Source of the DNA: Phycisphaerales bacterium
GTDB lineage: Bacteria > Planctomycetota > Phycisphaerae > Phycisphaerales > UBA1924
Assembly: GCA_007693785.1 (NCBI GenBank)
Contig: RECY01000028.1
Span: 248,001 to 312,000 of the forward strand
Length of the DNA stretch: 64,000 nucleotides
Reading direction: 5' to 3'
A program made the position numbers and the translations under genes. Shown here one piece after another: positions 1 through 64,000 of this stretch. A model generated the notes under the pieces. It was not told the origin of the DNA and did no database searches. It saw nothing but the letters and a program-made list of their open reading frames with translations. Every line of letters begins with the position of its first letter. Position 1 is the stretch's first letter.

Positions 1-30
1 CGGGAGCCTCTGGTTCGAGCACGTCCCGGC

Positions 31-894
31 ATGAGCCACGCGGCCCCCCCAGCGCCGCCACCGGGCGTCTCCCGCCCCGCCCCGCGCCGCCCGGTCGCCT
101 GGCTCGAGCCCGTGCTCGCGCCATGGAAGCGCCGCGTCTTGCTCGCCAACCTTTCCGGTCGCGAGTTGTCGCAGCGGTACAAAGGGTCGGCGCTCGGGTT
201 GCTCTGGGCCCTCGCCGGCCCTCTGCTCCAACTCGCGGTCTACGCGGTCGTCTTCGGCTGGCTGCTCAGCGCCCGCTTCGGAGACGCCGGCGATCGCGCG
301 ATGTACGTCCTCGAGCTTTTCTGCGGCATCCTGCTCTTCGGCATCTTCGCCGAGGTCATCTCCCGCGCGCCGACGCTGGTCATGGATAAGCAGAGCCTAG
401 TGACCAAGGTCGCGTTCCCGCTGGAGCTTTTGCCGCTGGTGGCGTTCTGGGCGGCGTTGGTGCCGGCGGTGCTGGGAATGGGGCTGCTGGTGGGGGGTGT
501 GTGGTACGTCACGGGGCGGGTGCCGTGGACCGCACCGCTGGTCGTGCTCCCTTTGATCCCTCTCCTGCTTTTGACCACCGGCTTGTCCTGGATCCTCTCG
601 GCGGTCGGCGTCTACGTGCGCGACACGCAGCACGCGATCCGCTCGGCCGTGCAGTTGCTTTTCTTCCTCACGCCCGTCGTCTGGCCCATCAGCATGTTGT
701 CCGATGAGATGCGGTTCTGGGTCATGCTGAACCCGATGGCCCAGGTCGTCGAGTGGTCCCGGGCCGTCCTGATCCACGGCACCATTCCCGACGCGGGGGC
801 GCTGCTCGTGCTCACGGTCGCGTGCCTGGCGGTCTGTCTCGTTGGCTCTTGGTGTTTTCAAGTGCTGAGGCGAGGCTTTGCGGATGTTGTTTAG
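31..894 (+). CDS. ABC-2 type polysaccharide export permease
   Basis: This is a 287-residue inner-membrane permease of the ABC-2 (Wzm/KpsM/TagG) type, which moves lipid-linked or complete polysaccharide across the inner membrane with a separate ATPase. About six hydrophobic segments are visible, roughly at residues 55-80, 95-115, 130-155, 165-190, 205-225 and 255-278. The FLTPVVWP motif before the fifth segment is typical of polysaccharide exporters. No ATPase lies downstream, so its partner is presumably to the left of the window. The methyltransferases and glycosyltransferases that follow on the same strand support a role in O-antigen or capsule export. The family is clear; the exact substrate is unknown. 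Confidence 0.85.
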   Translation: MSHAAPPAPPPGVSRPAPRRPVAWLEPVLAPWKRRVLLANLSGRELSQRYKGSALGLLWALAGPLLQLAVYAVVFGWLLSARFGDAGDRAMYVLELFCGILLFGIFAEVISRAPTLVMDKQSLVTKVAFPLELLPLVAFWAALVPAVLGMGLLVGGVWYVTGRVPWTAPLVVLPLIPLLLLTTGLSWILSAVGVYVRDTQHAIRSAVQLLFFLTPVVWPISMLSDEMRFWVMLNPMAQVVEWSRAVLIHGTIPDAGALLVLTVACLAVCLVGSWCFQVLRRGFADVV

Positions 895-1218
895 GTTTTG
901 ATCGTGCTCTAGCCCCGCGTCCATGCACGCGGCTCGCGGGGGGTGAGCGGGATACGATCCGCATCAATGGCGCTGGGGTGCGGGCGATCGCGTTCCTGGC
1001 CCATCAGCCGGGCTCCGGGGGAGAGCAGTTGACCTGAGCACGCCCCCGGAACAGGGCTCGCGTGCACAGGGTTGCATGGAGCGGGGCACGCCGGAGGGGC
1101 GGCCCGATCGGCCGGCAGCGATGCGGCACACAACACCGGCGCGAACCACGCCAGCCCCGAGCGGCGGCGGAGACGTCGGTTCCACGACTCCACGGGGGTC
1201 ACGGGGGAGCCAGCGGGC
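895..1218. other. Intergenic stretch, no gene recognised
   Basis: This 324-base gap separates the export permease from the large methyltransferase/glycosyltransferase gene. The frame of the downstream gene stays open here, but the translation is an Arg/Gly/Ala-rich string with no resemblance to a protein domain, so I treat it as non-coding. The inverted repeat CCCCGCG (913-919) / CGCGGGG (935-941) just after the permease could form a hairpin. It has no T-run, so I do not call it a terminator. A promoter for the downstream gene may lie here but I cannot point to one. Confidence 0.5.
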
Positions 1219-4200
1219 ATGTGCAACCAGTGGTGCCTGGCCTTCGGGCGAAGCCTTAAGCCGAAGCTCCCGCAACGCGCCCGCGTGCTCGACGTCGGCT
1301 CGCGCGATGTCAACGGCTCGATGCGCGAGGTTTTCGCCGACATCGCTTCGGCATATGTCGGCGTGGATATCGAGGCCGGGCCCGGCGTCGACGTCGTCGG
1401 CGACGTGGTGGACCTGGGCGAGCTCGTCGGCTGGAACGCGTTCGACCTGGTGATGTCGACCGAGATGATCGAGCACTGCGAGCCCTGGCGGGATGCCGTC
1501 AGCGCGATGGTCGCCAGCGTGCGTGTGGGTGGGTACGTGCTGATCACGACCCGCAGCCCGGGCTTCGCGCTGCACGGGTATCCGAGCGACCATTGGCGGT
1601 ACACACGGGCGGACATGCGCCGCATCCTTGGTCCGGTTTGCGAGATCATCGACGTGCAGAGCGATCCGACGCTCGGCTGGGCGTGCGGGGTCGGTGTCCT
1701 GGCGCGACGCACGGCGACGGACGAGGAACTCCCCGCGTGGCGGGCCTCGCTCGACCACATCGAGCTGTACAAGGTGACCCCGGGCGTGGATATCGAAGGC
1801 ACGCACCGTGTGGAGCTCGCCGAGCCGCTGGACGACGACGCGGGGAAGGACGCCGGCTCGCCGGGCGAGCCGATCTGGGATCAGGTGAGCCGCTACTCGG
1901 GCGTCGCGCAGGCGATCCGAGCCAACGCCGGGGAGCGGGCGGTGCGTGTGCTGGACGTGGGCAGCGGGGAGCCGCGGCTGCTGCGGAGCCTGCTGCCCGG
2001 GTGCGAGGTCTGGTGCATGGATCCCTTGCTGGAGGGCGAGGGTGGGGCGGACGAGCGGGTGATCGCCGGTCGTCTCGGCGAGACCGTGATCCAGTCGGGC
2101 TCGTTCGACTGGGTCGTGTGCGTGGACACGCTGGAGCACGTGGCGCCGGGTGAACGGGCGTCGTTTCTGAAGTCGCTCGCGGCGGTGCCGAAGTCGGGTC
2201 TGGTGATTGCGGGCCCGCTCGCGGACGGCGGCGGTGCGAAGGCGGCCGACGAGGCGATCGATGCCATTTTCGAGGCACGGCACGGGCACGCCTACCCATG
2301 GCTCGCTGAGCACCGGGAGTACGGGTTGCCGTCGCGTTCGGAGATCGTCTCGGCTCTCGAAGGCGCGGGCTTTTCGCACGCCGAGTTTGGCAACGGGCGT
2401 CTCGATTGGCACCGGGATCTGCTCTCGGTCACGCTGCTGCTGATGGAGCATCCTTCGGGACGCTCGCCGCTGGAGCGTTTGAGCCGGTTCTTCGGCGAGC
2501 ACCTTGCCGCGATGGACCACGCCGAGCCGACGTACCGGCGCGTGATCGTCGCGACCCGTGGGAGCGCGCCCGTAGCGCCCAGCCTGCCCCAGGTGTCCGA
2601 GGCGGACCTGGTGCGGGGTGACGAGCGGCTTCGCGTCGCGATCTGCGGGGCGATCGACGATCTGGCGGGCGCGGTGGACGAGTCGACGCGTCAGCGGCTG
2701 TCGGCCGAGTTGGCGTTAAAAAACGCGAAAGCCGGTGAGGCGAACTGGCGCCGTGCGCACAGCGAGGTTCGGGAGCAGTTCCTGGAGGCGGTCGCCCGTC
2801 AGCAGGAGGCTCTGGTCAAGCTCCGCGCGGACTGGGGCGAGCGTGTGCGCACGATCGAGGCGCAGCGGGAAGAAGCGATCCGCCTCACCAAGGAAGCGCA
2901 CCAAAAGCAGGCGGCGTTGCAACGCGAGCTGCACGCCGAGCGAGCGGATCGCGAGAAAGCCCTCGCCGAAGCCCGGGCGCGTTTGGACGAATCGAACGCC
3001 GCGCACGGGGGCACGATCGAAGCGCTGCGAAGCGAAGTGGCGGCTCAGAGGGCTGAGGTTGCGCAGATGGGCGAGCGCCTGGCGGAAGCCGAGCGTGCGC
3101 ACGTCGCGACCGTGCGCACGCTGGAGGCGACGCGCGCCCGGGAGCTGGCCCAGCGGGACCGCGTGATCCGCCAGTTGCAGGCGCACGCCCGGGCGTCGGA
3201 CGCGGCGATCGAGGAGATGCAGCGCAGCACGGCCGTGCGCGTCGGGCGGCGTGTGGGGCAGGTCAAGCGCGGGCTGATCGGGCTGGTGCGCTCACCCAAG
3301 GCGACGGGCTCGGCTCTGGTCGAGCGCACGGGCAAGCTTGCGAAGCGCACGCTCCCGATGTCGCCCGAGATGCAGTGGAAGGCCGAGCGCGTGTTCTTCA
3401 CGTGCTTCGGCTCCCTGCTGCGGGCCACGCCGGCCTACGCGACGCACCAGATGGAGCGATCGCGCCGCGCGGGCACGCTCCCCCAGCCCCCGGCGGGGTC
3501 GGTCGAGATCAAGCCCGCCCGGGGCGAGGCGTCGTCGAACGGGCGTGCGTCGGTGGTCGAGGCCGTGCGCCCGGAAACAGCGGTCGTCGGGCTGGATACC
3601 GATCAGCCGGCGGTGATCGTCTTTGGCATCATCGACTGGCACTTCCGCCACCAGCGCCCGCAGCACCTGGCGGCGGCGCTCGCGCGCAAGGGGCACCGCG
3701 TCTTCTACGTCTCGCCAAGGTTTGTCGCGCGCCAGCGCGGCGGCAGCGACGACGAGGTGATCGACGTCGGCGGCGGGGCGGTCGTGCACCACACGCGCCT
3801 GTGGGTCAAGGGCGTGCCGCGGATCTACCACGGGATGCCGAGCGAGGAGCAGCAGGCGATCATGGTCGCGGGGCTGCGCCGGATGCTGCTGGAGCACCGG
3901 ATCGGGCGCACGATCTGCAAGATCGATCACCCGGGATGGGTCTGGCTGGCGAAGCACGTGCCGGACGGGTCGTTGGTCTACGACTGCATGGACCACCACG
4001 CGGGCTTTGAGAACACCGGGGGCGAGGTCGCGCAGCTCGAGGACGAGTTGCTGGCGATCGCGGACCTGACGCTGGTGACCAGCGGCTACTTGGAAGAGAT
4101 CATCGCGCCGCGCGTGCCGCAGCACGCGATGGTGCGGAACGCGTGCGACCCGGACCACTTTGCAACGAGGCCCGCAGAGGTCTGGCAAGACCCCGAGGGC

Positions 4201-5520
4201 CGCCCGGTGGTGGGGTACCTCGGCGCGATCGCGGAGTGGTTCGACGCGGAGCTGATCGACAAGGCGGCAGAGGCTCGCCCGGACGTCTGCTTCCTGCTGG
4301 TCGGCGGGGACAGCGCCGGGAACAAAGGGAAGCTGTCGCACCGGAAGAACGTGGTGTTTGTGGGCGAGATCCCGTACGCCGAGGCGGGCAAGTACGTCCA
4401 CGCGATGGACGTGTGCACGATCCCGTTCCAGATCACCGAGCTGATCAAGGCGACGAACCCGGTGAAGGTGTACGAGTACCTCGCGTCCGGGAAGCCGGTC
4501 GTGACGACCGACCTGCCGGAGCTGCGTGAGCCGGAGATCGACGGGCTGATTCATCGGGCCGAGTCGCACGAGGCGTTTATCGAGGCGATCGACGCCGCGC
4601 TCGCGGACAAGGGCGACCGCGAGCTCGCGGCCCGGCGCGAGGCGTTCGCTCGCGAGCAGACATGGGCCCATCGGGCGGCTTCGGTCGACGCGGCCCTGGA
4701 GAAGATGAGCGATCCGCTCGCCTCGGTCGTCGTCGTGACGTGGAACAACCTGGCGCTGACCAAGGCGTGCCTCGAGTCGGTGCTGAGCGAGCCGAGCTAC
4801 ACCAACATCGAGCTGATCGTGGTGGACAACGCCTCGACCGACGAGACGCCGGCGTATCTGGCGGAGCTGGCCGAGCGGGACAGCCGCGTCCGCGTGCTGC
4901 TCCAGACGCAGAATCTCGGCTTCGCGGGCGGGAACAACGTCGGGCTCGCCGCCGCCCGCGGGGCGTACATCTGCCTGCTCAACAACGATACGGTCGTGAC
5001 CCGCGGGTGGCTGCGGACCCTGATCAACCACGCGCGGCGCGATCCCACGATCGGGCTGATCGGGCCGGTGACGAATAACATCGGCAACGAGGCGCGGGTG
5101 GAGACGTCGTACAAGGCGATGGACGAGATGCACGCGCAGGCGTTCGTGATGACGCGGTCCGAGGCGGGGGGGACGCGCCCGCTCGCGGCGGCAGCGTTCT
5201 TCTGCGTGCTGGCGCGGGCCGCGGTGTGGCGCGAGGTCGGCGTGATCGACGAGAGCTACGAGCGCGGGTATTTCGAGGACGACGACTATTGCCGTCGCAT
5301 CCTCGCGGCCGGGTACCGCATCGTGTGCGCCGAGGACGTGTTCATCCATCACCACCTCGCGGCCTCGTTCGGCAGCCTCGGGCAGGAAGAACGCAACCGG
5401 CTGCTGCAGGTGAACCGGCAGGTGTTCGAGGCGAAGTGGGGTGCGTGGCAGCCGCACCGCTACCGCGGGGCGGACGAGCACCCGCCGCTCACGCTCGAAG
5501 CCGCCCGCCAGCGGCTGTAG
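1219..5520 (+). CDS. Multidomain methyltransferase x2 / coiled-coil / glycosyltransferase x2 protein
   Basis: This very large protein (1433 residues) joins five parts. Residues 21-165 are a class I SAM methyltransferase (RVLDVGS motif, then STEMIEH). Residues 240-445 are a second one (VRVLDVGSGE, VDTLEHV). Residues 485-670 form a long charged coiled coil. Residues 795-1160 are a GT4-like glycosyltransferase beginning VIVFGIIDWHFRHQRPQH and containing NPVKVYEYLASGKPV. Residues 1165-1420 are a GT2 domain with VVVTWNN, VVDNAST and the LNND metal-binding motif. I chose the ATG at 1219, preceded by GGGGGAG and just ahead of the first domain; the frame is open further upstream. By context it builds and methylates a surface glycan, with the coiled coil possibly acting as a scaffold or length ruler as in WbdD-type proteins (inference). 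Confidence 0.85.
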   Translation: MCNQWCLAFGRSLKPKLPQRARVLDVGSRDVNGSMREVFADIASAYVGVDIEAGPGVDVVGDVVDLGELVGWNAFDLVMSTEMIEHCEPWRDAVSAMVASVRVGGYVLITTRSPGFALHGYPSDHWRYTRADMRRILGPVCEIIDVQSDPTLGWACGVGVLARRTATDEELPAWRASLDHIELYKVTPGVDIEGTHRVELAEPLDDDAGKDAGSPGEPIWDQVSRYSGVAQAIRANAGERAVRVLDVGSGEPRLLRSLLPGCEVWCMDPLLEGEGGADERVIAGRLGETVIQSGSFDWVVCVDTLEHVAPGERASFLKSLAAVPKSGLVIAGPLADGGGAKAADEAIDAIFEARHGHAYPWLAEHREYGLPSRSEIVSALEGAGFSHAEFGNGRLDWHRDLLSVTLLLMEHPSGRSPLERLSRFFGEHLAAMDHAEPTYRRVIVATRGSAPVAPSLPQVSEADLVRGDERLRVAICGAIDDLAGAVDESTRQRLSAELALKNAKAGEANWRRAHSEVREQFLEAVARQQEALVKLRADWGERVRTIEAQREEAIRLTKEAHQKQAALQRELHAERADREKALAEARARLDESNAAHGGTIEALRSEVAAQRAEVAQMGERLAEAERAHVATVRTLEATRARELAQRDRVIRQLQAHARASDAAIEEMQRSTAVRVGRRVGQVKRGLIGLVRSPKATGSALVERTGKLAKRTLPMSPEMQWKAERVFFTCFGSLLRATPAYATHQMERSRRAGTLPQPPAGSVEIKPARGEASSNGRASVVEAVRPETAVVGLDTDQPAVIVFGIIDWHFRHQRPQHLAAALARKGHRVFYVSPRFVARQRGGSDDEVIDVGGGAVVHHTRLWVKGVPRIYHGMPSEEQQAIMVAGLRRMLLEHRIGRTICKIDHPGWVWLAKHVPDGSLVYDCMDHHAGFENTGGEVAQLEDELLAIADLTLVTSGYLEEIIAPRVPQHAMVRNACDPDHFATRPAEVWQDPEGRPVVGYLGAIAEWFDAELIDKAAEARPDVCFLLVGGDSAGNKGKLSHRKNVVFVGEIPYAEAGKYVHAMDVCTIPFQITELIKATNPVKVYEYLASGKPVVTTDLPELREPEIDGLIHRAESHEAFIEAIDAALADKGDRELAARREAFAREQTWAHRAASVDAALEKMSDPLASVVVVTWNNLALTKACLESVLSEPSYTNIELIVVDNASTDETPAYLAELAERDSRVRVLLQTQNLGFAGGNNVGLAAARGAYICLLNNDTVVTRGWLRTLINHARRDPTIGLIGPVTNNIGNEARVETSYKAMDEMHAQAFVMTRSEAGGTRPLAAAAFFCVLARAAVWREVGVIDESYERGYFEDDDYCRRILAAGYRIVCAEDVFIHHHLAASFGSLGQEERNRLLQVNRQVFEAKWGAWQPHRYRGADEHPPLTLEAARQRL

Positions 5521-5611
5521 ACTCGCCGTTGTCGGCGAACGCCCGGACGCACCAACGCTAGATCGAGATGCCAGACCGACACGCCAGGTCGATACGCTCA
5601 AGGGGATCCAC

Positions 5612-6469
5612 GTGCTCAACACCCTCCGCCGACTGCTCGGGCGCGACGCCGCCCAGGGGCGACGCCCCGTCGAGGTCATCGCCCGCCCGGGACAGGCCTC
5701 ACTCGGGGGCGACGACCGCGTCGTGGACTTCCGCTGCAACATCTGCGGCACGCGCGGCTCGCTGCCTTACGCCAAGTTCGGGCGCGAGCAGTGGTCCTGC
5801 CAGGGGTGCAAATCCACGAGCCGCATGCGCGGGATCGTTCACCTCGTGACGATGGGCCTGCTGGGGACCGACGCGCCGCTGAGCGAGATCGAGCCCCGGA
5901 AGGACCTCGTCGGGCTCGGCATGTCCGACTGGCAGGGGTACGCAAAACGGCTCGCGGAGAAGTTCGACTATCTGAACACGTTCTACGACCATGAGCCGCA
6001 GATGGACATCACGGATCCGCCGCCCGAGCGGTTCGGGACGTGCGATTTCATCATCTCGACGGACGTGTTCGAGCATGTGTGCACGCCGGTGAGCCGCGGG
6101 TTTGAGGGCGTTCGGAAGCTGCTGAAGCCGGGCGGGTTGTTCGTGTTCAGCGTGCCGTACAACCTGGAGGGTGCGACGGTTGAGCACTTCCCGGAGATGC
6201 ACGAGTTCGACATCGTGGACGGGGCGAACGGCAAGACGCTGATCAACCGGACCAAGGACGGGCGCGAGCAGCGGTTCGAGGGCCTGGTCTTCCACGGCGG
6301 CGAGGGCGCGACGCTGGAGATGCGGGTCTTCTCCAAGCAGGGCGTGATCGACGAATTGACCAGGGCCGGCTTCGTGGACATCGAGTTTTTTGAGGGCGCG
6401 CACGAGGCGAGCGGCGTGATCTTCCAAGAGGGGTGGTCGAGGCCGCTGCTGGCGAGGGCGCCGAAGTAA
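5612..6469 (+). CDS. SAM-dependent methyltransferase with N-terminal zinc ribbon
   Basis: This 285-residue class I methyltransferase carries a CNICG...CQGCKS four-cysteine pair near residues 36-60, probably a zinc-binding knuckle. The methyltransferase core follows, with CDFIISTDVFEHV as the post-II motif and LLKPGGLFVFSVPY as motif III. I start it at the GTG at 5612, preceded by AAGGGGA, because the upstream codons overlap the previous gene's end and read as low-complexity Arg-rich peptide. It lies 91 bases after the glycosyltransferase fusion on the same strand, so a role in glycan modification is likely. The methyl acceptor is unknown. Confidence 0.8.
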   Translation: MLNTLRRLLGRDAAQGRRPVEVIARPGQASLGGDDRVVDFRCNICGTRGSLPYAKFGREQWSCQGCKSTSRMRGIVHLVTMGLLGTDAPLSEIEPRKDLVGLGMSDWQGYAKRLAEKFDYLNTFYDHEPQMDITDPPPERFGTCDFIISTDVFEHVCTPVSRGFEGVRKLLKPGGLFVFSVPYNLEGATVEHFPEMHEFDIVDGANGKTLINRTKDGREQRFEGLVFHGGEGATLEMRVFSKQGVIDELTRAGFVDIEFFEGAHEASGVIFQEGWSRPLLARAPK

Positions 6470-6500
6470 GCGTGCGTCACCGCCATCTCCAGGGGATGGT

Positions 6501-7649
6501 TCAGACGCCCGCGGGCAGCGGCTCCGGGCGCGGGGCGGGCTCGGGGGCGGCGCTGGGGTGCCCGAGCGCTTGCCGGTATCCCGCGAGCGTCGCCTCGCCG
6601 GCGGCTTGCCAGTTGAAGCGTTCGCGGACACGGGCGGCAAGGGCGGGGCTCGGGCCGGTGGCGAGCGCGTGGACGATCGCGTCCCGGATCGAGTCTTGGC
6701 GTGTCGGGTCGCAGTAGGCGGCGTCTTGCTCGAAGTACCAGCGTCCGGAGCCGCGATCGGTCGTGACCACGGCGCACCCGCACAGGGCGGCCTCGAGCCC
6801 CGCGAGCCCGGGCGTCTCGTACCACGAGCAGCAGACGTGGACGCTGGCCCGCTGGAGGATCGCGCGGATGCGGTCGGGCGTGAGCGGGCCGGTGAACGTG
6901 GTTCGCGGGCCGGCCTCGCGTCGCACGCGCCGCTCGTAGGCCGTGCTGAACCGCCCACGCCCGCCGACGATCGTCAGGTCCACGTCCAGCGCTCGGCACG
7001 CGCGCACCAGCGCGAGCTGGTGCTTACGGGCCTCGATCCGCCCGACGCACACCACGCCTGCTCGCGGTCCCGCCTGGGTCGGGGGAAAGAACGCGGCGGC
7101 GTCAGCCGCGTTCGGCACGACCGTGCTCGGCGCGTCGAACGCGAACCGCTCGCGCAGGCGTGCGTCCTCGTCCGGGCTGTTCGGCAGGCAGACGCTGGCG
7201 ATCTCCAGCAGTTCGTGCGCGCACCGGTGGAAGCGGAGGGTCGGGATGGTGAGGCGTCGCCCTCGCCCGGCCCGGGCGGCGAGCGCCGCCACGCTCCGCT
7301 GCAGCAGGCGGGCGTTCTGATACCGGTCGCTCCCGATCGCCCGGCTGAGCGCGCCCTGTGCCCCGGTGCGTCCGTGGGCGTCGAACTCGTGCTGCGGCCA
7401 CCAGATCGAGCTCACCGCGACCGGCACGCCCGCCTCGCGCGCGCGTCGCGCCCAGACCAGGTTCTCCCAGGGGCGATCGAGGTGGAAGACGTGGACGAGA
7501 TCGTGCCCGCGGGGGTCCGTGCGCCCGCCGTAGTCGATCGTGACCTCGACGCCGCGGGCGCGGAGCGCGCCCGCGGTCTGCTCGACCTGGGTCGTGTCTC
7601 CGCCCGCGTGCTCCCGAAGGTTGGCACGCACGCACCACAGCGCCCGCAT
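6501..7649 (-). CDS. Glycosyltransferase family 4
   Basis: This 382-residue protein is a GT-B fold glycosyltransferase of family 4. It shows VVPNAAD, the VCVGRIEARKHQ strand that opens the C-terminal Rossmann domain, the TIVGG motif, and the EX7E retaining-enzyme signature (ETPGLAGLE). The ATG at 7649 is preceded by GGGAG at a workable distance; an in-frame GTG 24 bases upstream is the alternative. It is the last gene of a minus-strand run with rfbA and rfbC, which fits transfer of a sugar, possibly rhamnose, to a surface polysaccharide. It converges on the methyltransferase ending at 6469 with a 31-base gap. Donor and acceptor cannot be read from the sequence. Confidence 0.82.
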   Translation of the reverse strand: MRALWCVRANLREHAGGDTTQVEQTAGALRARGVEVTIDYGGRTDPRGHDLVHVFHLDRPWENLVWARRAREAGVPVAVSSIWWPQHEFDAHGRTGAQGALSRAIGSDRYQNARLLQRSVAALAARAGRGRRLTIPTLRFHRCAHELLEIASVCLPNSPDEDARLRERFAFDAPSTVVPNAADAAAFFPPTQAGPRAGVVCVGRIEARKHQLALVRACRALDVDLTIVGGRGRFSTAYERRVRREAGPRTTFTGPLTPDRIRAILQRASVHVCCSWYETPGLAGLEAALCGCAVVTTDRGSGRWYFEQDAAYCDPTRQDSIRDAIVHALATGPSPALAARVRERFNWQAAGEATLAGYRQALGHPSAAPEPAPRPEPLPAGV

Positions 7650-7763
7650 CAGGACACCCGCTCCCGTTGGCACGTTCAGTCACCCCGGCCTTGCCCCGCC
7701 CGTCTCGTGCAGGCCACGCTTGAAGCCTAGCACGACGCGTGCCACCCCGCGATGGCGAGCGCC

Positions 7764-8327
7764 CTACCGATCCCCGTACACGAACGGGCTCTCCAAGCTC
7801 GCGAACTCCGGCAGCTTCTCGTCTTTCACGCTCAGGCGCGGGTCCTGGTCGATCGGCCAGGGCAGGTTCAGCTCCGGATCGTTCCAGATCACGCCGCCCT
7901 CGGCGTCGGGGTGATACACCTCGGTCACCTTGTACGCGACCTCGGTCCCGGGCTCGAGCGTCACGAACCCGTGCGCAAAGCCCGGCGGCACCCAGAGCTG
8001 CTTCGCGTTCGACTCGCTCAGCTCCGCCGCCACCCAGCGCCCGTAGGTCGGGGAGTCCCGGCGCACGTCCACCGCCACGTCCCAGATCCGCCCTCGCACG
8101 ACGCGCACGAGCTTGCCCTGCGCGTGCGGCGGGCGCTGGAAGTGCAGACCGCGCAGCGTCCACGCGTGCTCAGACCGCGATTGGTTGTCCTGGACGAACA
8201 CCGCGTCGATCCCCAGACCCGCCAGCTTCGGGCGGGAGTACGTTTCCATGAAGTACCCGCGGTGGTCGCCGTGACGCTTCGGCGTGATCAGCACAACGTC
8301 GGGAATCTCCAGGCGCTCCAGCTCCAT
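7764..8327 (-). CDS. rfbC: dTDP-4-dehydrorhamnose 3,5-epimerase
   Basis: This enzyme epimerises dTDP-4-keto-6-deoxyglucose at C3 and C5 in dTDP-L-rhamnose synthesis. The 187-residue length is typical of RmlC. Family motifs are present in order: HGDHRGYF, the QDNQSRS loop, RGLHFQ with the catalytic His, VAVDVRRDSPTYG with the catalytic Asp, and YKVTEVYHPDAEGG near the C-terminus with the active-site Tyr. It follows rfbA by 33 bases on the same strand, so the two are almost certainly co-transcribed. rfbB and rfbD, needed for the complete pathway, are not in the window. Confidence 0.95.
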   Translation of the reverse strand: MELERLEIPDVVLITPKRHGDHRGYFMETYSRPKLAGLGIDAVFVQDNQSRSEHAWTLRGLHFQRPPHAQGKLVRVVRGRIWDVAVDVRRDSPTYGRWVAAELSESNAKQLWVPPGFAHGFVTLEPGTEVAYKVTEVYHPDAEGGVIWNDPELNLPWPIDQDPRLSVKDEKLPEFASLESPFVYGDR

Positions 8328-8360
8328 CGTGACCCCTTTTCGCTTCCGGGCGAGAGCGCC

Positions 8361-9248
8361 TCAGATCCAAGGCTCGATCAGGCGATCCCGCACAAGCCCG
8401 AGCAGATACTCGCCGTAGCTGTTGGACTTCATCTCCTCGCCCAGACGTTCGAGCTGCGCGTCGTCGATGAAGCCCATCCGCCAGGCGATCTCTTCCGGGC
8501 AGGAGATCATGCGCCCCTGGCGTTCTTCGATCGCCTGGACGAAGACTTGGGCCTGGAGGAGGCTCTCGTGCGTGCCGGCGTCGAGCCACGCCAGCCCGCG
8601 ACCCCAGACCTGCACGTGCAGCTCGTTCATCTCCATATAGATCTTGTTAACGTCGGTGATCTCAAGTTCGCCGCGGGGCGAGGGCTTGAGGTTGTCGACG
8701 ATGTCCACGACGCGGTTGTCGTAGAAGTAGAGCCCGGGGACGGCGAAGTGGCTCTTGGGTTTGGCGGGTTTTTCCTCGATGGAGACGGCCCGGTTGTTCT
8801 GGTCGAACTCGACGACGCCGTAACGCTCGGGATCTTTGACGGGGTAGCCGAAAACGGTCGCACCCTTCTCCAGCTTGACGGCCTCGACGAGCGTGCGCCG
8901 CAGCCCGCTGCCGTAGAAGATGTTGTCGCCGAGGATGAGGCAGACGGGTTCCTTGCCGATGAAGGCCTTGTCGAGCTGGAAGGCCTGGGCGAGGCCTTTG
9001 GGCTCCGGCTGGACGACGTAGCTGAACGACATGCCCCACTGGGAGCCGTCGCCGAGCATCGACTTAAAGAGCGGCAGGTGCTCCGGGGTGCTGATGATGA
9101 GCACCTCGCGGATGCCCGCGAGCATGAGGACGCTCAGCGGGTAGTAGAGCATCGGCTTGTTGTAAACGGGCAGCAGCTGCTTGCTGATGGCCCGGGTCAG
9201 TGGCCACAGGCGTGTCCCGTGCCCCCCCGCGAGAATGATCCCCTTCAC
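8361..9248 (-). CDS. rfbA: Glucose-1-phosphate thymidylyltransferase
   Basis: This enzyme joins dTTP and glucose 1-phosphate to make dTDP-glucose, the first step of the dTDP-rhamnose pathway. The nucleotide-binding signature [11 protein letters not shown] is at the extreme N-terminus, followed by [20 protein letters not shown], and the VEFDQ and IEEKP blocks of RmlA. I place the start at the GTG at 9248, with GAGAGGGG just upstream. This gives 295 residues, the normal family length, and puts the signature at residue 7; the frame is open for 63 more codons upstream, but they read as low-complexity peptide. It is the first gene of the rfbA-rfbC-glycosyltransferase run. Confidence 0.95.
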
Positions 9249-9719
9249 GAACGCCCCTCTCGTTGGTGTCTCTCGGTTCGCCCGGGCCGCGTGGCTTCCG
9301 GGGGCGATTGTACGGGCCCGCGTGGGCGACGGAGCCCCGGGTCGGCTCACACGGGGCTCGCCCGCTCTCGGGGGATGGTTTGCCGCGTCTGCCGCCCGAT
9401 GCGTGCCTCTTTCCCGTTCAACGCACGGTTGGAGCACGGTTTACGCACCCGCCCGGCACCGGCGTGCGGCGCGGGCCGGGTCGCCGCGTCGGTGTACGTG
9501 TGCTCGGAGATGATCGGTCGTCGGATGAACCCGACTCGGACGCTGCGGGATCACGGAGCGGGCGACGCACTTGCTGCTGAGGGTGCGTGCCGTTGCGGCG
9601 GCCCGTCGCGCCAGGTGGTCCCGCCCCGGGCGGGCCGGTTGCGGCATCGGTCCTTCAGGGATATCGTAAAGCTCGCGAGGGAACGGAATACTTTGATTCT
9701 CGAATCTGGGAGAACGATC
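9249..9719. other. Divergent intergenic region, no gene recognised
   Basis: These 471 bases separate the divergently transcribed rfbA and the TraT-like lipoprotein gene, so promoters for both should lie here. All reading frames give low-complexity Arg/Ala/Pro-rich translations and none has a plausible ribosome-binding site and domain together. The only structure I can point to is a compact inverted repeat, CCCGCCC-C-GGGCGGG, at 9620-9634. Local base composition becomes less GC-rich over the last 60 bases before 9720, as expected of a promoter, but I cannot assign -35 and -10 boxes. Confidence 0.5.
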
Positions 9720-10514
9720 GTGACCATTCGAACATGCGTGGCGTTGCTGGTGCTGATCGCGATGAGCCCGATGCTCGTCGGGTGCAAGGCGACCGCCGAG
9801 AGCGCCCGGGACAACACGCAGCTTTCGACGATGCTGCCGGCGACGCGGATCGACCCGCCGCGCCCGGGGCAGAACTCGATCTGGGTGGAGTGGCAGGACC
9901 AGACGGGGCAGGGGATCGACCTGTACAACGACGTGGTGCGGTCGGTGGAGGAGATGGGCTACCGGGCGGTGAACGACTTTGAGGCCGCCGACTACGCCCT
10001 GTGGGCGACGCTGCGGATCTTCGATCGCGTGGACAGCAGCTTCGATGAGCGTGTCGCGGGGCTGGGCGGGATCGCGGGCGGGATCGCCGCGGGCACCGCG
10101 ATCGGTCAGGCAACGGGCAACTGGGGGTACGGGACCGCGGGCGGCGTGGCGGCCGGCGGTCTCGCGGCGGCCGGCATCGCGGCGCTGACGCGCCAGAACG
10201 AGTGGGCGATGGTCGTGGACATCCAACTGGGCCGCCGGGTCGAGGGGGGTGTCGAGACCGGGCAGACCTCCAGCCGCGACGCCGACGCCATCGCCCGCAC
10301 GGGCATGGGCACGGGCATGAGCGCCGAAGGCGGGCGATCCGTTGACGAGCAGACGCGGAGCCAAGCCTTCACCGAAACCCGGGCCCGCTTCGAGCTTGAG
10401 CAGCGCATCATGGCTCGCACGGGTGGCACCCGCATGGATCGCCCCGTCGCGCTCGACGCGATGCTCCCCCGTCTCCGCAACGCCCTGAGCGCGCAGCTCC
10501 CCAGGGCTCGCTGA
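9720..10514 (+). CDS. TraT-like complement-resistance family lipoprotein
   Basis: This 264-residue protein starts with a lipoprotein signal peptide whose lipobox is LVGC (Cys at about residue 22). The pattern after it matches the TraT family: a short LSTMLPAT segment, a strand around SIWVEWQDQT, then GYRAVNDFEAADYALWATLRI, a glycine/alanine-rich hydrophobic stretch (residues about 115-150), and MVVDIQLGRR. TraT proteins are outer-membrane lipoproteins that block mating-pair formation and complement on F-like plasmids. Chromosomal homologues have no settled role. The GTG at 9720 is chosen because GGGAG precedes it and the signal peptide follows directly. A hairpin at 10583-10612 closes the gene, which appears monocistronic. 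Confidence 0.75.
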   Translation: MTIRTCVALLVLIAMSPMLVGCKATAESARDNTQLSTMLPATRIDPPRPGQNSIWVEWQDQTGQGIDLYNDVVRSVEEMGYRAVNDFEAADYALWATLRIFDRVDSSFDERVAGLGGIAGGIAAGTAIGQATGNWGYGTAGGVAAGGLAAAGIAALTRQNEWAMVVDIQLGRRVEGGVETGQTSSRDADAIARTGMGTGMSAEGGRSVDEQTRSQAFTETRARFELEQRIMARTGGTRMDRPVALDAMLPRLRNALSAQLPRAR

Positions 10515-10582
10515 GTGACCGGCCGCCCGCACCCGGCGGGCGCTCCCGAGGGCCGCATCAGCACCTGATCCCACACACCCGA

Positions 10583-10612
10583 CGCCCCGCCGAGGTCACC
10601 CTCGGCGGGGCG
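10583..10612 (+). terminator. GC-rich hairpin, probable terminator
   Basis: A perfect 13-base inverted repeat, CGCCCCGCCGAGG and CCTCGGCGGGGCG, brackets a TCAC loop, 68 bases after the stop of the TraT-like gene. Only a weak T-containing tail (TTGT) follows. The very stable stem and its position between two same-strand genes with separate ribosome-binding sites make termination or attenuation the best explanation. Confidence 0.6.
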
Positions 10613-10667
10613 TTGTGCCTGATACCCTTTCAGGCGAGGAAACCCCGAACAATTTCAGGAGGCATCC

Positions 10668-11609
10668 GTGAGCACACCCATCGCCGGCCTGCACCACGTC
10701 ACCGCCCTCGCCAAGAGCCCGCAGGAAAACAAACGCTTCTACACCACCGTCCTCGCCCAGCGGATGGTCAAGCGGACCGTCAACTTCGACGACCCGAGCA
10801 CCTATCACCTCTACTACGGCGACGACCTCGGCTCGCCCGGCACGCTCCTGACCCACTTCCCGCACCCCTACGCCCGTCGGGGCGTCCACGGGAACCACGA
10901 GATCGAGCGCACGATCCTGGCGATCCCCCAGGGCTCGAGCGGGTTCTGGCGGGAGCGGCTGGACCGGTACGACGTCGGCGTCGAGGCTGCGGAGGCGTTC
11001 GGGCAGTCACGCCTGCATTTTGCGGACCACGACGGGATGCTCTTCGCGCTCGCCGAGCAGGACGAGAGCGGGGCGGCCCCGGTCCCGGTCATCGGCGATC
11101 GGGGCGGGCTGCCCGGCGACCGGGCGCTCGGGCGGATCCTGGGCGTGGCGATCCGTGTGCGGGAGGCGGAGGCGACGGCGACGGCCCTGACCGGGGCGCT
11201 CGGCTTCCGCGCCGGGGCGACCGAGGGGCGTTCGCAGCGATTCACGGTGGGCGAAGGGGCGAAGCAGGCGTGGGTCGAGTTGATCGAGGACCCGGACGCG
11301 CCCGAGAGCGACATGGGGGCCGGGACGGTGCACCACGTCGCGTGGCGCGTGGCGACGGACGAGGACCAGGCGGAGGTCGGCGAGCGACTGCGCGAGGCGC
11401 GGATCGGGGTGACCGAGGTCCGCGACCGGTTTTATTTCCGGTCGATCTATTTCCGCATGCCGGGGGGCGTGATTTTCGAGATCGCGACCGACGGCCCGGG
11501 GATGGACGCCGATGAGCCGCGGGACGCGTTGGGGGCGACGTTGCAGATCCCGCCGATGTATAAGTCGCAGGGAGCGCAGATCGCGGCCCATCTGGAGCCG
11601 TTGGAGTAG
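10668..11609 (+). CDS. Ring-cleaving dioxygenase / glyoxalase superfamily protein
   Basis: This 313-residue protein has two vicinal-oxygen-chelate modules. The first starts at GLHHVTA (residues 7-13) with a likely metal-binding His; the second contains VHHVAWRV and ends at FEIATDGPG with the expected Glu ligand. Overall it resembles the LinE/MhqO-type proteins annotated as ring-cleaving dioxygenases, which act on hydroquinones or related electrophiles. The GTG start at 10668 is preceded by a strong AGGAGG. It stands alone between a terminator hairpin and a convergent gene starting 14 bases after its stop. Substrate unknown. Confidence 0.82.
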   Translation: MSTPIAGLHHVTALAKSPQENKRFYTTVLAQRMVKRTVNFDDPSTYHLYYGDDLGSPGTLLTHFPHPYARRGVHGNHEIERTILAIPQGSSGFWRERLDRYDVGVEAAEAFGQSRLHFADHDGMLFALAEQDESGAAPVPVIGDRGGLPGDRALGRILGVAIRVREAEATATALTGALGFRAGATEGRSQRFTVGEGAKQAWVELIEDPDAPESDMGAGTVHHVAWRVATDEDQAEVGERLREARIGVTEVRDRFYFRSIYFRMPGGVIFEIATDGPGMDADEPRDALGATLQIPPMYKSQGAQIAAHLEPLE

Positions 11610-11622
11610 GTGATCGCGATGG

Positions 11623-13212
11623 TCAGCTCTCCGACGCGTTGGGCTCGCGCTGGGCGGCGGCTTCGGGCTGCTGGCGGGAGAGGTGCGCGATGCTCCGCCA
11701 GAGGTGGTAGGCGACGCGGTCGCACCAGCGCAGGGCTTCGATGCGTTCGGCCGAGGTGTGCGGGGTGATCACGCCCTGGGCGGCCTGCTCGATCGCCCCG
11801 GCGCGTCCGTTGCGACGCTGCTCGGCGATCTCGCGGCTCATCGCGCCGGCGCGGTCCGGATCGGCGTGGAGCGGATCGTGCGCGAGGGTCAACGCTTCGG
11901 TGAGCTTGGCGTGCGCGCCCGTGCCGTGTGGCCCGGTGAGACGGGTGTGGACGGGCGTGGGCTCGGCGGCGGCGTCGATCAGGCTCTCGATGTGGTCGAG
12001 GGCGTGGACGAGGGAGGTCTGCTCGGCGACGTCGTGGGAGCTCGCGGGCTGGGTGCCGATCGCGGCGAGGACGGAGCGCGAGCGGTCGACCGCGGCTCGC
12101 GCCTGTTCGAGGACGCGGGGCGGCGTGCGCCCGTGCTGGGTGAGGCGTGCGTGGATGCCGGCGCCGAGGGCGACGGTCGTCGCGCCGAGGGTCGTGCGAA
12201 CGGCGTCGAGCGCGACGCCCGGCACGTCGGCGAGCGCGGGGTCGAGTCGGTCGATTTCGGGCATCTCGCCGGCGGGGGCGAGGCGCTCGATGAGGCGTGA
12301 GAAGGGGCCGATGAGGGGGAGAAGCACGAGCACGCCGACGACGTTGAAGACGGTGTGGAAGGTGGCGAGGGCGACGGTGTCGGCGCCGCCCTGGATGTTC
12401 TGTGTCGCCCAGTCGGCGACGCGGACCATGACGGGGATCATGGGCAGGGCGAGGAGCGCGGTGATGACGTTGAAGCCGATGTGGGCGAAGGCGGTGCGCC
12501 GCCCGGCGGTGGGGGCGCCGATCGCGATCAGGGCGGCCTTGACGCAGGTGCCGACGTTCTGCCCGATGACGAGCCCGGCGGCCTGATCGAGGTTGATCGT
12601 GCCGGTGTGGAGGGCGGCGAGGGTCATCGCGACGGCGGCGCTGGAGGACTGGAGGACGACCGTCATCACGACGCCGATGCCGACGAGCCCGAAGATGCCG
12701 AGGAGCGTCGCGGGCGGGAAGCTGGCGGGCGTGACGTGCTCGCTGAGCCCGGACATGCCCTCCTGGAGCGCGGCGAGTCCGACGAAAAGAACGCCGAAGC
12801 CGGCGAGGGTCATGCCGAGGGCGGCCAGCCTGTCCTTGGCGAGGAGCTTGCAGAGGACGCCGATGAAGATCAGGGGCTCGACGTAGCGGGAGATCGAAAA
12901 CTCGAAGCCGAGGAGGGCGACGATCCAGCTGGTGCTGGTGGTGCCGAGGTTGGCGCCGAAGATGACGCCGATCGCTTGGGGGAAGGTGAGCAGGCCGGCG
13001 CTGGCGAAGCCGATGGTGGTGATGGTGGTGGCAGACGAGGACTGGACAAGGGCGGTGATGCCGGCGCCCCACCCGATGCCGGAGATGGGCCCGGAGATGA
13101 ATCTTGAGAGTACGGCTCGGAGGGCGGGTCCGGCGAGGGCCTTGAGCCCGTCGGTCATGAGGGTCATGCCGAGAAGGAAGAGGCCGATGCCGCCGAGGGT
13201 CTGCCAGATCAT
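11623..13212 (-). CDS. Na/Pi cotransporter family protein with PhoU-like C-terminus
   Basis: This 529-residue membrane protein belongs to the Na+/phosphate symporter family (PF02690). The family's inverted repeat is visible as two QSSSA motifs, ALVQSSSATT near residue 55 and VVLQSSSAAV near residue 185, each in a glycine-rich hydrophobic hairpin. About eight or nine membrane segments occupy residues 1-320. The remaining 200 residues are soluble and helical, like the PhoU-like tail of YjbB/NptA proteins. Its start overlaps the stop of the acetyltransferase gene by four bases, so the two are coupled. It probably moves phosphate, but family members without the PST system can also export it. Confidence 0.88.
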   Translation of the reverse strand: MIWQTLGGIGLFLLGMTLMTDGLKALAGPALRAVLSRFISGPISGIGWGAGITALVQSSSATTITTIGFASAGLLTFPQAIGVIFGANLGTTSTSWIVALLGFEFSISRYVEPLIFIGVLCKLLAKDRLAALGMTLAGFGVLFVGLAALQEGMSGLSEHVTPASFPPATLLGIFGLVGIGVVMTVVLQSSSAAVAMTLAALHTGTINLDQAAGLVIGQNVGTCVKAALIAIGAPTAGRRTAFAHIGFNVITALLALPMIPVMVRVADWATQNIQGGADTVALATFHTVFNVVGVLVLLPLIGPFSRLIERLAPAGEMPEIDRLDPALADVPGVALDAVRTTLGATTVALGAGIHARLTQHGRTPPRVLEQARAAVDRSRSVLAAIGTQPASSHDVAEQTSLVHALDHIESLIDAAAEPTPVHTRLTGPHGTGAHAKLTEALTLAHDPLHADPDRAGAMSREIAEQRRNGRAGAIEQAAQGVITPHTSAERIEALRWCDRVAYHLWRSIAHLSRQQPEAAAQREPNASES

Positions 13213-13823
13213 GGGTCGATGGTAGCGGGACAGGGGTGTGGGTTGGGGTGGTGTGTGCGGCGCATGCGGAGCCCGTCCATGCCCGGGCCGTAGTAGTCGA
13301 CGAGCGAGCGTGTGTGGACGAACCCGAGGGATCGGTAGAGTCGTTGGGCGGTGGTGTTGTCGGCTCGGACTTCGAGGGAGACCCGTTCGACGCCTTCCTC
13401 GGCGAGGGCGTGGAGGACGCGTTCAGCGAGGGCTCGCCCGTAGCCGCGGCCGGTACGGTCCGGGTGGACGGCGATCGCGTAGAGGCGCCCGGTCTTGCGG
13501 GCGCCGATCGCCCCGTGGCGTCGGATCAGGCCGACGGCCCAGCCCGCGACGCCGTCGTGCTCGGCGACGAAGGCGCGGGCGCGTGGGTTGTTCAGGAGTC
13601 GGCGGATCTGCCGCTCGTGGAATCGCTCGGCTGGGCGTTCGAAGGCGGCGCGTTCGATCGCGACGATCGCCGCCAGGTCGGACTCGCCGGCCGAGCGGTA
13701 GCGGGTCGGCGGGTCGAGCCACGTCTCGAGTGTTCGTTCCGGGGCGTCGAGGGTGGTGGGCGCAAGCAAGCAGGGCGCGTCGAAGACGCCCGAACGATCC
13801 GACCCCGACACATCCGGGACCAC
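13209..13823 (-). CDS. GNAT-family N-acetyltransferase (RimI-like)
   Basis: This 204-residue protein has one GNAT domain at about residues 42-185. Motif A appears as LYAIAVHPDRTGRGYGRALAE, with the R/Q-x-x-G-x-G/A acetyl-CoA loop, and motif B as NTTAQRLYRSLGF, both close to RimI, the ribosomal protein S18 alanine acetyltransferase. The first 40 residues are not conserved-looking, so the GTG start at 13823 is uncertain. It overlaps the downstream Na/Pi transporter by four bases. Small-molecule or protein substrates are both possible; RimI identity is not secure without the usual tsaB neighbour. Confidence 0.75.
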   Translation of the reverse strand: MVPDVSGSDRSGVFDAPCLLAPTTLDAPERTLETWLDPPTRYRSAGESDLAAIVAIERAAFERPAERFHERQIRRLLNNPRARAFVAEHDGVAGWAVGLIRRHGAIGARKTGRLYAIAVHPDRTGRGYGRALAERVLHALAEEGVERVSLEVRADNTTAQRLYRSLGFVHTRSLVDYYGPGMDGLRMRRTHHPNPHPCPATIDP

Positions 13824-13982
13824 GCACGCCTCCTTCGGCGCTCACCCCGACCCAGATCGCCCGCCGCCCCGTCCGGGGCCTGCCGCGGGCGATCGGTCTC
13901 GCGGCTCGCGCAGAATATCCGCGCCGAAAACCGAAGCAAGCCCGAACCTTTCCATGAAAACCGATTCCGGGGTTGCCCGCGT

Positions 13983-15785
13983 TCAGCCGAGGATGCGCCG
14001 TCGCCGCGTGACATAATCCCAGAGAACGAAGCGGTCGAGGTCCTCCCCGCCGGTGAAGAAGGCCCGCCCGCGGGTCGCCTCGGCCAGCTTGTGCGCGAAC
14101 CGCACGTCCTCGCTCGACTGGCTCCAGCTTGGAAGCACAAAGAAATTGATCGTGACGCCCTCGCGGGCCGCGGCCTGCGCCTCGCGCATCGTGGCTTCTT
14201 CGGTCCGCGGGTCGGGCGGGTAGAGGAGGAAGAGCGTCTCGTCCTCGAAGTGCGCGGTGGGGAGGCCGTCGGAAATGAGCACGACCTGCTTGTTCGGCGT
14301 GTCGGCCGAGGCGAGGAACCGGCGTGCGAGGCGGAGCCCGTGCTGGATGTTCGTAAAGTGCGGCGGGACCATGCCCTCGGTGATGCCGGGGTCGCTCATG
14401 TCCGCCCGCAGACGCACGACCGGCTCGCGGATCGTCACCGGCTTGGGCATCAGCGAGGCGATCTCCGAAACGGGGCGGGGCTTGGCAAAGCTCGCCATCT
14501 CGATGAAGCGGAGGAAGTCGCCGGGGTACTCGCGACGGATGAGCGCGTCGAGCGCGAGGGCCATGCGCTTGCACGAGATGTACTGCCCGCCCCAGCGCAT
14601 GGAGCCGGACATGTCCATCAGGACGACCGTGGCGCACTTGGGGTTGTTCCGCGTCCGGTGGATCTCGATGTCCTCGGGGCGCAGGCGCATCTTCGGCGGC
14701 GTGCCGCTGCGACCGACCTCGCCGGCTCGCTCGCGCTCGCGGCTCTCGCGGATGAACGCGTTGATGAACGACTGCCCCGCGTCCATGCCCGCCGCGGAGT
14801 CGCCGAACTCGTAGGGGCGCGTCGTTGGCAGCTCGACCGCGCCTTCCCCTTCGGCCCCCGCGTGCCGCCCGGAGCGCGACGCCTGCAGGTCGCTGAAGAT
14901 CGTCGCCAGCAGCGAGCCCTGGAACAGCTTGTACGCCCGCGGCGTCAGGCGGAACGAGCCGTCCTCGCCCTTGTCCAGCCCTTGGCGCTCGGCCTCCTCG
15001 CGCATGTATTCTTCGATCTGCTTGCCGAGGTCGCGGAGCTGGTTCATGTCCGCCTCCTCGGCGAACCGGGCGAGCGCTTCCATGTCGATCACCGCGAGCT
15101 GCGCGTTCTTCATCGCCTCGCGGAGCTGCTCGAGCAGCTTGTCGATCGTTTCGAGCTCTTCCTTGATCGCGATCGCCTCGTCGATCGACATCGGCGTCCG
15201 CCCGGTGAAGGCGTACTTGGCGCTCAGCTCGTCGATCTCGTAGCGCGTCGCGAGCGTGTCGATCAGGCGGAGCAGGTCGCGGGCGAAGTCCGTGAACTCG
15301 GCCCCGTCGCCCGGGCGGTTCTCATCGCCTCGGCGGCGCGGGTTGGTTTCCCGCCGCTTGTCGGCGGCGTACCAGAGGCGCTCCAGGTCACGGATCTGCT
15401 CCTCACGCACGGCTTTGCGGAAGTCCGGTTCAAGCTCACGCGGCGGGCGCACGACGCCGGAGGCGTCGGTGAACGCACGCCCGGCCTTCGTGCGCACGCT
15501 CTCGGCTTCGTAGGTTGCGAGAATCTTTCGCTTCCGCTCCTCCAGCATCGCGATCAGCGAATCCAGGCTCGGGCCGAGCCCCGCGATCTGCGAGGGATCG
15601 ATCTGGATCGCGTTCGCGAGTTCTTCCTCGGTGAAGCGGCGCATGGAGCCGAAGGTGAGCATGTGCTCGAACGCCGCCGATGCTATGTCCGGCGGCGGAG
15701 CCGTGGGGGAGGGGAAGCGGGCGGGGTCGTACCGCTGGTAGCTGTGGACGAGGCCGCCGTGTTGGGGGCGGTGGCGATCACTCAC
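13983..15785 (-). CDS. VWA-domain protein partnered with MoxR ATPase
   Basis: This 600-residue cytoplasmic protein ends in a von Willebrand A domain (about residues 385-590) with an intact MIDAS metal site, DMSGSM at 391-396, and the later Thr and Asp positions. The N-terminal 380 residues are charged and mostly helical, with coiled-coil-like stretches at about 200-265. There is no signal peptide. Its start overlaps the MoxR-type ATPase stop by four bases. MoxR AAA+ proteins with VWA partners act as chaperones or remodelers for metalloenzymes or complexes (CoxD/CoxE, NorQ/NorD, RavA/ViaA). The client is not evident here, since no obvious metalloenzyme lies nearby. Confidence 0.85.
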
Positions 15786-17245
15786 AGCTCATACTCCACC
15801 CGCCCGAACCGCTCGGCTCGGCTTACGCGGTCGGTCGCCCAGAGGCCGGCGAGCACGAACTCCACGCAGCTCGCGCGCACGCTCGCGTCCTCGCTCGCGT
15901 TCACTTCGAACGCCTTGTCCCACGCCGGGGGCACGCGCTTCAGCAGCTCCGCGTACACGCGGCTAGGCACCATGTCGCCCACTTCCACCTTCACGCCCTT
16001 GCCGAAGACCTCCGCGATCTCCCCCAGCCCGTGCTCGCTCACGTACTCCGCGAAGACCTCGCCCACGGCCTCGGCGAGGATCGAGTCCAGCACCTGTCGC
16101 TCGCTCATCTGGTGCGAGCCCATCAGGTCCAGCTCCAGCTTGCCCGCGCCCGAGGCGTGGAAGTGCGCCAGGTCGCTGATCCGCGGCACCGCCGGCCTCT
16201 CGCTCAGCACGATCCCCCGCCGGCGCGCGTTGGCGACCATCACCCGGTAATTCGCGATGCTGAACCGCGCGCTCACGCCCGACTCGTGATCGACGAACTT
16301 GCTCCGTCGCGCCACGATTGACATTTGCTCGACGATCTCGCGCATGAAGGGCGGGACGAGCACGGGGTATTCGCCGGCGAGGTCGATCCCGGCCTCGCGC
16401 TCGGTGATCTCCATCCCGGTCGCCCGCTCGCGCGGGTAGTGTGTCTGGACAGTGGAGCCGATGCGGTCCTTGAGTTGGGGGATGACCTTGCCGGAGCGGT
16501 TGTAAGTGCTGGGGTTGGCGCTGAAGAGGACGCAGACGTCGAGGTCGAAGCGGACGGGGTAGCCGCGGATCTGGACGTCGCGTTCTTCGAGAATGTTGAA
16601 GAGGCCGACCTGGACGAGCTCGTCGAGATCGGGCAGCTCGTTCATCGCGAAGATGCCGCGGTGCATGCGCGGGATGAGCCCGAAGTGCAGCGCGTCCTCG
16701 GCGGACATGCTGACGCCCGCGGCGAGCTTGGCCGGGTCGGTCTCGCCGATCACGTCGGCGAACTTGGTCCCCGGCGCGAGTCGCTCGGCGTACCGATCCT
16801 CGCGGGCCCACCACGCGATCGGGATCTCCCGCTCGTCACGTCCCGCGACGAACGCACGCCCGGCCCGTGTGATCGGGTGGAACGGGTCTTCGTGGACCGC
16901 GGGCACGCCGCCGGGGAAGCTTGGCGGGACGTCGAGGTAGGGCAGGCCCTCGTCGAGGAAACGCACGAGCGAGCGCATCAGGCGGCTCTTGGCTTGACCC
17001 TTTTCGCCGAGGAAGAGCACGTCGTGCCCGGCGAGGAGCGCGTTGACCAGTTCCGGGATGACCGTTTCGTCGTAGCCGACGATGCCGGGGAAGAGCGTGT
17101 CGCCGGCCGCGAGCGCACGGACCATGTTGTCCCGCAGCTCGCTCTTCACGCTCCGGCTCTGCCACCCGCTCTCGCGGAGCTCGGCGAGCGTGGAAGGGCG
17201 GCGTTTGGTGGAGGGGGTTTCGGATCCGGCGGGGTGTTGCACCAT
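15782..17245 (-). CDS. MoxR/Mg-chelatase-like AAA+ ATPase
   Basis: This 487-residue AAA+ ATPase has Walker A GEKGQAKS at residues 80-87 and a Walker B region at [12 protein letters not shown] (about 197-207), where Asn replaces the usual Asp before the Glu. The FSANPSTYN sensor I and the arginine-rich region after it match the Mg-chelatase/MoxR clade. The C-terminal third (about 300-487) is a helical lid. It is longer than a typical 330-residue MoxR and closer to bacterial magnesium-chelatase-like subunits. It is translationally coupled to the VWA gene, so the two products should form one remodelling complex. Confidence 0.88.
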
Positions 17246-17337
17246 GCCGAATCATTCGCACACCCGGGCGGCGCGATGCAGCCGGGCCGGATTCCTCCGC
17301 CCCGGGTGTCGAGGGGTTGGCCGAGGCCGGGTTCGGA

Positions 17338-17979
17338 TCAGATCGAGGGCGCGGCGAGAGCCTTGCGCAGCGCGTCGAAGGTGTTGTAGAACAGCACCAG
17401 CCCGATCAGCGGGCCGATGAGGATCAAGACGCCGACGGTCATGAGGAGGGGGATGAGGATGCGGTTGAGGTGGGCTCGCTTGGCGAGGCGGTCGTCGCCG
17501 AGTGTTTCGCCCCATTCGCGGACTCGGATCATGAGCAGCACGACGAGGATGAGGGAAATCACGATGTTTGCGAGCGAGGGCAGCGTCGAGAGGCCAACGA
17601 GGACGAGGCTACCTAAGAGCACGCCGACGCCGGTCAGCAGGAAATCGAAGACGGTGAGCGCGATCATCGCGAACGCGAGCCCTCGCAGGACGCGCCCGCC
17701 GTCGCGGGGCTTGGGTTCGATGGGCGCAAAGCGGATGATGCCGGTGAAGAACATGACACCGCCAACGAGCCCGAGCAATTGCCCGATGATTTGAATCCAT
17801 CCGGGCGACCGGGGCGGCTCGCCGGTCGCGAGGACAGCGCCGAGGATCCCAAAGAGCAACGCGGCGAGCACGGCGACCAGCAGCCCGTACTGGATCATCG
17901 ACGCGGCGGCACGCGCCGGCTCGTGCGAGGCGCCGGCGTTCATCACGGGCGCGGGGGGCGCGGTGTCGGTTGTGTTCAT
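17338..17979 (-). CDS. Membrane protein, paralogue of the upstream zinc-ribbon protein
   Basis: This 213-residue protein of unknown function has five hydrophobic segments, roughly at residues 27-50, 62-82, 98-122, 125-150 and 175-200. Its last segment, RILIPLLMTVGVLILIGPLIG, aligns with RIAIPIVTVLLACVVIGPVIG in the next gene upstream. The N-terminal MIQYGLL likewise matches FVQYGML there, so the two are tandem paralogues. It lacks the zinc ribbon of that neighbour. The genes overlap by four bases (ATGA). The MoxR gene starts 92 bases downstream on the same strand, so readthrough is possible. Confidence 0.7.
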   Translation of the reverse strand: MNTTDTAPPAPVMNAGASHEPARAAASMIQYGLLVAVLAALLFGILGAVLATGEPPRSPGWIQIIGQLLGLVGGVMFFTGIIRFAPIEPKPRDGGRVLRGLAFAMIALTVFDFLLTGVGVLLGSLVLVGLSTLPSLANIVISLILVVLLMIRVREWGETLGDDRLAKRAHLNRILIPLLMTVGVLILIGPLIGLVLFYNTFDALRKALAAPSI

Positions 17980-18995
17980 GGTTCGAATCCTCCTGATGCG
18001 GCACCCAACGGAGCCTGGTTTGCGGGCCGTTCTTGCAACTCACTCTGCACGCGGAGCACGCCGTCGAGAAGCTTGCGGAATTGTGCGAGGCGGATGTAGT
18101 ACAGGACTGCGCCGATCACCGGGCCAATGACGACGCAGGCGAGCAGGACCGTGACGATGGGGATCGCGATGCGGTCACGCCGAGCCTTGCGGACGAGGTC
18201 GCCCGCGCGCCCGCGATGACCAAGGCGAATGATCAGGGCCATGCTCGCGAAAAAGCAGGCACAGAGCCCGAAAAGTCCGGCGATCGAGACCAAAAAACTG
18301 ATTCCCATGATGACGATCGCGGCTCCTGCGGACACGCCCATGCCGCCTGGGGTGGGGGTGAATGGTGCTGCGGCAGAAAAAGGAGTGGCGAGCACTTGCA
18401 CGATCGCCGAGACACAAGCAATGACCGCGCCCACGCGGAGCCATTGTCGGATGCTGTCTGTTTCGATCGCACGCGGCTCCGGTTCGCGGATCCCCAAACG
18501 CCACCATCCCCAGTAGACGAAGAACAGGGGAACCATCGCGAAGATGCTGGTGGCGCTGATAAACCATGGATCGGCGGCCGTGATTGGCCCCGGGTTACCG
18601 GGGGTGGCGGGTGCGAAACGCACCCGCTGAGCGGCGTACGCGATCTGCAAGCCCATCGCGGAGAGCACAACGATCGGGTATGCGAGCATCCCGTATTGCA
18701 CGAAGCCCGTCGCCCGGTGCTCCCGTCGGATCGCCTCCGGGTCGCGCCGGTGGAGCGGCCAGTTATCGATGGAGGCCCGGACGGGCAGGCCGCACTCCGG
18801 GCAGAGATCTGAATACTTGAGCCCGCGGAGCGAGTATGCGCACTTCAGGCAGGGCAGGTCGGCGGCGATCGGAAAATGATCGCTCGCCGTCGGCTCGAGC
18901 CCGAGGTCCGCCTCGAAGCCGTGCGGGATTGCCCGGTTTGCCATGTCCGCACTGTCGTGTGCTTCGCTCGCCCCGGTCTGATCACGATCGCCCAT
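17976..18995 (-). CDS. Zinc-ribbon multi-spanning membrane protein
   Basis: This protein of 339 residues starts at the ATG at 18995, preceded by GGGGGAGCGC; an upstream in-frame GTG would add 43 unconserved residues. Near the N-terminus (about residues 45-70) sits CLKCAYSLRGLKYSDLCPEC, a CxxC...CxxC zinc ribbon of a kind common in planctomycete membrane proteins. It is followed by about five membrane segments, which is inferred from hydrophobicity. The C-terminal third is paralogous to the overlapping downstream gene. A Pro/Gly/Thr-rich loop lies at about residues 225-245. Function unknown. The ribbon is on the cytoplasmic side if there is no signal peptide, as appears to be the case. Confidence 0.65.
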   Translation of the reverse strand: MGDRDQTGASEAHDSADMANRAIPHGFEADLGLEPTASDHFPIAADLPCLKCAYSLRGLKYSDLCPECGLPVRASIDNWPLHRRDPEAIRREHRATGFVQYGMLAYPIVVLSAMGLQIAYAAQRVRFAPATPGNPGPITAADPWFISATSIFAMVPLFFVYWGWWRLGIREPEPRAIETDSIRQWLRVGAVIACVSAIVQVLATPFSAAAPFTPTPGGMGVSAGAAIVIMGISFLVSIAGLFGLCACFFASMALIIRLGHRGRAGDLVRKARRDRIAIPIVTVLLACVVIGPVIGAVLYYIRLAQFRKLLDGVLRVQSELQERPANQAPLGAASGGFEP

Positions 18996-19154
18996 GCGCT
19001 CCCCCCGCTCCGGCGGGGCCAGGTCCCCGCGAGCGGAAAAGATACCGCAACCGACCGATGTCCGCACGCGGGAGGCGTGTCGGGTCGACTCCACAGGAAG
19101 TGGATATCTCAATCCCTCTGTCAAGCCTGTCCTCGACGAGGGATATGGCGAAGT

Positions 19155-19973
19155 TCATCTGCGACGCTGCCGCGACCTCTTCGGGTCAAAAGTCTGCCCA
19201 CATTCTGGACACCGTTTTTCCGTTTGGTGCTTTGGGGCGAATCGGTCTCGCGGATAACCACATGCATGGCACAAACGTGCGAATGCCCATCGATGTTGCA
19301 AGGCCCGCTGGACAGAAGTCAAGAGCATCCATAACCCAATGGTCACGCTGGCGGCGATCATCCAGCACCCGTCTGCCATCGCGAACCATCCTAAGTGCGG
19401 ACGAGGTGGAATCGCCGACTGTGGGGATCCGGTCATCCATGCGGCTTCGATCCGGGTGTGCATTCGGAACAGTGCTTCAGCACCGCCGATGACACCTCCC
19501 AGGATGCCCGCAAAGAAGCCAACGATCAAGACGCGAAGGCTCGGGTATAGCGGTCCGGTGCGCACACTCACTCGCCATAGACGCCGTGCTTGGTTCGATG
19601 AGCAGGTGTCTGTGTTTCGCAGGCGTCCAGCCGCGAATGCGGCTGGGGCGTACCGCCCCGCGAACACGCCAACGAGCGCTCCGAAAAAGAGCGACAGGGC
19701 TGACGGGAGCAGCGGGGCCCAGGGGGAGTGCTTCAGATCCCCTGTAAAACGGTATCGGTAAAGTAGCAGTTCGCTTGCGTTTGGCGCTGCCACTCGGGAG
19801 GCTAGATTGCCCGATTCACTCGTGACGAGCCACGCGATCAAACCGGCCGAGGCGAGGAGGTAGCCGATCAGCAGAACGAGCGCAAGAGCAGCGGCGCAGG
19901 CCAGCGCCCGCGCCGCTCGTCGTGCCGATCTGCCTGCGGAGACCTGTTGCAAAAAAGATCTCGGGCGGAGCAT
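19155..19973 (-). CDS. Membrane protein with C-terminal zinc ribbon
   Basis: This 272-residue protein of unknown function starts at an ATG whose first base overlaps the TAA of the upstream gene (TAATG), which suggests translational coupling. Hydrophobic segments lie at about residues 20-45, 75-95, 120-145 and 200-220. The C-terminus carries CHACGYPRDRF then CPECG within 20 residues, a CxxC...CxxC zinc ribbon, followed by a basic tail. The arrangement is the mirror image of the zinc-ribbon membrane protein downstream, where the ribbon is N-terminal. GC content is lower than in flanking genes. Confidence 0.6.
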   Translation of the reverse strand: MLRPRSFLQQVSAGRSARRAARALACAAALALVLLIGYLLASAGLIAWLVTSESGNLASRVAAPNASELLLYRYRFTGDLKHSPWAPLLPSALSLFFGALVGVFAGRYAPAAFAAGRLRNTDTCSSNQARRLWRVSVRTGPLYPSLRVLIVGFFAGILGGVIGGAEALFRMHTRIEAAWMTGSPQSAIPPRPHLGWFAMADGCWMIAASVTIGLWMLLTSVQRALQHRWAFARLCHACGYPRDRFAPKHQTEKRCPECGQTFDPKRSRQRRR

Positions 19974-20974
19974 TAGCGGTATGTTGTGGTGCAACTCGCC
20001 GAGGCAGGTGGCGGGCCGCCTGCGGGGCAAGGCGTATTGATGTCCGTGCAGACTTCATGCTCTATGATCACATGCCATTTGATACATGTGAAAAAGATCC
20101 AGCAACTTGTGCTCTCCCAGCGGCCCCATTGTTGTCGTCGTGAACATATGCAGTTACTGCCGCCACCGCCGAGGGGAACGGTTCGGCAACTCCAAGCGGG
20201 ACCGGCAGGCCATCCGCCGGGCGTCCATGCTGGCGCTGTCGGTACCGTCCCGGGCGGGCTCCACGGGGGGGCCGTCGTGGGCTTGGGAGGACGCACCGGC
20301 GGAGGGCCTAGAGGTCCCGCCGATACAAAGTTGCAGAGATCCTCCGCGTCATCAACGATCGTGAATGCATCGTCGCCGGACTCGATAAGGTGAATCGCAA
20401 CCTGGGAGATCGCATCGAGTCTGACTGCGGTCGTGCAAGACGCCGCCCACTCGACGCCAACGTTGGCTGCTGGATACCCGCTCTTGACGAGCACCGAGAC
20501 CACCGCATCGCGATCGGGAAAATTTTCGACAGTGTCCAGAATCGGATCGTCGGCGAAGAAACCGTTCTCGTACGAGATTGGAAGAACAGGTTCGTGGAAA
20601 GTCTCATTTACCGTTGGTGGGAAGCCCCATTTTCGATCCTGGGTATTTGGGATTTGCAGCGCGTCCTTGATGCTCTCAGCGGCGATGCGCGGATCCTGTG
20701 ATGTCCACGCATAACTCCCCCAGCCGCCAGGCTCGGCCAGATACCAGATCGAGGTGATGTTGTCACCGTTCACGCGACGCCCGTCCAGCACAGCGAGAAA
20801 AGAGACGATGTCAATCGTTTGGTCGTCATCTCTGGTGTAGATCGGGACGAACATCCAATCGCCAATCAGAATCCTGCTGCTGGACACATTTGTCGGCCCG
20901 TTGTGGGCTAGCGTTTGCGGGGTTCCGATGCTCAGCCAGCACGCGCCGAGGCAGCAAGCCAAAATTCGCAGCAT
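19973..20974 (-). CDS. Secreted cysteine-rich protein of unknown function
   Basis: This protein of about 333 residues starts at the ATG at 20974, six bases after AAGGAG. It opens with a signal peptide (LRILACCLGACWLSIG, likely cleaved near TLAHN). The middle, about residues 25-210, has no family I recognise. A proline-rich segment follows (PPVRPPKPTTAPPWSPP, about 225-265). The last 70 residues hold eight cysteines, spaced to form several disulphides. Base composition is markedly lower in GC than the rest of the window (about 48% over 20521-20580), which hints at a different origin. A TATAAT box lies 83-88 bases upstream. The gene overlaps the next one by one base. Confidence 0.6.
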   Translation of the reverse strand: MLRILACCLGACWLSIGTPQTLAHNGPTNVSSSRILIGDWMFVPIYTRDDDQTIDIVSFLAVLDGRRVNGDNITSIWYLAEPGGWGSYAWTSQDPRIAAESIKDALQIPNTQDRKWGFPPTVNETFHEPVLPISYENGFFADDPILDTVENFPDRDAVVSVLVKSGYPAANVGVEWAASCTTAVRLDAISQVAIHLIESGDDAFTIVDDAEDLCNFVSAGPLGPPPVRPPKPTTAPPWSPPGTVPTAPAWTPGGWPAGPAWSCRTVPLGGGGSNCICSRRQQWGRWESTSCWIFFTCIKWHVIIEHEVCTDINTPCPAGGPPPASASCTTTYR

Positions 20975-21056
20975 TCCCATCTCCTTGAACAAGGCCGTCG
21001 GCACCATGCCGGGGCATGTTCATGATAATCAGTCGGGTACAAACTGCGAAACATAA

Positions 21057-21062
21057 ATTATA
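21057..21062 (-). promoter_or_regulatory. Candidate -10 box (TATAAT) for the cysteine-rich secreted protein gene
   Basis: A consensus TATAAT reads on the minus strand inside an AT-rich patch (about 21000-21090) in otherwise GC-rich DNA. It would start transcription near 21049 and leave a leader of about 75 bases before the ATG at 20974. No good -35 hexamer sits 16-18 bases upstream, so this may be an activator-dependent or weak sigma-70 type promoter. The patch follows the end of the photolyase gene, which is transcribed in the same direction. Confidence 0.4.
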
Positions 21063-21091
21063 CAATACCCACAAGAGGGGATGTGCATGAT

Positions 21092-22540
21092 TTATAATGC
21101 TTTGCCACGTGTCTTGAACATCTCGATCGCCCGTTCCCGCCCGGCCTTGTTCTCCACGATCGGCTTCGGATAGTCCAACGCCTCGAACAGCCCGCCCGCC
21201 TCCGACGGCTCGTGGATCGCCTTCCCCTTCAGCCCCGCCAGTTCCGGTACAAACTGGCAGATGTACGAGCCGTCCTCGTCGAACCGCAGCCCCTGTGTGG
21301 TCGGGTTGTAGATGCGGAAGTAGGGGGCGGCGTCGGTGCCGGTGCTCGCGGACCACTGCCACCCGCCGTTGTTCTGCGCCAGGTCGCCGTCGATCAGACG
21401 GCGCATGAAGTGACGTTCGCCGAGTCGCCAGTCGAGGAAGAGGTGCTTGCTCAGGAACATCGCGACGATCATGCGCAGGCGGTTGTGCATCCAGCCGGTC
21501 TGGGCGAGTTGGCGCATCCCCGCGTCGACGATTGGGTAGCCCGTCCGCCCCTCGCACCACGCTCGGAACTGCTCGTCGTCCTCCCGCCACGGCATTGTGT
21601 CGTATTCCGGGCGGAACGACCTGCCCTTGCACACGCGCGGGAAGGCGATCAGCACGTGCTTGTAGAACTCGCGCCAGACGAGTTCCTGCATCCAGTGCAC
21701 GGCCCCGCGGCTGCCCTTGTCGAGCTTTTCGCCGTTGGCTTCGTACGCCGCCGCGAAGCACTGACGCGGGCTGAGCGCACCGACGGTGAGATAGGGGCTG
21801 AGCGTGCTGGTGCCGTTGATGGCGGGGAAGTCGCGTTCGTCTTTGTACGCGTCGAGGCGGGCGCTGATGAACTGTTTGAGGCGGTGCATGGCGTGCTTCT
21901 CCCCGGCGGGCCAGAGGTCTTCACGCGCTTTATCCATGTTGAAGCCGCGGATAGTTTCAGGGATCGCATCGGGCTCGATCCCGGTCTCCGCCTGTTTCTG
22001 AGGCTCGGGGCGCACCGGCGGCATGCCTTCCTCGTGCCAGATCGACTCCCAACGGCGTCGAAACGGCGAGTACACGCTGTACGCCTTCCCCTCCTTCGTC
22101 CGCACGCTCCCGGGCTCGAAGACCACCTGATCGGTGAAGCGACGCGTCTTTAAGCCAGCGTCTTCAAAGGCTTCAATCACCGCCTCGTCCCGCAGGCGCT
22201 CGTTGATTTCGTACTCGTCGTTGAAAAAGACCGCGTCGCACGCGCAGTCTTTCGCGAGCTTGAGCAGCGCCTTCGGCACGCCGTCGAATCGCGGCGTTTC
22301 GAGGATCTTCAGCGGGATCCGCAGCTTCGTGAGACGTTCGCCAAGCTCACGCAGGTTCCGCAGGATGAACTCGGCCTTGATATCCGCCCAGTCGTGCTCG
22401 TGCAGCCACTGGTCCGGGCAGATCGTAAAGACCGCGACGACGCCGCCCCCGCTCGCCCCGCCCGCGGCCAAGCACGCCTCGTGCAGCGCGACGTTATCCA
22501 GAGTCCGAAGATCCGCCCGAAACCACATCAGTGTGCGCAC
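21092..22540 (-). CDS. phrB: Class I deoxyribodipyrimidine photolyase
   Basis: This flavoprotein uses blue or near-UV light to split cyclobutane pyrimidine dimers. The 482 residues hold the N-terminal antenna-binding Rossmann domain (LMWFRADLRTLDN at the start) and the helical FAD domain. Expected motifs include TSTLSPYLTVGALSPR, ELVWREFYKHVL, the GRTGYPIVDAGMRQLAQTGWMHNRLRM block, and ASTGTDAAPYFRIYNP near the C-terminus. I use the GTG at 22540, preceded by GGAGGGG; an ATG 15 bases upstream has no ribosome-binding site. It follows the Fe-S type photolyase gene on the same strand, separated by a copy of the intergenic repeat. Confidence 0.93.
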   Translation of the reverse strand: MRTLMWFRADLRTLDNVALHEACLAAGGASGGGVVAVFTICPDQWLHEHDWADIKAEFILRNLRELGERLTKLRIPLKILETPRFDGVPKALLKLAKDCACDAVFFNDEYEINERLRDEAVIEAFEDAGLKTRRFTDQVVFEPGSVRTKEGKAYSVYSPFRRRWESIWHEEGMPPVRPEPQKQAETGIEPDAIPETIRGFNMDKAREDLWPAGEKHAMHRLKQFISARLDAYKDERDFPAINGTSTLSPYLTVGALSPRQCFAAAYEANGEKLDKGSRGAVHWMQELVWREFYKHVLIAFPRVCKGRSFRPEYDTMPWREDDEQFRAWCEGRTGYPIVDAGMRQLAQTGWMHNRLRMIVAMFLSKHLFLDWRLGERHFMRRLIDGDLAQNNGGWQWSASTGTDAAPYFRIYNPTTQGLRFDEDGSYICQFVPELAGLKGKAIHEPSEAGGLFEALDYPKPIVENKAGRERAIEMFKTRGKAL

Positions 22541-22570
22541 AATACCCCTCCGCATCTACTCAATCTGGTG

Positions 22571-22592
22571 GCACGGGCGTCCCGCCCGTGTC
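22571..22592 (-). repeat. Intergenic palindromic repeat, copy 1
   Basis: On the plus strand this copy reads as CACGGGCG, a TCC spacer, then CGCCCGTG, with flanking GGTGG. Its reverse complement matches copy 2 (about 31013-31036) over 24 bases with one mismatch and copy 3 (about 32204-32221) over 18. It sits in the 66-base gap between two photolyase genes, just before the stop of the Fe-S photolyase. Spurious translations of this repeat family give peptides such as GGTGVPPV and HGRDARATGR, a pattern I recall from planctomycete and related genomes. Confidence 0.75.
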
Positions 22593-22606
22593 TCCCTCGT
22601 TCCCAC

Positions 22607-24220
22607 TCACTCGGTCCCAGAAATTCTCATTGCTTGCCGAAGCTTCCGAGCACTCACCGTCACCTCCACCCGCTCCGTTTCCTTCATGCGGTCCACGTTC
22701 TTCAGGATCATCGCCATCCGCTGGTTCCCGCGGAACCGCTCTCGGTGTCGGATCAGGAAATCCCAGTAGAACGTGTTGAACGGGCACGCGTCCTCGCCCG
22801 TCCGCTGCTTCACGTCGTACCGGCAATGCTCGCAATAATTGCTCATCCGCGAGATGTACTTCCCGCTCGCGGCGTACGGCTTCGTCCCGACCACCGGGCC
22901 GTCCCCGCCGTCGTCGGCGTGCATCCCCATCCCGATCGTGTTCGGCGTGGTCACCCAGTCCACGCTGTCAGCGAACATCCCGTAGAACCAATCCCCGACC
23001 GCCCGTGCGCGCACGCCCGCGATCATCGCGAAGTTGGACATCACCATGAGCCGCGGGATGTGGTGCGCCCACGCGTGGCGGAGCACCGGGCGCAGGCACT
23101 CGCTCATGCACCGCATATCCGTCTCGCCGTCCCAGTAAAACCCGGGCAACTCGCCCGTTTCCTCAAGCCCGTTCCGGTCGCGATACGCCGGGCCCTCGTG
23201 CCAGTACACGCCGCGGATGAACTCGCGCCACCCGATGAGCTGACGCACAAACCCCTCGACGCTGTTCAGCGGCGCATCGCCCCGATCGTGCGCCGCGAGC
23301 GCCGCCGCCACGCACTCTCGTGGATCGAGCAAATGCAAATTCAACGGCACGCTGAGCTGCGAGTGATACAGCACGTCCTCGCCCGTCCACATCGCGTCCT
23401 CATACTTGCCGAACAGCGGCAGACGGTGCTCGATGAAGCTCTCCAGCGACCGCAACGCCTGTGCACGCGTGAGGGGCCACACAAAGCCGTCCTCGTCCAG
23501 TTCGCCGGGCGCGTCCGGGAAGCGGTTGCGCACCAGCTCGATCACCTCGCGCACGATCTGTGTCGCCCGCGGCCTGTAGGCCTTCGTCACCCGCGGCGTT
23601 TGCTTAAACGACGCCCGGTTGTCCTCGTCAAAGTTCCACTTCCCGCCCAGCGGCTTGCCCTTGGCTTCCATCAGCACGCCGAGTTTTTTTCGCTGCTCCC
23701 GATAGAAAAACTCCATGACCAGGCTCTTGCGCCCCTGGGCCCACGCCCCGAACTCGTCCGGCGTCACATAGAAGTGATCGTCATCAACAATCTGCACCGG
23801 CACGCCGATCGTGTTCTCCAAGCCTTGCGCCGCCTCCAGCACACGCCAGTCCCCGGGGTGCGCCAGGCGCAGTTCACGAGGCTTCAGCACGCTCGCCGCC
23901 CGCTCGATCTCGCTCGTGAACGTCTGCGTGTTCCGCGGCTCATCGAGCTTGACGTACCGCACGCGCCACCCGGCGTCCTGGAGTTCGAGCGCGTAGTGAC
24001 GCATCGCCGCGAGGAAGACGCACGTGCGCATCTTGTGGCTCGGCCCTTCCCCGGCTTCGCTCGCGACCTCCATCATCAGCACCGCGTCGCGGGTCTTGTC
24101 CAGCCCACGCAGGGCCGGGGCGTTCGGCGCGAGCTGATCGCCGAGGATGATCGCGAGGCGTTCGACCGAGCCGTCGATGGACGCGGACAGTGCCGAGCTG
24201 GACCGTTCACGCCCGCTCAT
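22607..24220 (-). CDS. Fe-S cluster cryptochrome/photolyase (FeS-BCP, 6-4 photolyase type)
   Basis: This 537-residue protein belongs to the deoxyribodipyrimidine photolyase-related family (Agrobacterium PhrB, Rhodobacter CryB), whose characterised members repair (6-4) photoproducts and carry FAD plus a [4Fe-4S] cluster. It begins after a short tail with RLAIILGDQLAPNAPAL, the family's N-terminal signature. Cluster ligands are visible in YCEHCRYDVKQRTGEDACPF, with a further Cys upstream in DMRCMSEC. The start at 24220 overlaps the upstream membrane-protein stop by four bases (ATGA). The plain class I photolyase follows 66 bases downstream, giving the cell repair of both main UV lesions. Confidence 0.9.
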   Translation of the reverse strand: MSGRERSSSALSASIDGSVERLAIILGDQLAPNAPALRGLDKTRDAVLMMEVASEAGEGPSHKMRTCVFLAAMRHYALELQDAGWRVRYVKLDEPRNTQTFTSEIERAASVLKPRELRLAHPGDWRVLEAAQGLENTIGVPVQIVDDDHFYVTPDEFGAWAQGRKSLVMEFFYREQRKKLGVLMEAKGKPLGGKWNFDEDNRASFKQTPRVTKAYRPRATQIVREVIELVRNRFPDAPGELDEDGFVWPLTRAQALRSLESFIEHRLPLFGKYEDAMWTGEDVLYHSQLSVPLNLHLLDPRECVAAALAAHDRGDAPLNSVEGFVRQLIGWREFIRGVYWHEGPAYRDRNGLEETGELPGFYWDGETDMRCMSECLRPVLRHAWAHHIPRLMVMSNFAMIAGVRARAVGDWFYGMFADSVDWVTTPNTIGMGMHADDGGDGPVVGTKPYAASGKYISRMSNYCEHCRYDVKQRTGEDACPFNTFYWDFLIRHRERFRGNQRMAMILKNVDRMKETERVEVTVSARKLRQAMRISGTE

Positions 24221-24678
24221 GCCGCACCTCCCGCTTCGTGGAGGAGCAGCAGCGCGATCACCCCGCGCGCGGTCCACGCGATGGTGCGCACCCAGTTGGT
24301 TGCCACGAGTCTCCGCCCGGCGTCCTCATTCCATCCGCGTTCGAGCCGTCGGTGGAGCGGGACCTGGAGAAAGGCGGTGCTGAGCCAGCAGGCCGCGAGC
24401 AGCCCGAGCCCACCCCAGACCAGCACACCGGGCAGCCCGCCGTCGACGACGAACACCGCGAGTGCCAACGCGGTTGCCGCCTCCCCGAGCATCAGCGGCC
24501 CAACCACCAGCGTCGTCCGTCGCACGTGCCACGCCTCATAGGCACAAAAGCAGTCCGACCCGACGCCCGCGAACAGCGGGTAATGCACGACCTGCACAAA
24601 CCAGATCAGCCCGACCATCGCCAGCGTGCAGAACGCGTGGATAAACAACAGCGGCGTCAACAGAACCTCGTGCGGCAT
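24217..24678 (-). CDS. Small four-helix membrane protein linked to photolyases
   Basis: This 153-residue integral membrane protein has four hydrophobic segments, about residues 8-30, 52-75, 80-100 and 128-148. The first two helices contain a histidine (IHAFCTL, VQVVHYPLF) and a WFVQVVHYP motif seen in small proteins that accompany photolyase genes. I do not know a proven function. It is the first gene of the minus-strand photolyase run and its stop overlaps the Fe-S photolyase start. The exonuclease operon begins 178 bases away on the opposite strand, so a shared bidirectional promoter region is likely. Confidence 0.7.
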   Translation of the reverse strand: MPHEVLLTPLLFIHAFCTLAMVGLIWFVQVVHYPLFAGVGSDCFCAYEAWHVRRTTLVVGPLMLGEAATALALAVFVVDGGLPGVLVWGGLGLLAACWLSTAFLQVPLHRRLERGWNEDAGRRLVATNWVRTIAWTARGVIALLLLHEAGGAA

Positions 24679-24855
24679 CCGTCCGGACCCCCTACGCCTT
24701 TGTCACGTCGCAACCCGGCGACGATCATATTTCGGCCCAGTCGAAAATCCGGATGCACCCCGATCGTTTCCCGATCTGTCCGTATTGGTCCCCGCCCCCG
24801 CGTGCTACGCTTGAGCAGACGCAGGGGGCGTCGTCCGCGGAAACGGAGCCGCCGC

Positions 24856-25914
24856 TTGCCCGCCTCGCCGGATCTGCTGCGTGTTGATGACCTGGGGCTT
24901 CGTTGCGAGCTCGGCAGTTTTCACGTTGACCCGTGGCGACCCGTTGAGCACGCCGTCATCACCCACGCCCACGCGGACCACGCCCGACCGGGGAGCGGTC
25001 GGTACTGGTGCGCGGAGGCGGGGCTGGGGCTGGCGCGCCGCCGGCTCGGGGCGAAAGCCGAGATCACGCCCATCCCCTACGGGCAACCGTTCGACCTCGG
25101 CTCGGTTCGGGTCAGCCTCCACCCCGCGGGGCACGTGCTCGGCTCGGCGCAGGTCCGGGTGGAGTCGCCCGCGGGCGAGGTCTGGGTTGCGGCGGGGGAC
25201 TACAAGCGTGCGCACGATCCGACGTGCGCACCCTTTGAGCCTATCCCGTGCGACGCGTTCATCACCGAGGCCACATTCGCGCTGCCCGTCTACCGCTTCC
25301 CGGAGCCGGGGATCGTGATGGACGAGATCGTGCGATGGTGGCGGGAGAACGCCGAACGCGGGCGCGTCTGCGTGCTGTTCTGCTACGCGCTCGGTAAGGC
25401 GCAGCGACTACTCGCCGAGCTCCACGCGCGGCGCGAGCAGCTCCCGCAGGCGTTCGCCTGGGTCCACGGCTCCACCAACCTGCTCAACCCCGCGTATGCC
25501 GAGGGCGGCATCGACCTGCTCCCGACGCGACGGGTCTCCGATCGCGACGCGAACAACCCGAAAGACGCGCACGGCAAGCGCGACTACACCGGGCACCTGG
25601 TGCTCGCGCCACCGTCGGCCGCCGGGTCCACGTGGATGCGCCGTTTCGGCCCGGCGTCGCGCGTGGACACGGCGTTCGCCTCCGGCTGGATGCACATCCG
25701 CGGCGTCCGACGACGACGCGGGTACGACCGCGGGTTTGTCATCAGCGACCACGCCGATTGGGCCGACCTTGTGCGCACGATCGAGGAGATCGGATGCCGA
25801 CGCGTGCTCGCCACGCACGGCTCCAGCCGCACGCTCGCACGCTACCTCCGCGAGCAAGGTCTCGACGCATCGGAGCTGGAAACGCCCTACGAAACCGAAG
25901 GCGAGGACGGCTGA
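24856..25914 (+). CDS. Ligase-associated DNA exonuclease (metallo-beta-lactamase fold)
   Basis: This 352-residue protein belongs to the metallo-beta-lactamase/beta-CASP nucleases found next to bacterial ATP-dependent ligases and Lhr-like helicases. The metal-binding motif THAHADHA appears near residue 38, followed by HPAGHVLGSAQV, AAGDYKRAHDP and FVISDHADW, all expected of this group. No ATG fits; I chose the TTG at 24856, preceded by GGAG, because it gives the normal length. The stop overlaps the ligase start in TGATG. The predicted role is trimming DNA ends before ligation. Confidence 0.88.
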   Translation: MPASPDLLRVDDLGLRCELGSFHVDPWRPVEHAVITHAHADHARPGSGRYWCAEAGLGLARRRLGAKAEITPIPYGQPFDLGSVRVSLHPAGHVLGSAQVRVESPAGEVWVAAGDYKRAHDPTCAPFEPIPCDAFITEATFALPVYRFPEPGIVMDEIVRWWRENAERGRVCVLFCYALGKAQRLLAELHARREQLPQAFAWVHGSTNLLNPAYAEGGIDLLPTRRVSDRDANNPKDAHGKRDYTGHLVLAPPSAAGSTWMRRFGPASRVDTAFASGWMHIRGVRRRRGYDRGFVISDHADWADLVRTIEEIGCRRVLATHGSSRTLARYLREQGLDASELETPYETEGEDG

Positions 25915-27713
25915 TGCGCCGCTTTGCCGATCTTTTCGAGCGTCTGGACCGGACGACGTCCACCAACGCGCGCCTCGACGCGATGGCGGCCTACTTTCGC
26001 GAGACACCGCCCGAAGACGCGGCGTGGGGTGTCTATTTCCTGATCGGTGAGAAGCTCAAGCGTCTCGTGAAGTCGGCCGACCTGCGCCGGTGGGCGATGC
26101 GCGAGGCGGGGATCGAGGAATGGCTGTTCCGCGAGTGCCGGGCCAGCGTGGGGGACATGGCCGAGACGATCGCGCTGCTGCTCCCGGAGCGGGCGCACGA
26201 TCCGGAACCGTCGCCCGAGCCGGTGCTTCTGTTGGAAACGCTCGGGGAAGACGCGGATGCACCGAGCGAGCGAGACCTGTCGCTGTCGCGTTGGGTGGAG
26301 CGGCTGTCGGTCTTGCGCCACTTGGAACCAAGGGAGCAGGAGCGTCGCGTGGTGTCGTGGTGGCGCGAGCTGAGCGCACGCGAGGTGTTCATCCTGAACA
26401 AGCTGATGACCGGGGCGCTGCGCGTGGGGGTGAGCCGAACGCTGGTGGTGCGTGCGCTCGCCCGGGCGTTCAACATCGAGAAAGAGCGGGTCGCGCACCG
26501 CCTGATGGGCGGGTTCGAGCCGACGCCCGATGCGTTTTGCCGCCTGATCGCGCCCGAAGGAAGCGCAGAGGATCGGAACGTCTCCCGCCCGTACCCGTTT
26601 TTTCTCGCGAGCCCGATTGCCGCGACGAGCGATCAGGAGGCGGACGTCGAGTCGCTCGGCGATGCTCGAGAGTATCTCGCCGAGTGGAAATGGGACGGCA
26701 TCCGCGCTCAGCTCATCAAGCGGGCGGGCGAGGCGGGCGGCTCGCTCACGCTCTGGTCACGCGGTGACGAGGACCTGACGCTGCGGTTCCCGGAAGTAAC
26801 GGCCGCGGCTGCGCGCACGCCGGGGGCGTTCGTGCTCGACGGCGAGCTCGTCGCCTATGACCACGACGCGCAACGCCCGCACCCGTTCGGCGTGCTCCAG
26901 ACACGGATCGGGCGCACAAACGTGCACGAGCGTGCGTTGCGAGAGGCGCCGGGTGTGTTCATCGCGTACGACGTCTTGGAGTTGGACGCGGCGGACCTGC
27001 GCAGCCGTGCCTTGGTCGAGCGTCGCCGGTTGCTCGAAGACCTGCTCCATGCGCACGCGGGCGACAGACGCGCGATCACGGTTTCGGAATGCGTCGTGGC
27101 GACTTCGTGGGAAGCGTTGCGCGAGCGTCGGGCGAGCAGCCGATCGCGCGGCGTGGAAGGTTTGATGCTGAAACGCCTGGATTCGCCGTACCGCGTGGGG
27201 CGTGTCCGAGGGGACTGGTGGAAGTGGAAAGTCGAGCCGCTGACGATCGACGCCGTGCTGACCTATGCCCAGCCCGGGAGCGGGCGGCGTGCGAACCTGC
27301 TCACCGACTACACGTTCAGCGTCTGGCGCAACGAGCCCGGCGGGGAGCTGGTGACGATCACCAAAGCCTATTCCGGATTGAACGCGAAGGAGATCGAGAC
27401 GCTCGACAAGTGGATCCGTCAGCACACGCTCGAACGCTTCGGGCCGGTCCGACGCGTGGAGCCGACGCATGTGTTCGAGATCGGCTTCGAGGCGATCGGC
27501 GTGAGCGATCGGCACAAGGCCGGGCTCGCGCTGCGGTTCCCGCGGATGCTCCGGTGGCGGACCGACAAGAACCCGCACGACGCGGATACGCTTGCAAGCG
27601 TCCTTGAGCTCCTGCCGAGCCGCGGGGCGGATGCTCCACCAGCGCAAACGGTCCAAGAGGCGGACGCCCTGCACCCGTTGCCTGAAAAGACCGAGGATTC
27701 CAGGACTTTATGA
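25914..27713 (+). CDS. ATP-dependent DNA ligase (Lhr/exonuclease-associated type)
   Basis: This 599-residue ATP-dependent ligase seals DNA nicks through an enzyme-AMP intermediate. The adenylation motif KWDGIR, with the nucleophilic Lys, is near residue 262 in YLAEWKWDGIRAQL. Motifs III (FVLDGELVAYD) and IV (GVEGLMLKRLDSPY) follow, and the oligonucleotide-binding domain occupies the C-terminal third. The N-terminal 200 residues are the helical DNA-binding domain of the LigB-like clade. Its start overlaps the exonuclease gene and its end overlaps the helicase gene, so the trio is coupled. The family is linked to repair of cross-links and alkylation damage rather than replication. Confidence 0.93.
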   Translation: MRRFADLFERLDRTTSTNARLDAMAAYFRETPPEDAAWGVYFLIGEKLKRLVKSADLRRWAMREAGIEEWLFRECRASVGDMAETIALLLPERAHDPEPSPEPVLLLETLGEDADAPSERDLSLSRWVERLSVLRHLEPREQERRVVSWWRELSAREVFILNKLMTGALRVGVSRTLVVRALARAFNIEKERVAHRLMGGFEPTPDAFCRLIAPEGSAEDRNVSRPYPFFLASPIAATSDQEADVESLGDAREYLAEWKWDGIRAQLIKRAGEAGGSLTLWSRGDEDLTLRFPEVTAAAARTPGAFVLDGELVAYDHDAQRPHPFGVLQTRIGRTNVHERALREAPGVFIAYDVLELDAADLRSRALVERRRLLEDLLHAHAGDRRAITVSECVVATSWEALRERRASSRSRGVEGLMLKRLDSPYRVGRVRGDWWKWKVEPLTIDAVLTYAQPGSGRRANLLTDYTFSVWRNEPGGELVTITKAYSGLNAKEIETLDKWIRQHTLERFGPVRRVEPTHVFEIGFEAIGVSDRHKAGLALRFPRMLRWRTDKNPHDADTLASVLELLPSRGADAPPAQTVQEADALHPLPEKTEDSRTL

Positions 27714-30250
27714 GCCCAAGGACACGCGCAACGCTGAAGCCTGATCTGCCGGAAGCGCCGCATCCGGCGCTTGCGCACGATAACGGTCTCGGCGTGGTCC
27801 GCGCGTGGTTCGCGTCGCGTGGCTGGACGCCGTGGGCGTTTCAGGAGGACGCGTGGCGTGCGCACACGGAGGGACGATCGGGGTTGATCCACGTTCCGAC
27901 GGGCGCGGGCAAAACGTACGCCGCGTTCGGCGGCCCGCTGGCGGCGCTGATCGACGAGTCGCGCACAGCGGGCGACGCTTGGACCGGTCGCGGCGTGCGC
28001 GTGCTGTACATCACGCCGCTGCGGGCGGTGAGCCGAGATATCGACAAGGCGTTGCGGCTGCCTATCGAGGACATGGGGCTTGGGATCTCGGTTGAAAGCC
28101 GGACGGGTGATACCACCAGCAGCGTGCGTGCCCGCCAGCGTTCGAGCCTGCCGAACGTGCTGGTGACGACGCCGGAGAGTCTGAGTCTTCTGCTCAGCAA
28201 GCCCGAGTGTCGGCAGCTTTTTCGCACGCTGCGCACGGTGCTGATCGACGAGTGGCACGAGCTGCTCTCGACCAAGCGTGGCACGCAGACGGAGCTCACG
28301 CTCGCCCGTCTCCGGCGCTTCGCGAGCGGCGTGCGCACATGGGCGATGACCGCGACGATCAGCAACGTGGGAGCCGCGGCTCGTGCTGCGGCTGGGACGA
28401 CGTCTCCCGAAGAGCCCGTGCTCGTGCGAGCCGATATGCACCGACCGGTGCACGTGGATACCGTCATCCCGAAACGAGCCGACGCGTTTCCGTGGGCCGG
28501 GCATATGGGGCTGAGCCTGCTCCCGGAGGTGCTGGAGCGCCTGGATCCGGCGCACTCAACGCTGATTTTCATGAACACGCGGAACCAGGCGGAGCGGTGG
28601 TTCAGCGCGATCTCGGCCGCGAGACCCGGGTGGGCGTCCGTGCTCGCGCTGCATCACGGCTCCATCGATCGCGACGAGCGTGAGCGTGTCGAGGCGGGGT
28701 TGAAGGACGGCTCGATCCGCATGGTGGTCGCGACGAGCAGCCTGGATCTGGGTGTGGATTTCTCGCCGGTGGAGCGTGTGTTTCAGATCGGCTCGCCGAA
28801 GGGGATCGCACGGCTCATCCAGCGGGCCGGGCGGAGTGCGCACCGTCCCGGTGAGGCGTGCGGGATCACGTGCGTGCCGACGCACGGGATGGAGCTGATC
28901 GAGGTGGCGGCTGTGCGTCGCAGTCTGGATTCGGGCGTGCTTGAGCCGCGGGGTGCGCTGGATCAACCGCTGGACGTGCTCGCGCAGCACATGGTGACGT
29001 GTGCGCTCGGCGGCGGGTTCGAACCCGGGGATTTGCACGACGAGGTGCGTGCGACCGTGGCGTACGCGGGTCTTTCTCGCGAGGCGTTCGACTGGACGCT
29101 GAAGCTCGTTGAAGAGGGCGGCGGGACGCTGCGGGCATATCCCGCGTTCTGCAAGATCGTGCGCGGCGAGGGCGGGCGGTACACGATGCCGAGTCGTCGG
29201 CTCGCGCAGCTGCACCGTCTGAATGTCGGCACGATCACCGGCGACAGCACGGTTGCGATCCGGTATCAGAGCGGGCGGTCGCTGGGATCGATCGAGGAAG
29301 CGTTCGTGCAGCGCCTCCGGGTGGGGCAGAAGTTCGTGTTTGCGGGCAAGCTGCTGGCGTTTGTGCGCATGCACGAGCTGACGGCGTATGTCCGCCCGGC
29401 GACCGGGAGGACGACGTACACGCCGCACTGGGGAGGGACGCGTCTGCCCATTTCGGAGTCGATGTCTGAGAGCGTGCGCACGACGCTGGAAGAAGCCGGT
29501 CGGGGTGATCGCTCGCTGCCGGAGCTTGAGGCCGCGGGGCCGATTGTCGAGGCGCAGTCTCGCTTGAGCCGTGTGCCTGGGGCCGACGAGTTGCTCGCGG
29601 AGACTTGTACGACGCGCGAGGGGCGGCACCTGTTTTTGTACCCCTTTGAGGGGCGGCTGGTTCATGGGGGACTGGCCGCGTTGCTGGCGTTGCGGATCGC
29701 GCGCATCAGGTCGGCCACTTTCACGATATCGTTCAACGACTACGGGCTGGAGTTGTTGACGCCCGACGAGGCGTTCGACTTTGAACCGATGCTGACGCCG
29801 GCGCTGTTTTCGCGGGAGCGGCTTCTCGAAGACACGATCGAGAGCGTGAACCTCGGCGAGCTGGCGAAGGGGCAGTTCCGCGAGGTGGCGCGGGTCTCGG
29901 GGCTGGTGTTCCAGTCGTTTCCGGGCGGTTATAAGTCCGGGCGGCAGCTGCACGCGTCGAGCGGGTTGATTTATGACGTGCTGCGGGACTTTGATCCGGG
30001 GCATTTACTTCTGAAGCAGGCCGAGCGCGAGGTGATGGAGCGGCAGTTTGAGCAGAAGCGTCTGTCGCGCACGCTTGCTCGTCTGGAGAAGGCGACGCTT
30101 GTGCGCACGGAGCCGAAACGTCCGACGCCGCTCGGGTTCCCGCTGGTGATCGAACGGATCGGTGGCCAGCTCTCGACCGAGTCGCTGCTGGAGCGTGTGG
30201 AGCGGATGAAGAAGCAGTGGGCGGGTGACATGAAGGTGAAGCGGCGATGA
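27710..30250 (+). CDS. Ligase-associated DEXH helicase (Lhr-like)
   Basis: This 846-residue superfamily 2 helicase matches the Lhr-type proteins coded beside ATP-dependent ligases. Motif I is PTGAGKTYAAF near residue 65, motif II is DEWHEL, motif III MTATISN, and motif VI QRAGRSAHRPGE at about residue 370. The rest contains the Lhr winged-helix and C-terminal domains, with FTISFNDYGLELL typical of the subfamily. It moves 3'-5' along DNA and prefers RNA:DNA hybrids in characterised relatives. ATGA overlaps with both neighbours show that it is made together with the ligase and PdeM. Confidence 0.93.
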   Translation: MSPRTRATLKPDLPEAPHPALAHDNGLGVVRAWFASRGWTPWAFQEDAWRAHTEGRSGLIHVPTGAGKTYAAFGGPLAALIDESRTAGDAWTGRGVRVLYITPLRAVSRDIDKALRLPIEDMGLGISVESRTGDTTSSVRARQRSSLPNVLVTTPESLSLLLSKPECRQLFRTLRTVLIDEWHELLSTKRGTQTELTLARLRRFASGVRTWAMTATISNVGAAARAAAGTTSPEEPVLVRADMHRPVHVDTVIPKRADAFPWAGHMGLSLLPEVLERLDPAHSTLIFMNTRNQAERWFSAISAARPGWASVLALHHGSIDRDERERVEAGLKDGSIRMVVATSSLDLGVDFSPVERVFQIGSPKGIARLIQRAGRSAHRPGEACGITCVPTHGMELIEVAAVRRSLDSGVLEPRGALDQPLDVLAQHMVTCALGGGFEPGDLHDEVRATVAYAGLSREAFDWTLKLVEEGGGTLRAYPAFCKIVRGEGGRYTMPSRRLAQLHRLNVGTITGDSTVAIRYQSGRSLGSIEEAFVQRLRVGQKFVFAGKLLAFVRMHELTAYVRPATGRTTYTPHWGGTRLPISESMSESVRTTLEEAGRGDRSLPELEAAGPIVEAQSRLSRVPGADELLAETCTTREGRHLFLYPFEGRLVHGGLAALLALRIARIRSATFTISFNDYGLELLTPDEAFDFEPMLTPALFSRERLLEDTIESVNLGELAKGQFREVARVSGLVFQSFPGGYKSGRQLHASSGLIYDVLRDFDPGHLLLKQAEREVMERQFEQKRLSRTLARLEKATLVRTEPKRPTPLGFPLVIERIGGQLSTESLLERVERMKKQWAGDMKVKRR

Positions 30251-30951
30251 GCGGTGCGGAGTCTGAACTTGTGAGCGGGGCGTGCGCGATCGATGCGTGC
30301 GGCGAGCGGGTGGAGCTGCTCCCGGAGCGTGCGGCGTGGGTGCCGGGGTTGCGGACGCTGCTGGTGAGCGATCTGCACCTTGGCAAGGCCGCGTACATGC
30401 GCGCGCAGGGGGCCGGGCTTCCGGACATGGACGTGATCGAGCAGCTCGATCGGCTGGGCGCGTTGATTGCGCGGGTGGGGGCCGATCGCACGATTGTGGT
30501 CGGGGATCTCGTGCATCACCGCGTGGGGCTGCGCGGCGAGGTTGTCGAACGTGTTGCCGCGTGGCGAGGCGGGATCGGATCCACACTGGAACTGGTGGAT
30601 GGGAACCACGACCGCGCGTTCGATCGGCTCGCGGCGACTTGGGGTGTCGAGCGGCTCGGCGAGACGCACACGCTCGGGCCGATCACGCTGCGCCATGAGC
30701 CCGCGGGGGAGGCGGAGCCGGGCGACGCGTCGGAGGGTCCGCTGACAGTCTGCGGGCATTTGCACCCCGTGGTACGTTTTCGCGAAGGGGGCGGGACGTT
30801 GAAGCTGTCTTGTTTTTGGGTCGCGCGGTTCGCGGGTGTGCGCACGCTGGTGCTGCCGGCGTGCAGCGCGTTTACGGGCGGGTGGGGTGTGCAGCGTGTC
30901 GCGGGGGACTTGGTGTTCGCGGTGGTTCAGGATCGGCTGATGGAGCTTTAA
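30247..30951 (+). CDS. pdeM: Ligase-associated metallophosphoesterase PdeM
   Basis: This 234-residue calcineurin-like phosphoesterase is the fourth member of the ligase/helicase/exonuclease operon. The two-metal motifs are complete: VSDLHLGK near residue 36, VGDLVHH, DGNHD and CGHLHPV, in the family order. Characterised PdeM has phosphodiesterase activity and some nuclease activity in vitro, with a suggested role in removing damaged 3' ends. The gene overlaps the helicase stop by four bases and ends the operon, 93 bases before the convergent methyltransferase. Confidence 0.9.
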   Translation: MSGAESELVSGACAIDACGERVELLPERAAWVPGLRTLLVSDLHLGKAAYMRAQGAGLPDMDVIEQLDRLGALIARVGADRTIVVGDLVHHRVGLRGEVVERVAAWRGGIGSTLELVDGNHDRAFDRLAATWGVERLGETHTLGPITLRHEPAGEAEPGDASEGPLTVCGHLHPVVRFREGGGTLKLSCFWVARFAGVRTLVLPACSAFTGGWGVQRVAGDLVFAVVQDRLMEL

Positions 30952-31011
30952 CTGTAGCCCTTTGAGAGCCGGGCGTTTCCCGCGGGCACCGGCGTTTGGA
31001 GCTTGTATGCG

Positions 31012-31037
31012 CACGGGCGGGACGCTCGTGCCACCGG
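31012..31037 (+). repeat. Intergenic palindromic repeat, copy 2
   Basis: This copy reads CACGGGCGGGACGCTCGTGC followed by CACC on the plus strand. It differs from the reverse complement of copy 1 by a single base (T for C in the second arm), which weakens the hairpin. It lies between two convergent genes, pdeM and the methyltransferase, starting about 60 bases after the pdeM stop. Copy 3 is in the same orientation on the far side of the peroxiredoxin gene, so the two bracket that two-gene operon. Confidence 0.75.
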
Positions 31038-31044
31038 GAGACTT

Positions 31045-31644
31045 TTACTTCACGCAGCGGTAGACGAATGCCGGCGGGAGGTTGCGCCAGGTCACGGGGC
31101 TGATCTCGAAGATGCTGAACAGCTCGCGGCATTTCGCTCGGAACTTCCACGCGCCGGGGAAGAGCAGACCGACGTGGTAGCCGAAGGTGCGGAACTCGGC
31201 GCCGGGGCGCAGAACGCGTGCGGTCTGTTCGAGGATGCCGTCGCGGACGTGCCCTGGCAGGCTCGGCCAGCCGAGGCCGGAGACGACCAGGTCGACCGGG
31301 GGGAGCTGCTCGCGGGTGCAGATCGATTCGATGTCGAGCGCGTTGGCGTGGCGGACGTCGGCGCGGGGGGTCTTCTCTCGCAGCTCGGCGGCCATGCGTT
31401 CGTTCAGCTCGAGCGCGGTGTAGCGGAACTCTGTGGTGCCGGCGGCTTTGAGTCGTTCGAGCACGGCATGGGTGAAGACGCCCGTGCCGGGACCGAACTC
31501 GAAGATGGTGCGCACCGCGGTGAAGTCGATCCCCTCGCACATCGCGCTCGCGAGGTGTCGCGAGGAGGGCGCGATCGCGGCTGTCGCGACGGGGTGGCGC
31601 ACAAACTCGGAGATGAATCGGAGCGGCTTGTTCGCGGTGCTCAC
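31045..31644 (-). CDS. Class I SAM methyltransferase, phospholipid N-methyltransferase-like
   Basis: This 199-residue protein begins with FISEFVRHPVATAAIAPSSR, the amphipathic N-terminus typical of PmtA/rRNA-dimethylase-like phospholipid methyltransferases. It continues with the SAM motif FEFGPGTGVFT and the ALELNE acidic residue, then DLVVSGLGWPSLP where rRNA dimethylases have NLPY. PmtA enzymes methylate phosphatidylethanolamine to phosphatidylcholine. The GTG start at 31644 overlaps the peroxiredoxin stop (GTGA), so the two are coupled. Lipid substrate and membrane association are inferred from family resemblance only. Confidence 0.75.
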   Translation of the reverse strand: MSTANKPLRFISEFVRHPVATAAIAPSSRHLASAMCEGIDFTAVRTIFEFGPGTGVFTHAVLERLKAAGTTEFRYTALELNERMAAELREKTPRADVRHANALDIESICTREQLPPVDLVVSGLGWPSLPGHVRDGILEQTARVLRPGAEFRTFGYHVGLLFPGAWKFRAKCRELFSIFEISPVTWRNLPPAFVYRCVK

Positions 31645-32129
31645 GCGTCGGCTCCGTCGTTCGTCTGCCGGGCGAAGCGTTCGCGGATGTTCTGGATGAA
31701 GGCTTTGTGCTTGGCGAGAGAGAGGTCGCCGACGGTGCGGTCTTCGATGGTGGCGTCGGGGTTGATGAGGAAGGTGGCGCGTCGCGTGCCGAGGCCGAGC
31801 GGACCGGTGACCCCCCAAGCTTTGACGATCGCTTTGTCGGTGTCTGCGATGAGCGTGAACGGGAGCGTGTGCTTGTCGCGGAATTTGTCGTGAGACTGTT
31901 CGTTCTGGGTGCTGATGCCGACGGTGCGGAGGCCGAGCTCGGCGAGTTCGTGATGGACGTCGCGGAACATGCAGGCCTGGGCGGTGCAGAGGGGCGTGAA
32001 GTCGGCGGGGTAGAAGTAGACGATCGCCGGGCCTTGCTGGAGCAGGGCGTGCAGGGTGGCGGGCGCGTCGGGGTTCGACGGGTCGGCGGGGAGGGGAAAG
32101 TTCGGGGCGGCGTCGCCGGGCTTGAGCAT
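31641..32129 (-). CDS. Peroxiredoxin of the BCP/PrxQ type
   Basis: This 162-residue thiol peroxidase reduces hydrogen peroxide and organic or lipid hydroperoxides. The peroxidatic Cys lies in DFTPLCTAQAC, where a second Cys five residues on gives the atypical two-Cys PrxQ arrangement with an intramolecular disulphide. The partner arginine is in GLGTRRATFLINPD. I start at the ATG at 32129; a TTG two codons upstream is also possible. Coupling to a putative lipid methyltransferase suggests a membrane-lipid protection role (inference). Reductant is presumably thioredoxin. Confidence 0.9.
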   Translation of the reverse strand: MLKPGDAAPNFPLPADPSNPDAPATLHALLQQGPAIVYFYPADFTPLCTAQACMFRDVHHELAELGLRTVGISTQNEQSHDKFRDKHTLPFTLIADTDKAIVKAWGVTGPLGLGTRRATFLINPDATIEDRTVGDLSLAKHKAFIQNIRERFARQTNDGADA

Positions 32130-32201
32130 GGGCAAGTGTTGGCGGGTGAGGGGGCGGGTGCCAGTGGGGGGTGGGTATGAAGGGGAAGGGGTGGGAGTCC
32201 C

Positions 32202-32224
32202 GAGCGGGACGCCCGTGCCACGAG
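32202..32224 (+). repeat. Intergenic palindromic repeat, copy 3
   Basis: The core GCGGGACGCCCGTGCCAC (32204-32221) matches the perfect version of the repeat and is preceded by GTCCCGA, so the hairpin arm has drifted. It lies in the divergent gap between the peroxiredoxin and the aminotransferase gene, about 45 bases before the aminotransferase start codon, so it is inside a promoter or leader region rather than at a gene end. Confidence 0.7.
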
Positions 32225-32268
32225 CTTTGGGAGATGAAGAACTTCAAGCGGTCGGATAGCCTGTCGGC

Positions 32269-33477
32269 ATGCACACGACCGGTTCGCCCACGATGGTCTC
32301 GGCCCGCCTCCGCCCGTTCGGCACGACGATCTTTGCCGAGATGACGCGCCTCGCGATTGAGCATAAGGCCGTGAATCTTTCGCAGGGGTTCCCGGATTTC
32401 GACGGGCCGGCATTTGTTCGCGACGCGGCGGGTGCGGCGATCGCGAGCGGGAAGAACCAGTACGCCCGCCCCTACGGCGAGGTCCCGCTCGTGGAGGCGA
32501 TCGCGGATTGGCACGAGCGCGGGACCGGGCTGCGGGTCGATCCGCTCGCGGAAGTCACGGTCACGAGCGGGTGCACGGAGGCGATCGCGGCGTGCATGCT
32601 GGGGCTGATCGATCCCGGCGACGAGGTCGTGCTGCTGGAGCCGTACTACGACTGCTACCGCGCGTGCGTCGCGATGGCGGGGGGTGTGGCGAAGTTCGTT
32701 CCCCTGCGTACGCCGACGGAGGCGGGCGGCGTGTTCACGCTGGACCGCGCTGAATTGCGTGCGTCGTTCGGCCCGCGCACGAAGGCGGTGCTGCTGAATA
32801 CGCCGCACAATCCGACGGGGAAGGTGCTGACACGGGAGGAGCTTGGGTGGATCGGCGAGTGCGCGATCGAGCACGACGCGATCGTGATCAGCGATGAGGT
32901 GTACGAGAAGCTGGTCTTCGAGGCCGATCACCCGCATGTGTCGATCGCGACGCTCCCCGGCATGCGCGAGCGGACGATCGTGTGCAGCAGCATCGGGAAG
33001 ACGTTCAGCCTGACGGGGTGGAAAGTCGGGTGGGCGATCGCCCCGGAGCGCCTGACGGCGGGCGTGCGGGCGGCTCACCAGTTTCTGACGTTCGCGACGG
33101 CGACGCCGCTGCAGCACGGGGCGGCCGAGGCGTTGCGCCGGGCGGATGAGTACGTGCCCGGGCTGGTTGCGGAACTGCGGGAGTCGCGCGACATGCTTGC
33201 GGAGGCGTTGGCCTCGCTGGGCTTCGGCGTGACACGTCCGGAGGGGGCATATTTCATTATGGTCGACCACTCGGCGTTCGGGGATGGCGACGATGTCGCG
33301 TTCTGCAAGCGTTTGATCGAGCGGGCCGGCGTCGCGGCGATCCCGCCGAGCGCGTTCTACAACGAAAAGTCGCTCGGGCGATCGCTGGTGCGCTTCGCAT
33401 TCTGCAAAAAGCGTGCGACGCTGGAAGAGGCCGTGCGGCGGCTGCGGGCGGGGTTGAACGGGAGCGCGGTGCGATGA
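32269..33477 (+). CDS. Class I/II PLP aminotransferase (methionine/kynurenine type)
   Basis: This 402-residue fold-type I aminotransferase resembles YbdL methionine aminotransferase and kynurenine-oxoglutarate aminotransferases. Visible landmarks are NLSQGFPDFDGP near residue 34, QYARPYGEVPL, TVTSGCTEAI (PLP phosphate loop), LNTPHNPTGK, and SSIGKTFSLTGWKVG with the Schiff-base lysine. The start is ambiguous between the ATG at 32269 and one eight codons later; neither has a clear ribosome-binding site. It leads a four-gene coupled run with a fatty-acid transporter, glycerate kinase and an FAD oxidase. The natural substrate cannot be read from sequence. Confidence 0.88.
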   Translation: MHTTGSPTMVSARLRPFGTTIFAEMTRLAIEHKAVNLSQGFPDFDGPAFVRDAAGAAIASGKNQYARPYGEVPLVEAIADWHERGTGLRVDPLAEVTVTSGCTEAIAACMLGLIDPGDEVVLLEPYYDCYRACVAMAGGVAKFVPLRTPTEAGGVFTLDRAELRASFGPRTKAVLLNTPHNPTGKVLTREELGWIGECAIEHDAIVISDEVYEKLVFEADHPHVSIATLPGMRERTIVCSSIGKTFSLTGWKVGWAIAPERLTAGVRAAHQFLTFATATPLQHGAAEALRRADEYVPGLVAELRESRDMLAEALASLGFGVTRPEGAYFIMVDHSAFGDGDDVAFCKRLIERAGVAAIPPSAFYNEKSLGRSLVRFAFCKKRATLEEAVRRLRAGLNGSAVR

Positions 33478-34892
33478 TCGCGCGTCTCGGGCTCTGCCTC
33501 AGCTCGGTGTTCCGGCGGACGGCGCCGGAGCCGTTTGTCCTCGCGGTGCTGCTGACGATCCTGACCGCGTTGCTGGCGGTCGCGTTCGGCACGACCGGTG
33601 AGGGGGCGGCGGATCGGGCGATTGGCGCGTTCGATGCGTGGCGATCCGGCGACGGGCTGTGGCGGTTTCTCGCCTTCTCGATGCAGATGTGCCTGATCCT
33701 GGTGACTGGGTATGCGCTGGCGTGCAGCCGCCCGGCGGCGGCGATGATCGCGCGTCTCGCGGCGCTGCCACGCACCGGCGCGAGCGCGGCCGCGATCGTC
33801 GCGCTCGTCGCGATGACGTGCGGGCTTGTGAACTGGGGGCTCGGGCTGATCGTCGGGGCGCTCCTGGCGCGAGAGGTGGGGCGGTCGTGCGCACAGCGCG
33901 GGGTCGCGGCCCACTATCCATTGCTTGCAGCGGCGGGGTACACGGGGATGCTGGTCTGGCACGGTGGGCTGAGCGGGAGCGCACCGCTGACGATGACCAC
34001 GCGCGAGAACGCCGCACGCGTGCTGGACGCGGAGACGCTCGAACGCTTCGGTGGCGAGGGAGTGCCGCTGAGCGAAACGCTCGGGAGCACGCTGAACCTC
34101 GTGGGTACGGGCGGGCTGCTGATGCTGGTGCCGCTAGTGCTCGTGCTGCTGATGCCAAAAAAAGCGGCGGAGATCGAGACGATCGATCGGTTTATGTCCG
34201 ATCCGAATCTGCCTGAAAAGATCGTGAATCCCGAGCCTGTTCCCAGCGGTGCGGCTGACGAAGTCACATGGCCGGACCGCCTTTCGCGTTCGCGGGTGCT
34301 CGCGTGGTTCCTTGGCCTGTTGTTTCTCGCGGGCGTTGTGCGCACGGGTGTGGTGCTTGGGCCGCTGCGTGTCGGGCTGGATGAGATCAACATGCTCATG
34401 CTCGGGCTGGGGTTGATGGCGCACGCCTCGCTCGGGTCGTACGGGCGCGCGGTGGAGGAGGGCGCCCGCGGGTGCGCGGGGGTGATCCTGCAGTTCCCGC
34501 TCTACGCGGGGATCATGGCGATGGTGGTCGCGAGCGGGCTTGCGGCGCGCTTGGCGGGCGGGCTGGCGGAAGCCGCGGGCGATCGCGGGCTCCCGGTCGC
34601 GACGTTCTTCTCCGCGGGCATCGTCAACCTGTTCGTGCCCTCGGGCGGCGGGCAGTGGGGAATCCAGGGGCCGATCGCGCTGGAGAGCGGCGTCGCGGCG
34701 GGGATCGAGCCGGGCTCGATGATCATGGCGGTCGCGTTCGGAGATCAACTCACCAATATGCTCCAGCCGTTCTGGGCGCTCCCGCTGCTGGCGATCACGG
34801 GCGTGCGCGCGCGGGACGTCGTTGGGTATACGGCGGTCGTGATGGTCGCCGGCGGCGCGTGGCTCGGGCTGACGCTCCTGGTGCTTGCATGA
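33474..34892 (+). CDS. AtoE-type short-chain fatty acid transporter
   Basis: This 472-residue polytopic membrane protein matches the short-chain fatty acid transporter family (AtoE). Around ten to twelve hydrophobic segments are present. Characteristic stretches are VNWGLGLIVGALLAREV near residue 120, LVWHGGLSGSAPLTM, and FVPSGGGQWGIQGP near residue 390 followed by FGDQLTNMLQPFWALPLL. The gene overlaps the aminotransferase stop (ATGA) and ends in an ATGA overlap with glycerate kinase. In this context it may import or export an organic acid processed by the adjacent enzymes. Confidence 0.9.
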   Translation: MIARLGLCLSSVFRRTAPEPFVLAVLLTILTALLAVAFGTTGEGAADRAIGAFDAWRSGDGLWRFLAFSMQMCLILVTGYALACSRPAAAMIARLAALPRTGASAAAIVALVAMTCGLVNWGLGLIVGALLAREVGRSCAQRGVAAHYPLLAAAGYTGMLVWHGGLSGSAPLTMTTRENAARVLDAETLERFGGEGVPLSETLGSTLNLVGTGGLLMLVPLVLVLLMPKKAAEIETIDRFMSDPNLPEKIVNPEPVPSGAADEVTWPDRLSRSRVLAWFLGLLFLAGVVRTGVVLGPLRVGLDEINMLMLGLGLMAHASLGSYGRAVEEGARGCAGVILQFPLYAGIMAMVVASGLAARLAGGLAEAAGDRGLPVATFFSAGIVNLFVPSGGGQWGIQGPIALESGVAAGIEPGSMIMAVAFGDQLTNMLQPFWALPLLAITGVRARDVVGYTAVVMVAGGAWLGLTLLVLA

Positions 34893-36190
34893 GCGTGTCA
34901 CCTCTGAGCGGGTGGGCGGGGGACGTGGCCCGCGAGGTCTTGGCGGCATGTGACCCGGCGGGTGCGGTTGATCGAGCCTGGGCGGGGCGGATGGAAGGTG
35001 ACGGGCGTGTCGGCGTGATCGCGTTCGGCAAGGCGTCGGCGCCGATGGCGGTCGCGTCGTGCGCACGCCTTGCCGATCGCTGCATCGGTGGCGTCGTGCT
35101 CGCACCGGAGGACCACACCCCGCGCGTGCCCACTGTGCTCGAAGCGTTCCCTGTGGATCACCCGCTCCCAACGGCCAGGAACGCCCACGCCAGCGAGCGA
35201 CTCGCCGGCTTTGTGCGCACGATGCCCGAGGACGCAACCTTGCTCGCCCTGGTTTCCGGCGGGGGTTCGGCACATCTGATGAGCCCGATGCGCGGGCTCA
35301 CCATCCATGACCTTCGCGAAACGACGGACGCACTGCTCCGCGCGGGCGCGACGATTGGGGAGATCAACACGGTTCGGAAGCACGCCGACGGATTGAAGGG
35401 CGGTCGATTGGCTCGCCTGGCATGCGGCATCGAACGGGTCGTGCAGTTCACGGTATCGGACGTAATCGGGGACGATCTAGCGACGATCGCGAGCGGGCCG
35501 CTGGTCGGGGATGGATCGACGTTCGCTGATGCGCTCGGCGTCCTGGATCATCACCGGCTCGGGAGCGGGATCGCGGAGGCGGAGGGGCTTGCGCGTGTCC
35601 GAGTGGTGCTGACGCGTGGTGTGCGCGGGGAGATGCCCGAGGCGGCTCGCGCGGATGAAGCCTGCGTCGCGCGGGTCGAGCACGTGGTTGTCGCGAGCAA
35701 CGCGCTCGCGGTGGACGCGGCCGTGCGCACATTGCGCTCGCACGGCACAGAGGCTGAGCGTTCCGGATCGGCCCGAGAGGGGGAGGCGGCGACGGTCGCG
35801 CGGTCGATCGTGCGGTCGTGGGGCGGGCGCACGCGGGCGGTTGTCTGGGGCGGGGAAACGACGGTACGCGTGGGCGATGCGGGCGGGCGGGGCGGGCGTG
35901 TGCAGGAGATGATGCTCGTGATTGCGCTGGAGATGGAGCGGCTCGGGCTTCGGGGGCGGGCGTTGGGGCTCGCGACCGACGGGCTTGACGGCCCGACCGA
36001 CGTCGCGGGCGCGGTGGTGGATTCGGGGACGTGCGCGCGCGTTCGGGCGGCGGGCATCGATCCGGTGACGGCGCTTGCGGCGCACGACAGCTACGCCGCG
36101 TTGCGGGCCGGCGGCGCGAGCTTCCGCACGGGAGCAACCGGGACGAACGTGAACGATGTGGTGGTGATCTGCGAGGAAGCGAGGGTGTGA
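34889..36190 (+). CDS. Glycerate 2-kinase (DUF4147/MOFRL family)
   Basis: This 433-residue enzyme belongs to the GckA/TtuD family that phosphorylates D-glycerate at C2. The N-terminal DUF4147 domain contains GVIAFGKASAPM, VDHPLPTA and LVSGGGSAHLMSP, followed by INTVRKHADGLKGGRLA. The C-terminal MOFRL domain shows VWGGETTVRV, GGRVQEMMLVIALEM and ATDGLDGPTDVAGAVVDS. The start is the ATG overlapping the transporter stop and the end overlaps the oxidase start (TGATG). A glycerate kinase beside an aminotransferase and an oxidase would suit degradation of serine, hydroxypyruvate or glycerate, though no hydroxypyruvate reductase is present. Confidence 0.93.
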   Translation: MSVSPLSGWAGDVAREVLAACDPAGAVDRAWAGRMEGDGRVGVIAFGKASAPMAVASCARLADRCIGGVVLAPEDHTPRVPTVLEAFPVDHPLPTARNAHASERLAGFVRTMPEDATLLALVSGGGSAHLMSPMRGLTIHDLRETTDALLRAGATIGEINTVRKHADGLKGGRLARLACGIERVVQFTVSDVIGDDLATIASGPLVGDGSTFADALGVLDHHRLGSGIAEAEGLARVRVVLTRGVRGEMPEAARADEACVARVEHVVVASNALAVDAAVRTLRSHGTEAERSGSAREGEAATVARSIVRSWGGRTRAVVWGGETTVRVGDAGGRGGRVQEMMLVIALEMERLGLRGRALGLATDGLDGPTDVAGAVVDSGTCARVRAAGIDPVTALAAHDSYAALRAGGASFRTGATGTNVNDVVVICEEARV

Positions 36191-37413
36191 TGGGTGCGAG
36201 CTTGTGGCAGACGCGGCTGGACGGTGATGAGGCGTCGTGGGACGGCGCTGCCGCACGCGCGGGGGGCGGCGTCGTGGCCGACGCCCGGGTGGACGCGGTG
36301 GTGATCGGCGCGGGGGTGGTGGGGCTGAGCGCGGCGATCGAGTTGGAATCGCGCGGCGTGCGCACGCTCGTGCTGGAGCGCGGGCGTGCGGCGTGCGGGG
36401 CGAGCGGGCGGAACGCGGGCTACCTGATGCGCGGGGCTGCGGATAACTATTTCGGTGCGAGCGAGATCTGGGGGCGCGAGGGGGCGCGCCACGTGTGGCG
36501 GTGGAGCGAGGACAACCTCCGCGCCCTCCGCGCACTCGGGATCGAGCGTCTTCCGGGGTATGCGGCGCGTCTGTCGGCGTTGGTGGCGATCGACGCGGAC
36601 GAGTGCGAGGCGCTCGAGCGATCCTGCGAGATGATGTGCGAGGACGGGTTTGAAGCCGAGCTTGTGCGCACGGGTGAGGATGCGCTCTGGCGCGCGGGGT
36701 GTGCGCGTGTGGCTTTGGTGAACCCGCGCGACGCGTGCTGCGACCCTATCGAGGTGATGTCGTGGCTCGCGGGGATGCTGCGCGAGCCGGTGGTGGAGGG
36801 TGTGCGGGTGCGGGCGTGCGTGCGCACGGGCGACGCGGTTCGCGTCGAGACCGACCGGGGCGTCGTGGAGGCGGGCATCGCGATCGTCGCGACGAACGCG
36901 CTCGCGGCCGAACTGGTCCCGCAACTCGCGGGCGTGGTCGAGGCGTGCCGCGGGCAGATGGCGGCGTACCGGGCGCCGAATGCGGACCTCGCGATGTCGT
37001 ACTACCTCAACCACGGCGGCGAGTATGTGCGCACGGGCACGGACGGTCTGCTGCTCGCGGGCGGGATGCGCCGGTTCCATGAGGCGTCCGAGCGGACGGT
37101 GTCGAACGAGCCGACGCCGGCGCTGCAGGGCGACCTGGACGCGTTCGTCCGCGAGACGTTCGACGTCGGCGCGTTGGAGGTGGTGGCGCGATGGGCGGGG
37201 ACGATGGGCTTCACGCCGAGCGGGCTGCCGGTGCTTGGCGTGCTCGGCGGGGATGGCGAGGGAAGGCTTGGCGTGGCTGCGGGGTTTACCGGGCACGGGA
37301 TGTCGCTCGGTCACCTCGCGGGGCGTGAGGTCGCGAGCGCGGCATGGGAGGGGCGGACGGTCCGCCTCGCGTCGTGCCCGTCCGGCGCGATGGCGCTGCG
37401 CGGATCGGCGTAA
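36190..37413 (+). CDS. FAD-dependent oxidoreductase of the DAO family
   Basis: This 407-residue protein has the dinucleotide-binding motif VVIGAGVVGLSAAIELESRG near residue 37 and the FAD-ribose Glu in LVLERGR. CGASGRNAGYLMRG, which contacts the flavin, follows, and GVAAGFTGHGMSLGHLAGREV lies near the C-terminus, as in glycine/D-amino-acid oxidases and related dehydrogenases. It overlaps the glycerate kinase stop (TGATG). No signal peptide is visible. It is the last gene of the four-gene coupled run and would oxidise an amine or amino acid, giving a 2-oxo acid or aldehyde. Confidence 0.88.
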   Translation: MGASLWQTRLDGDEASWDGAAARAGGGVVADARVDAVVIGAGVVGLSAAIELESRGVRTLVLERGRAACGASGRNAGYLMRGAADNYFGASEIWGREGARHVWRWSEDNLRALRALGIERLPGYAARLSALVAIDADECEALERSCEMMCEDGFEAELVRTGEDALWRAGCARVALVNPRDACCDPIEVMSWLAGMLREPVVEGVRVRACVRTGDAVRVETDRGVVEAGIAIVATNALAAELVPQLAGVVEACRGQMAAYRAPNADLAMSYYLNHGGEYVRTGTDGLLLAGGMRRFHEASERTVSNEPTPALQGDLDAFVRETFDVGALEVVARWAGTMGFTPSGLPVLGVLGGDGEGRLGVAAGFTGHGMSLGHLAGREVASAAWEGRTVRLASCPSGAMALRGSA

Positions 37414-37450
37414 AGGTTTATGGTTCGAGCGTTTCCGTGCCTTGGGGAGG

Positions 37451-39748
37451 ATGGAGACGACCCCGGGGGAGCGCATGCGCGAGATAGACGAGAACGGTGC
37501 GGGGGGGGACCCGAAGCCCGTGGATCTGACCAACTGCGACCGCGAGCCGATCCACACGCCCGGGCGGGTGCAGGGGTTCGGCTGTCTGCTCGCGCTGCGC
37601 GAGGCGGACGGCGTTGTCGAAGCGGTTTCGGAGAACGCGCCGGACTGGCTGGGCGTCGGGGTGGACGCGTTGCTCGGGCAGCCGCTCGGGCGCGTGGCGG
37701 GACTCGGGGAGTTGGCGTCATCGGCGGCGCGCGCCCGGCAGACGGGCGTGTTCGTGCGTGCGCACCTTGGTGATCGCCGCCTGTCGGTCCTGGCGCATGA
37801 CTCGCCGGACGGGCGCGTGCTGGTGGAGGTTGAGGCGCCGGAGTCGGACACGCCTGAGGTCGCGGCTGCGGACACGCTCACCTCCCTCGCGGAGATGGCT
37901 GGCCCGGCGGCGGACCTGGGGGGGATGGGGCGGCGCGTGGTCGAGGGCGTGCGCGAGATGACGGGCTTTGATCGCGTGATGCTGTGCCGTTTCGACGAGC
38001 GGTGGCAGGGGCAGGTGATCGCCGAGAGCCGGGCGGATGATGATGCGGCGGCGTACCTCGGCCTCTGGTTCCCCGCTTCGGACATCCCCCCACGGGCGCG
38101 GGCGTTGTATGCAGCGAGCCCGGTGCGGCTGATTGCGGACCTGGGTGGCGTGCAGGCGAGCTTGCGCCACGCGCCGGGGTGCGAGGGCGAGGTGGATATG
38201 AGCTGCGCGGTGCTGCGGGGTGTGTCGCCGGTCCACGTGGAATATCTGTCGAACATGGGCGTGGCGAGTTCGCTGACGCTGAGCGTGCGTCGTCGCGGTC
38301 GCTTGTGGGGTTTGATCGCTTGCCACGGGTCGCGCGTGATGACGGTGGGCCCGGCGGCTCGGCGGGCGCTCGGCGCGGTGGCGGCGATGGTGAGTCAGCT
38401 GCTGACGCTTCGCGCCGAATCGGATCAGGCGCGATCGGAGCGCGAGCTGATCCGCTTGCACGCGGGGCTGGTGGCGTCGCTGGCGCGTGGGCCGGATGCG
38501 ATGACGGCGTTGCGTGCGCACGCCGAGGCGTTGATCGAGTCGATCGGCGCGTGCGGGTTCGCGGTGCGGCTCGGGGGCGGGTCGCTGGAGGGTGCGTTGG
38601 AGGTGTTCGGGCGGACGCCGCCGTCGGGGGTGATCCGGGCGGCAATGCGCGAGGTCGCGGCGCGGGCGGGCGGGGCACGGGTCTATTCGACACATTCGAT
38701 GTCGAAAGAACTCGGCGTGTCCGGCGAGGGCTCGGGCATCGCGGGGCTGCTCGCAGGCTCGATCGGCGAGCGGTGGAACCGTTGGGCCGTGTGGTTCCGC
38801 CCGGAGGTGGCGGAGTCGGCGACCTGGGCCGAGGGGGCGGAGAAGCCGCGGGAGATCGAAGGGCGGCTCGGCCCGCGCCAGAGCTTCGAGGCCTGGAAGC
38901 GGACGGTCAAGGGTTGCTCGGTGGCGTGGAGCGAGACGGACACGTCGGCTGCGCAGCGGTTCGGCGACGCGGTGCGCGAGTTCGACGATGCGGCCGAGAT
39001 GCGTGAGATGGAGGCGGAGAACCAGACCCTGAGCGAGCGGAACGCGCGGCTGGGGCACTTTGTCGACAGCGTGGCGCACGACCTGCGGGCGCCGCTGGCC
39101 TCCATCGGTGGGTACAGCGACCTCCTGCGCGGGCGCCTCGGCGAGGGGCGAACGGAGCTTACGGTGGAGCTGGTCGAGCGGATCGATGAGGCGGGGGCTC
39201 GGATGCGCGCGCTCATCGAGGATCTCTTGCGGATCGCGCGCCTGGACGGGATGGGCGAGGCTTGGGAGCCGGTGTCGCTGAAGACGGCCGGGGAGCGTGC
39301 GGCCGCGCGCCTCGCCGATCGGGCGGCGGCGATCGGTGCGGTGGTGGAGGTTGACGAACGGATGCCAACGGTGCGCGCGCCGCGGGTGTACATCGATCAG
39401 GTGATGGAGAACCTGATTGAGAACGCGTTGAAATACGGATGCCCGGAGCCCGGGATGCGGGTGCGTGTGTCGGCGTGCGTGGAGGGTGCGTGGGTGGTGC
39501 TGCGTGTTCGGGACGGGGGCCCGGGGGTGGCGAAGGAGCACCGCGATTCGGTGTTCGACCTGTTCCGTCGCCTGCACTCGGGCGGGGAGGGGACGGGGGC
39601 CGGGCTGTTCCTTGTGCGTCGGATCGCGACGCTTCTTGAGGGGGAGGCGTTGCTTGAAGACGCGCCCGGGGGTGGCGCGGTGTTCGTAGTGCGTTTGCCC
39701 GGTTCGCTGGTTGCTGATACGCCGAACGAGGCAGCGGGCGAGGGATAG
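37451..39748 (+). CDS. Bacteriophytochrome histidine kinase
   Basis: This 765-residue red/far-red photosensor has a PAS-GAF-PHY core and a histidine kinase. The PAS domain begins TNCDREPIHTPGRVQGFG, with Cys29 at the biliverdin-attachment position of DrBphP-type phytochromes. The GAF domain has PASDIP (208-213), His262 and His292, the chromophore-contacting residues. The PHY domain has the tongue motif PRQSF (475-479). The kinase has the H-box His543 in VAHDLRAPL, N-box ENLIENALKYG, and DGGPG and GTGAGLF. An ATG at 37475, after GGGGGAG, is an alternative start. No response regulator or heme oxygenase gene is adjacent; the gene ends 11 bases from the convergent GH57-like gene. Confidence 0.95.
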   Translation: METTPGERMREIDENGAGGDPKPVDLTNCDREPIHTPGRVQGFGCLLALREADGVVEAVSENAPDWLGVGVDALLGQPLGRVAGLGELASSAARARQTGVFVRAHLGDRRLSVLAHDSPDGRVLVEVEAPESDTPEVAAADTLTSLAEMAGPAADLGGMGRRVVEGVREMTGFDRVMLCRFDERWQGQVIAESRADDDAAAYLGLWFPASDIPPRARALYAASPVRLIADLGGVQASLRHAPGCEGEVDMSCAVLRGVSPVHVEYLSNMGVASSLTLSVRRRGRLWGLIACHGSRVMTVGPAARRALGAVAAMVSQLLTLRAESDQARSERELIRLHAGLVASLARGPDAMTALRAHAEALIESIGACGFAVRLGGGSLEGALEVFGRTPPSGVIRAAMREVAARAGGARVYSTHSMSKELGVSGEGSGIAGLLAGSIGERWNRWAVWFRPEVAESATWAEGAEKPREIEGRLGPRQSFEAWKRTVKGCSVAWSETDTSAAQRFGDAVREFDDAAEMREMEAENQTLSERNARLGHFVDSVAHDLRAPLASIGGYSDLLRGRLGEGRTELTVELVERIDEAGARMRALIEDLLRIARLDGMGEAWEPVSLKTAGERAAARLADRAAAIGAVVEVDERMPTVRAPRVYIDQVMENLIENALKYGCPEPGMRVRVSACVEGAWVVLRVRDGGPGVAKEHRDSVFDLFRRLHSGGEGTGAGLFLVRRIATLLEGEALLEDAPGGGAVFVVRLPGSLVADTPNEAAGEG

Positions 39749-39759
39749 CGGGTTTGCGG

Positions 39760-42195
39760 TCAGGCCGGGGCGTGGTGCTGGGTAAGCCGCTCGGGGCGTT
39801 TGACGCGGAGTTGTGACGCTGCGGCGGTGATGCGATCGAGCGTGACGGGCGGAACGGCGCCCGGATCGAGCTGTTCGAGCAGTTCGTGCATCGCGAGCTG
39901 GGCGCTGACCAGGTCGATCGCGCCCGGGGCGTTGCGCGCGAGCTCGACCGCGCCGTCGAGGTCGTCGAGGCGGGCGTGGTCGCCCGGGTGTTCGGCGGCC
40001 CGGCGGATCACGCGGGTCAGCATGAGCTGGAGGTTGTAGATCAGCGTGGGCTGGTGGATCTTGACACCCTCGCGATCGGCCTGGCGGAGCAGGTCGCTGA
40101 TGGTGGGGATGTCCGGGTCGTCGCGGGTCATCTCCTGTTCGAGCTGGCGGTTGAGGACGAAGCGGGCGGCGAGGGCGAGGGCCGGGGGGATCGGGACGCC
40201 GAGCCCGGCGAGGAAGCGGACGAGCGGCTGGTGCTGCTCGTGGAGGTCTCGGTAGATGTGCTCGGCGTGCTCGGTGGCGCTGGTGCTGACGGTCTCGGCG
40301 ATCTGGTGCTGCGCGTCGCGGAGGAGCGAGCGGAGGCTGTGGTTGGCGCCGTCGAACTCGTCGTTCATCAGCGAGACGATCGCGGCGAGGTCGCCCTGCT
40401 CGAAGGCGTCCTCGAGCTGCTGACGGAGGGTGCGCCAAGTTTCGTCGGAGGGCTCGGGGTGCGCGCCGCCGTGGATGATGTGGTCGCCCGCGTGGACGAC
40501 GGCGTAGGCCATCGTGCGCGCTTCGAGCGTGATGCGGCTGGTCAGGCGGACGCGCCCGAGGACCATGCTGCTGCGCCCGGCGCGCCGTCGCCGGTGCTCC
40601 AGTCGCTCGGCGCGGAAGCAGTAGACGTTGTCGATCTTGGGGATCTCCCGGAAGATCATGTCGACGGCGTAGTGGGCCGCGATGTCGGTCAGGTCGAGGA
40701 TCGAGGGCTGGACGAGTTGCTCGTAGACGTCCTTGCCGGTCGGGTAGGCGGCGCGGTTGCCGGGGGCTTTTTCGAGGTCGGCGATAAAGGCGCGGTCGAA
40801 GCGGTCGCCGGTGATGTCGCTCGCGAGCTGGGCGGCCCGGGCGGCGTAGAGGATGACCTGCACGGTCTCGATCCCGGCGATGTCGTCGAAGAACCAGCCG
40901 CAGCTGGTGTACATGAGCATCGCGTGGCGTTGGAGCTCGAGGAGCTTGAGCGCGCGCACGCGGTCGTCTGCAGAGAGCTCGCCCGTCGCGTGCTCGGCGA
41001 AGAAGGCGTCGATGGAGGCTTCGCTCCGGTCGAGGATGACGCGGATATACGCGTCGCGGGCGGCCCAAGGGTCTTTGAGCAGAGCGGCGGCGGCGGCGGT
41101 GTAGACGCCGGCGAGGCGGTCGCGGAGGCGATCGAGTGCGAGGCGGAGGGGTTCGCGCCAGCGCTGGTGGTCGGCGGGGTGACGGTGGGCCTTGCACCCG
41201 CAGTCGGAGCGCCAGCGTTCGACGCCGTGGACGCAGGACCAGCTGCTGTCCTCGTGGACGCGGGCCTCCATCGTGGGCGGGTGCTCCGCGAGCCAGGCGG
41301 CGTAGTTGGTGAGCGAGAGGTTGGGCTGGGCCTCGATGTGGTCGAGGGCGGCGGAGAGGGCCATCTCGCCGTGACGGTGGTGGTGCCCGTAGGTCTCGCC
41401 GTCGGTCGCGACGTGGACGAGCTCGGGGTGGTGGCGACCGTCGTCGAAGGCGCCGAGCAGCCGCCCCGCGAAGTTGCGCCCGTCGTTGAGCATGTGCTCG
41501 AACGCGACGGCCTGGGCGATGGGCCCGTCGTAGAAGAAGACGTCGATGTGCTTGCCCGACGGGAGCGGGACGCGGTAGGGCTGGCTCGGGTCGATCGTGT
41601 GCTCGGTGACGTCGCGCCAGTCCGCGTGACCGATCGTGCGCACGGCCGCGGCCTGGCGCGGGGCGAAAATCGTGAACGTGATCCCGTGCTCGGCGAGGGC
41701 CTCGAGCGAATCAGTACAGACGGCGGCCTCGGGGAGCCACATGCCCTCGGGCATGCGTCCGAAGCGGTGCTGGAAGTCGGCGATGCCCCAGAGCACCTGC
41801 GTGCGACGGTCGCGGTTGTTCGCGAGCGGCATGATGAGGTGGCTGTAGCACTGGGCGATCGCGTTGCCGTGCCCGTGGAAGCGTTCGGCGCTGCGCCGGT
41901 CGGCCTCGACGATGGCTGCGGCCGTCTCCGGGCTGGCGATATCGAACCAGCTCATGAGCGTGGGGCCGAAGTTGAAGCTGATGCGCTCGTAGTTGTTCAC
42001 GACGCGATCGAGCAGGCCGGCCGAGTCGAGCACGCGGCTGACCGTGTTGGTCCGGTAGCACTCGTCGGTGATCCGCTCGTTCCAGTCGTGGTAGGGGGCG
42101 GCGTCGAGCTGCATCTCGATCGCCTCCAGCCACGGGTTCTCACGCGGGGGCTGGTAGAAGTGCCCGTGCAGGCAGACGGCGCGGGGGTTGGTCAC
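39760..42195 (-). CDS. GH57-like glycoside hydrolase with DUF3536 domain
   Basis: This 811-residue cytoplasmic protein starts with VCLHGHFYQPPRENPW, a GH57-type N-terminal strand with the HFYQP motif. It has further conserved blocks at SFNFGPTLMSWF, MWLPEAAVCTDSLEALA and VATDGETYGHHHRHGEMAL, the last carrying likely catalytic acidic residues. The rest is the DUF3536 region found downstream of GH57 in uncharacterised proteins. The start is the GTG at 42195, which overlaps the glgB stop (GTGA) and places the HFYQP motif near the N-terminus. Coupling to a branching enzyme points to alpha-glucan processing. Confidence 0.85.
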   Translation of the reverse strand: MTNPRAVCLHGHFYQPPRENPWLEAIEMQLDAAPYHDWNERITDECYRTNTVSRVLDSAGLLDRVVNNYERISFNFGPTLMSWFDIASPETAAAIVEADRRSAERFHGHGNAIAQCYSHLIMPLANNRDRRTQVLWGIADFQHRFGRMPEGMWLPEAAVCTDSLEALAEHGITFTIFAPRQAAAVRTIGHADWRDVTEHTIDPSQPYRVPLPSGKHIDVFFYDGPIAQAVAFEHMLNDGRNFAGRLLGAFDDGRHHPELVHVATDGETYGHHHRHGEMALSAALDHIEAQPNLSLTNYAAWLAEHPPTMEARVHEDSSWSCVHGVERWRSDCGCKAHRHPADHQRWREPLRLALDRLRDRLAGVYTAAAAALLKDPWAARDAYIRVILDRSEASIDAFFAEHATGELSADDRVRALKLLELQRHAMLMYTSCGWFFDDIAGIETVQVILYAARAAQLASDITGDRFDRAFIADLEKAPGNRAAYPTGKDVYEQLVQPSILDLTDIAAHYAVDMIFREIPKIDNVYCFRAERLEHRRRRAGRSSMVLGRVRLTSRITLEARTMAYAVVHAGDHIIHGGAHPEPSDETWRTLRQQLEDAFEQGDLAAIVSLMNDEFDGANHSLRSLLRDAQHQIAETVSTSATEHAEHIYRDLHEQHQPLVRFLAGLGVPIPPALALAARFVLNRQLEQEMTRDDPDIPTISDLLRQADREGVKIHQPTLIYNLQLMLTRVIRRAAEHPGDHARLDDLDGAVELARNAPGAIDLVSAQLAMHELLEQLDPGAVPPVTLDRITAAASQLRVKRPERLTQHHAPA

Positions 42196-44384
42196 GGTCG
42201 GCGTTCCTTGCCTGGGTTGCTCGGCTTGCTGGCGGGCTTTTTCGTCGTCGTCTTCTTCGTGGTCTTCGCGGTGGGTTTGTTGCTGCCAACCTTCTTGATC
42301 GGCTTGGCGGCGGGGGCGTCCGAAGGCTTCGGTATGGGTTTGTGCTCGTCCGGGTGGTCGGTGTCGGGCGCGTGGTGGGGGTGGGGGACCGCGCGGGCGT
42401 CGCCGGCGTAGCGGAAGACCACGCACGCCAGCGGCGGGATGAGCACCTCGATGCGGTGCGGATGACCCTGGATCGGCTCCGGGCGGGACTCGACGCGCCC
42501 GAGGTTGCCGGTGTTGGAGCCGCCGTAGTGGGCGGCGTCGGTGTTCAGAATCTCGTCGTACGGCCCCGCGTAGGGGACGCCGAGGGCGACGTGCGGTCGC
42601 GGGACGGGTGTGTAGTTGAAGGCGCAGACGACGACGTCGCCCGTCGCGTCGCCGGCGCGGCTGAAGGCGAGGACGGAGTTGTCCGCGTCGTCGGCGATCA
42701 GCCAGCGGAAGCCCGCGCCGCCGGCGTCGTGCAGGTGCAGCGCCGGCTGCTCGCGGTAGACGCGGTTGAGCTCACGCACGAGGGCGTGGACGCCGCCGCC
42801 GTCTCGCTCCGAGAGGCGGGCCCACTCCAGTTCGGTTTCGCTGTTCCATTCACTCCACTGGGCGAACTCGCACCCCATAAACAGCAGCTTCTTGCCGGGG
42901 GTGAGCCACTGGTTGGCGAGCATGAGGCGGACGTTGGCGTGCTTCTGCCAGCGGTCGCCGGGCATCTTGTCGGCGATCGACTGCTTGCCGTGGACGACCT
43001 CGTCGTGGCTGATGGGGAGGGTGTAGCTCTCGGCGTGCATGTACATGCCGCGAAAGGTGAGCTGGTTGTGGTGGAACTTGCGGTGGACGGGGTCGTGAGC
43101 GAGGTAGCTGAGCGTGTCGTGCATCCAGCCCATGTCCCACTTGAAGCCGAAGCCGAGCCCGCCGGCGTGGACCGGGTGCGAGACCTGCGGCCAGGCGGTG
43201 GACTCCTCGGCGAAGGTCTGCACGTCGGGGAACGCGCGGTAAATCTCGGTGTTGAGCTGCTTGAGGAAGCTGATGGCTTCGAGGTTCTCGTTGCCGCCGT
43301 GCCGGTTGGGGATCCACTCGCCTTCTTCGCGTGAGTAGTCGAGGTAGAGCATGCTGGCGACGGCGTCAACGCGGATGCCGTCGGCGTGGCACTTGTCGAG
43401 CCAGAACATGGCGCTGGAGATCAGGAAGCTGCGGACCTCGTGTCGTCCGTAGTTGAAGATCAGTGATTTCCAGTCGGGGTGGAAGCCTTGTCGCTGGTCT
43501 TCGTGCTCGAAGAGGTGTGTGCCGTCGAAGTAGCCGAGCCCGTGCTCGTCGCTGGGAAAGTGCGAGGGGACCCAGTCGAGGATGACGCCGATCCCGTGCT
43601 GGTGGAGGGCGTCGACGAGCAGCATGAAATCCTGCGGCGTGCCGAACCGGCTGGTGGGCGCGAAGTAGCCGACGGTCTGGTAGCCCCAGCTCCGCTCGAG
43701 CGGGTGCTCCATGACGGGGAGCAGCTCGACGTGGGTGAAGCCGAGATCCTTGACGTAGCCGGGCAGTGCCTCGGCGAGTTCGCGGTAGGTGTAGTGCCGG
43801 TTGTCGGGGTGGCGTCGCCAGGAGCCGAGGTGGAGCTCGTAGATGCTGATCGGTTTGCGGTGCTGCTGGCGCTCGCCGCGTGTGCGCATCCAGTCGTCGT
43901 CGCGCCAGGGGTGGTCGGCCCGGTCGCCCTCGATCGCGTGGACGACCGAGGCGGTCTGCGGCGGGCATTCCTGGAGAAAGCCGAAGGGGTCGGTCTTGTC
44001 GGCGCGGTAGCCGCCCTCGCGTGCTTCGACGTGGTACTTGTATCGAACGGCGTGGGTCAGGCCCGGGGCGAAGGTTTCCCAGATGCCGCTGCTGGCGACG
44101 GGTCGCATGGGGTGCGCGCCGGGGCGCCAGTCGTTGAAGTCGCCGACGAGGCTGACGCTCTTGGCGCTGGGTGCCCAGACGGCGAAGTAGACGCCGGTGA
44201 CCCCCTGCCAGGTGATGACGCGGGCGCCGAGGTGGTCGTAGAGGCGGTAGTGCGTGCCCTCGTTGAAGAGGTGGAGATCGAGGTCGGAGAGGAGGGAGGG
44301 GTGCCCGCCGCGCGCGGTGATCGGGGCGGGGCCGGGGTGATGGGTGTCGCGAGTATCGTTTTCGGTGGCGGCCTGTTTGGGCAT
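42192..44384 (-). CDS. glgB: 1,4-alpha-glucan branching enzyme
   Basis: This 730-residue GH13 enzyme introduces alpha-1,6 branches into glycogen. Residues about 30-140 form the CBM48 N-domain (GVYFAVWAPSAKSVSLVGDF). The catalytic barrel has ILDWVPSHFPSDEHGL, GIRVDAVASMLYLDYSR with the nucleophile Asp, EESTAWP with the acid Glu, and ISHDEVVHGKQS. The C-terminal 49 residues are unusual, with 13 Lys and 10 Pro in a KK/PAK-rich tail like a histone H1 tail. Without this tail the protein has normal family length. It is the first gene of a coupled pair with the GH57-like gene. Confidence 0.95.
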   Translation of the reverse strand: MPKQAATENDTRDTHHPGPAPITARGGHPSLLSDLDLHLFNEGTHYRLYDHLGARVITWQGVTGVYFAVWAPSAKSVSLVGDFNDWRPGAHPMRPVASSGIWETFAPGLTHAVRYKYHVEAREGGYRADKTDPFGFLQECPPQTASVVHAIEGDRADHPWRDDDWMRTRGERQQHRKPISIYELHLGSWRRHPDNRHYTYRELAEALPGYVKDLGFTHVELLPVMEHPLERSWGYQTVGYFAPTSRFGTPQDFMLLVDALHQHGIGVILDWVPSHFPSDEHGLGYFDGTHLFEHEDQRQGFHPDWKSLIFNYGRHEVRSFLISSAMFWLDKCHADGIRVDAVASMLYLDYSREEGEWIPNRHGGNENLEAISFLKQLNTEIYRAFPDVQTFAEESTAWPQVSHPVHAGGLGFGFKWDMGWMHDTLSYLAHDPVHRKFHHNQLTFRGMYMHAESYTLPISHDEVVHGKQSIADKMPGDRWQKHANVRLMLANQWLTPGKKLLFMGCEFAQWSEWNSETELEWARLSERDGGGVHALVRELNRVYREQPALHLHDAGGAGFRWLIADDADNSVLAFSRAGDATGDVVVCAFNYTPVPRPHVALGVPYAGPYDEILNTDAAHYGGSNTGNLGRVESRPEPIQGHPHRIEVLIPPLACVVFRYAGDARAVPHPHHAPDTDHPDEHKPIPKPSDAPAAKPIKKVGSNKPTAKTTKKTTTKKPASKPSNPGKERRP

Positions 44385-44589
44385 GAGAGCACTCCGGAAG
44401 CGGGGGGGACAAGCCGCGTGGCATGGTACCGGGGATCATCGGATGGCGTGCTTCAAAGCGCCGGGCTGATTTTCTGCGAGCGCGGATTTTGCCCGGGATC
44501 TCGCGGGATTGCGGGCGCGCTTTGTCGGAAACAGGGGATGGTTTGTCAGGTGGGTGAAACAACCGCGGAACGACTGGGGTTGTCGCCGT

Positions 44590-44611
44590 GTCGTGGGTTG
44601 TAAACCACGAC
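44590..44611. promoter_or_regulatory. Inverted repeat upstream of the entericidin-like gene
   Basis: A GTCGTGG / CCACGAC inverted repeat with an eight-base GTTGTAAA centre lies 55 bases upstream of the ATG at 44666. It could be an operator or leader hairpin. The whole 280-base gap from glgB to this gene (44385-44665) otherwise contains no gene I can support; it should hold the divergent promoters for glgB and the small lipoprotein. Confidence 0.4.
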
Positions 44612-44665
44612 GGAAAATCTGACCAACCTTCGTGCTGTGATCAACGCCAGAAAAGGGGCTTTGTC

Positions 44666-44872
44666 ATGATCCGTAACCAGAATGAAACCGAGACCAACGA
44701 GACGCTCCGCAGCGAGCGCGTGCGCCGCGCCGGTGTGTGGGCGCTGTGTGCCGCGGCTTTCGTGGCCGCCGGCCTGAGCGCCGGGTGCAACACCACTCGT
44801 GGCGCGGGCGAGGACCTCGAGTCGGCGGGTGAAGCGATCAGCGACACGGCTGAGGACGCTGGCGCTCGGTAA
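44666..44872 (+). CDS. Entericidin-like small lipoprotein
   Basis: This 68-residue protein begins with about 22 charged residues, then a hydrophobic signal segment ending in a lipobox LSAGC (Cys at about residue 41). The mature part is only about 28 residues and has TTRGAGEDLESAGEAISDTAE, close to the entericidin A/B pattern (GCNTTRGxGxDVxxxGxAI). Entericidins are small cell-envelope lipoproteins induced in stationary phase or stress. The long charged segment before the hydrophobic core is atypical; a later start is not obvious. A DUF1328 gene follows 71 bases downstream. Confidence 0.75.
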   Translation: MIRNQNETETNETLRSERVRRAGVWALCAAAFVAAGLSAGCNTTRGAGEDLESAGEAISDTAEDAGAR

Positions 44873-44943
44873 GCCCGTGCGTTGAGGGGGGTGCGTGATT
44901 TCGACGCGCTCCTTGTGGATGACTTTTTTGAGAGGGGATGCCG

Positions 44944-45123
44944 ATGCTGAGATGGGCTGTGGTGTTTTTCATTGTCGCGATTATCGCCGCGGTCTTCGGC
45001 TTCGGCGGGATCGCGGGGGCGGCGACGGATATCGCCAGGATTCTGTTCTTTCTGTTCCTGATCATCTTTGTGATCTCATTGATCCTGGGGCTGGTCCGAG
45101 GGCGAACGCCCCCGGCGGTCTGA
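44944..45123 (+). CDS. DUF1328 small membrane protein
   Basis: This 59-residue protein consists of two membrane helices, about residues 3-25 and 30-50, and matches the DUF1328/YtjA family, starting [20 protein letters not shown] choose the second ATG at 44944, because GAGAGGGG then lies at a workable distance and the protein starts like its relatives; the ATG at 44938 abuts that site. The family is common near envelope-stress genes but has no established function. A perfect terminator follows at 45174. Confidence 0.85.
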
Positions 45124-45173
45124 CGACAGACCCCGTGGAAACCAACGTGTGCCCGCGTGACGCGGGTGGTGGA

Positions 45174-45205
45174 CAGCCCGGGCTCATCGAGCCCGGGCTG
45201 TTTTT
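45174..45205 (+). terminator. Rho-independent terminator after the DUF1328 gene
   Basis: Perfect 12-base arms CAGCCCGGGCTC and GAGCCCGGGCTG flank an ATC loop and are followed by five T residues (45201-45205). This is the clearest intrinsic terminator signature in the first 46 kb of the window. It lies 51 bases after the DUF1328 stop and isolates the entericidin/DUF1328 pair from the regulator gene downstream. Confidence 0.9.
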
Positions 45206-45240
45206 CACGGCTTCACTGGGCTTTCTGTTGCAAGACTGGG

Positions 45241-45311
45241 GAAAATACCTGGATATTGAAAATTTTTAGTAAGATGCAACCGTTGAAAAATATCCGAATA
45301 TATTCATCGAC
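45241..45311 (+). promoter_or_regulatory. AT-rich promoter/operator region of the winged-helix regulator
   Basis: A sharp AT-rich island lies immediately upstream of the regulator start codon. It contains GGATATT (45251-45257) and its inverted copy AATATCC (45289-45295), plus the perfect palindrome GAATATATTC (45296-45305) ending six bases before the ATG at 45312. Such half-sites around a start codon are what one expects for autoregulation by the dimeric winged-helix protein coded here. No standard -35/-10 pair with good spacing stands out. Confidence 0.55.
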
Positions 45312-45956
45312 ATGATGGACTCGGAGCGAAAGGCTTTCGCGGACGTCACGACGCCCGGGCAGTGGGACGCGGTCTGTTCGCTTGCGCGTCTGGAGCTTTT
45401 GGAGACGTTTTCCAGCCACGGCGCGTGCTCGATCGCGGAGCTGGCGCACTGGCTGGATCGCCCGGCCGACGGGCTGTATCACCACGTGCGAAAGCTGGTC
45501 CGGGCGGGGTTAGTGCGGGAAGTGGACGTTCGGAAGGTGGGGCGTCACCGGGAATCGGTCTTCGACATGGTGGCCGACGAGCTTCGGTTCGACGTGGATC
45601 CGGAGCAGGGGCGGAACATGGATCGGCTCGAGCAGATCGCTCGGGCCCATCTCAAGCGGGCGGAGCGGCTGTTGGCGTCGGCCGCGGCTGCGCGGGCCGT
45701 GCGTTTGGCGCGTCCGGGCAAGAACACCCATGTCCGCGGTGACGAGGCTTGGCTGAGCGATGAGGAGCTCGAACGCGTGAACGAGATTGTGGACGAGTTG
45801 CGTTCGGTGTTCGCGGGCGCGAAGCGTCGGCGGACGGGCAACCTGCACGCGTTTACGCTGGTGATCTCGCCGGTCGTACGCGAGCGGGGCGCGAGCGCTC
45901 GCCCGACGTCCCGGCAGCAACAGATGGATATGGAACAAAAGGAGACGGGGGCATGA
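45312..45956 (+). CDS. ArsR-like winged-helix transcriptional regulator
   Basis: This 214-residue DNA-binding protein has a winged helix-turn-helix at about residues 15-85: SLARLELLETFSSHGACSIAELAHWL, then a recognition helix around DGLYHHVRKLVRAGL and the wing VGRHRESVFDM. A helical dimerisation or sensor part follows. No metal-binding CxxC or obvious ligand-binding domain is present. The gene overlaps the S41 peptidase start by four bases (ATGA), so the two are expressed together. The AT-rich palindromes upstream suggest autoregulation. Confidence 0.82.
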   Translation: MMDSERKAFADVTTPGQWDAVCSLARLELLETFSSHGACSIAELAHWLDRPADGLYHHVRKLVRAGLVREVDVRKVGRHRESVFDMVADELRFDVDPEQGRNMDRLEQIARAHLKRAERLLASAAAARAVRLARPGKNTHVRGDEAWLSDEELERVNEIVDELRSVFAGAKRRRTGNLHAFTLVISPVVRERGASARPTSRQQQMDMEQKETGA

Positions 45957-47494
45957 ACGATCGATCGCACCGGGAAGGTCGGGCGGGGCGCCGGGTCTGG
46001 CGTTGGCGGGTCGCGTGCGTGGCGGCGGCCGGTGCGGCGGCGGTGCTCGTCGCCGGGTGCGCAGGGAGCGGGGCGACCGCTGAGCGGGACGACCCGTCTT
46101 CGGCGCCCGCGCCGAGCTTCGGGGCGACCCAGCGGGCGGCGTACCTCGAATCGTTCGATGAGGTCTGGCGCATCGTTCGCGATCAGCACTACGACGAGAA
46201 CCTCAACGGCGTGGACTGGGCGGCGGCTCGCGAAGACCTGCGCCCCCGTGTCGAAGCGGCTGACTCTGCCGACGAGGCGCGGGGCGCGATGTCCGCGCTG
46301 CTCGGGCGTCTGGGTGAGTCGCACTTTGCGATCATCCCGGCCGAGGCGTATCGCACGCTCGACAACGCGACGGACGAGCCCGAGGCCTCCCCTGAGACGC
46401 GGGAGGCGAACGGGGCGTCCGACGATCGGGCTTCAAGTGATCGGGCTTCCGGTGACGGGGCTTCACGCGAGGAGTCGTCGCGCGAGCGGGCGGCGACGAG
46501 CGGGCCCCGCCCGGTCGGGTGGCACGGTGTGCAGGTCCGCGAGCGTGACGGCGCGTTCGTGGTGACGCGGCTCGAGCCCGGTTCGCCCGCGGAGGCGAAA
46601 GGGCTGCGGACGGGTGATGTCGTTGAACGCATCGGACAGTCAGAGCTTGCTCCCCTGCTGGAGGCGTCGCGCCGGGCGGCTGAGTCGGGGCCTTCGCGTG
46701 CGGAAACGGTGGCGGCGATCTTTGCCGAGGGGCGTCTGGACGGGCGAGCGGGCGACGTGCGCCACCTGACGGTTCGTGGCGAGGACGGGGCGACACGTGA
46801 ACTCAAGTTCGAGCTCACCGACGAGGCCGGGCGGGAACTCCAGATGATGCAGCTCCCCCCGATGGCGACCCGGTTCGCGACGCGGGACCTGGGCGGCGGC
46901 GTGGCGTACCTGACGTTCACCGCGTTCCTTGACCCGACGCGGATCATGCCGAAGTACACCCAGGCGCTTGAAACGCTGATCGACACGCACGCCGACGATG
47001 GGGCGCTCGTGATCGACCTCCGCGGGAACCTCGGCGGGCTGATGCCGATGGTGAGCGGGATGTCCGGCTGGCTCGTGGACGAATCAGCTTCGTTCGGGGA
47101 GCTGCGCATCCGTGGCACGACCCTCCGCCCGAGGGCGAACCCGCAGTGGGAGACGTTCCGCGGCCCGGTCGCGGTGCTGATCGATGAGGTCTCGATCTCG
47201 TCGGCTGAGATCATGGCGGCCGGCTTGCAGGACATCGGACGGGCACGCCTGTTCGGGACGCGGACCGCGGGCCTGGCCTTGCCGAGCCAGTTCGTGCGCC
47301 TGCCGAGCGGGGACGGGTTGCAGTTTGTCTTTGCCGACTACGTGCGATCGAACGGCGTGCGGCTCGAGTCCGAGGGCGTGAGGCCGGACGAGGAGATCCG
47401 CGACCGCCCCTCGTCCGGTGATCCGGATCCGGTGCTGTCGGCGGCGATGGCGTGGATCCAAGCCGAGCGAGCCCGGGCTCAGGGGGCGCGGTGA
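45953..47494 (+). CDS. S41-family peptidase lipoprotein with PDZ domain
   Basis: This 513-residue protein has a lipoprotein signal (VLVAGC, Cys36), a helical N-domain with LGRLGESHFAIIP (His124, at the tricorn-type catalytic His position), a PDZ domain at about 190-230, and the S41 fold with VIDLRGNLGG. The likely nucleophile Ser is in SISSAEIMAAGLQD, but the Lys of CtpA/Prc-type enzymes is absent: the equivalent segment reads TRTAGLALPSQ. A tricorn-like Ser/His mechanism is therefore more likely. Residues about 155-178 form a short Asp/Arg/Ala/Ser repeat between the N-domain and PDZ. It acts in the periplasm and overlaps its likely regulator. Confidence 0.88.
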   Translation: MNDRSHREGRAGRRVWRWRVACVAAAGAAAVLVAGCAGSGATAERDDPSSAPAPSFGATQRAAYLESFDEVWRIVRDQHYDENLNGVDWAAAREDLRPRVEAADSADEARGAMSALLGRLGESHFAIIPAEAYRTLDNATDEPEASPETREANGASDDRASSDRASGDGASREESSRERAATSGPRPVGWHGVQVRERDGAFVVTRLEPGSPAEAKGLRTGDVVERIGQSELAPLLEASRRAAESGPSRAETVAAIFAEGRLDGRAGDVRHLTVRGEDGATRELKFELTDEAGRELQMMQLPPMATRFATRDLGGGVAYLTFTAFLDPTRIMPKYTQALETLIDTHADDGALVIDLRGNLGGLMPMVSGMSGWLVDESASFGELRIRGTTLRPRANPQWETFRGPVAVLIDEVSISSAEIMAAGLQDIGRARLFGTRTAGLALPSQFVRLPSGDGLQFVFADYVRSNGVRLESEGVRPDEEIRDRPSSGDPDPVLSAAMAWIQAERARAQGAR

Positions 47495-47639
47495 GGTGCA
47501 TCGGGAGTTGTGACGCGGGTGTACGCCTGAAAGGCGGCCCGCACGATTCGGAATGGGCGTGTGCGTCCGGGCTCAGTGCGCCGTGGCGACGGGTGAGATT
47601 CAAAGCGTGTCATCAGAGGATGTAGCAAGGAGAACTGCG

Positions 47640-48491
47640 ATGTGCGGATGGCGGAACTGGAACGGGGCCCAGAAGCTGGGCGGGACGGCGGCGTTGTTGG
47701 CGATCGGTTTCGGGCTCGGCGTGTCGCTGTCACGCGTCGCGCCGGCGGGCGAGCCGGAGGCGCGGGAGGCGTTGCGAGACGACGCGGGCGAACGCCTGCC
47801 GGATGTGAAGAAGATCATCGCCCGGTTTGTCGAGGCGACCGGCGGGGCCGAGGCGTACCGCAAGATCGAGAACGTGGTCATGCAGGGCCAGCTGCGCATG
47901 CCGCAGATGGGGATGCAGGCGGACATGAAGCTGATCAACGTGGTGAACGGTGATTTTCGTGTGGAAGTCATGATCCCCGGCGTGGGCGACCAGGTGACGG
48001 GCAAATCCGGGGACGTGGTGTGGGAGCACAGCGCGATGACCGGGCCGAGGATTCTGGCCGGCGCCGAGCGGGACGCGATGATGCGTCAGCAGGATTTTCT
48101 CTGGATGCTTGAGCCGGAGGGGCGGTACGAGGTCATGGAGACGGTCGCGGTCGAGACGTTCGAGGGCGAACGGGCGTACAAGGTTCGCCTCGTGACCCCC
48201 GAAGGGGTTGAAGAGACGAGTTGGTTCAGCGTCGAGAGCGGCCTCTTGATCGGCAGCGAGGCGACGCTGCCTTCGGATATGGGCGACATCCCGACCCGAA
48301 CCAAAATCTCCGACTATCGCGAGCGGGCGGGCGTCCGCATGAGCCACCGCATGGAGCAGACGATGCTCAACATGACGAACGTCATGGAGTTTACCGATGT
48401 CCGCATCAACACCGAGATCGACGACGAGGATCTCGCGATGCCGGAGCCGGTGCGGCGTCTGGTGGAGCGTCAGCGTCAGCGCGAGGACTGA
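47640..48491 (+). CDS. Secreted LolA-like/outer-membrane-lipoprotein-sorting-type protein
   Basis: This 283-residue protein starts at the ATG at 47640, preceded by AAGGAG, and has a hydrophobic N-terminus (about 12-32) that is a signal peptide or anchor. The mature part begins with KIIARFVEATGGAEAYRKIENVVMQGQL, the opening of many LolA-fold secreted proteins. Repeated beta-strand-like segments with GKSGDVVWEHS, YKVRLVTPEG and WFSVESGLLIGSE follow, again as in that fold. It lies 145 bases after the S41 peptidase gene on the same strand. A strong terminator lies 30 bases past the stop. Function unknown. Confidence 0.7.
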   Translation: MCGWRNWNGAQKLGGTAALLAIGFGLGVSLSRVAPAGEPEAREALRDDAGERLPDVKKIIARFVEATGGAEAYRKIENVVMQGQLRMPQMGMQADMKLINVVNGDFRVEVMIPGVGDQVTGKSGDVVWEHSAMTGPRILAGAERDAMMRQQDFLWMLEPEGRYEVMETVAVETFEGERAYKVRLVTPEGVEETSWFSVESGLLIGSEATLPSDMGDIPTRTKISDYRERAGVRMSHRMEQTMLNMTNVMEFTDVRINTEIDDEDLAMPEPVRRLVERQRQRED

Positions 48492-48520
48492 GCCCGGCCG
48501 GATCGTGATTGTGCAAATGA

Positions 48521-48558
48521 AAAGGCCCGCGCCGGTGGATCCGGCGCGGGCCTTTTTT
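48521..48558. terminator. Bidirectional Rho-independent terminator
   Basis: A 15-base perfect inverted repeat, AAAGGCCCGCGCCGG and CCGGCGCGGGCCTTT, encloses TGGAT and is followed by a run of six T residues (48553-48558). On the other strand the left arm's AAA gives a T-run as well. It separates the convergent LolA-like gene (ending 48491) and dockerin-bearing gene (ending 48585), so it serves both. Confidence 0.92.
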
Positions 48559-48584
48559 GTACGGCGAACCGTGTTCAGCCGGCT

Positions 48585-50780
48585 TTACGGGCAGGCGCCC
48601 TGGGTGTCGAGCCAGCCGCTGAGGTAGAAGTTCAGGTCGGCGATGGTGACGGCCCCGTCGGGGATGCCGTCGAGAGCCGGCCCGGTGAAGTCGGCGGCGA
48701 TGTCGTTATCGAGCCAGAGACCGATGTAGAAGTTGAGGTCGGCGATGGAGACGACGCCGTCGGGCACGCCGTCGAGGGCGGGGCCGGTGATGTCGAACGG
48801 GCAGGTGTTGACGTCGCCGGTGCGGACGGGGATGGTGACGAACTGGTCACCGGGGATGTTCTGGAAGTTGGTGCCGCGGACTTCGCCGACGTTCATCGTG
48901 TCGAAGTCGGTGGGGAGGCCGCCGATGACCTGGTTGGAGATGAAGCCGTAGTCCTGGCTGGCGATCCAGCCCATGACGCGGACGGGGCTGGTGCCGTCCC
49001 AGCCGAGTTCGTTCATATCGAGGACGAACTCCATGCCGGTGGTGGCGCTGGCGGCGTCGGAGCCGTCGGTGTCGGTGACACCGAGGAGGTTGGAGTTATC
49101 GAGTGCGGCGTTGATGAGGCCGGGGACGGGGGGAAGGGGGCTGGGGAAGTTGAAGGGATCGAAGAGGGGCCCGTAGACGTTGTTGGTGGTGGTTCGCGGC
49201 CCGTACTGGGTGAAGATCGCGGGGATGGCGCTGATGTCGTCCTGCTCATCGTCGACGCGCGGGCCGTCGAAGTTGATGAAGGGGAAATCGGGTCGCGCTT
49301 CGATGGTGGCCTTCACGCCGCCGTAGAACGCGCCGAAGTCGAAGGGGGCGCCGAAGCTGTTGGAGAGCGGGAAGCCCTGCGTGCGGAGGACCGCGGCGTT
49401 GACGAAGTACTCGGGGTTGGCGGGGTTGAAGGTCTTGAAGCTGAGCCAGAAGTTGGCGTCGTGCTCGAGGATGACGCCGTCGGTGAAGACGGGCGGGTTG
49501 CCGACTTCGCCGTCGCCCATGCGGTTGAGGCCGTTGAAATCGACGTCGACGTTCTGCCCGGAGAGCGGGAACGTGGCACCCTGTCCGCCGGGGGCGACGT
49601 CGAAGAAGAGGTTGAGGACGTTGCCGTTGGTTTCGAGATTGCCGGTGAGCAGGAGGTACATGAGCCCGGTGTCTTCGTCGATGTAGCCGAAGAGCTGGTT
49701 GAGCTCGGAGCCAGTGGAGACGTCGGGGTTGCCGGCGGGGGGCGGGCAGACGGCGAGGACGCCGCCGACGTTGGAGTTGTCGTAGCCGAATTCACCTTGG
49801 TTCGAAGAGACGGCGAAGAAGCCGAGGCCGATGATCCCGTCGCCGACGAAGGTGCCGGCGCCGCCGCCGGTGGTGGGAAGCTCGGCGAAGTCGACGAACA
49901 TGCTGGGGAAGACCTCGCTGAAGGGGTCTTCGGGGTCGCCGGGGTCGCCGCCGCCGAGGACGACGGTGTAGACGTAATCGGCGCTGAAGCCGGCGTCGAA
50001 GACGAGGCCGTCGGTGGTGACGCCCTCTTCGCTGTTGCCCATGCGGTTGAGTCGGTCGAAGGAGATGTCGGCGTTGTCGCCTCGGAGCTGGTTCTGCCCG
50101 GTCGCGCTGTCGGTGTCGATGAAGATGACGAGGCGGTTGGAGAAGTTGTCGCTGAGGTTGCCGCCGACGAAGATGAAGAGGTTGCTGCCGTCGGTGGAGG
50201 CGTAGATGTTGTCGATTTCCGCGCCGAGTCCGAAGCCGGGGCTGGGGTTTTCGTTATCGCCGAAGGTGGTCGCCTGCTGCTGGTCGTAGAGGCTGTCGCC
50301 GTAGGCGCCGGCGCCGTCATTCACGCCGTCGATAGAGGGCTGGAAGGTGGCGTTGTGCGTGACGGTGACGTACTGGATGCCGCTGATGTTGTTGAAGTCT
50401 GCGCCGCGGGGGTCGCCGACGTTGGGGGCGGTGATGCCGCCGAGGTCGCCGGAGACCTGGTTGCTGATGAAGTCGAAGCTATCGCTCATCAGCATGACCT
50501 TGAGGCGGATGGGCCCGGTGGGGTTGCCGATGACCGAGAGCGGGATGGCCGCCTCGAAACCGGTGTTGACGTTCGGGGCGTCGGCGATGAACGAGCCGTC
50601 CTCTTCGCAAGGGTCGGAGGGCTGCGCGTCACCGAACAGGGTGGGGGTGGTGTTGGTCCAGAGGGCGGGCCCGTACGCCGCCTCGTCGCCGGTGAGTTGG
50701 CCGTTCAGCGTGGGCTGAGCGGTGGCAAGGCCGGCGAGCGCCATCAACGCCGCAGCACCTAAACAGGTGGTTTTTCGCAT
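48585..50780 (-). CDS. Secreted protein with internal duplications and C-terminal dockerin-like repeats
   Basis: This 731-residue secreted protein has a signal peptide (cleaved near ATAQP) and starts at 50780 with AGGAG upstream. It has two kinds of internal repeat. Residues 74-142 and 583-651 share FISNQVxGxL, NVGxxRGxxFxNIxGxQxVT. Residues 199-272 and 372-450 share GNLxxN, a Phe-Asp stretch, and xDFxxLNRMGxxExG. The C-terminus (660-731) has two dockerin-like calcium-binding repeats, TGPALDGxPDGxVxIADLNFY, each followed by WLD. Dockerin-like ends in planctomycetes are believed to anchor surface or extracellular proteins. It lies downstream of a secreted amylase on the same strand. Confidence 0.75.
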   Translation of the reverse strand: MRKTTCLGAAALMALAGLATAQPTLNGQLTGDEAAYGPALWTNTTPTLFGDAQPSDPCEEDGSFIADAPNVNTGFEAAIPLSVIGNPTGPIRLKVMLMSDSFDFISNQVSGDLGGITAPNVGDPRGADFNNISGIQYVTVTHNATFQPSIDGVNDGAGAYGDSLYDQQQATTFGDNENPSPGFGLGAEIDNIYASTDGSNLFIFVGGNLSDNFSNRLVIFIDTDSATGQNQLRGDNADISFDRLNRMGNSEEGVTTDGLVFDAGFSADYVYTVVLGGGDPGDPEDPFSEVFPSMFVDFAELPTTGGGAGTFVGDGIIGLGFFAVSSNQGEFGYDNSNVGGVLAVCPPPAGNPDVSTGSELNQLFGYIDEDTGLMYLLLTGNLETNGNVLNLFFDVAPGGQGATFPLSGQNVDVDFNGLNRMGDGEVGNPPVFTDGVILEHDANFWLSFKTFNPANPEYFVNAAVLRTQGFPLSNSFGAPFDFGAFYGGVKATIEARPDFPFINFDGPRVDDEQDDISAIPAIFTQYGPRTTTNNVYGPLFDPFNFPSPLPPVPGLINAALDNSNLLGVTDTDGSDAASATTGMEFVLDMNELGWDGTSPVRVMGWIASQDYGFISNQVIGGLPTDFDTMNVGEVRGTNFQNIPGDQFVTIPVRTGDVNTCPFDITGPALDGVPDGVVSIADLNFYIGLWLDNDIAADFTGPALDGIPDGAVTIADLNFYLSGWLDTQGACP

Positions 50781-50989
50781 CTGCAATGCTCCTGAAATCA
50801 AAAAGAACTCTCTCGTCGCACCAGCCGGCACAGATACCCGCCCATCCGGAACGGGCCCCGGCGCAAATCGCCCCCTACCGGGGGGTGATTCACCCCGGAA
50901 TGTACCACAACCGCGAGCCCTTCGCGAGCGGAAAACGTGTGGAAGCCGCCAGAATTCTCGGATTGTGGATTGAACAGTCCCCAAAACGG

Positions 50990-53257
50990 TTATTCGAGTG
51001 TTCGGGGTAGCTCGCCGTCTCGGAGCCACCAAGCCGACGCGCTGCGGGGCGGGATCTGCCTTGGGGTATCCACCCCTGCCGTTTCGAGCACCGGACTTGG
51101 GTCAAACGCCCGATCCCCGGCATTGACAATCACGAGAACACGATCCGCATTCAGCGTGCGTTCGAAGACGAAGACCGCCGGGTCGGTTGTGTCGAGGTGG
51201 CGCACGTCGCCGTAGCGCAGGACAGGGCCGGCGTCGGGATCCTGGCGCAGGCGCAGCCACGCGCGGTGCCGGGCGAGGATCGAGAGGTCGGCCGCGTCTT
51301 CTTCCCGCTCGGGGGCTCCAAGGTCGGGCCACGGCAGGGGCTTGCGGTTATCCGGGTCGTCGGCCCCGTACATCCCGAGCTCGTTGCCCGCGTAGATCAT
51401 GGGCGAGCCGAGATAGGTCGCCATGAACGCCGTCGAGAGTATGGCCTTGTCGTACGCCTCGGGGCTCGGCTTGGTGGGGTCGTAGCTCGGGTCCGGGTTG
51501 TCGTGCATCGCCGCGCCCTGCTCGTAGGTGCGCCCGGGGTTGTGCATCATGCTCGCGATGCGCTCCACGTCGTGCGAGTCGACGAGGTTCATCTGCACGA
51601 GCCCGTGCTGCGGGGCGTGGTGGAAGACGTTGTGGAGCGCGCGGGCGAGGCTCTCGCTGGTGACTTCTGGGGCGGAGGCGAGCCAACTGGTGAGGGGGTA
51701 GGCGAAGGGGTAGTTCATCTGGGCGTCGAAGGCGACGCCGTTGAAGTAGGACGGGCCGGCATCGTGCCAGATCTCGGCGATGAGGATCGCGTCGGGGTTG
51801 AGGCTTCGGACGTGCGCGCGCCAGTCGCGCCAGAAGGGGATGCCGACCTCGGCCGCGACGTCGAGTCGCCACCCGTCGATGCCGTCGGAGGGGTCGCCGT
51901 CCCCGTTGGGGTCCATCCATCGCTGGGTGACGGCGAAGATGTGGCGTTTGACGGGCTCGACGAGGTCGCCGGTGGGGGTCTGGCGAAACTTGGGGAGGTA
52001 GCCGTTGGGTCGGTCCCAGGCGGTCCAGGCGACGAGGTTGCCGGCGTCGTCGAAGCGGACGCCGTGGTACCACTCGGCGTACGGGCTCTCGGCCCCGTGC
52101 TCGAGCAGGTGCTGGAAGGCCCAGAATTCGCGCCCGGTGTGGTTCCAGACGCCGTCGAGGATGACGCGGAACCCGCGGGCTTTGGCTTCGGGGAGGAAGA
52201 CGTCGACGAAGTAGCGATCGGCCTCGGTCCAGGGCCAGGCGCCCGGGTCAAACGGATCGCCGGGCTCGTGCTCGTGCGCGCCGGGGCCGACGTGCCCGGG
52301 GGCGCCGAGCGTGGGATCGACGTGGCGGAAGTCGGCCGCGTCGTATTTGTGCATGCTCGCGGCGCTGAAGATCGGGGTGAGGTAGATCGCGCTGACGCCG
52401 AGGTCGGCGAGGTAGTCGAGCTTCTCGACGACGCCCTGGAGGTCGCCGCCGAAGCGCCGGTGCCAGACGACGTTGTAGAGCAGGCCGCGGTCGGGGTTGA
52501 AGTCGAGGCGGTAGTTGCCGGCGACGGCGGCGGCCTTGTTGAACTCGAGCTCTTCGTCGGAGACCGCATACCAGTCCGCGCCCCAGGGCACGCGGTAGAC
52601 GCCGGGCTCTTTGGGGTCGTTCGCGGGGTTCCCGTTGCGGAAGCGCTCCGGGAAGATCTGGTACCAGACCGCGCCCTTCGCCCAGTCGGGGGTCGCGAGG
52701 TGCTCGGGCGGCCCGGCGGGGCCTTCGAGGTCGACGATCGTGGGGCGGGCTTCGGGGCTGGTTGGGATGATGCGGAGGCGGGCGCGGACTTCCGGCGTGC
52801 CCTCGGGCGCGGGGCCGAGCTGGACGCGGGCGGCCCAGCGGATCGGGGCTCCGGCGTCGCGCGGGTCGGCCTCCGGGTGCGGGCGCGGGCGCAGCGGCAC
52901 CGTCATCCAGTCGGCGAGCTCGTGCGACCAAACGTCCGCTTCGACGCCCTCGGCCTCCCCCGGCGGGAGGTCCAGAACCACATCCGCGAGCCCGAGCGGA
53001 CCGGAAATGGGTCGAATTTCACCGAACGGATCGCGGGGTTTCCCTTTGTCGGGCGTTCGGTCTGGCTCGGCGTGCCGCACGGGTTCGGCCCCCCCTCGGA
53101 AGGCTTGCGCATTCGCGGATTGGTGCGTGAAAAGCGGGAAAAACGCTGCGAAAAAACCCGCCCAACAAACAAGGGGTTGAGTGTGGAGAGGACGTCGACG
53201 CGTGCCTGCTCGGGGGTGGCGGCTCGCGTCTTCGGATTGTTGTGGTTGCATGAGCAT
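50990..53257 (-). CDS. Secreted GH13 alpha-amylase family protein
   Basis: This protein of about 755 residues has an N-terminal hydrophobic signal (VCWAGFFAAFFPLF) and a barrel with all GH13 conserved regions: GVWNHTGREFWAF, GWRLDVAAEVG with the nucleophile Asp, AEIWHDA with the general-acid Glu, and NLVDSHDVERI. An additional N-terminal beta domain of about 200 residues resembles those of neopullulanase/cyclomaltodextrinase-type enzymes. The start is taken as the ATG at 53257; upstream codons add a low-complexity segment. It lies 209 bases upstream of the dockerin-bearing gene on the same strand, suggesting extracellular alpha-glucan breakdown. Confidence 0.88.
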   Translation of the reverse strand: MLMQPQQSEDASRHPRAGTRRRPLHTQPLVCWAGFFAAFFPLFTHQSANAQAFRGGAEPVRHAEPDRTPDKGKPRDPFGEIRPISGPLGLADVVLDLPPGEAEGVEADVWSHELADWMTVPLRPRPHPEADPRDAGAPIRWAARVQLGPAPEGTPEVRARLRIIPTSPEARPTIVDLEGPAGPPEHLATPDWAKGAVWYQIFPERFRNGNPANDPKEPGVYRVPWGADWYAVSDEELEFNKAAAVAGNYRLDFNPDRGLLYNVVWHRRFGGDLQGVVEKLDYLADLGVSAIYLTPIFSAASMHKYDAADFRHVDPTLGAPGHVGPGAHEHEPGDPFDPGAWPWTEADRYFVDVFLPEAKARGFRVILDGVWNHTGREFWAFQHLLEHGAESPYAEWYHGVRFDDAGNLVAWTAWDRPNGYLPKFRQTPTGDLVEPVKRHIFAVTQRWMDPNGDGDPSDGIDGWRLDVAAEVGIPFWRDWRAHVRSLNPDAILIAEIWHDAGPSYFNGVAFDAQMNYPFAYPLTSWLASAPEVTSESLARALHNVFHHAPQHGLVQMNLVDSHDVERIASMMHNPGRTYEQGAAMHDNPDPSYDPTKPSPEAYDKAILSTAFMATYLGSPMIYAGNELGMYGADDPDNRKPLPWPDLGAPEREEDAADLSILARHRAWLRLRQDPDAGPVLRYGDVRHLDTTDPAVFVFERTLNADRVLVIVNAGDRAFDPSPVLETAGVDTPRQIPPRSASAWWLRDGELPRTLE

Positions 53258-53436
53258 GGGTGATTGTTTTATTCTGCAGCGTCGGCGGTTGCCGACTGGT
53301 GTGCCCGGTGGTCTCATTCAAGATGATCGGGTATGCTTTGCGATCCGTTGGGGCGTCTGCCCGGCCCTTTTTCTGGGGGTAGATCCTCGCCGTCTATCTG
53401 GATGGGTCGGCGTGGGTCGGAAAACCGAGGTCATCG

Positions 53437-54444
53437 ATGGTGCTGGAGCAATGTCGTGTTCGGTCGCGTGGGTTCACACTGATCGAGTTGCTGGTGGTGA
53501 TCGCGATCATCGCGTTGTTGATCGGGATTCTGCTGCCCGCGCTCGGGACGGCTCGCGAGGCGGCGCGCCGCGGGGTCTGCCTGAGCAACGTGCGTCAGAT
53601 GGGCCTGATCATGACGTTTTACGCGAACGACCAGCGGGACGCGTACCCGGTGCAGCCGCCGCGGGTGGGTGACAACCTGCAGGCGTACACCCAGCGGACG
53701 AACAACTGGCGTCGCCAGTTTCTGGACGGGCAGCAGGAGCACGGCGGCGTCGCGGGGCTGTTCAGCCTGAATCAGGTCGGGACTGAAGAGCAGCGGAGCG
53801 AACTGACCGGTCTTCAGCAGGCGAGTTTCATCCATCCGAACGCGGCGACGGTCACGGACGATGCGGACCTGGAGTATCTGGTGCCGCAGCGGTACCGGAC
53901 CAAGGCGCTGCTGCTGGAGTACACCGACGGTTTCGGGATGCTGAAGTGCCCGAGCCACCGGACGTCGTACGTGCGTCCGAACTTCACGGTGCCGACGCAG
54001 GGGAACTTTGCGCAGTACCGGTCGCTGCGTCCGGTGCGTCCGGGCTCGGTGCGTGAGGTGGCGTCGTGGAACATCAGCTATCTCTACATCGCGGGTTTGA
54101 AGTCGAGCGAGGCGGGGGTCGTGAACCCGGCGCCGATCTTCGGGGATCAGACGGTGGGGCCGGACGTGGGCACGCTGGCGTGGTACGGCGCGGGCGGTGG
54201 TCAGCAGATCGGCCCGTCGGGGATCAACAACGAGCAGCGCGGGTTCTATCACCCGCTGGACAACCACGGGCGGGACGGCGGGAACTTCGTCTTCACGGAC
54301 GGGAGCGCGCGGTTCCTGACCGGGAACGTCCACGAGACGTTTTTCCAGCGTCAGGGGGACGTGCCGGCCGGGCAGCCGATCAGCCCGCAGAGCATCAACC
54401 TCGTGAATCGGAACCGGAGCGACTTCACGCAGACGGTGGACTGA
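53437..54444 (+). CDS. Prepilin-type N-terminal cleavage protein (DUF1559, H-X9-DG)
   Basis: This 335-residue protein begins with a type II/IV prepilin peptide, [20 protein letters not shown], where cleavage before the Phe and methylation are expected. The rest is the large extracellular DUF1559 domain common in planctomycetes. It ends with [17 protein letters not shown], the H-X9-DG signature. Genomes of this group carry tens of such paralogues. They are taken to form pseudopili or surface structures, perhaps in secretion, but no single role is proven. The gene stands alone; 216 bases without a recognisable gene separate it from the sugar transporter operon. Confidence 0.9.
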
Positions 54445-54660
54445 CCGTCGCGTGAGGGCGCGTTCGGTGCCGGGCCGAGGGAACGGCTCGGCGTTGGGGG
54501 CGCGGGTTTTTCGGATCGGGTTGGACGGAGCCGAGTGCGTGTGTCGGGCCGACGCGGTCGGTTCTGGTATTCTTGCCGGGCGTTCTGGCGGCTCCGCGTG
54601 TGCGGGTGAGCGGGGGCGGCCCTCGGGTGTGGTCGGCGATGCTGTCGAGATGGAGGCCCG

Positions 54661-55881
54661 GTGGGCGAGGGTGAGGCGACGAAGCAAGCGGTTGGCGGGG
54701 CGACGCCCGGTCGATGGGCCGGGTTCCGACGCGTCTTCGGCGCGCAGGAGTCGGGCCTGCTGCTGGTGATCGTGCTGATGATGGCGGGGTTGACGCTGTT
54801 CAGCCCGACGATCGAGCAACGCTTGACGTACAACGTGCCGACGGATGCCTCGATCGAGCGTTCGCCGGATGACGCGGTGCGTGTGGTGCTGCCTTCGGGG
54901 CGTGCGCGTGTGTTCGAGCCCGAGGTTCGTCCGAGGGTGATCGAGAGCCGCACGACCGGCGTCCGGACGGTGGTGACGACCACGCCGGTGAACCGGTTTC
55001 TGAACCTGACGAACCTGACGCAGGTCGCGACGCAGGCGAGCTTCATCGCGATCATGGCGGTGGGGATGACGGCGATCATCGTGCTCGCGGGGATCGACCT
55101 GTCGATCGGGTCGATCTACGGCTTGGCGGCGTTCGTGGGCGCGATGGCGATGTCGGCCCTGGACGCGAGCGTCGGGTGGTGGATCAGCGTGCCGGTCGGG
55201 GTGGGGGTGTGCTGCCTGGTCGGTGCGGCCTGCGGTCTGGCGAACGGGCTGATGATCGTGGGCTTCCGCGTTCACCCGTTCGTGATCACGCTGGGGATGA
55301 TGGCGGCGCTGCGCGGGCTGATTTTCGTGCTCAGCCAGGGGCAGTCGATCGGCGGGTTCCCGCCTTCATACACGAGCGGGTTTTTCCGCCTTGAGTTCCT
55401 CGGGGTGTACCCGGTGCCGATCGCGTTCATGGTCGTCGTGGCGCTGATCGGGATGTTTGTGCTCTCGCGGACGGTGCTCGGGCGGCGGGTGTTCGCGACG
55501 GGCGGGAACGAGACGGCGGCTCGCTACGCGGGGATCCCGGTGGGGCGGGTGAAGATCATCGTGTACACGCTGGCGGGGCTGCTGGCGGGGCTGAGCGGGG
55601 CAATCTATTGCGGGTATTTCGGGGCGGCCGAGCCCGGTGCGGGGACGGCGTACGAGCTCCAGGTGATCGCGGCGACGGTGATCGGCGGCGCGTCGCTGAT
55701 GGGGGGGCGGGGGACGGCGGCGGGGGCCGTGCTGGGCGCGATCATTATTCAGTTGATCAACAACGGGATGCTGATCCTGGAGATCGATCAGCAGTACAAC
55801 CAGATCGTGATGGGCGTGGCGATTATTCTGGCGGTGGTGATCGACCAGGCGAAGCAGCGTCTCGGGGCTCGGGGCCGGTAG
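54661..55881 (+). CDS. Sugar ABC transporter permease (RbsC type)
   Basis: This 406-residue permease of the ribose/xylose/galactose ABC family has about ten membrane segments and the family motifs GMTAIIVLAGIDLSIGS and GTAYELQVIAATVIGGASLMGG, the latter followed by a coupling helix region. It starts at the GTG at 54661, just after GGAGG. Unlike most family members, it has an extra loop of about 55 residues (about 52-106) between the first and second membrane segments, rich in Arg, Val and Thr. It is followed by its binding-protein and ATPase genes. Sugar identity cannot be determined from sequence alone. Confidence 0.92.
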   Translation: MGEGEATKQAVGGATPGRWAGFRRVFGAQESGLLLVIVLMMAGLTLFSPTIEQRLTYNVPTDASIERSPDDAVRVVLPSGRARVFEPEVRPRVIESRTTGVRTVVTTTPVNRFLNLTNLTQVATQASFIAIMAVGMTAIIVLAGIDLSIGSIYGLAAFVGAMAMSALDASVGWWISVPVGVGVCCLVGAACGLANGLMIVGFRVHPFVITLGMMAALRGLIFVLSQGQSIGGFPPSYTSGFFRLEFLGVYPVPIAFMVVVALIGMFVLSRTVLGRRVFATGGNETAARYAGIPVGRVKIIVYTLAGLLAGLSGAIYCGYFGAAEPGAGTAYELQVIAATVIGGASLMGGRGTAAGAVLGAIIIQLINNGMLILEIDQQYNQIVMGVAIILAVVIDQAKQRLGARGR

Positions 55882-55955
55882 GCGCGGGGCGGGATCGCGG
55901 ACAACACGCGCCGGCGGCGAGCCGGGCGCGACGGATAGAACGGAGGGCATTCGAC

Positions 55956-57002
55956 ATGGCAGGCATGACTCGGCGGTTCGGAAAGATCGCGCTCGGCGGG
56001 CTGGCGATCCTGGCGGGGGCGGCGGTGCTGGCTTCCTGCGGGGAGCGCTCCGGGAGTGAGGGCGAGCGCGCCACAGGCGACTCGCCGAGCGGTGGGGACG
56101 GACGCAGCTACACCATCGGCGTGATCGCCAAGAGCCAGGGCAACGCCGTCTTTCAGGCGGCGCGTGTCGGGGCGGAGGCGGCGGCTGCGGAGCTCTCACG
56201 AGAGCACGGCGTCCAGGTGACGATCAACTGGCGCACGCCGACGCAGGAGGACGCCCAGCAGCAGGCGACCTACGTCGATCAGCTCGTTTCCGGCGGGATC
56301 GACGGGATCGCGATCAGCGCGAGCGACCCGAACCTGCTGCGCAGCACGATCAACAACGCGGTGCGCAGCGGCGTGACGGTGGTCACCTTTGACTCGGACG
56401 TGCCCGACAGCGACCGGATGGCGTACTACGGCGTGGACGACGCCGCGGCCGGGGCGCGGGTGATGGCGGAGCTGGCTCGGATTCTCGACGGCGAGGGCGT
56501 GGTCGCGGTGTTGGCGGGGAACCAGAACGCGACGAATCTGCAGGCGCGGGTGCGGGGCGTGCGTGAGGAGGCCGCCAGGCACGAGGGCATCCGGATTCTC
56601 GACGTGTACTACCACCCGGAGACGGCGAACGACGCGGTGGAGCGGATGCGTCAGGTGCAGACGGCGAACCCGCAGATCACGGGGTGGGCGTTGGTGGGTG
56701 GCTGGCCGTTGTACACCGAGAACGCGCTGGACGGGATCCATCAGAACGCGGCGGTGGTGAGCATGGACCCGCTGCCGCTCCCGCTGCGGTATCTGGAGCG
56801 GGGTCAGGTGCAGGTGCTGGTCGGGCAGCCGTATTACGGGTGGGGCTACGAGGCGGTGAAGATGATCTTTGACGAGATCCACAACGACCAGCGTCCGGAG
56901 AACGAGATCGTGATCGCGGAGATGGACATCGTGACCCGGGACAACGTGGACGAGTTCGTGGGCCGATGGGAGCGCTGGCTGCAGGGGCAGGGTGGGAACT
57001 GA
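55956..57002 (+). CDS. Sugar ABC transporter substrate-binding lipoprotein
   Basis: This 348-residue protein is a periplasmic type-1 binding protein (RbsB-like) anchored by a lipoprotein signal with LASC. The mature chain begins with IGVIAKSQGNAVFQAARVG, continues with DGIAISASDPNLLRSTINNAVRSG and TVVTFDSD, and has a second-lobe NQNATNLQARVRG, all family landmarks. The ATG at 55956 has CGGAGGG upstream. A Gly/Ser/Glu-rich linker of about 25 residues follows the lipid-attachment Cys. It lies between the permease and ATPase genes in one operon. Confidence 0.92.
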   Translation: MAGMTRRFGKIALGGLAILAGAAVLASCGERSGSEGERATGDSPSGGDGRSYTIGVIAKSQGNAVFQAARVGAEAAAAELSREHGVQVTINWRTPTQEDAQQQATYVDQLVSGGIDGIAISASDPNLLRSTINNAVRSGVTVVTFDSDVPDSDRMAYYGVDDAAAGARVMAELARILDGEGVVAVLAGNQNATNLQARVRGVREEAARHEGIRILDVYYHPETANDAVERMRQVQTANPQITGWALVGGWPLYTENALDGIHQNAAVVSMDPLPLPLRYLERGQVQVLVGQPYYGWGYEAVKMIFDEIHNDQRPENEIVIAEMDIVTRDNVDEFVGRWERWLQGQGGN

Positions 57003-57107
57003 GGCGCGGGTTGGGTCTGGAAAGCGCACGCCGCGGCGGGCCGAAGCGGGCGCGCCCCGGTTTTGCTTCGCGGCCTTCTGGCTGATGAGGCGGGTGGAAG
57101 GGCGTCG

Positions 57108-58757
57108 ATGAGCGAGTCGGGCGAGATCCTCGTGGCGCACGGGATCAGCAAGCGCTTCGGCAGCACGCAGGCGTTGCTGGACGTCTCGGTCTCCTTCCGG
57201 GCGGGTGAGGTCCATGCGCTGATGGGGGAGAACGGCGCGGGCAAGAGCACGCTCGGCAAGGTCATCGCCGGGCTGCACCGCCAGGACGAGGGCAGCGTCA
57301 CGCTGGGGGGGCGCGAGCTCAAGCCCGGGAACCTGGACGACGCGTTCGCGCGTGGCGTCCGCATCGTGCACCAGGAGCTCGCGCAGTGCCCGAACCTGTC
57401 GGTCGCGGAGAATCTCTGCCTGCACGCGGTGCCGCGCGGGCGGTTCGGGACGGTGGACTTCAAATCGATGATCCGGCGTGCGGCGTCGCTCGTGCACCGC
57501 CTCGACCCGGGGATCGACGTGCGCCGGCGGCTGGGGACGCTGCCGCCGGGGCGTCGGCAGATCTGCCAGATCGCGTCGGCGCTGGACGATCGCTCGTCGG
57601 AGGGCGGGAGCGCGCCGCGGGTGATCGTGTTCGATGAGCCGACGAGCTCGCTGAGCGTGGCGGAGGCGGATCGTCTGCTGGAGATCACGCGTCAGCTCGC
57701 GGATGAAGGGATCACGGTGATCTACGTCTCGCACCGGATGGGCGAGATCTTCGCGTGCTGCGACCGGGTCTCGGTCCTGCGCGACGGGAAGTACGTCGCG
57801 ACGAGCAACGTGAAGGACATGGACGAGCCGGCGCTGGTGGAGCAGATGCTCGGGCGACGACTCGGTGCGGCGGCGAGCGAAGCGGGCGGGGCACCGGGCG
57901 TGGGCGTGGAGGAGGCGGGAGCCGCGGGCGCGTCGCGCGAGAGCGGGGAAGCCGCGGCGATCCGCAAGATCGCCGGCAACCCGCGTAAAAACACGCCCGC
58001 GGCGGCTCCCGAAGCGACCGAGCACGCGCTGCTGGAAGTGGACGACGTGCGCAGCCCCGGGCTGCTGCACGGCGTCTCGCTGCGCGTCCGCCCGGGGGAG
58101 GTGGTCGGGCTCGGTGGGCTCGTCGGCGCGGGGCGGAGCGAGCTGCTCGACGCGATCTTCGGGCTCGATAAACGCGCGAGCGGGCGGCTCCGCGTCGGCG
58201 GGCAGAAGATCCCGCTGCGCCGCCCGCGTGCGATGATCCGCGCGAAGGTCGGCTATGTGCCGGAGGATCGGCGTTTGCAGGGGTTGTTCCTGCAACTGGG
58301 CATCGGGGAGAACCTGGTGGTGCCGCTGATGCCGTCGCTGGCGCGGGCCGGCGTGCGCAATCTTTCGGCAGAGCGAAAACTCGTCACGGAACGGATGCGG
58401 GACTTGCAGGTGAAGGCGGCGAGCGCGGGCTCGATCCCGGACGAGCTGAGCGGGGGGAACCAGCAGAAGGTGCTGATCGCGCGGTGGATGGGGCGCGAGA
58501 CGCGGGTCCTGATTCTCGACGAGCCGACGCGCGGGATCGACGTCGGGACCAAGGCGGAGATCTACAAGCTGATCCGGGCGGCCGCGGGCAAGGGCATGGC
58601 TGTGCTGCTCGTGTCCAGTGAGATGCCGGAGTTGCTCGCGCTGAGCGATCGCGTGCTGGTCATGGCCGCGGGGCGGATCACGGGCGAGCTCCGCGGCGAG
58701 GAGATGACGCAGACCAACGTCCTCACGCTCGCGACGCGGGAGAAGCAGTCGGCCTGA
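57108..58757 (+). CDS. Sugar ABC transporter ATPase with two nucleotide-binding domains
   Basis: This 549-residue RbsA/MglA-type ATPase has two nucleotide-binding domains. The first has the full Walker A (MGENGAGKST), FDEPTSSLS Walker B and YVSHRM switch; its signature region is degenerate (LPPGRRQ). The second has a degenerate Walker A (GGLVGAGRSEL), an intact LSGGNQQKV signature and LILDEPTRGIDVGTK, as usual for this family. An Ala/Gly/Glu-rich linker of about 45 residues (about 252-300) between the domains is longer than in typical relatives. I start at the ATG at 57108, 105 bases after the binding-protein stop. Confidence 0.93.
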   Translation: MSESGEILVAHGISKRFGSTQALLDVSVSFRAGEVHALMGENGAGKSTLGKVIAGLHRQDEGSVTLGGRELKPGNLDDAFARGVRIVHQELAQCPNLSVAENLCLHAVPRGRFGTVDFKSMIRRAASLVHRLDPGIDVRRRLGTLPPGRRQICQIASALDDRSSEGGSAPRVIVFDEPTSSLSVAEADRLLEITRQLADEGITVIYVSHRMGEIFACCDRVSVLRDGKYVATSNVKDMDEPALVEQMLGRRLGAAASEAGGAPGVGVEEAGAAGASRESGEAAAIRKIAGNPRKNTPAAAPEATEHALLEVDDVRSPGLLHGVSLRVRPGEVVGLGGLVGAGRSELLDAIFGLDKRASGRLRVGGQKIPLRRPRAMIRAKVGYVPEDRRLQGLFLQLGIGENLVVPLMPSLARAGVRNLSAERKLVTERMRDLQVKAASAGSIPDELSGGNQQKVLIARWMGRETRVLILDEPTRGIDVGTKAEIYKLIRAAAGKGMAVLLVSSEMPELLALSDRVLVMAAGRITGELRGEEMTQTNVLTLATREKQSA

Positions 58758-58762
58758 GCCGT

Positions 58763-60226
58763 TCACACGCCCGTGCCGCCTTGCATCGCGCGCGTCAGGG
58801 TGGCGACGTCGTCGAGCGCGTCCAGGTCGCGCACGATCGCGGCGATCGCGTCGCACGCGTGCTCGCCGAGCACCGGCGACGCGAGGCTCCGGAGCTTGGC
58901 GTGCAGCTCGTCGTCGCTCATGGGGTGGCGCGGGTCCCCCTTGGGATGGCTGACCTCGCCCGTGTGGCTCCTGCCGTCGGCGAGCGTGATCGTGACGCGG
59001 CTCGGCTGTTCGGCGGGGAACCGGGACTCGAAGCTTGCATTCGGCACAACGTGGACCGCGTCCATGAGCGGGATGAGGGCGGGATCGCGGACGCGTTCGG
59101 GGTCGAACTGGGCGGGTGTGAGCCGCCCGTCCGCAAGCATCGCGGCAATCGCGTACGGGAGCGAATGGTCGGCCGTCTCGCGCGTCGTGGGGCGGTACTT
59201 CGCGGGATCACCCAGAATATCGGCGGCGCGAGCGATGACCTCGACACGGATCTCGCGGACGTCGTCGCACGCAAAGCGGTGCTTGTTGCGGATCGCGCCG
59301 ATCGCCGACAGCGGCGCGTGCATGAGCGCTTCGACCGGGAACGACTTCATGCCGCAGCGGGTGATGCGGTAGTCGTCGGCAGGTGATCGCGGCAGCTCGC
59401 GGGTCAGCCCGTCGGCGTCGAAGCCGCACGGGGCCCCGCCGGACTGCGCATGACGCATGGTGTGGAACAGGCCCTCCTTGCCGTCGATGATGTGCGCTGG
59501 CCCGGTGTAGCCGCGGGCGGCGAGGAGCGCGGATTCCACGCCCATCCGCGCGGCCCACGGATCCACGGTGTTCTTCATCATCGTGAGCTCGCCCGCGGTC
59601 ACCGCGCCCAGCGTGCCCGTGCGCGACGCGCTGATGCCCATCGCGTGGACGAGCCGGTCGGGGCTGAGCTCGAGGACGCGCCCGGCGCCGATCGGCGCCG
59701 CAAAGCCTGAGAGCGTCGCGTGGTGCCAGCCGTATTCGCGGATCCCCGGACGCCCGATCTCCGCGAAGCGGCACTGCAGCTCGTACACGATCACCGTCGC
59801 GAGGATCAGCTCCCGCCCGCTTCGGCCCAGCGATTCGCAGAGCGCGAGCGGGGCGCAGATGAGGTCCGAAGGGTGGGCGGGGTCGGCCTGCCAATAGATG
59901 TCGTTGAAATCGAGCGCACGGACCATGTGGCTGTTGAGGAACGCCGCGTCGACAGGGTTGGTTCGCAAGCCGCCAACGAAGACGCCGCACGGCGCATCGG
60001 CGGCTGGAGGCGCGAGCGCGCGATGGTGCTCAAGAAGGATCCGCGCGTCCTCGGTCTGGCTCCCGCCCGCGGCGCAGGCGAGCGAATCGAGCCAGAACCG
60101 CTTGGCGTGCGCGATCGATTCGGGGCTCAGGTCGTCAAACGTTAACGTGGCGGCCCACTCGGCCAGGTCGCGGGCGAGGAAACGTTCGGTGGCAAAGGCG
60201 GGCGGCGCGGATGGGGCTGCGGTCAT
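58763..60226 (-). CDS. MmgE/PrpD family protein
   Basis: This 487-residue protein belongs to the MmgE/PrpD family, which includes 2-methylcitrate dehydratase and cis-aconitate decarboxylase. Expected blocks are SIAHAKRFWLDSLACAAGGS, FLNSHMVRALDFNDIYW with the catalytic-region residues, HATLSGFAAPIGAGRVLELS, and MSRTG-like GISASRTGTLGAVTAGELTMMKN. MKSFPVEALMHAPLSAI follows. The gene overlaps the dehydrogenase stop by four bases and is the last of the coupled run. Sequence alone does not say whether it dehydrates or decarboxylates; it ends five bases from the convergent ABC ATPase stop. Confidence 0.9.
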   Translation of the reverse strand: MTAAPSAPPAFATERFLARDLAEWAATLTFDDLSPESIAHAKRFWLDSLACAAGGSQTEDARILLEHHRALAPPAADAPCGVFVGGLRTNPVDAAFLNSHMVRALDFNDIYWQADPAHPSDLICAPLALCESLGRSGRELILATVIVYELQCRFAEIGRPGIREYGWHHATLSGFAAPIGAGRVLELSPDRLVHAMGISASRTGTLGAVTAGELTMMKNTVDPWAARMGVESALLAARGYTGPAHIIDGKEGLFHTMRHAQSGGAPCGFDADGLTRELPRSPADDYRITRCGMKSFPVEALMHAPLSAIGAIRNKHRFACDDVREIRVEVIARAADILGDPAKYRPTTRETADHSLPYAIAAMLADGRLTPAQFDPERVRDPALIPLMDAVHVVPNASFESRFPAEQPSRVTITLADGRSHTGEVSHPKGDPRHPMSDDELHAKLRSLASPVLGEHACDAIAAIVRDLDALDDVATLTRAMQGGTGV

Positions 60227-61416
60227 GAGCGTGCGGGCTCCGGGTTGGCGGGTGCGTGCGCTTGGATGCGGTCGATCAGGCGATCGGTGATCTGTCCGGT
60301 GGTCGCGACGGGCTCGCCGGGCAAGGCGACGTCGCGCGTGTTCGCGAGCCCGTCGCGGATGAGCCCGGCGATGGCGGCTTCGAGACGCTCGGCGAGCTCG
60401 TCACGCGCGAGCCACTCGAGCATCATGCGGGCGCTGAGCAGCATCGCGATCGGGTTGGCGAGGTTCTGCCCGGCGATATCCGGCGCCGAGCCGTGGGTGG
60501 GCTCAAAGACCGCGAAGCGGTCGCCGATGTTGCCGGAGGGTGCGAAGCCGAGCCCGCCGACGAGCCCGGCGGCAAGATCGCTCACGATGTCGCCGAACAT
60601 GTTCTCAGCGACGATGACATCGAAACGCTCCGGCTGCATGACGAGCTGCGTGCACGCGGCGTCCATGTTCGCTTCGCTCGCGTCGATCTCCGGGAACTCG
60701 CTGGCGACGGCTCGGAACCGCTCGGTCATGACGCCGCCGGTTTCGCGCAGCACGTTGGGCTTTTCCAGAAGCGTCACACGCCGGCGCCCGTGCGCCCGTG
60801 CGTAATCGAACGCGCTTCGAGCGATGCGCTCCGCACCTGGGCGGCTCACAAACCGCGTCGAGAGCGACACCTGATCGAGCCCGAGCTCGAACCATCGCCG
60901 CATACGATCGGGGTGCCCGTGCTCCGGGTCGCTCATGACCCGGGCGAGCGGCTCGGGAAGTGTTCGCCATTCGATGCCGCCGTAGAGGCCTTCGGTGTTC
61001 TCGCGGAAAACGACGAGATCGGTGGCGTCGCGGATGTTCCGTGGATTCCCGGCGTACGCGCGGCACGGGCGGATCGCGGTGTGCAAATCAAAGTGTTGGC
61101 GGAGGCGCACGATCGGGCTGGTGTACCGACGAGCACCGGTGCGGAGCTCGGGAGGGAGCTCCTTCTCCGCTTCGGTCGCGGGCTTGCTGGTGATCGCGCC
61201 GAAGAGGGCCGCGTCGCAGGACTCGAGCGCACGGATCGTGCGCTCGGGGAGCGCGTCGCCTTCGGTCTGCCAGAAACGCCACCCCACGTCGCACTCGATG
61301 TACTCGGCCTCGAAGGCGAGCGCATCGAGCACGCGCCGAGCGGCGTGCAGAACCTCCGGCCCGATGCCGTCGCCGGGCAGGAGCGCGATAAGGGGGCGTG
61401 CGTGTCTCGTGGTCAT
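60223..61416 (-). CDS. Isocitrate/isopropylmalate dehydrogenase-family enzyme
   Basis: This 397-residue NAD(P)-dependent decarboxylating dehydrogenase has LLPGDGIGPEVL at the N-terminus, VFRENTEGLYGGIEW, the metal-binding DIVSDLAAGLVGGLGFAPS block, and EPTHGSAPDIAGQNLANP near the C-terminus. The closest groups are homoisocitrate/isocitrate/tartrate-type dehydrogenases rather than the classical 3-isopropylmalate enzyme. It overlaps both neighbours by four bases. In this operon an aconitase-family enzyme would supply its (iso)citrate-like substrate, which is then oxidatively decarboxylated to a 2-oxo acid. Exact substrate unknown. Confidence 0.88.
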   Translation of the reverse strand: MTTRHARPLIALLPGDGIGPEVLHAARRVLDALAFEAEYIECDVGWRFWQTEGDALPERTIRALESCDAALFGAITSKPATEAEKELPPELRTGARRYTSPIVRLRQHFDLHTAIRPCRAYAGNPRNIRDATDLVVFRENTEGLYGGIEWRTLPEPLARVMSDPEHGHPDRMRRWFELGLDQVSLSTRFVSRPGAERIARSAFDYARAHGRRRVTLLEKPNVLRETGGVMTERFRAVASEFPEIDASEANMDAACTQLVMQPERFDVIVAENMFGDIVSDLAAGLVGGLGFAPSGNIGDRFAVFEPTHGSAPDIAGQNLANPIAMLLSARMMLEWLARDELAERLEAAIAGLIRDGLANTRDVALPGEPVATTGQITDRLIDRIQAHAPANPEPARS

Positions 61417-63425
61417 GCAGGAACTCCGGCGGGCTCTGGCGTGATGTGATCAGCGCGCCCTCGCAAGCGATCGGCGAGGAGCGATTCCAGTCCGCCGGCA
61501 ACGATGAGGCGTTGCGCGGGCTCGGTGAGCGGGCGAAAGGAGAATACTCGATCGGCGCACCACACGGATGAGGTTGCAAAATCGATCCGGAGTTGCGGGC
61601 CTGCAATCGTGCGCGCGCCCCGTGCAGGTCCGAGCGTTTCTCGCAGGTGATTGAAGAGCTCGGGGCATTCGAGTGTGATGAGCCCGTTGTTCAACGCGTT
61701 GCGCTGATATGTCTGGCTCAGGCTCGCGGCGATCACGACGCGGACGCCGAAGGCTTGGAGCGCGGTCGCGGACTGCTCCCGGCTCGAACCGGTCCCGAAG
61801 CGATGGCCCGCGACGATCACGTCGTCGCGCTGCGCGATCGTACGAAACGTGGGATCGTAATTCTGCATCACGAACTCGCCCTGCTGGGTTCGTGTGATGT
61901 CATCGCGGTACGTGACGTCCCGAGCGTAGATGCCGTCGGTGTTGATGCTGTCGGTTGGAAGGAGCACGGCTCGGGCGCAGATCTCACGCGGGAAGGCCGG
62001 GATCAGGCTTGTGATTGGCACACTGTCTTTGCGCGCGGGCATTGTCTCGCACAGCGTGGCGCGGAGCGTCCCGGTCAGACTCGTGGGCGAGGCGATCTGT
62101 CCGCGAATGGCGGATTCGGCGACGACCGCTGGGCTCGCGAGGTAGCAGTGCGCGTCGCGGGCGCCCATGCGGCCTTCAAAGTTCCGGTTCGTCGCGCTGA
62201 TCCCGACCTCGCCCGGCTCCAGCGTCCCCTCACCGAGCCCAATGCACGCGCCGCAGCCGGGCGGGAGCGGGACGGCGCCCGCGTCAAGCAGCGTGCGCCA
62301 AACGCCGCGGCGCTCGGCTTCACGCTGGACCTCGCTAGAGGCGGCCGCGATGTAGAGACGCACGTGCGACGCGACGCGTCGCCCAGCACAAAAGATCGCT
62401 GCGGCCGCCTCAAGATCTGACAAGCGACCGTTCACGCAACTCATCAGATACGCTTTATCGATGCGGACGGGTTCGTCATCAAACGACGCGGCGGATCGCG
62501 CGAAGGTGATGCTGTTCGGCCCGCTCACGTGCGGCGTCACGCTCGCCAGATCCAGCTCGATCTCACGCACGTACTGCGCGTTCTCATCCGAGCGGATCTC
62601 GTCGCGAGCCGACCACCAGCGGGCGACGTCGGCGCGTGTGAACGCCGGGCTGGAGCGGGGCGCTATCGCGTTCGCCCGTTCGAGCAGCCATTTGCGGAGC
62701 GGCTCGTCGAACGGGAAAAGCCCCGCGAGTGCGCCCCACTCGGTTGTCATGTTCGCGATCGTCATCCGCTCGTCGATGCTGAGCGTCTCGACACCGTCGC
62801 CGGTGAACTCAATCGCGGTGTTCTGAACTTCGCCGCTGCGGAAGTGTGCGCAGAGGGCAAGGACGGCGTCCTTCCCGCTGACGCCGGGCCGGAGGCGTCC
62901 GCCGAGCGTGACACGCACCTGCTCGGGAACTTGCCACCACGTTTCGCCGGTCGCCCAGGCCGCGGCGGCGTCGGTGCGGACGATGGGCGTGCCGAGTGCG
63001 CCGATGGCGCCGTACATGTTGGCGTGCGAATCGGAGCCAACCACGAGCGAGCCCGGCGTCACGAGGTCCTCTTCGATCATGACCTGATGCGCGATGCCGC
63101 GACCGGGCGGGAAGTACCGGATCCCGTGGCGCTCGGCGAACGCCCGGATCTTGGCGTACTTACCGAGGTTTTCCGGCGTGTGGTTCTGGATGTCGTGATC
63201 CATCGCGAACACGGGCTGCGACGGATCCTCAACTCTCGCGTTCGGGCCGGCCAGGGCATGGAACTTCGGGATCACCGCGCTCGTGTTGTCGTGCGTCATC
63301 ACGTGACGCGGGCGGATGGTCACGTAGTCTCCCGCCCGCGGCGGTCGCGAACCGCGCCACGCGACGGCGTGGCGAGCGACAATCTTCTCGATCGCGGTGC
63401 GTGGGCTTGCCGTGTGGCGACTCAC
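61413..63425 (-). CDS. Aconitase-family hydratase with fused swivel domain
   Basis: This 670-residue protein has the [4Fe-4S]-binding core with YLMSCVNGRLSD and PPGCGACIGLGEG (the Cys ligands), and GTLEPGEVGISATNRNFEGRMG. These are followed by the swivel domain with VIVAGHRFGTGSSREQSATAL and LSQTYQRNALNNGL. The fused large and small parts are the layout of aconitate hydratase rather than split LeuC/LeuD, though the length (about 670) is shorter than TCA aconitases of about 750-890. The GTG start overlaps the HD gene stop (GTGA). It may hydrate aconitate, homoaconitate or a methylated analogue. Confidence 0.88.
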   Translation of the reverse strand: MSRHTASPRTAIEKIVARHAVAWRGSRPPRAGDYVTIRPRHVMTHDNTSAVIPKFHALAGPNARVEDPSQPVFAMDHDIQNHTPENLGKYAKIRAFAERHGIRYFPPGRGIAHQVMIEEDLVTPGSLVVGSDSHANMYGAIGALGTPIVRTDAAAAWATGETWWQVPEQVRVTLGGRLRPGVSGKDAVLALCAHFRSGEVQNTAIEFTGDGVETLSIDERMTIANMTTEWGALAGLFPFDEPLRKWLLERANAIAPRSSPAFTRADVARWWSARDEIRSDENAQYVREIELDLASVTPHVSGPNSITFARSAASFDDEPVRIDKAYLMSCVNGRLSDLEAAAAIFCAGRRVASHVRLYIAAASSEVQREAERRGVWRTLLDAGAVPLPPGCGACIGLGEGTLEPGEVGISATNRNFEGRMGARDAHCYLASPAVVAESAIRGQIASPTSLTGTLRATLCETMPARKDSVPITSLIPAFPREICARAVLLPTDSINTDGIYARDVTYRDDITRTQQGEFVMQNYDPTFRTIAQRDDVIVAGHRFGTGSSREQSATALQAFGVRVVIAASLSQTYQRNALNNGLITLECPELFNHLRETLGPARGARTIAGPQLRIDFATSSVWCADRVFSFRPLTEPAQRLIVAGGLESLLADRLRGRADHITPEPAGVPA

Positions 63426-64000
63426 GAGTTCGGACCCCTTGCGGCCATGGCGAGCGCCTTGGCGATGTCGAAATCAATAAAGTCCGCGTGATGGAAGATG
63501 ATGCACTCGATCGAACGCTGGATCCGGTCGCCCTCGTGGCTGTGGGTGGCGACGATGTGCGTGATCGCGTCCGGCAGCCTGTGCTTGCGGCAGAGGGCCG
63601 CGCCGGTGAACGGGTGACGGAGCAGTCGCCCGGATTCGCCTTGAATCAAGCCGCGATCGGGGCATCGCTCAAACTCGAAGAGCTTGCCCACGTCGGCAAG
63701 CAACGCGCCGGCGAGCAGGGTGTCCGTGTCGATGGGCACGCGTTCGCCGAAGATGCGCTGAAGCACGTCAGCGATCGCGAGGCATTGCTCGCTACAGCTG
63801 TTCAAGTGCTCGATAAACCGCATGGGGGTCGCGTCCGCGAGCAGCGTGAAGGGGAGTTCGCGTAGTTCGTCCGTCGTCCAGCCGCGACCGGCGTTGCCAG
63901 TGTCGATCGCCTCGTTCCACACGGCCTCGACCTGGCAGCGGATCGTGTCGCTCCTGATGCGATCCAGCGATGGGAAGAGGTCACGCGTGGTGGCGCCTGC
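63422..64000 (-). CDS. HD-domain protein, N-terminus beyond the window
   Basis: This gene runs off the right end of the window: the frame stays open to base 64000 (TRDLFPSLDRIRSDTIRCQV...), with codons that look like real protein, so the start lies outside. The visible 190 residues form an HD/PDEase-like phosphohydrolase fold: CSEQCLAIADVLQRIFGERV, AGALLADVGKLFEFE, and ATHSHEGDRIQRS. In the HD dyad position the usual His-Asp is Ala-Asp (LLADVGK), so one metal ligand is altered. The overlap with the aconitase gene (GTGA) ties it to the catabolic operon. A regulatory or repaired-substrate function is possible; activity is uncertain. Confidence 0.75.
   Translation of the reverse strand, partial: AGATTRDLFPSLDRIRSDTIRCQVEAVWNEAIDTGNAGRGWTTDELRELPFTLLADATPMRFIEHLNSCSEQCLAIADVLQRIFGERVPIDTDTLLAGALLADVGKLFEFERCPDRGLIQGESGRLLRHPFTGAALCRKHRLPDAITHIVATHSHEGDRIQRSIECIIFHHADFIDFDIAKALAMAARGPNS

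Follow-up and report, generated by a model that had tools for sequence, protein, structure and literature searches.

Organization of the locus

A single gene at 1219 to 5520 was found to encode a 1,433-residue chain in which two methyltransferases (MT1 and MT2), a long helical coil and two glycosyltransferases (GT4 and GT2) follow one another. The window, that is, the whole stretch of 64,000 nucleotides that was analyzed, contains the following features around and within this gene.

31..894, + strand: Wzm-type ABC-2 permease (Pfam ABC2_membrane, 4.2e-17)
1219..5520, + strand: MT1-MT2-coil-GT4-GT2 gene (1,433 aa; open frame, even GC3)
1219..1713, + strand: MT1, class I methyltransferase (residues 1 to about 165; Pfam at 13-130)
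1861..2628, + strand: MT2, class I methyltransferase proposed to terminate the chain (about residues 215-470; Pfam at 244-327; relatives beside Wzm-Wzt)
2599..3288, + strand: long helix/coiled coil (modeled at residues 461-690; 491-674 by composition)
3238..3291, + strand: cationic amphipathic helix on the GT side of the coil, a possible membrane anchor (residues 674-691; hydrophobic moment)
3613..4686, + strand: GT4 module (residues 799-1156; Pfam, family alignment, GT-B fold)
4708..5466, + strand: GT2 module (residues 1164-1416; Pfam, invariant columns, GT-A matches)
5441..6469, + strand: Zn-ribbon methyltransferase-like gene (start uncertain)
6501..7673, - strand: GT4-type glycosyltransferase gene (Pfam)
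7764..8327, - strand: rmlC, dTDP-rhamnose pathway (phmmer 8e-63)
8361..9437, - strand: rmlA, dTDP-rhamnose pathway (phmmer 4e-115)

The exporter ATPase, carrying ABC_tran and Wzt_C domains (Wzt_C, 1.1e-18), lies upstream, its end about 1.9 kb short of the start of the window. Together with the permease at 31 to 894, it confirmed the position beside an ABC-2 exporter given in the original prediction. Two frames of the upstream stretch are clear sulfotransferases and a third is a weak one (17.4 bits against a cut-off of 27); a Methyltransf_24 gene and a Zn-ribbon methyltransferase-like domain also occur there.

The frame is intact from the ATG at 1219 to the stop at 5520, with no internal stops, and the third-position GC was 0.78 to 1.00 in all 24 blocks of the gene, without a break at the domain borders. 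The five-domain single chain that had been predicted was thus borne out by the open frame and the Pfam domains.

Methyltransferases, coil, and GT4-GT2 core

MT1 matched Methyltransf_23 at residues 13 to 130 (1.2e-15 for the protein), and MT2 matched Methyltransf_25 at residues 244 to 327 (7.9e-7). Both N-terminal domains thus match methyltransferases, and no kinase domain was present among the 11 Pfam families matched at an E value of 0.1. When searched alone against PDB sequences, neither MT1 nor MT2 gave a match at an E value of 0.1. A joint alignment of both methyltransferases was dropped when MT1 relatives aligned onto MT2, and for this reason MT1 was left out of the structure model. In all 25 other rows matching MT1, the open frame was at most 412 aa. 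Judged from sequence, MT1 is an added module; its other occurrences all fell in short frames of their own.

The predicted coil of about 185 residues agreed closely with the composition scan (residues 491 to 674, 184 aa). The AlphaFold model of residues 210 to 1404 had a mean pLDDT of 83, clearly lower along the coil, and placed helices at 461 to 594 and 600 to 690, with shorter helices after them. The heptad signal of this coil was modest (16 of 500 shuffles were equally strong), and no clear tandem repeat was found in it. Across the 17 coils scored for heptad periodicity, 8 fell under the 5% level and that of locus L039 lay exactly at it. Directly past the coil, residues 674 to 691, a feature absent from the earlier reading, form the strongest amphipathic 18-mer within residues 471 to 812, with a hydrophobic moment of 0.67 against a protein mean of 0.24 and a 99th percentile of 0.54.

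The two glycosyltransferases proved to be of different folds, as had been claimed. The GT4 module, with Glyco_trans_1_4 at residues 996 to 1130 (1e-14), aligned with GT-B enzymes at Z scores of 25 to 33 among the 50 matches listed in the structure comparison of the model. The GT2 module carries Glycos_transf_2 at residues 1169 to 1300 (7.8e-30); its DNAS, NND and EDDD columns were invariant in an alignment of 6 rows, and the Foldseek matches of the model included GT-A enzymes. The PDB structure comparison of the large model (residues 210 to 1404) was filled by glycosyltransferase matches. An identity as TuaH (NF047676) was rejected, the score being 104.9 bits against a curated cut-off of 550 bits. 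In 100 other genomes of the family and order, the whole core was absent from the matches listed, the best of which reached 8.9e-37 over 241 residues.

Varied heads on a common core

The comparison set comprised 20 loci that share this GT4-GT2 core. Loci L100 and L101, which matched the core only partially, were excluded; L039 and L086 (genome G836), which represent one and the same place, entered the count once; L043 and L099 were included, with their cores cut by contig ends. Two loci from a later, larger genome search stand outside both the tree and the 20: L161, where a divergent GT4 shares the chain with what by eye is a methyltransferase, and L162, where the core is cut by the contig end.

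Over the 20 loci, the head before the coil varied: it could be one of three kinds of methyltransferase or a sulfotransferase, be encoded apart, or be missing. Three other chains, at L039, L077 and L096, have the order MT2-coil-GT4-GT2, with Wzm-Wzt present at two of the three. At L075 (genome G341), a Zn-ribbon-MT2-coil protein and a divergent coil-GT4-GT2 protein are encoded by two genes; Wzm is present too, and the C-part of the Wzt there is similar to that of the present locus. The stretch preceding MT2 in L075 is related to the Zn-ribbon gene at 5441 to 6469. The refuting case named beforehand, homologues that are separate genes in all relatives, therefore did not hold for MT2-coil-GT4-GT2, although it did for MT1, with its 25 rows of short frames.

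Among 39 other rows matching the methyltransferases, 16 regions were fetched (10 MT2 and 6 MT1); one further MT2 row was L077, and the fetched set left out three weak MT2 rows along with the remaining MT1 rows. Wzm and Wzt were both present in the stretch at 8 of the 10 fetched MT2-type loci and adjoined the gene in 7. In six MT2-type loci MT2 was followed by a coil, and in two by a short coil and further glycosyltransferases (coils judged by eye). Of the ten, L134 and L142 showed no transporter in the stretch, and the L142 protein is only 337 aa.

The three sulfotransferase heads resembled one another, yet the core tree placed them on different branches, and a single clade for their cores was rejected (p-AU 2e-7). 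The comparison suggests that terminators have been exchanged among lineages, the sulfotransferase heads among them; a wider chemistry for capping glycans and licensing them for ABC export would follow. We tentatively propose, at somewhat less than even confidence, a family of GT4-GT2 polymerases with a coil of variable length and swappable capping heads (methyltransferases, including two at once, and sulfotransferases), in which the sulfotransferase-headed members would cap and measure by a terminal sulfate. A terminal sulfate as a glycan terminator was not found in the literature searched on sulfotransferases with a coiled coil, ABC export, and O-antigen.

Under a cap-reading model, Wzt C-parts should group by head. 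They did not: similarity of the Wzt C-part tracked lineage, and the one closest to that of the present locus came from L043, which is sulfotransferase headed. Head type was largely confounded with phylum. This comparison excluded L139, and L099, in which Wzt is cut, lies outside its count. Of the 17 head-coil loci whose Wzt is complete, 2 (L098 and L143) lacked the C-part, while it was present at the headless L041 and L093.

The coil is the length-variable part of three Paraburkholderia chains. Their coils measure 181 aa (L040), 255 aa (L042) and 230 aa (L094), and each pair differed by 49 to 74 gapped residues in the coil, 0 to 5 in the core and 0 to 2 in the head. In-frame tandem repeats occur in the coils of L042, L094 and L098; the unit is 46 residues long in the L094 type. 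With coils differing by 25 to 74 residues, this trio offers a natural series for asking whether the coil sets glycan length.

Proposed mechanism and alternatives

We consider it fairly probable that the protein unites polymerase, ruler and terminator in one chain and serves a surface glycan that leaves through an ABC-2 (Wzm/Wzt) transporter. This reading builds on the domain order, the long helix in the model, the conserved glycosyltransferase motifs, Wzt_C, the recurrence of MT2-coil with Wzm-Wzt, and the same modules encoded as two genes at one locus. From these we infer the catalytic steps, the sugars, the membrane anchoring, the ruler action and the part played by MT1. GT4 and GT2, kept at the membrane beside the amphipathic helix, would alternately add sugars, one of them plausibly rhamnose, to a lipid-linked chain. 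An α-helix rises 0.15 nm per residue. The coil of about 185 to 230 residues would thus span about 27 to 34 nm, with MT2 at its far end. Once the chain reached that far, MT2 would methylate its nonreducing end and growth would stop. MT1 might methylate the end once more or modify another site. The Wzt_C domain would then read the capped end, and the exporter would move the chain out. Several observations speak against this reading: the modest heptad signal and the want of a clear repeat in this coil, Wzt C-parts that go with lineage, the core and MT2 loci in which Wzt or its C-part was not seen, and the absence of a whole-core match among those listed from the family and order.

Alternatively, the methyltransferases may decorate the glycan along its length, the coil only oligomerizing the protein and chain length being set elsewhere. 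Modification genes are plentiful here (the upstream sulfotransferase frames, Methyltransf_24 gene and Zn-ribbon domain, plus the gene at 5441 to 6469), and heavy decoration is therefore likely; MT1 in small separate frames and the head-coil loci L098 and L143 without the Wzt C-part fit as well. However, a coil and Wzm-Wzt repeatedly accompany MT2-type proteins, and in characterized systems Wzt reads the capped chain end through its sugar-binding part (PMC11231755, PMC3482155). We regard this explanation as unlikely.

A still less likely one is that the two glycosyltransferases make a short defined oligosaccharide, an adaptor or linker instead of a polymer, on an enzyme scaffold formed by the coil. 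It would suit the 6 of 20 core loci with no Wzt in the fetched stretch and the headless core chains (6 of 20, with at most 182 residues ahead of the core), but an ABC-2 exporter with Wzt_C, a dual-glycosyltransferase core, and a coil between head and glycosyltransferases make up a polymerase-terminator layout. Finally, fusion of neighboring genes by assembly or sequencing error, to which the 45-contig assembly and the small separate MT1 frames might point, is very improbable and was set aside for head-coil-GT4-GT2 because GC3 is even, without a frame break, and such fusions recur in named Lysobacter and Paraburkholderia strains, a complete plasmid of the latter genus carrying the fusion as well. 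The MT1-MT2 joint rests on this one frame; among the chains compared, only this protein has two methyltransferases in a polymerase chain.

Comparison with known systems

The one-chain polymerase, ruler and terminator reading, in which one chain extends, caps and measures a glycan as had been suggested, gained partial support by comparison: the MT2 type accompanies Wzm-Wzt at most fetched loci and heads three other coil-GT4-GT2 chains, and Wzt_C is present here. Adding transferases to a ruler chain is not new. One-chain proteins of this kind have been described as WbbB of Klebsiella O12 and ORF6 of O7 (PMC11231755), and in WsaE a methyltransferase and two glycosyltransferases share one chain (PMC2943079).

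The O7 layout was shown by biochemistry, and the same layout was reported for O12 (PMC11231755). As in the layout proposed here, ORF6 of Klebsiella pneumoniae O7 has an N-terminal methyltransferase-bearing terminator, a coiled coil and two C-terminal glycosyltransferases, and its cluster has an ABC exporter and dTDP-rhamnose genes; however, it is described with a methyltransferase-kinase pair, an Ig-like module and GT2-GT2 (PMC11231755), whereas two methyltransferases, no detected kinase, and GT4-GT2 were found here. O12 WbbB combines polymerization, termination and a coil ruler in one chain, as proposed here, but its terminator is a Kdo transferase, and its three glycosyltransferase modules founded GT99, GT102 and GT103 (PMC11231755). 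By architecture, the present locus shares with this class a terminator-like MT2 (about residues 215 to 470) N-terminal to a long coil, GT4 and GT2 C-terminal to it, and Wzm with a Wzt_C-bearing Wzt.

WbdD of Escherichia coli O9a likewise has a methyltransferase head, a long coil and an ABC-exporter partner with a sugar-binding Wzt, but has a kinase and no glycosyltransferases (PMC3482155); its solved structure was unmatched in sequence by MT1 or MT2 at an E value of 0.1. The stand-alone MT2-coil relatives look like WbdD. WsaE of Geobacillus stearothermophilus has an N-terminal methyltransferase and two glycosyltransferase domains, with Wzm-Wzt upstream and rml genes downstream (PMC2943079, PMC3898925); Wzm-Wzt and rml genes occur here too. 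It differs in having one methyltransferase, and the review that describes it makes no mention of a coiled coil (PMC2943079).

WbbB of Aeromonas salmonicida is described as a head, "GT1" and GT2 domains in 1,122 aa, with wecB next in the cluster and a separate sulfotransferase gene adjoining Wzt; its deletion removes O-antigen (PMC4483657). Its head is of the capsule-synthesis type (PMC4483657), unlike the methyltransferase heads here, and compared by description, its glycosyltransferase pairing is possibly the same. The one-chain layout itself is thus known, and the new part is comparative.

Organization of the locus and its putative polymerase

The gene is a single, uninterrupted open frame running from the ATG at 1219 to the stop at 5520 and encoding 1,433 residues, with a GC content at the third codon position of 0.78 to 1.00 in 24 of 24 blocks. 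The original prediction of two methyltransferases, a coil of about 185 residues, a GT4, and a GT2 in one chain was borne out by the composition scan and Pfam:

Residues 13-130, Methyltransf_23 (first methyltransferase, MT1)
Residues 244-327, Methyltransf_25 (second methyltransferase, MT2)
Residues 491-674, coil, 184 residues (composition scan)
Residues 996-1130, GT4-type domain
Residues 1169-1300, GT2 domain

The heptad signal of this coil was equalled by 16 of 500 shuffles. An AlphaFold model of residues 210 to 1404 (alignment of 21 sequences; mean pLDDT, 83; protein number = model number + 209) contained helices at 461-594 and 600-690, then shorter ones, and both transferase domains. The GT4 part superposed on GT-B structures (Z, 25 to 33; at least 50 matches listed) and GT-A structures were present among the Foldseek matches, in agreement with the two different folds proposed. 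Directly C-terminal to the coil, residues 674-691 formed the top amphipathic 18-mer within 471-812 (score of 0.67 versus a protein mean of 0.24 and a 99th percentile of 0.54).

The proposed ABC-2 exporter was also found beside the gene, in a genome of 3.06 Mb and 45 contigs in which the window is contig C28, 248001-312000:

Upstream of the window, L007:1415-3325 (-), sulfotransferase (Sulfotransfer_3) fused in one frame to a Zn-ribbon methyltransferase-like domain, the latter related to the gene at window 5441-6469
Upstream, second sulfotransferase
Upstream, exporter ATPase Wzt with ABC_tran and the sugar-binding Wzt_C domain
Upstream, divergent frame matching a sulfotransferase weakly (17.4 bits; cut-off, 27)
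Upstream, Methyltransf_24 gene
First gene in the window, ABC-2 permease Wzm
Downstream of the 1219-5520 gene, Zn-ribbon methyltransferase-like gene, GT4 gene, rmlC, and rmlA

An rmlD gene scoring above its family cut-off lies elsewhere on the contig, where a second region (G000:C28:106440-125868) combines rmlD with GT4 and GT2 matches to the 1,433-aa protein.

Distribution of the GT4-GT2 core

Genomes were searched with an alignment of the GT4-GT2 part (core) and five relatives. The full-length core is rare and has a patchy distribution: in samples that overlap, most with few candidates scored per genome, it was present in 6 of 392 Planctomycetota genomes (own genome included), 2 of 248 of its own class (own included; in two further genomes the match was limited to the GT2 part), 5 of 154 of another class (one of the five cut), and 2 of 14 of a third. 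Overlapping samples around two proteobacterial members gave 2 of 274 and 3 of 369, with one further GT4-only match in the latter. Among the matches listed from 100 further genomes in its family and order, none spanned the whole core. Three plasmid records carried it.

The resulting set comprised 20 core loci, including the Phycisphaerales locus. The UDP-ManNAc supply gene wecB lay within the fetched stretch of eight, and in the same comparison none was found at the Phycisphaerales locus, which shares rmlA and rmlC with L043. On an Azospirillum plasmid (L093), the core is its own 638-aa gene (9971-11884 [+]) overlapping a 931-aa glycosyltransferase gene (7179-9974 [+]), close to wecB, a complete rml set, and genes for a methyltransferase and an ABC ATPase. 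Outside this set, at L161:5805-9176 (+), a chain in which a methyltransferase, a kinase-like stretch, and a very short coil were read by eye, and which has a divergent GT4 match, is preceded by rmlB, rmlA, rmlD, rmlC, Wzm, and Wzt.

Different heads precede the coil

Modules before the coil (heads) at the core loci, with head-versus-head scores:
Methyltransferase, first kind: L038, L040, L042, L094 (186 to 357 bits)
MT2 kind: the 1,433-aa protein, L039, L077, L096 (109 to 304 bits, L075 gene included)
Methyltransferase, third kind: L097, L099 (279 bits)
Sulfotransferase: L043, L078, L098 (79 to 83 bits)
Head in a separate gene: L075
Headless (n = 6): L041, L074, L076, L079, L093, L095 (no more than 182 residues ahead of the core)

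Scores between the four kinds did not exceed 29 bits, and MT1 matched none of them in the head-against-head comparison. Of the domain order sought, MT2-coil-GT4-GT2 recurs in L039, L077, and L096. Among the 20 loci, the Phycisphaerales protein alone carries two methyltransferases in the polymerase chain.

The L078 head exceeded the Pfam sulfotransferase cut-off (49.5 versus 27 bits); those of L098 and L043 fell below it (20.8 and 23.9 bits). All three share an invariant G, R-S-G-T, and later R and S when aligned with two sulfotransferases of the Phycisphaerales locus. For the L098 model (mean pLDDT, 61; sulfotransferase-part blocks, 42 to 87), the 14 best PDB matches were all sulfotransferases, but with low TM-scores and only six at an E value of 0.001 or better; P-loop kinases came next. 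A literature search, whose coverage lacked most subscription journals, found no sulfotransferase heads.

When the 20 cores were placed on a maximum-likelihood tree, the chains with a sulfotransferase head sat on three branches. Placing them as one group against the ten other headed rows was rejected (p-AU, 2.3e-7). By tree path, the core nearest the Phycisphaerales one is the sulfotransferase chain L043, which fills only 39% of columns. Exchange of heads between cores would give such a pattern, with related heads on three distant cores; loss, or parallel joining, of heads may also account for it.

The coil is the variable part

Coil length varies freely, as seen in pairwise comparison of three Paraburkholderia chains. 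Identity and gapped residues per pair were 74 to 79% and 0 to 5 for the core, 64 to 73% and 0 to 2 for the head, 47 to 64% and 2 to 9 for the linker C-terminal to the coil, and 36 to 46% and 49 to 74 for the coil itself, with coil lengths of 181, 255, and 230. In-frame repeats were found in coil DNA:

L042, 42 bp x 4.9
L098, 84 bp x 2.5, 99% matches
L094, 138 bp x 3.1, 97% matches
L075 (separate gene), 21 bp x 6.7, 83% matches

The 21-, 42-, and 84-bp units correspond to an integral number of heptads, unlike the 138-bp unit. In the Phycisphaerales gene, the sole repeat is a weak one of 19 bases (window 2632-2681). Heptad periodicity was under the 5% level in 8 of 17 coils scored, with L039 exactly at 5%. 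A freely changing length fits a ruler, but would also suit other coils.

Exporter and Wzt C-part

Wzm and Wzt both lay within the fetched stretch of 13 of the 20 core loci and Wzt alone in one more, some contigs being short. Seventeen loci combine a head-coil protein with a complete Wzt. In 15 of them, 179 to 280 residues extend beyond the ATPase domain; the exceptions, L098 and L143, have no such C-part. The headless L041 and L093 have one too. The Pfam Wzt_C match was established at the Phycisphaerales locus, and elsewhere the C-part denotes the residues after the ATPase domain. The best partners of the Phycisphaerales C-part were L043 (86 bits), L039 (62), L075 (59), and L096 (45), and C-part similarity tracks lineage. 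No support was obtained for C-parts following the head, the top match being the sulfotransferase-headed L043.

Relatives of MT2 and MT1

Both methyltransferases were searched against 246 Planctomycetota genomes, and 39 match rows besides the protein itself were listed. The 25 for MT1 all fell in open frames no longer than 412 aa; the 14 for MT2 fell in frames of 262 to 2,088 aa. Sixteen matched regions were fetched, ten being MT2 loci. Wzm and Wzt lay within the stretch in 8 of these 10, and in 7 of the 8 the frames for MT2 and Wzt are adjacent; no transporter was found in the fetched stretch of L134 or L142. MT2 is followed by a coil, read by eye, in L135, L136, L137, L138, L140, and L141. 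The stand-alone MT2-coil protein at L141:5591-8962 (+) (1,124 aa), adjoining Wzt, has a coil of about 870 residues (by eye), far longer than that of the Phycisphaerales protein. L139 is truncated at a contig end and L142 is short (337 aa). L143:1094-7357 (-) (2,088 aa) and L134:1841-6103 (-) (1,421 aa) are giant chains of MT2, a short coil, two or three GT2, and a GT4-like end, with coils and GT4 ends read by eye; they represent a different polymerase joined to an MT2-kind head. The MT1 frame is separated by 14 bases in L144 and 22 in L145 from a following open frame that encodes some 1,560 aa and contains a GT2.

Comparison with known systems

By analogy, the protein is best read as a WbbB/O7 ORF6-type machine with polymerase, ruler, and terminator in one chain: GT4-GT2 would extend the glycan at the membrane, the chain would be capped by MT2 from the distal end of the coil, and Wzt_C would read the cap. 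The biochemistry behind this reading comes from Klebsiella and Escherichia coli systems (PMC11231755, PMC3482155) and from WsaE (PMC2943079, PMC3898925). Extension, capping, and measuring in one chain, as originally predicted, is already published. The GT4-GT2 pairing may be in print too, because Aeromonas WbbB is described with "GT1" and GT2 domains (PMC4483657).

At L075, a Zn-ribbon domain-MT2-coil gene is divergent from a coil-GT4-GT2 gene, with Wzm and Wzt, and its Wzt C-part resembles that of the Phycisphaerales locus. L075 is MT2-coil-GT4-GT2 split over two genes, a two-piece state like that of the two proteins WbdD and WbdA, in contrast to the single protein WbbB.
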